10,826 nucleotides of DNA. It comes from Nanobdellota archaeon (GTDB lineage: Archaea > Nanobdellota > Nanobdellia > Pacearchaeales > GW2011-AR1). How positions within the stretch are numbered: position 1 is the stretch's first letter; every line of letters starts with the position of its first letter. The stretch covers positions 1 through 10,826 of the forward strand of contig JAHJUA010000016.1 in assembly GCA_018829425.1 (NCBI GenBank). The letters are read 5' to 3'. Below, one piece after another: positions 1-10,826 of this stretch. The notes under the pieces are model-generated. The model was not told the origin of the DNA. It was given only the letters and a program-made list of their open reading frames with translations, and searched no databases. Both the position numbers and the translations under genes were made by a program.

Positions 1-1254
1 AATCAGGGCAACGCTGATGCTTATGAGAACAAGCCACCAAAGAAGGTTGTAAATGAAGATGCTCACGACGTTAAACTTCGGTTTGTAATAAACATTCTGA
101 TCTCTAAACGAGGCTTTGTCTACAATGCTCCCGAAAACTCCCCCTCTTCTTTGAGTCACGAACCCAATTCCAAGCCAGGCACTTCCAGGATTCTCAGGGT
201 GATCTCCTAGTGTAATTGTTTTTTCAATAGCACCACCATCGACAAGAGTTGTAATTTTTATTTCATCTCCAGGGGCGTAGTTTGAAAGCTCTTCTACGAG
301 AACATCAATGCCTGAAATCTCCACTCCGTTAATATTAGTGATTATTCTACTCAAATTTTCTTTTATTGCTGGTGCAGAATTGTAAACAATTATTTCCTCT
401 TGACCAGTTTGTTCTTCGAGCATGGAACGAGTTGCAAGATAAGTTGTGCCTCCGGCCTCAATTTCATTTAAACCATCTAGGATATTTACAATTCCCTCTG
501 AAGAAACCGTTACTGAAACGTTGTTCACTGCAGAGATTCCTGCAACAGAAATTACCGACGTGGAGTAAGTGTCAAAGATTACTCCTGAAGAAGTAAATGC
601 CATCGCGGAAAATCCTATAAGCACAATCATAAACAATATAGCCGTCAGAACATTCGCGAAAGTTCCTGCTGAAAGAGTGGCCATTTGTTCAAACCTTCCT
701 GCTTTTTCCATACTCTTTTCATCTTGTTCAACAAACGCGGCAGGGAATATCGGAACGAAGCGAGGGAAGAAAGCGAAACCCGTGGATTTTATTTTTATTC
801 CGTAACGCTTCATGAAAATCCCGTGCGCCATCTCGTGAGTTATTGCTATGATTCCGAGGATAATTATCCAGTATGAAAAATAAAACGGAGGAAGAAAATC
901 CAGTTTGAAAACTTGCGGAAGATAAGGAATAAGTGGCGTAATCGGTGGAACTTTTATCGCTCGAACAATGCTTGGGCTAAGGAAATAAACTTTGATTATT
1001 TTGTAAGTAAGATAAATCATTCCTGCCATAAGTGCATACCCACAAGCAATCGAAACGTAGCTCAGAGCCCTCAAAGTTTTTTTGTATTTCTCCCCGATTC
1101 TCTCTATCAACTTCATGCCCCACGTCGTTCGGTAAAGATAAAGAAGCCCCTCTCTCTTAAGATTGCGTCTTCTCGAATATAAAAATGACGAGAAAAATAT
1201 TACGAACAACGCTAACAAAATCAAATCTACATATGTGAAAATATCTAAAGCCAT
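1..1254 (-). CDS. Site-2 protease family membrane metalloprotease (M50), partial at left edge
   Basis: I translated the minus strand from the ATG at 1254-1252; it stays open for 418 codons to base 1, so the C-terminus lies outside the window. Site-2 proteases cut membrane-embedded substrates and often release membrane-tethered regulators. Hydrophobic segments lie at about residues 10-25, 65-90 and 125-143. The zinc motif HEMAH is at 140-144 (H140, E141, H144), inside a membrane segment. Residues 193-210 (LSAGTFANVLTA) match the conserved segment after the active site, and a PDZ-like domain covers about 285-350. Another membrane helix begins near 398. The second zinc-binding motif (LDG type) is expected beyond the edge and cannot be checked. 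The start follows an AGAGG Shine-Dalgarno about 8 bases away, which suits an internal operon gene 66 bases after eL40. The substrate is unknown. Confidence 0.9.
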   Translation of the reverse strand, partial: MALDIFTYVDLILLALFVIFFSSFLYSRRRNLKREGLLYLYRTTWGMKLIERIGEKYKKTLRALSYVSIACGYALMAGMIYLTYKIIKVYFLSPSIVRAIKVPPITPLIPYLPQVFKLDFLPPFYFSYWIIILGIIAITHEMAHGIFMKRYGIKIKSTGFAFFPRFVPIFPAAFVEQDEKSMEKAGRFEQMATLSAGTFANVLTAILFMIVLIGFSAMAFTSSGVIFDTYSTSVISVAGISAVNNVSVTVSSEGIVNILDGLNEIEAGGTTYLATRSMLEEQTGQEEIIVYNSAPAIKENLSRIITNINGVEISGIDVLVEELSNYAPGDEIKITTLVDGGAIEKTITLGDHPENPGSAWLGIGFVTQRRGGVFGSIVDKASFRDQNVYYKPKFNVVSIFIYNLLWWLVLISISVALI

Positions 1255-1261
1255 TTTTTAA

Positions 1262-1266
1262 CCTCT
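1262..1266 (-). promoter_or_regulatory. Shine-Dalgarno site of the site-2 protease gene
   Basis: On the minus strand AGAGG lies about 8 bases before the ATG at 1254. It matches the archaeal anti-Shine-Dalgarno sequence and supports this start for a gene that is internal to its transcript. Confidence 0.55.
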
Positions 1267-1268
1267 TT

Positions 1269-1291
1269 AACTCGACCACGCAGGGCGAGTT
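1269..1291. repeat. Inverted repeat between eL40 and the protease gene
   Basis: AACTCG (1269-1274) and CGAGTT (1286-1291) form a 6-bp stem with an 11-base loop. In plus orientation it is followed by a run of T, so it looks like a terminator. The flanking genes are read on the minus strand, where the run is A and precedes the stem. On their transcript it would therefore be an intercistronic hairpin just upstream of the protease Shine-Dalgarno, possibly a processing or translation-tuning element. Confidence 0.4.
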
Positions 1292-1320
1292 TTTTTATTA
1301 CCTCTCTTAGGAAAACAAAA

Positions 1321-1482
1321 CTATTTCTTCTTCAGCGGTCTGAAAGCCTTTTTCTCGCACTTTCTACATTTTACTTTTCCTTTAAGAATTTTTTGAGGGT
1401 CGGACCTAATCTTAGTCTGACAGTTCTTACATACAAAAACGTTCTTGAACAGCCTGTTTTGTGCTTCTAAAATTTTTGCCAT
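1321..1482 (-). CDS. rpl40e: Ribosomal protein eL40 (L40e)
   Basis: This is a 53-aa zinc-ribbon protein of the large ribosomal subunit, found in archaea and eukaryotes. The translation begins MAKILEAQNRLF and shows four cysteines: C18-x2-C21 and C39-x2-C42, which should bind one zinc ion. The ending KAFRPLKKK matches the family's C-terminal (L/F)RPK-type tail. The length is normal for archaeal eL40. The gene sits 47 bases downstream of aIF5A and 66 bases upstream of the protease, all on the minus strand, so the three probably share a transcript. No strong promoter lies just before it. Pairing with aIF5A fits a translation operon. Confidence 0.88.
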   Translation of the reverse strand: MAKILEAQNRLFKNVFVCKNCQTKIRSDPQKILKGKVKCRKCEKKAFRPLKKK

Positions 1483-1500
1483 TATTATTTTTCAGTTTGA

Positions 1501-1515
1501 TTCGTTAGAAACGAA
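1501..1515. repeat. Short hairpin in the aIF5A-eL40 spacer
   Basis: TTCGTT (1501-1506) and AACGAA (1510-1515) are perfect inverted copies around a 3-base loop. On the minus-strand transcript this hairpin lies 19-33 bases before the eL40 start. No T-run follows it on that strand, so it is not an obvious terminator. It could be an RNA processing or stability element. Confidence 0.3.
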
Positions 1516-1529
1516 CGATTGAAAGCTTT

Positions 1530-1916
1530 TTATTGTTTTCTTTTGACTATTTTTTTCCCTTCAACATCCCAATACTCTACGTTATCATTTGCAGCAAGTT
1601 CAGATCTCAATTCTTCAGGACAATTTACTTCAATAGTCTCAAAGTTTTCAAGATCCATAAGACTAACTTGATCACCGACGGAAAGAACCTGTCCCTTCCT
1701 TTTATCAATCATCGGAACTTCAAATTTATCGTGTCCCGGCGCAACAAAAACTTTCTTATTGTTGCCGATTATCCCATTTGCCTCAATCCTACACTTTGCG
1801 TGACCGTGCTTTCCTGTTTTGCTAATATCGACCTTTCTCACAGTATATGATTCACCGTCAATAATGATGTTTGTTCCAACTTTAGCCTCGGTTGCATTAA
1901 TTATTTTTAAAACCAT
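1530..1916 (-). CDS. eif5a: Translation initiation factor 5A (aIF5A, hypusine-containing)
   Basis: aIF5A binds the ribosomal E site and relieves stalls, especially at proline-rich sequences, and helps termination. The 128-aa product has the expected two-domain length. The N-terminal SH3-like domain carries the hypusination loop SKTGKHGHAK at residues 32-41, with K36 the lysine that deoxyhypusine synthase modifies. An OB-fold domain follows from about residue 70. The start is the ATG at 1916-1914, with a TATA-like TTTTTAAA about 25 bases upstream, so the message is probably leaderless. It is the first gene of the minus-strand run with eL40 and the protease, and is divergent from the FKBP gene across a 98-base spacer. 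No defect is seen in the key loop. Confidence 0.96.
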   Translation of the reverse strand: MVLKIINATEAKVGTNIIIDGESYTVRKVDISKTGKHGHAKCRIEANGIIGNNKKVFVAPGHDKFEVPMIDKRKGQVLSVGDQVSLMDLENFETIEVNCPEELRSELAANDNVEYWDVEGKKIVKRKQ

Positions 1917-1937
1917 GAAATCATGAGCAAAAATATG

Positions 1938-1945
1938 TTTAAAAA
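1938..1945 (-). promoter_or_regulatory. TATA box for aIF5A
   Basis: On the minus strand TTTTTAAA is centred about 25 bases before the aIF5A ATG. This is the usual TATA-to-start distance in archaea, so transcription should begin at or next to the start codon (leaderless). Confidence 0.5.
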
Positions 1946-1984
1946 GTTTTACTATGCTTTTTCTTCAATTCACGCAACAACAAA

Positions 1985-1992
1985 TTTTAAAA
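1985..1992 (+). promoter_or_regulatory. TATA box for the FKBP gene
   Basis: TTTTAAAA is centred about 27 bases before the ATG at 2015. No Shine-Dalgarno is seen between them, so the transcript is probably leaderless. Confidence 0.5.
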
Positions 1993-2014
1993 GTCTCCTA
2001 TTAATTCTTCTCCC

Positions 2015-2698
2015 ATGTCATCCGAAAATCTAAAGAAAGGAGATTTTATTGAAATTGATTTCACTGGGAAAGTCAAAGACGGAGAAGTTTTCGATTCAAC
2101 AAGAAAAGAAGACCTTGAAAAAATGCATGAAGATCATGACCATAAGGTTGAATCAAAACCATTTGCGTTCTGTCTTGGCCACGAAATGTTTATGAAATCC
2201 CTCGATGAGTTCCTAATTGGCAAAGAAATTGGTAAAAGTTACAATGTTGGACTCGAACCAGAGAAAGCGTTTGGAAAACGAGACACCAAGTTAATTAATA
2301 AGATTCCTTCCAAAGTTTTTAGGGAACAAAAGCTGAATCCGGTCCCAGGAGTTTCTCTCAACTTCGACGGTCAGATTGGAAAAATCCTCGCCGTTTCTGG
2401 AGGAAGAGTCATGGTCGATTTTAATCATGCCCTTTCAGGGAAGGATGTAGTTTATGACTTAAAAGTTCTAAAAAAAGTTGAGGACCTTAATGAAAAAATA
2501 AAAGCCCTAAATGAATTTTTCTTCAGGAAAGATTTCAAGTTTGAAGTCAAAGATAAAAAGCTTACTCTAGAAGTAGAAAAACCGCTGGTAAAAATGATTG
2601 AACTTTTCAAGGATAAATTTAAGGAAAATCTCGGATTGGATTTAGAAGTGAAGGAAGAATGCGCTGATAAAGCAGTTGAAGATAAAAAATCACAATAA
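2015..2698 (+). CDS. Long FKBP-type (SlyD-like) peptidyl-prolyl isomerase
   Basis: This enzyme speeds cis-trans isomerisation of proline bonds and acts as a folding chaperone in the cytosol; no signal peptide is present. The 227-aa product has the archaeal long-FKBP layout. The FKBP core runs from about residue 8 to 90 (IDFTGKVKDGEVFDST) and resumes at about 133-152 (VDFNHALSGKDVVYDL). An insert-in-flap chaperone domain lies between them, and a C-terminal alpha/beta extension covers about 156-215. A small insertion rich in H, D and E (HEDHDHK, residues 38-44) could bind metal, as histidine-rich parts of SlyD do. It is divergent from aIF5A and upstream of ftsZ, but ftsZ has its own promoter. 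The last bases of the gene, including the stop, recur as a direct repeat before ftsZ. Confidence 0.92.
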   Translation: MSSENLKKGDFIEIDFTGKVKDGEVFDSTRKEDLEKMHEDHDHKVESKPFAFCLGHEMFMKSLDEFLIGKEIGKSYNVGLEPEKAFGKRDTKLINKIPSKVFREQKLNPVPGVSLNFDGQIGKILAVSGGRVMVDFNHALSGKDVVYDLKVLKKVEDLNEKIKALNEFFFRKDFKFEVKDKKLTLEVEKPLVKMIELFKDKFKENLGLDLEVKEECADKAVEDKKSQ

Positions 2699-2760
2699 TC
2701 TTTTATGCGAAGTGTGTCTTCACGAGCGTCCGCGTTAGCGGATAAAAATCACAATAATCC
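2681..2760. repeat. 20-base direct repeat spanning the FKBP end and the ftsZ promoter
   Basis: Copy 1 (2681-2700) covers the last codons and stop of the FKBP gene. Copy 2 (2741-2759) is the same apart from one missing A, and leads directly into the ftsZ TATA box. The two are offset by about 60 bases. The 40 bases between them are richer in GC and contain a hairpin, TCCGC (2729-2733) with GCGGA (2738-2742) around a 4-base loop. This is the pattern of a small insertion with target duplication, or of slippage; which one cannot be told here. Confidence 0.65.
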
Positions 2761-2768
2761 TTATAAAT
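2761..2768 (+). promoter_or_regulatory. TATA box for ftsZ
   Basis: TTATAAAT is centred about 25 bases before the ftsZ ATG at 2789, the distance expected for a leaderless archaeal transcript. There is no Shine-Dalgarno in the T-rich bases before the start. Confidence 0.6.
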
Positions 2769-2788
2769 CCCATTGAGTTATTTTTTCT

Positions 2789-3871
2789 ATGGATGAGGTT
2801 TACAACGATAATTCTTCGGAACTAAAAGAAATTGATGAGGAACTCGCAGAGCTTTTGAAAAAACAATCGGCAAAGATAAAAGTTGTCGGAGTTGGAGGTG
2901 GGGGTGGAAATTCTCTAAGTAGAATGCGCGAAATCGGAATCAAAGGAGGAGAACTTATTGCAGTTAATACAGATGCCCAAGATTTGCTTTACAGCAACGC
3001 CGATCATAAGATTCTTATCGGAAGAGAACTAACTCGTGGATTGGGAGCAGGAAGTAATCCCAAAATAGGTGAAGAAGCCGCTCGCGAGTCAGAGTCTGAG
3101 ATAAAGAAAAAGCTCGCAGGAGCAGACATGATTTTTATCACATGCGGACTTGGAGGAGGAACCGGAACGGGCGCTGCCCCTTTCATAGCAAGCGTAGCAA
3201 AAAAACAGGGCGCTCTCACAATAGGAGTCGTCACAATTCCGTTCACAATTGAAGGAAGAAAGAGAATAGAAAACGCAGTAATAGGTCTTGAAAAAATGGA
3301 ATCAGTTGTCGACACACTTATAGTTATTCCTAACGACAAACTTCTAGAACTTGCTCCAGAACTTCCATTACATACTGCTTTCAAAATCGCTGACGAAATT
3401 TTAACTAACGCGGTGAAAGGAATTACTGAACTCGTAACAACTTCAGGACTAGTAAATCTTGACTTTGCAGATATTCAAACCGTGATGACTGATGGCGGCG
3501 TTTCACTAATCGGAATGGGAGAGTCTGACAGCAACAACAGAGCAATTGAGGCTGTTGAAAAAGCGATTGGGAATCCACTTCTCGACGTCGATATTTCCAA
3601 CGCAACAGGATCCTTAGTGAACATTGTCGGCGGTCCAGACATGAGCTTAGATGAATGTCGTTCTATAATTGAAACCGTAGGGAACAAATTGAGTCCAGAT
3701 GCGAAACTTATTTGGGGTGCACAGATTTCTCCAGACATGGACAAGTCTCTTCGAGTTCTCCTAATTGTTACAGGAGTAAAAAGCTCGCAGATTCTCGGCC
3801 ACGGCGAAAGCCTGGAAAACATAAAGCATAAGGAAATCGAGGAAGAATTAGGAATTGATTTCTTGGAATAA
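2789..3871 (+). CDS. ftsZ: Cell division GTPase FtsZ (FtsZ1-like)
   Basis: FtsZ is a tubulin-like GTPase that polymerises into the division ring. The 360-aa product has the nucleotide-binding start VVGVGGGGGNSLSRM (32-46), the tubulin signature GGGTGTG (122-128) and the synergy loop NLDFAD (223-228) with both catalytic aspartates D225 and D228. It should therefore be an active GTPase. Segments such as PLLDVDIS, LIWGAQISPD and TGVKSSQILG resemble archaeal FtsZ1 more than FtsZ2. The tail after about residue 335 is short and ends EEELGIDFLE, a possible contact for partners. An acidic N-terminal extension of about 28 residues precedes the GTPase fold. It has its own promoter and is followed one base later by a small gene. 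The likely membrane anchor SepF is encoded at 6841-7236. Confidence 0.97.
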   Translation: MDEVYNDNSSELKEIDEELAELLKKQSAKIKVVGVGGGGGNSLSRMREIGIKGGELIAVNTDAQDLLYSNADHKILIGRELTRGLGAGSNPKIGEEAARESESEIKKKLAGADMIFITCGLGGGTGTGAAPFIASVAKKQGALTIGVVTIPFTIEGRKRIENAVIGLEKMESVVDTLIVIPNDKLLELAPELPLHTAFKIADEILTNAVKGITELVTTSGLVNLDFADIQTVMTDGGVSLIGMGESDSNNRAIEAVEKAIGNPLLDVDISNATGSLVNIVGGPDMSLDECRSIIETVGNKLSPDAKLIWGAQISPDMDKSLRVLLIVTGVKSSQILGHGESLENIKHKEIEEELGIDFLE

Positions 3872-3872
3872 A

Positions 3873-4229
3873 ATGGGAAATTTAACAGATGACTTAATCG
3901 CAGCAAACGAACTGATAATAGAGGAATACCAAAGATTAGAAGAGCATGACCCTCACCATGAATTGTTGAAGTATGTTTCGTTGGATTCTGATAAAAAGGG
4001 ATTTACCCCTACTCAAGACAAAGGTCTCCAAGAGAAATTCCTAGAACAATTTACAGATGAAAAAACTACTGTAGCGAGGATGTGGGTAGATTATTATGTC
4101 GCTATGAGGCGAGCCGTAGATAAAATTGAGGGAATTGATAGAGAACCAAATGGCTACCTTAGAAAAGAAGACAATTACTCCACCCAAGCCTGTGCCCGCA
4201 GACGACGACCTCCCATTCTAAAATTTTAA
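3873..4229 (+). CDS. Unrecognised 118-aa protein directly after ftsZ
   Basis: I do not recognise this family. The ATG at 3873 lies one base after the ftsZ stop, so the two are almost certainly co-transcribed; an upstream ATG at 3855 would overlap ftsZ and is less likely. The product is charged and looks mostly helical (MGNLTDDLIAANELIIEEYQ at the start), with an aromatic stretch ARMWVDYYVAMRRA near 68-81. There is no membrane helix or signal peptide. The tail has four arginines (ARRRRPPILKF, 108-118) and one cysteine at 107. Tight coupling to ftsZ makes a role in division possible, but this is guilt by association only. The TATA box of secE overlaps its last codons. Confidence 0.75.
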   Translation: MGNLTDDLIAANELIIEEYQRLEEHDPHHELLKYVSLDSDKKGFTPTQDKGLQEKFLEQFTDEKTTVARMWVDYYVAMRRAVDKIEGIDREPNGYLRKEDNYSTQACARRRRPPILKF

Positions 4230-4231
4230 AA
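4224..4231 (+). promoter_or_regulatory. TATA box for secE inside the end of the upstream gene
   Basis: TTTTAAAA spans the stop codon of the preceding gene and is centred about 26 bases before the secE ATG. This predicts a leaderless secE transcript. Confidence 0.5.
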
Positions 4232-4253
4232 ACTCCTTATTTCTATTTAATTT

Positions 4254-4430
4254 ATGACGCTAACAGAAAACATCAAAAATTTCATCGCAAAGTCTAAACG
4301 AGTTTGGCTTGTCCTCAAAAAGCCATCAAAGAACGAATACACCACAATTGCAAAAGTTTCCGCGATTGGGATTTTAATTCTTGGAGTTCTCGGATTTCTG
4401 ATCTCGATAATCATGAAATCGTTTATTTAA
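4254..4430 (+). CDS. secE: Preprotein translocase subunit SecE (Sec61-gamma)
   Basis: SecE is the small clamp subunit of the SecYEG protein-conducting channel. The 58-aa translation (MTLTENIKNFIAKSKRVWLV at the start) has the family pattern: an amphipathic helix, then the motif KKPSKNEY (22-29), then a single membrane helix at about 32-54 (ISIIMKSFI at the end). The length is typical of the archaeal protein. The ATG at 4254 lies about 26 bases after a TATA box. The order secE, spt5, uL11 is the standard archaeal arrangement, which supports all three calls, although spt5 here also has its own promoter. Confidence 0.93.
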   Translation: MTLTENIKNFIAKSKRVWLVLKKPSKNEYTTIAKVSAIGILILGVLGFLISIIMKSFI

Positions 4431-4444
4431 ACTTCAGACAAACT

Positions 4445-4452
4445 TTTATAAA
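4445..4452 (+). promoter_or_regulatory. TATA box upstream of the spt5 leader
   Basis: TTTATAAA lies 15 bases after the secE stop in a good archaeal promoter context. It would start a transcript near 4472, giving a leader of about 100 bases before spt5. This is unlike the leaderless genes nearby, and the shared leader repeat falls inside it. Confidence 0.55.
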
Positions 4453-4512
4453 CCCAAATCTTTAAGTATTTATCACTGCTTCTTAAAAAATTAAGGGGTA
4501 GACGGAGCTAAA

Positions 4513-4560
4513 TTGAAAATTCAAATAAATAAAGGGAAGTTGACGGTCAAGAAACCGTAG
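4513..4560 (+). CDS. Possible upstream reading frame in the spt5 leader
   Basis: From a TTG at 4513 the leader reads 15 codons, (M)KIQINKGKLTVKKP, to a TAG at 4558-4560. That stop overlaps the Shine-Dalgarno of spt5. The last 11 residues are the same as in the frame before rpo12 (6228-6281), because the DNA there is identical. The non-ATG start and tiny size make translation uncertain. The shared frame is the only argument for it. Confidence 0.25.
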   Translation: MKIQINKGKLTVKKP

Positions 4561-4573
4561 GTGTCTTACCATG
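4523..4573 (+). promoter_or_regulatory. Shared structured leader, copy 1 (before spt5)
   Basis: These 51 bases, ending with the spt5 ATG, are identical to 6244-6294, which end with the rpo12 ATG; identity stops on both sides. In order they hold an A/T stretch, GGGAAG (4534-4539), a hairpin ACGGT/ACCGT (4543-4547 with 4554-4558, loop CAAGAA), a Shine-Dalgarno AGGTG (4559-4563) and CTTACC (4565-4570) just before ATG. GGGAAG can pair with CTTACC (five of six positions), closing a fold that holds the Shine-Dalgarno inside. This suggests translation control, perhaps autoregulation, shared by two RNA polymerase-associated genes. Confidence 0.8.
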
Positions 4574-5026
4574 TTTTTTATTATAAAAGTAACAACAAAC
4601 AAGGAAGAAGCAGCAGTTGACATGATCTCTGACAGAGTAGAGAAAAAGTCAATCGGAGTAAGCGCTGTTCTTCGACCTCACGGACTTAGAGGTTACATTC
4701 TTCTCGAGGCGGACGACAGAGAAAGCGCAGAGGACGCCGTTTTCAATCTTCCTTATGTAAAAGGAATAATCGGAAAAACAATCGGCTATGAAGAAATAAA
4801 AAATATGGTTGAACCTTCAATCAAAGTAGTATCAATTGAAGAAGGCGACATAATTGAAATAATCGGCTCGACGCTGAAAGGCGAAAAAGCAAAAGTTATA
4901 AGAATAGACAAACAGAAGGAAGAGGTAGTTGTGAACTTGCTCGGCGCTGTCATCCAGTTGCCAGTAACATTAAATATCGACAACGTCAAAGTCATAAGAC
5001 GTGAAGGAGACGAAGATGCAGATTAA
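4571..5026 (+). CDS. spt5: Transcription elongation factor Spt5 (archaeal NusG)
   Basis: Spt5 binds the RNA polymerase clamp, raises processivity and couples transcription to other machinery. The 151-aa product has the archaeal NGN-KOW form. The NGN domain covers about residues 1-85 (MFFIIKVTTNKEEAAVDMIS at the start; LRPHGLRGYILLEADD inside), and the KOW domain about 88-145 (IEEGDIIEIIGSTLKGEKAKV). The ATG is the right start because the protein begins as the family does, and an AGGTG Shine-Dalgarno precedes it. The end of the gene overlaps the uL11 start by 11 bases. Its 48-base leader is identical to that of rpo12, another RNA polymerase-associated gene. Confidence 0.95.
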   Translation: MFFIIKVTTNKEEAAVDMISDRVEKKSIGVSAVLRPHGLRGYILLEADDRESAEDAVFNLPYVKGIIGKTIGYEEIKNMVEPSIKVVSIEEGDIIEIIGSTLKGEKAKVIRIDKQKEEVVVNLLGAVIQLPVTLNIDNVKVIRREGDEDAD

Positions 5027-5696
5027 ACTATTAGTTGAAGGCGGAGAAATGAAACCAGGTCCAGTTCTTAGTCAGAAGCTCGGCCCTGTAGGAATCCCTA
5101 TGAATCAAGTTCTCCAATTAGTCAACGATGCGACAAAAGATTTCAAAGGAATGAAAGTCCCAATCGAAATTGAAATTGACCCTGCAACAAAAGAAATGTC
5201 AGTAAATGTTTTTTCTCCTCCAGCGTCGGAATTGATCAAAAAAGAATTGGGTATAGAAAAAGGTTCGGCAGACCATAAAAAAGTAAAAATGGCGAACGCT
5301 TCTATTGAACAAATAATTTCTGTGGCAAAAACAAAAATACCAAATCTCCTTTGCAAGGATTTGAAGGCAGCTGTTAAAACCGTTATTGGAAATTCAGTAA
5401 GTCTTGGTATCCTCATTGAAAGCAAATCTCCTTCAGAAGTTATGGCCGAAGTTGAAGAAGGAAAATATGATTCTGAAATTTCACAGGAAAAAACAGAGAC
5501 AGATCCTGAAAAAAAGAAATCGCTTGCAGATTATTTCTCCACGGTTAAAACCGAGCAAGAGAAATTATTGAAGGCTGAAGAAGCTGCTAAAGCTGCCGAA
5601 GCTGCAGCCGCCGCCGAGAAACCAGCAGAGGGCGCGGAAGCAGAAGCCGGAAAGACGGAAGCAAAGCCCGAAGAGAAGAAAGAAGAAAAGAAATAA
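5016..5696 (+). CDS. rpl11: Ribosomal protein uL11 with a long charged C-terminal tail
   Basis: uL11 forms the base of the ribosomal stalk and helps regulate factor GTPases. I chose ATG 5016 (MQIKLLVEGGEMKPGPVL) because it matches the family start and has an AAGGAG Shine-Dalgarno about 6 bases before it; an in-frame GTG at 5001 is less likely. The start overlaps spt5 by 11 bases. Residues 1-65 are the N-terminal domain with the proline-rich PGPVLSQKLGPVGIP, and about 70-150 the rRNA-binding domain. The product is 226 aa, against about 160 for most archaeal uL11. The extra part, about 150-226, is rich in A, E and K (AEEAAKAAEAAAAAEKPAEG). It resembles the flexible tails of stalk proteins L10/L12. 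The usual next genes L1, L10 and L12 are absent here. Confidence 0.95.
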   Translation: MQIKLLVEGGEMKPGPVLSQKLGPVGIPMNQVLQLVNDATKDFKGMKVPIEIEIDPATKEMSVNVFSPPASELIKKELGIEKGSADHKKVKMANASIEQIISVAKTKIPNLLCKDLKAAVKTVIGNSVSLGILIESKSPSEVMAEVEEGKYDSEISQEKTETDPEKKKSLADYFSTVKTEQEKLLKAEEAAKAAEAAAAAEKPAEGAEAEAGKTEAKPEEKKEEKK

Positions 5697-5720
5697 TTGT
5701 ATTCTTTTTCCAAGTAAAAA

Positions 5721-5731
5721 CATTTATTAAT
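5721..5731 (+). promoter_or_regulatory. TATA-like box for tRNA-Pro
   Basis: The AT-rich CATTTATTAAT lies about 29 bases before the tRNA start, a plausible place for its TATA element. A short T-rich tract after the uL11 stop (about 5697-5709) could end the preceding transcript. Confidence 0.35.
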
Positions 5732-5754
5732 TACCTAAAACCTTCACTATTCAA

Positions 5755-5827
5755 GGGGCTATGGGCCAGTCTGGTAAGCTTCGAGGTTTGGGACTTCGCG
5801 ACCCCGGTTCAAATCCGGGTAGCCCCA
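5755..5827 (+). tRNA. tRNA-Pro (anticodon UGG)
   Basis: All arms can be drawn. The acceptor is GGGGCTA with TAGCCCC and discriminator A5827. The D arm is GGCC/AGCT with loop AGTCTGGTA (one mismatch at 13-22 and a G-U pair). The anticodon stem is CGAGG/CTTCG with loop TTTGGGA, giving anticodon TGG at 5789-5791. The variable region is CGAC, and the T arm is CCCGG/CCGGG with loop TTCAAAT. The length is 73 bases with no intron and no encoded CCA. UGG reads CCA and, by wobble, other proline codons. The 3' end (5815-5828) is repeated at 5928-5941. Confidence 0.95.
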
Positions 5828-5941
5828 TCGGATACCCGCAAACAAAAAGGAGGGGTTACTGTAAGGGGAACCTTTCGTTTGACATCTTGGCGAACGAGAG
5901 GGAACGAGGTGAACTCGGTGCCCCTCACCGGGTAGCCCCAT
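5815..5941. repeat. Direct repeat of the tRNA-Pro 3' end
   Basis: CCGGGTAGCCCCAT occurs at 5815-5828 (the T-stem and acceptor 3' strand of tRNA-Pro) and again at 5928-5941, 113 bases apart. Duplication of a tRNA 3' end is the mark left by integrases that target tRNA genes. The segment between is too short for an integrase gene, so it would be a remnant or a small non-autonomous element. Alternatively the second copy is part of a separate tRNA-like RNA. Confidence 0.75.
5852..5940 (+). ncRNA. Candidate structured tRNA-like RNA after tRNA-Pro
   Basis: No known RNA family was recognised, but the fold drawn by hand is strong. A 7-bp closing stem is GGGGTTA (5852-5858) with TAGCCCC (5933-5939), followed by an unpaired A as in a tRNA acceptor end. 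An 11-bp hairpin pairs 5871-5881 with 5891-5901 around a 9-base loop, with two G-U pairs. A 7-bp hairpin pairs 5914-5920 with 5926-5932 around loop CCCCT and abuts the closing stem as a T arm would. AGGGG at 5864-5868 could pair with that loop as a pseudoknot. There is no T-loop consensus and no clear anticodon arm, so it is not an ordinary tRNA. It could be a decayed tRNA copy, a stable small RNA or a remnant of an integrated element. Confidence 0.45.
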
Positions 5942-5949
5942 TTTACAAA

Positions 5950-5969
5950 ATTTTGCATCAAGGCAAAAT
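5950..5969 (+). repeat. Inverted repeat upstream of the L37Ae gene
   Basis: ATTTTGC (5950-5956) and GCAAAAT (5963-5969) are perfect inverted copies around a 6-base loop. It lies between the structured RNA and the likely TATA box of the L37Ae gene. It could end the upstream RNA or act as an operator near the promoter. Confidence 0.35.
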
Positions 5970-5978
5970 CTTAAAAAC
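5970..5978 (+). promoter_or_regulatory. Possible TATA box for the L37Ae gene
   Basis: CTTAAAAAC is centred about 30 bases before the ATG at 6004. It is a weaker match than the other boxes here, but it is the best candidate in this spacer. Confidence 0.35.
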
Positions 5979-6003
5979 CAACTTCGTGACTAAATAATAT
6001 AAC

Positions 6004-6231
6004 ATGGCATCAAAACTCAAGAAAACGAAATCCGCAGGGCGCTTCGGCGCACGATATGGAAAAAGAGTCAGGGCAAAAATTGTCTCCGTCGAATCAAACC
6101 AAAGAGTTAAACAGAAATGTCCTTTTTGCGCAAAAGTAGGAACTAAAAGAGTTTCAACTGGAGTCTGGCAATGTTCCAGAAAAACATGCGGAAAAAAATT
6201 CGCGTCGGACGCTTACCATCTAAAAAAATGA
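6004..6231 (+). CDS. rpl37ae: Ribosomal protein eL43 (L37Ae)
   Basis: eL43 is a zinc-ribbon protein of the large ribosomal subunit. The 75-aa product begins MASKLKKTKSAGRFGARYGK, the family signature for the basic N-terminus. Zinc ligands are C39-x2-C42 (CPFC) and C57, C62. The second pair is spaced C-x4-C (WQCSRKTCG) where the family normally has C-x2-C, and the usual GGAY motif reads SDAY. The ribbon is therefore slightly unusual, though all four cysteines remain. The stop TGA overlaps an ATG at 6228 (ATGA) that opens a short frame leading into the rpo12 leader. The order L37Ae, Rpo12, prefoldin is a known archaeal cluster. Confidence 0.94.
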   Translation: MASKLKKTKSAGRFGARYGKRVRAKIVSVESNQRVKQKCPFCAKVGTKRVSTGVWQCSRKTCGKKFASDAYHLKK

Positions 6232-6281
6232 TTAAAATGAAAAAAATAAATAAAGGGAAGTTGACGGTCAAGAAACCGTAG
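6228..6281 (+). CDS. Possible 17-aa leader peptide between L37Ae and rpo12
   Basis: The frame MIKMKKINKGKLTVKKP starts at an ATG overlapping the L37Ae stop (ATGA), a classic coupling geometry, and ends at TAG 6279-6281. The stop overlaps the TAGGTG Shine-Dalgarno of rpo12. A terminating ribosome would therefore sit on the rpo12 start region. The last 11 residues are shared with the frame before spt5. The peptide is basic and ends lysine-lysine-proline, and proline before a stop is known to slow termination. Whether it is translated cannot be told from sequence. Confidence 0.3.
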   Translation: MIKMKKINKGKLTVKKP

Positions 6282-6294
6282 GTGTCTTACCATG
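6244..6294 (+). promoter_or_regulatory. Shared structured leader, copy 2 (before rpo12)
   Basis: These bases are identical over 51 positions to 4523-4573, offset 1721, including the hairpin ACGGT/ACCGT (6264-6268 with 6275-6279), Shine-Dalgarno AGGTG (6280-6284) and CTTACC directly before ATG. Here the copy lies 12 bases after the L37Ae stop with no clear separate promoter upstream. It is therefore probably an internal leader in a polycistronic message, and the shared function should act on RNA rather than on transcription initiation. The A/T stretch at its start could however serve as a weak TATA element. Confidence 0.8.
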
Positions 6295-6429
6295 CCAACC
6301 TACAAATGTTTTACGTGTGAGAAAAAAATTCTGAGCGCAAATCTTGAAAAGCGATTCGTTTGCCCAAATTGTGGCAGCAAGATTTTTTACAAGCCAAGAA
6401 AAGTCGTTAAAAAAATAAAAGCTATTTAG
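6292..6429 (+). CDS. rpo12: DNA-directed RNA polymerase subunit Rpo12 (P)
   Basis: Rpo12 is a small zinc-ribbon subunit of archaeal RNA polymerase, matching eukaryotic Rpb12, and helps hold the Rpo3/Rpo10/Rpo11 assembly platform. The 45-aa product (MPTYKCFTCEKKILSANLEK at the start) has C6-x2-C9 and C24-x2-C27 and ends with the conserved basic tail KVVKKIKAI. The motif CPNCGSKIFYKPR is diagnostic for the family. Length is normal. The start is fixed by the Shine-Dalgarno AGGTG in the shared leader. Prefoldin beta follows after 17 bases. Confidence 0.94.
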   Translation: MPTYKCFTCEKKILSANLEKRFVCPNCGSKIFYKPRKVVKKIKAI

Positions 6430-6446
6430 TTTTTACAACACTCACA

Positions 6447-6758
6447 ATGGAGAATAATAACAAAGAACAGCAATCTCAGGAGATTAGCACTCTTGAGCAG
6501 AATCTACAAAACCTTCTTTTTCAAAATCAAGCATTTCAGATGGAAATCTCTGAAGTAAAAGCTGCGATGAAGGAAATTGAAGGTTCAAAAGAAGTTTTTA
6601 AAATTGTTGGGCAGTTGATGATGAAATCAAATCCCGAAAGTGTAAAAGAGGAATTGTCAAATAAAGAAAAACTTCTCAGCCTTAGAATTAAGGCATTAGA
6701 GAATCAGGAATCTGAATTAACAAAACGACTTGAAACTTTAAAAAAGCAAATTATGTAA
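6447..6758 (+). CDS. pfdB: Prefoldin subunit beta
   Basis: Prefoldin is a jellyfish-shaped hexamer (two alpha, four beta) that captures unfolded proteins and passes them to the group II chaperonin. The 103-aa product is a pair of long coiled-coil helices (about 10-48 and 65-102) joined by a beta-hairpin region with the family motif VFKIVGQLMMKS (50-61). It is a little shorter than the usual 110-120 aa. It follows rpo12 by 17 bases, matching a known archaeal cluster. The pcc1-type gene often found between them is missing. Confidence 0.9.
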   Translation: MENNNKEQQSQEISTLEQNLQNLLFQNQAFQMEISEVKAAMKEIEGSKEVFKIVGQLMMKSNPESVKEELSNKEKLLSLRIKALENQESELTKRLETLKKQIM

Positions 6759-6811
6759 TTCTGTGTTTTAGCCTCTCTCGAGGGGAATGTATGTAAGAAA
6801 GTTGCGAAATC

Positions 6812-6819
6812 TTTATAAA
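6812..6819 (+). promoter_or_regulatory. TATA box for sepF
   Basis: TTTATAAA is centred about 25 bases before the sepF ATG, so the message should be leaderless. The bases before ATG (TAGGTTACC) resemble the last part of the spt5/rpo12 leader (TAGGTGTCTTACC) with four bases missing, perhaps by chance. Confidence 0.6.
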
Positions 6820-6840
6820 TCTCCTCAAGTTTAGGTTACC

Positions 6841-7236
6841 ATGGTTTTTGACAGAATTAAAAGAGCGTTCTCAGAAAAAGAGCCCGGAGAAGAATTCTCC
6901 GACGAATATCTTGAGATTGACTTAGGCAAAGAAGAGCCAGAGAGCAAAGTTTTCGTAAAGCTTTTCGCCTTGAAAGATTATGATGATGTCAACGATGTTC
7001 TAAACGCTTTAAGAGAAGGTTACACAATCGCAATAATTGATATTAAAATCCTAAGACAAAAAGATTCTATCGAATTAAAGCGCGCGGTTTCCAAGATAAA
7101 GAAAACTGTTGACGCTCTTGAAGGCAGCATCGCTGGTTTTGGAGAGAACGTTGTTATCGCTACACCTTCTTTTGCGAGAATCCATAGGGAAGCTCCAAAA
7201 GAAAAGAACAATCAGCCAAAAAACAGGTTTGAATAA
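6841..7236 (+). CDS. sepF: Cell division protein SepF (FtsZ membrane anchor)
   Basis: SepF tethers FtsZ filaments to the membrane in archaea that lack FtsA. The 131-aa product starts with a short amphipathic helix, MVFDRIKRAF, the usual membrane-binding element, then an acidic linker (11-27). The SepF core runs from about 34 to 116: VFVKLFALKDYDDVNDVLNA, then the strand TIAIIDIKIL, ELKRAVSKIKKTVDAL, SIAGFGENVVIATPS and FARIHRE. Length and order fit archaeal SepF. The C-terminal 15 residues are polar and charged. It has its own leaderless promoter and is about 3 kb from the FtsZ gene. Confidence 0.9.
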   Translation: MVFDRIKRAFSEKEPGEEFSDEYLEIDLGKEEPESKVFVKLFALKDYDDVNDVLNALREGYTIAIIDIKILRQKDSIELKRAVSKIKKTVDALEGSIAGFGENVVIATPSFARIHREAPKEKNNQPKNRFE

Positions 7237-7266
7237 TTCTTTCTGTCCTATCTGAATCTCAAAAAC

Positions 7267-7274
7267 TTAATAAA
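7267..7274 (+). promoter_or_regulatory. TATA box for the half MFS gene
   Basis: TTAATAAA is centred about 25 bases before the ATG at 7296. This spacing supports ATG 7296, rather than the in-frame TTG at 7290, as the start of a leaderless message. Confidence 0.45.
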
Positions 7275-7295
7275 CTCAATAAGATTTTATTGCGA

Positions 7296-7844
7296 ATGAA
7301 TAAGAGGTTTTTGAATCTTCTCGCGAGCAATTATCTTTGGTGGTTTGGGGCAGGACTTTTGGGGCCGCTTTATGCAGTGTTCGCGGAAAAAGTCGGTGGC
7401 GATATTCTTGAATTAACTGGAGCTTATGCTCTTTATCTTATTCTTGCAGGAATACTCTCTATTTATGTCGGTCGCATTTCAGATCATCATTCGAAAAAAC
7501 ATCTACTCTTAGTCGGATGCTCGCTTAACGCTCTTGCAACTTTCGGTTACCTTCTCGTAGACAGTCCCGCCAAGTTATTTATGGTTCAAGGATTATTCGG
7601 AATCTCTGCCGCACTCTCATATCCGACGTGGGATTCTCTTTTCACCATGAGTCTCGAAAAGAAGCATCTCGGCACAGAGTGGGGCCTATCAGAGGGCGGT
7701 CCTTTAATCGTAAGCGGAATCGGAATCCTTCTCGGAGGACTTATCTTGACCTACTTTGGCTTCACTGTCCTATTTATAACAATGGGAACAATTCAAGTTA
7801 TTGGAACAATAGTTCAGTCAAGAATATTAAAATTCAAGAATTAA
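7296..7844 (+). CDS. Six-helix half MFS transporter
   Basis: The major facilitator superfamily moves small solutes across the membrane using two six-helix halves. This 182-aa protein has only one half: helices at about 9-31, 41-60, 70-87, 92-113, 135-155 and 158-174. The loop after helix 2 carries the MFS motif A, here GRISDHHSKKHLLLVG. There is no further MFS sequence downstream; the next gene is convergent and overlaps its stop by two or three bases. It is therefore either a natural half transporter that must form dimers, or a truncation. The intact frame with its own promoter favours a functional gene. The substrate cannot be guessed. Confidence 0.8.
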   Translation: MNKRFLNLLASNYLWWFGAGLLGPLYAVFAEKVGGDILELTGAYALYLILAGILSIYVGRISDHHSKKHLLLVGCSLNALATFGYLLVDSPAKLFMVQGLFGISAALSYPTWDSLFTMSLEKKHLGTEWGLSEGGPLIVSGIGILLGGLILTYFGFTVLFITMGTIQVIGTIVQSRILKFKN

Positions 7845-8254
7845 TTCTCTAAAACTTTGCGACAGCCCTCAGAGTCTGCCTTTGCCAAAAGCGAAAGGAG
7901 ATTATCTCTGCTCGTTTTTAGATCTTCCAGAGTAAGACCTGCCTTATCTAATATCTGTAGAAATTCAGGGTAAGTCTCTGAAATGGGGAGTATCTCTCCC
8001 CATTGATTATGTCTTTGAGCTCTTATGGCATATTCATTGAAAGCTCCTAAATATTGAGTATCTCTTGTCTCCTCAAACAAGCGAAAGAACCGGCGCTGTA
8101 TCTCCACGGGGCTTTTAGAAACTCCATTGAATATTGATTTAAGATAATGATCACTCTTACCTAAAACTCCCCCATTAACTGCAGCTACCATTTCTGCAAG
8201 AATAAAATTATCTTCATACTTCTTTATTAAACCTTCACACACTTCGTTTCCCAT
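7841..8254 (-). CDS. Unrecognised 137-aa soluble protein
   Basis: I do not recognise this family. The frame is intact, from ATG 8254 to TAA 7841, tail to tail with the MFS gene with a slight overlap of stop codons. The product has no membrane segment or signal peptide and looks helical. It has a central aromatic and arginine-rich part (EIQRRFFRLFEETRDTQYLG, about 51-70) and a leucine-rich end (LTLEDLKTSRDNLLSLLAKA, 107-126). Cysteines are at 6 and 131. It starts 14 bases after the stop of the membrane protein upstream, so the two should be one transcript. No clear Shine-Dalgarno precedes it. Confidence 0.7.
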   Translation of the reverse strand: MGNEVCEGLIKKYEDNFILAEMVAAVNGGVLGKSDHYLKSIFNGVSKSPVEIQRRFFRLFEETRDTQYLGAFNEYAIRAQRHNQWGEILPISETYPEFLQILDKAGLTLEDLKTSRDNLLSLLAKADSEGCRKVLEN

Positions 8255-8268
8255 TTTATTGATTTTAA

Positions 8269-8655
8269 TTATATCTTAGCAATCCCAAACAGCGTTTTCA
8301 ACGCAACAACAATTGTCGCAGGAACGAACATTGCGAGTAATGCGGCGAATACCGAAGAGACTGCATCTCCGACGCCTATACCTATCACACTTCCTCTAAC
8401 TCCATCAATACCGAAACGACTAACAATAACTAAAACAGCTCCTGCCCAAAGGAACGACTGGGCATCTCTCCCCGAGACTCCTGCGAATCCTATCACAAGC
8501 CCGAGTATAACAAGGACTGCATAAATTTGAGTGCTATACGTAACAACGGTCGGAATCGAGAAAATCGTCGCAGACAGCCCTATAACTAGGGCCAGAACAA
8601 CACCTATAAGAAACGCCCAAGCTCCAATAGAATTCTCTTGAGATCTTATCACCAT
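8269..8655 (-). CDS. Four-helix membrane protein of unknown function
   Basis: This 128-aa protein is almost wholly hydrophobic with about four helices: residues 11-33, 42-60, 66-80 and 97-120. A short positively charged N-terminus (MVIRSQENS) suggests it starts in the cytoplasm. The loop SGRDAQ (61-66) and the glycine-rich stretch GVRGSVIGIGVGDAVS (85-100) are its most distinctive parts. I do not recognise a catalytic or transport motif. It is the first gene of a two-gene minus-strand unit and is divergent from the surface protein gene, with a TATA-like box about 38 bases upstream and a short leader. Confidence 0.72.
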   Translation of the reverse strand: MVIRSQENSIGAWAFLIGVVLALVIGLSATIFSIPTVVTYSTQIYAVLVILGLVIGFAGVSGRDAQSFLWAGAVLVIVSRFGIDGVRGSVIGIGVGDAVSSVFAALLAMFVPATIVVALKTLFGIAKI

Positions 8656-8688
8656 TTTCCCTAAGTATCACAAAATCAGACTTTCTAA

Positions 8689-8697
8689 TTATATAAA
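8689..8697 (-). promoter_or_regulatory. TATA box for the four-helix membrane protein gene
   Basis: On the minus strand TTTATATAA is centred about 38 bases before the ATG at 8655. This predicts a leader of about 12 bases, which contains AGGG near the start codon as a possible weak Shine-Dalgarno. Confidence 0.45.
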
Positions 8698-8761
8698 TTT
8701 TCGCATTCTCTTTGAGACGATTATGTGTACCTAATAACCTATATCCCAGAAAACATAAATC

Positions 8762-8769
8762 TTTATAAA
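8762..8769 (+). promoter_or_regulatory. TATA box for the surface protein gene
   Basis: TTTATAAA is centred about 34 bases before the ATG at 8799, predicting a leader of only about 8 bases. An ATG at 8785 opens a frame that stops after three codons and can be ignored. Confidence 0.55.
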
Positions 8770-8798
8770 CCATCTTAACTCCAGAATGACACAATAAA

Positions 8799-10826
8799 AT
8801 GAATCAGTTATTAAAATCGAAGTCATTCGGGCTTTTCGCCCTCGGAGTTTTCGCTTTAGTATTTGTAATGAGTGTTGCAAGCGCAGCTACAATTTATTCT
8901 GATAATTTTGATGATGGAGACTTGAATGGTTGGACTATAACAAATAATCCTGCTACTCTTCCAGGAACAGCATGGAACAACCCGGGAACAATTGCAAAAG
9001 CAAATCCTGGTGCAGATAGCGATTCTGGGACTTCAACTCTTGAAAAAACAATAAACGTTTCGGGATACAAAACTATTGGGGTTGCATATGACAGAGAAAT
9101 AAGTGGCGGTTTTGAATCTTCAGATAATTTTACAGCATCATGGTCCGTTGACGGAACAACTTACACAGATCTGGAAATTGTGAGCACTCCTGGTAATGAT
9201 GCTGACTTTATATCAAAGTCATTTTTATTTCCTTCTTCAGCAAATAACATCCCAACATTAAAAATAAAATTTGTATGTACTACAAATGCCGCAACTGAAT
9301 CCTGCAGCCTAGACAAATTCGTTGTTTCAGGCGACGAGATCCCAAACCCTTCACTTACCCTTTCATCAGCAACAATTTCATCAAGTTCAAACAAAACAAC
9401 AATCGTTGTTAAAAACACTGGAAATACGGTTTTAACAAATATCCAATTAACTGCCTCAGCAGGATACAGTGTTGAATTCAATAATACTGGCTTTAATCTT
9501 AATGCTGGAGAATCCGCATCCGTTCTTGTAACAAGAACAACATCACTGAATTCATTAGAATTCGGCCCAAACAAAATTGTAATCACTGCGACCGCTAATG
9601 ACGGAACTTCAGTAAGTTCTATATTTACTTCAATGAGGGACTTTTTCGAAGGTTCCAACGAAGGCGATTTGGAAATCACAGATATTCAATTCAATACTCT
9701 TAATGGATTCGGAGACGACGAAAATTATTGGTATCCCCTTGATGAAGTTGAAGTTAGATTTGATGTGGACAACAATGGAGAATGGGATGTTCAGAATATA
9801 GAAATTAAAGTATGTTTGTACGATTTAAAATCCAAAAAGTGTGTTCTTGATGAAGGCGATATGGATTTGAGCAATGACAACTTCGATCTTGACTCTGACG
9901 ACAGCCAAAGAGTAACATTGACCTTCAAAGTTAACCCTGACAGTTTAAGAAAAGGGAACAGAGATTATACAGTATTCATAAGCTCAGAAGGAGAAGTTGA
10001 TGACAATGATTCTCCTTTCGATGGAGATTCAACAGGAACCTCCTCATCTCTGGATACAGAAATAAGAACAACCGAAGAATTCATAATTGTTACGGATGTT
10101 AAGTTTTCTCAATCAGCATCATGCGGACAAACAACACAGATTACAGCAAATATTTGGAATATCGGAGACAATGATTTAGACGATGATGAAGTATTCTTGA
10201 GAGTTTCAAATAACAATCTTGGATTGGGAGAAACCATAACCTTCACTCGTGGAATCAGAGCAATGGAATCCGAGCCAATAAGTTTCAGCTTTACAATTCC
10301 AAGCGACGTTAAGGGAACACAGTACCCAATATCTTTTGTTGCTTATGAGGACAAGGATCTTGGAACCAATGATATTTTCGAAAACAGTGAAAATGATGAA
10401 GCAAGATATGTTACTTATCTTAGTGTAGAATGTTCCTCATCCCAGAAAGACATTACTGTTTCAGCGAGCCTTGAATCTGAAGCAAAAGCAGGAAGCGAAA
10501 TGTCCATCAAAGTTACTCTCGCAAATACTGGAAACACAGCAAGTAGCTTAGTTTTGGAGCCAACAGGTTATCAATCATGGGCAGACATTTCTTCTGTACC
10601 TTCAATAATCACGATTGCACCAGGAAACTCAGGAGAAGGAGTTATTAAGTTCAATGTAAAAGATGATGCTTCAGGAACACAGCAATTCAACATCAATGTT
10701 CACTCTGGTTCAGACCTTGTTGCGACTCAAGCAGTTTCAGTTAACATAGAATCAAAATCCAGATTTGGAATTACTGGTCTAGCAATCGGCGACAACGCAG
10801 CTCTATGGGGCTTTGGATTCTTGAAT
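8799..10826 (+). CDS. Large secreted multi-domain surface protein, partial at right edge
   Basis: I translated 676 codons from ATG 8799 with no stop before the window ends. A Sec signal peptide is clear: KSK near the start, a hydrophobic core at about 10-26, and a cleavage site after ASA (about 29). Residues 30-178 begin IYSDNFDDGDLNGW and look like a jelly-roll, LamG/carbohydrate-binding type domain with one cysteine pair (C160, C169). Residues about 182-275, 288-425, 428-545 and 549-651 are beta-rich Ig-like repeats of the CARDB/NEW3 kind (VVKNTGNTVLTN; VTLANTGNTASS). There are several N-glycosylation sequons (NFT, NKT, NNT) and many acidic residues. It ends RFGITGLAIGDNAALWGFGF, a stretch usually followed by a membrane anchor, which would lie just outside. 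The role is probably cell envelope or attachment. Confidence 0.85.
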   Translation, partial: MNQLLKSKSFGLFALGVFALVFVMSVASAATIYSDNFDDGDLNGWTITNNPATLPGTAWNNPGTIAKANPGADSDSGTSTLEKTINVSGYKTIGVAYDREISGGFESSDNFTASWSVDGTTYTDLEIVSTPGNDADFISKSFLFPSSANNIPTLKIKFVCTTNAATESCSLDKFVVSGDEIPNPSLTLSSATISSSSNKTTIVVKNTGNTVLTNIQLTASAGYSVEFNNTGFNLNAGESASVLVTRTTSLNSLEFGPNKIVITATANDGTSVSSIFTSMRDFFEGSNEGDLEITDIQFNTLNGFGDDENYWYPLDEVEVRFDVDNNGEWDVQNIEIKVCLYDLKSKKCVLDEGDMDLSNDNFDLDSDDSQRVTLTFKVNPDSLRKGNRDYTVFISSEGEVDDNDSPFDGDSTGTSSSLDTEIRTTEEFIIVTDVKFSQSASCGQTTQITANIWNIGDNDLDDDEVFLRVSNNNLGLGETITFTRGIRAMESEPISFSFTIPSDVKGTQYPISFVAYEDKDLGTNDIFENSENDEARYVTYLSVECSSSQKDITVSASLESEAKAGSEMSIKVTLANTGNTASSLVLEPTGYQSWADISSVPSIITIAPGNSGEGVIKFNVKDDASGTQQFNINVHSGSDLVATQAVSVNIESKSRFGITGLAIGDNAALWGFGFLN

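Follow-up and report, generated by a model that had tools for sequence, protein, structure and literature searches.

The DNA window analysed here, a stretch of 10,826 nucleotides, raises a simple question: why should two unrelated genes be preceded by exactly the same leader? Positions 4523-4573 and 6244-6294 agree at 51/51 bases, each copy has an ATG as its 3' end, and the identity is broken by the flanking base on both sides (left C/A, right T/C), just as the initial annotation had described. When the window was shuffled 200 times with its dinucleotides preserved, a 24-base core of the shared leader found 0 matches with up to 3 mismatches allowed. The downstream genes had been named as two polymerase-associated genes, spt5 and rpo12, and the first of these names is secure: spt5 (4571-5026, plus strand) matches TIGR00405 and PF03439, both above cut-off, with 131.9 bits against a curated cut-off of 69.95 for TIGR00405. 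The second gene (6292-6429, plus strand) encodes a 45-aa protein for which the RNA polymerase subunit P (Rpo12) models are the best NCBIfam matches, at 38.3 against a cut-off of 89 and therefore below it; its position behind rpl37ae presumably agrees with the Rpo12 identity.

Within the shared leader lies an element that we class as A-type, mRNA subclass, at 4532-4570 before spt5 (the R1 model covers 4532-4569, and one C follows) and, in identical form, at 6253-6291 before rpo12, both on the plus strand. The spt5 copy contains two hairpins, H1 (4540-4550, TTGA / TCAA with three bases between) and H2 (4549-4567, AAGAAACC / GGTGTCTT with a GTA loop and one A.G mismatch), and a Shine-Dalgarno-like AGGTG, seven bases 5' of the ATG, which overlaps the 3' arm of H2 (4559-4563) and recurs at the same spacing before rpo12 (6280-6284). 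The covariation check proposed for the leaders divides the two hairpins: compensatory changes in H2 across the copies gave 17 two-sided cells vs 4.3 in shuffles, with 0/500 shuffles reaching 17 and slid versions reaching at most 8, and 31 hand-chosen subfamily sequences gave 22 vs 7.7 (maximum 17 in 1000 shuffles), whereas H1, despite 97.1% of its cells being paired, has no covariation, and that of the terminal inverted repeat AAGGA...TCCTT is not beyond shuffles; the aligned sets of 34, 23 and 31 sequences were hand-picked. The transcribed strand cannot be read from wobble pairs, since G.T outnumbers A.C by 14 to 2 in 48 copies but by only 10 to 4 in a wider hand-chosen set, which is too weak. 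A known RNA family (leader, riboswitch, guide RNA) can be set aside, Rfam having given no convincing match: in the window nothing with E up to 5 overlaps the element copies, and four loci with tRNA leaders returned only a weak MIR946 (20.5 bits, cut-off 190) over one leader.

The element is not, as first supposed, a leader of two polymerase-associated genes only, for the same genome (G000) holds many further copies. Among the matches listed (19 of 22), at least 15 full-length loci carry the core of about 37 nt; by-eye assignment of contexts to the loci listed gives 6 leaders stopping one base short of an ATG, 5 copies before a tRNA, 3 in tRNA introns on the opposite strand and 1 elsewhere. Distinct tRNA genes carry near-identical copies in their introns, at the canonical position and on the opposite strand. 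Longer and nested forms reach 60-76 nt vs about 37 nt for the core; nested composites precede rps24e, DRG, ndk, the locus L042 and one tRNA-Thr, and a nested copy also occurs at L320. A B-type relative (AGGAGGGGTTACTGTAAGGGGAACC...), extended by more hairpin sequence, lies in the window itself, at 5844-5927 on the plus strand, downstream of tRNA-Pro (5755-5827), and is bracketed by a 14-base duplication on that strand, of which the first copy is the tRNA 3' end (CCGGGTAGCCCCAT, 5815-5828) and the second stands behind the element (5928-5941). Duplicated tRNA ends of 14-18 bases flank several copies by eye, and no target duplication was seen at the ATG-abutting copies.

Comparison of orthologous sites indicates how the spt5/rpo12 pair arose. 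The rpo12 copy is also present at L103 and in the closest relative (G005, as L083), and the spt5 site is empty in that relative, the Spt5 of which is 96% identical. The dull alternative of the initial annotation, copying, accordingly accounts for the pair, and here the spt5 copy, which the closest relative lacks, is probably a recent gain, a direction that we infer. Most simply, it would derive from an rpo12-like copy, transferred through the shared AAATAAA...ATG flanks. Gene conversion or segmental copying between spt5 and rpo12 alone, with no wider family behind it, would likewise explain the exact 51-base identity, which takes in the A-rich flank, and the lack of the spt5 copy in the closest relative; as the whole story it is refuted by the many diverged copies in the genome and the order, and we regard it as scarcely credible, although it is a good account of the spt5 copy's own origin. 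Other sites vary in the same manner: empty ones were found at pheT (G007), a metallopeptidase (G007, G001), rps24e (G007, G008) and a DRG-like GTPase (G007), and ndk bears the element in G005 and overlaps its upstream gene in G000. The set of genes with the element varies among close relatives, spt5 only in G000 and ndk only in G005.

The wider search that had been recommended for the leader did recover a family with start-codon copies, together with copies at tRNA and RNase P RNA sites. With strict filters, R1 matched 30/56 genomes at E<=0.01 and 16/56 at E<1e-5 (G000 counted in), the former threshold being applied per genome over 56 genomes, so that a few weak genomes are chance; copy number is very uneven, from 0 to 46 per genome. 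A stricter pattern occurs in 18/200 genomes of the order, with 0 reversed-pattern control matches in all rows. The 19-base pattern gave 6 reversed-control matches in 5 genomes, and its lone matches, such as the one in G019 (L027), which by eye falls within a coding region, probably arose by chance. RNase P RNAs of relatives also hold copies, as insertions in their variable loops, so the element, which occurs in leaders and intergenic copies as well, is not confined to introns with BHB junctions.

We consider it probable (about 0.72) that what precedes both genes is a mini-element of Pacearchaeota-like archaea, mobile, non-coding and rich in hairpins. The family has the features of palindromic mobile mini-elements: it is short, hairpin-forming and non-coding, with many dispersed copies, orthologous presence/absence, and mergers or nested copies. 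Such an element would multiply by copying inside a genome and may persist where the RNA made from it does no harm, that is, at start codons, in tRNA 5' leaders, in antisense tRNA introns and in the variable loops of RNase P RNA, while the AGGTG-bearing subfamily would supply the target gene with its whole translation-start region.

Several points count against this reading: no transposase family examined follows copy number, target duplications were not seen at ATG-abutting copies, a tRNA-His leader is conserved between genera, the spt5 leader by itself folds poorly, H1 does not covary, and ATG-abutting copies have a preference for a few gene-expression genes. In several genera these copies mostly precede such genes, namely rpo12, rpl37ae, spt5, TFB, aEF2, aIF2-beta, S12, S24e, SRP54, Sec61-beta and pheT, some of which names are our own presumed assignments. 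Among 80 spt5 neighbourhoods, 7/8 ATG-abutting matches with an identified gene fall at rpo12, rpl37ae or spt5, genes that account for about 17% of the ORFs there (P 3e-5, a rough value from a rough ORF count that ignores common descent, with 2/8 matches strong by score); all 16 neighbourhood matches were inspected, and the count omits L142 (truncated, with the ATG five bases on and no identified gene) and an rpo12 copy assigned by eye (L111). AGGTG stands seven bases 5' of the ATG in 9/12 single ATG-preceding copies, and GGTG is found there in 3/36 others, in a set of 48 gathered by a pattern requiring the 3' arm, in which 5/36 'other' copies form the inner portion of nested, ATG-preceding elements, the tRNA-leader copies L014, L164 and L250, adjacent to an ATG by chance, are counted outside the mRNA class, and the 12-vs-36 Fisher test ignores relatedness (L002/L046 and L004/L034 are orthologues). 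As far as sequence can tell, one subfamily would provide a complete translation-start region if its Shine-Dalgarno-like motif is used and its leader transcribed.

A rival explanation makes the ATG-abutting copies a putative cis-regulatory leader, in which the Shine-Dalgarno motif lies in a hairpin, a common RNA-binding protein or the folding itself co-sets translation of gene-expression genes and tRNA maturation, and the scattered occurrence results from rapid rewiring of a regulon. Such a leader is favoured by the recurrence at rpo12, rpl37ae and spt5 in several genomes, the copies at TFB, aEF2, aIF2-beta, S12, SRP54 and Sec61-beta elsewhere, the fixed spacing of AGGTG, and a tRNA-His leader with 66 bases unchanged across two genera in which the first 34 tRNA bases differ at 10; here the tRNA is the less conserved of the two, a pattern not expected of an element that jumps freely. 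(The same leader contains by eye a tiny ORF, MESALSQS, absent in G001 and G007.) Against this, the same subfamily occurs antisense in a tRNA intron (L040) and before a tRNA (L005), close relatives differ in gene set, the predicted fold of the spt5 leader alone is no more stable than that of its shuffles (z -0.59; 56/200), and no regulator was found. We judge this explanation unlikely. Against the shared regulation originally proposed for the transcription machinery, the element is not specific to that machinery, and its sites include antisense tRNA introns and RNase P RNA loops; shared regulation of gene-expression genes survives as a secondary reading, and a possibility. A further proposal, also on the unlikely side, is that the mobile hairpin, with a ribosome-binding site of its own, serves as a portable cassette for translation start and RNA maturation; its putative jumps would have built a single post-transcriptional regulon for growth that takes in spt5, rpo12, TFB and the ribosomal proteins as well as translation factors and tRNAs.

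If the element is mobile, something must move it, and an IS200/IS605 TnpA or a casposase acting on a MITE or another palindrome-associated element would fit the small palindromes and the 14-18 base duplications at tRNA ends, which resemble casposon target duplications. Neither protein tracks element copy number in these incomplete genomes, and no mover was found. Y1_Tnp (PF01797) is present in the element-bearing G005 and G034, but G003 has elements and no Y1_Tnp, G000 has only a sub-cut-off fragment, and G009 and G032, with 5 and 8 Y1_Tnp matches, have 1 and 0 R1 matches; Cas1 occurs in 5/56 genomes, 0 of them element-rich, and none was found in G000, G005, G034, G016 or G041, which are incomplete. 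We hold these movers to be very improbable. A viral origin was also rejected, the one exact pattern match in viral contigs lying by eye within phage coding sequence and being taken as chance. Loss of RNase P behind the tRNA leaders was suggested by the many G000 tRNAs that appear leaderless by eye, but was rejected, as RNase P components have matches in most of 21 genomes: the RNA was matched in 16/21 (13 above cut-off; those in G005 and G034 fell short of it, and G000 had none) and Rpp30 in 15/21 (10 above cut-off, weak in G000).

If this reading holds, selfish-looking hairpins would have colonised the most essential genes of a genome that measures only about half a megabase and belongs to a lineage mostly regarded as streamlined; the genes in question are polymerase-associated genes and tRNAs, with RNase P RNA added in relatives. 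It offers a test case for the survival of mobile DNA in reduced genomes, for tRNA intron gain and for mobile delivery of a translation start, and those who annotate DPANN genomes should allow for it at leaders, start codons and tRNA introns.

Our literature search of open-licence papers found no description of the element in DPANN, which does not establish its absence from print, and several known systems bear comparison. REP, Correia/NEMIS and Rickettsia palindromic elements are bacterial short dispersed palindromic repeats, some of them transcribed with genes; they are not known to have a fixed start-codon junction. Archaeal tRNA intron transposition likewise places similar introns in different tRNA genes, the canonical position included, whereas the present element is also found outside introns, where it precedes ATGs and tRNAs with its orientation reversed. 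In the Caldiarchaeum tRNA-Thr disruption, intron gain is reported together with a 5' fragment of a tRNA that adjoins a putative mobile element of 1.8 kb with a predicted recombinase (PMC3293823); tRNA intron gain is the likeness, and the difference is that the element here is tens of bases long and non-coding. Closest in form are the GC42 palindromic clusters of yeast mitochondria and mitochondrial hairpin repeats, which are non-coding, about 40 nt long, with hairpins under selection, sporadic gain and loss, composites formed by merger and some copies in RNA genes (PMC4478555, PMC2800124). Our element shares their size, hairpins, gain and loss, composites, RNA-gene copies and lack of coding; unlike the GC42 clusters as described there, it has an archaeal host, adjoins start codons and tRNA ends, sits in tRNA introns, and includes one subfamily with a Shine-Dalgarno-like motif at fixed spacing.

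The initial annotation had reported an identical leader ahead of spt5 and rpo12, and the repeat is exact: positions 4523-4573 and 6244-6294 are the same, the flanking base is unlike on each side, and ATG terminates both copies; a 24-base core, allowing up to 3 mismatches, had 0 matches in 200 shuffles of the window. The naming of the two genes stands for Spt5, which matches above cut-off, and less firmly for Rpo12, a 45-aa protein for which RNA polymerase subunit P models were the best but only below cut-off. Read gene-ward, the element has the layout AAGGGA.GTTGA.NNG.TCAAGGAACC.loop.GGTTCCTTAC, with two hairpins, H1 (arms TTGA/TCAA) and H2 (arms AAGGAACC/GGTTCCTT), and its end TTAC (CTCA in the related B-type element) faces the gene in nearly all gene-adjoining copies inspected. 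H2 shows covariation, with 17 two-sided changed cells against a shuffle value of 4.3 (none of 500 shuffles as high) and at most 8 in slid versions, and with 22 vs 7.7 in a wider set of 31 hand-chosen sequences from several subfamilies; in the subfamilies of genomes G016 and G041 the two arms have changed to match, for example AAGGGAACC/GGTTCCCTT and AAGAAACC/GGTTTCTT. For H1, 97.1% of cells are paired, without covariation, and the spt5 leader alone folds no better than its shuffles. By eye, the longer forms, found in front of tRNAs and within RNase P RNA, carry an extra upstream hairpin, CCTTGAG...CTTAAGG, with ATCAG ahead of it.

Copies recur throughout the genome to which the window belongs (G000; 545,105 bases in 115 contigs, 77.7% complete), where a 71-base query matched 8 places, a 19-base pattern, at no more than 3 mismatches, matched 13 (reversed control 0), and R1, a covariance model made from 34 hand-picked copies, gave 22 matches. 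Among the 19 R1 matches listed are 15 separate loci, the second half of one nested copy and 3 palindromic reverse matches. By context, assigned by eye, six of these 15 loci are leaders ending 1 base before ATG (spt5, rpo12, pheT, a PF18894 metallopeptidase, and rps24e and a DRG-like GTPase, each of the last two with a copy nested within a copy), five are followed by a tRNA at a distance of 0-3 bases (His, Thr-TGT, Leu-AAG, Gln, Asp), three sit on the opposite strand inside tRNA introns at 37/38 (Arg-TCT, Lys-TTT, Thr-GGT), and one is intergenic, behind a weak Rpp30 match. The gene that we take to be pheT has a sub-cut-off Pfam match over its first 60 residues. Related leaders precede two further tRNAs (Arg-CCT and Cys; anticodons partly read by eye).

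Orthologous gene starts differ in whether they carry the element. In G005, whose Spt5 is 96% identical, the spt5 site reads ...AAATAAA|ATG without it; the rpo12 copy is common to G000 and G005 and present in locus L103, but among the sites listed it is absent from G001 and G008, which by Spt5 identity are closer than L103. The pheT site is empty in G007, and G005 and G008 lack the element there; the metallopeptidase site is empty in G007 and G001, the rps24e site in G007 and G008, and the GTPase site in G007; at the empty sites inspected, the sequence ahead of ATG is mostly A-rich. Conversely, ndk carries an element in G005 and overlaps its upstream gene in G000, leaving no space for one. Four tRNA-Lys genes (G003, two in G008, G002), some of which may be paralogues, lack the intron that bears the element in G000. 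The initial annotation had suggested a common RNA-binding regulator of the two leaders, with gene conversion or copying as the alternative; the simplest reading of these alignments is that the spt5 copy is a recent gain, probably copied from an rpo12-like leader via the shared A-rich flank and ATG. Between secE and spt5 there is also a separate hairpin (CTGCTTCTTA...TTAAGGGGTAG, then ACGGAGCT; 4476-4509), a type that precedes spt5 in many Pacearchaeota. In 23 leaders hand-picked for showing it, this hairpin has 5 two-sided cells at 89% pairing, vs 1.0 in shuffles, none of 500 being as high, one slid version (-2) giving 7 such cells at 40% pairing; it is possibly a conserved leader of the spt5-rpl11 operon.

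Among the genomes compared, 8 of 56, G000 included, contain the 19-base pattern at up to 2 mismatches (the reversed control matched 6 times, in 5 genomes). G000 has 12 copies, G005 has 15 and G034, a member of a different family, has 14; of the 10 remaining members of the genus, 7 have no copy. R1 at E<=0.01 found 30 of the 56, 16 of these at E<1e-5, and the number of matches in a genome ranges from 0 to 46. Within the order, a pattern with 26 fixed letters matched 18 of 200 genomes, and its reversed control gave 0. The named relatives are mostly metagenome assemblies of Nanoarchaeota, Pacearchaeota and Woesearchaeota.

Most single copies at protein starts share a motif. A list of 48 copies includes 12 single elements directly ahead of a protein start, and 9 of these 12 have GGTG in the 3' arm, which places AGGTG seven bases before ATG, vs GGTG in 3 of the 36 others (Fisher P 2.3e-5, common descent ignored). 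If copies of every subclass are counted, the genes whose ATG they abut include, across genomes, TFB, S12, aEF2, aIF2-beta, SRP54, Sec61-beta, S24e, NDK, SMC and an SPP-type protease, among others; aEF2, aIF2-beta and DRG are what we take the respective Pfam domains to represent. An R1 scan of 80 spt5 neighbourhoods (599,533 bases) gave 16 rows with E no higher than 0.5. In eight of them the match runs up to the ATG of a gene that could be identified: rpo12 and rpl37ae in three cases each, spt5 and a diphthamide synthesis gene in one each. Just two of the eight, both rpo12, are strong by score, and the other six are weak by score but convincing by position. With spt5, rpo12 and rpl37ae making up about 17% of the ORFs, the bias of the ATG-abutting rows has a rough P of 3e-5. 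The spt5 leaders in these neighbourhoods gave no strong R1 match and a single weak, diverged one (L125). A diverged leader type, 'E' (GAGAGGGAAGGTTACGCGAAGGAAACCGTAGGTGTCCTCGC-ATG in L111), precedes rpl37ae or spt5 in other genomes (L111 5691-5709, L102 5701-5719, L125 3721-3739).

Structural RNA genes also hold copies. Copies in tRNA introns, again on the opposite strand, recur in other genera (L302, L303, L305, L308, L309, L312, L318, L321). Within 5755-5941 of the window, 14 bases of the tRNA-Pro 3' end stand at 5815-5828 and again at 5928-5941, on either side of a B-type hairpin element, an arrangement like a target duplication. Duplicated tRNA ends, mostly of 14-18 bases and read by eye except in this tRNA-Pro, flank several further copies: in G000 at Lys and Ser genes, and also in L023 and L300 (one-base gap each), L317, L330 and, at about 55 bases, L028. 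B-type hairpins also lie 3' of tRNA genes on G000 contigs C84 (L265) and C57 (L268), the tRNA 3' end being duplicated, by eye, in C57. Two copies sit in the RNase P RNA of G005, one B-type and one A-type of 60 bases, and two head-to-head copies in that of G034, all placed by eye at loops or poor matches of the RNase P model. The RNase P RNA genes that the elements enlarge (L246, about 394-470 and 640-700; L038, about 1485-1565) have Rfam scores of 74.2 and 64.2, both below the gathering score of 84; L038 7-170 is a weak group I intron match in the G034 LSU rRNA gene (28.7 bits, gathering score 50).

One locus weighs against a purely selfish element. Between G000 and G162, of two genera, 66 bases of the tRNA-His leader are identical, the tRNA has 10 differences within its first 34 bases, and the sequence upstream of the leader is clearly diverged; a leader better kept than its tRNA counts against that reading and could reflect function or recent transfer. 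In L014, L164, L310 and L307 the tRNA-His leader is better conserved across genera than the tRNA itself, and in four genomes it contains, by eye, a possible 8-codon ORF (MESALSQS, MESVLSQS, MESGLTQS) that G001 and G007 lack.

As the best account we propose that the hairpin element is mobile and non-coding, copied at the DNA level and retained at places where its RNA does no harm (5' leaders, introns, loops), and that one subfamily may have adapted to start codons through its Shine-Dalgarno-like (SD) motif. As to candidate movers, IS200/IS605 TnpA did not track the distribution of the element among the genomes compared, and Cas1 was not found in element-rich genomes. Mitochondrial GC clusters (PMC4478555) and hairpin-forming elements (PMC2800124) work in a like manner, and archaeal tRNA intron transposition (PMC4090602) and tRNA disruption in Caldiarchaeum (PMC3293823) overlap with what is described here. 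What sets the present element apart is its lineage, the exactness with which it joins start codons and tRNA ends, and its SD-bearing subfamily.
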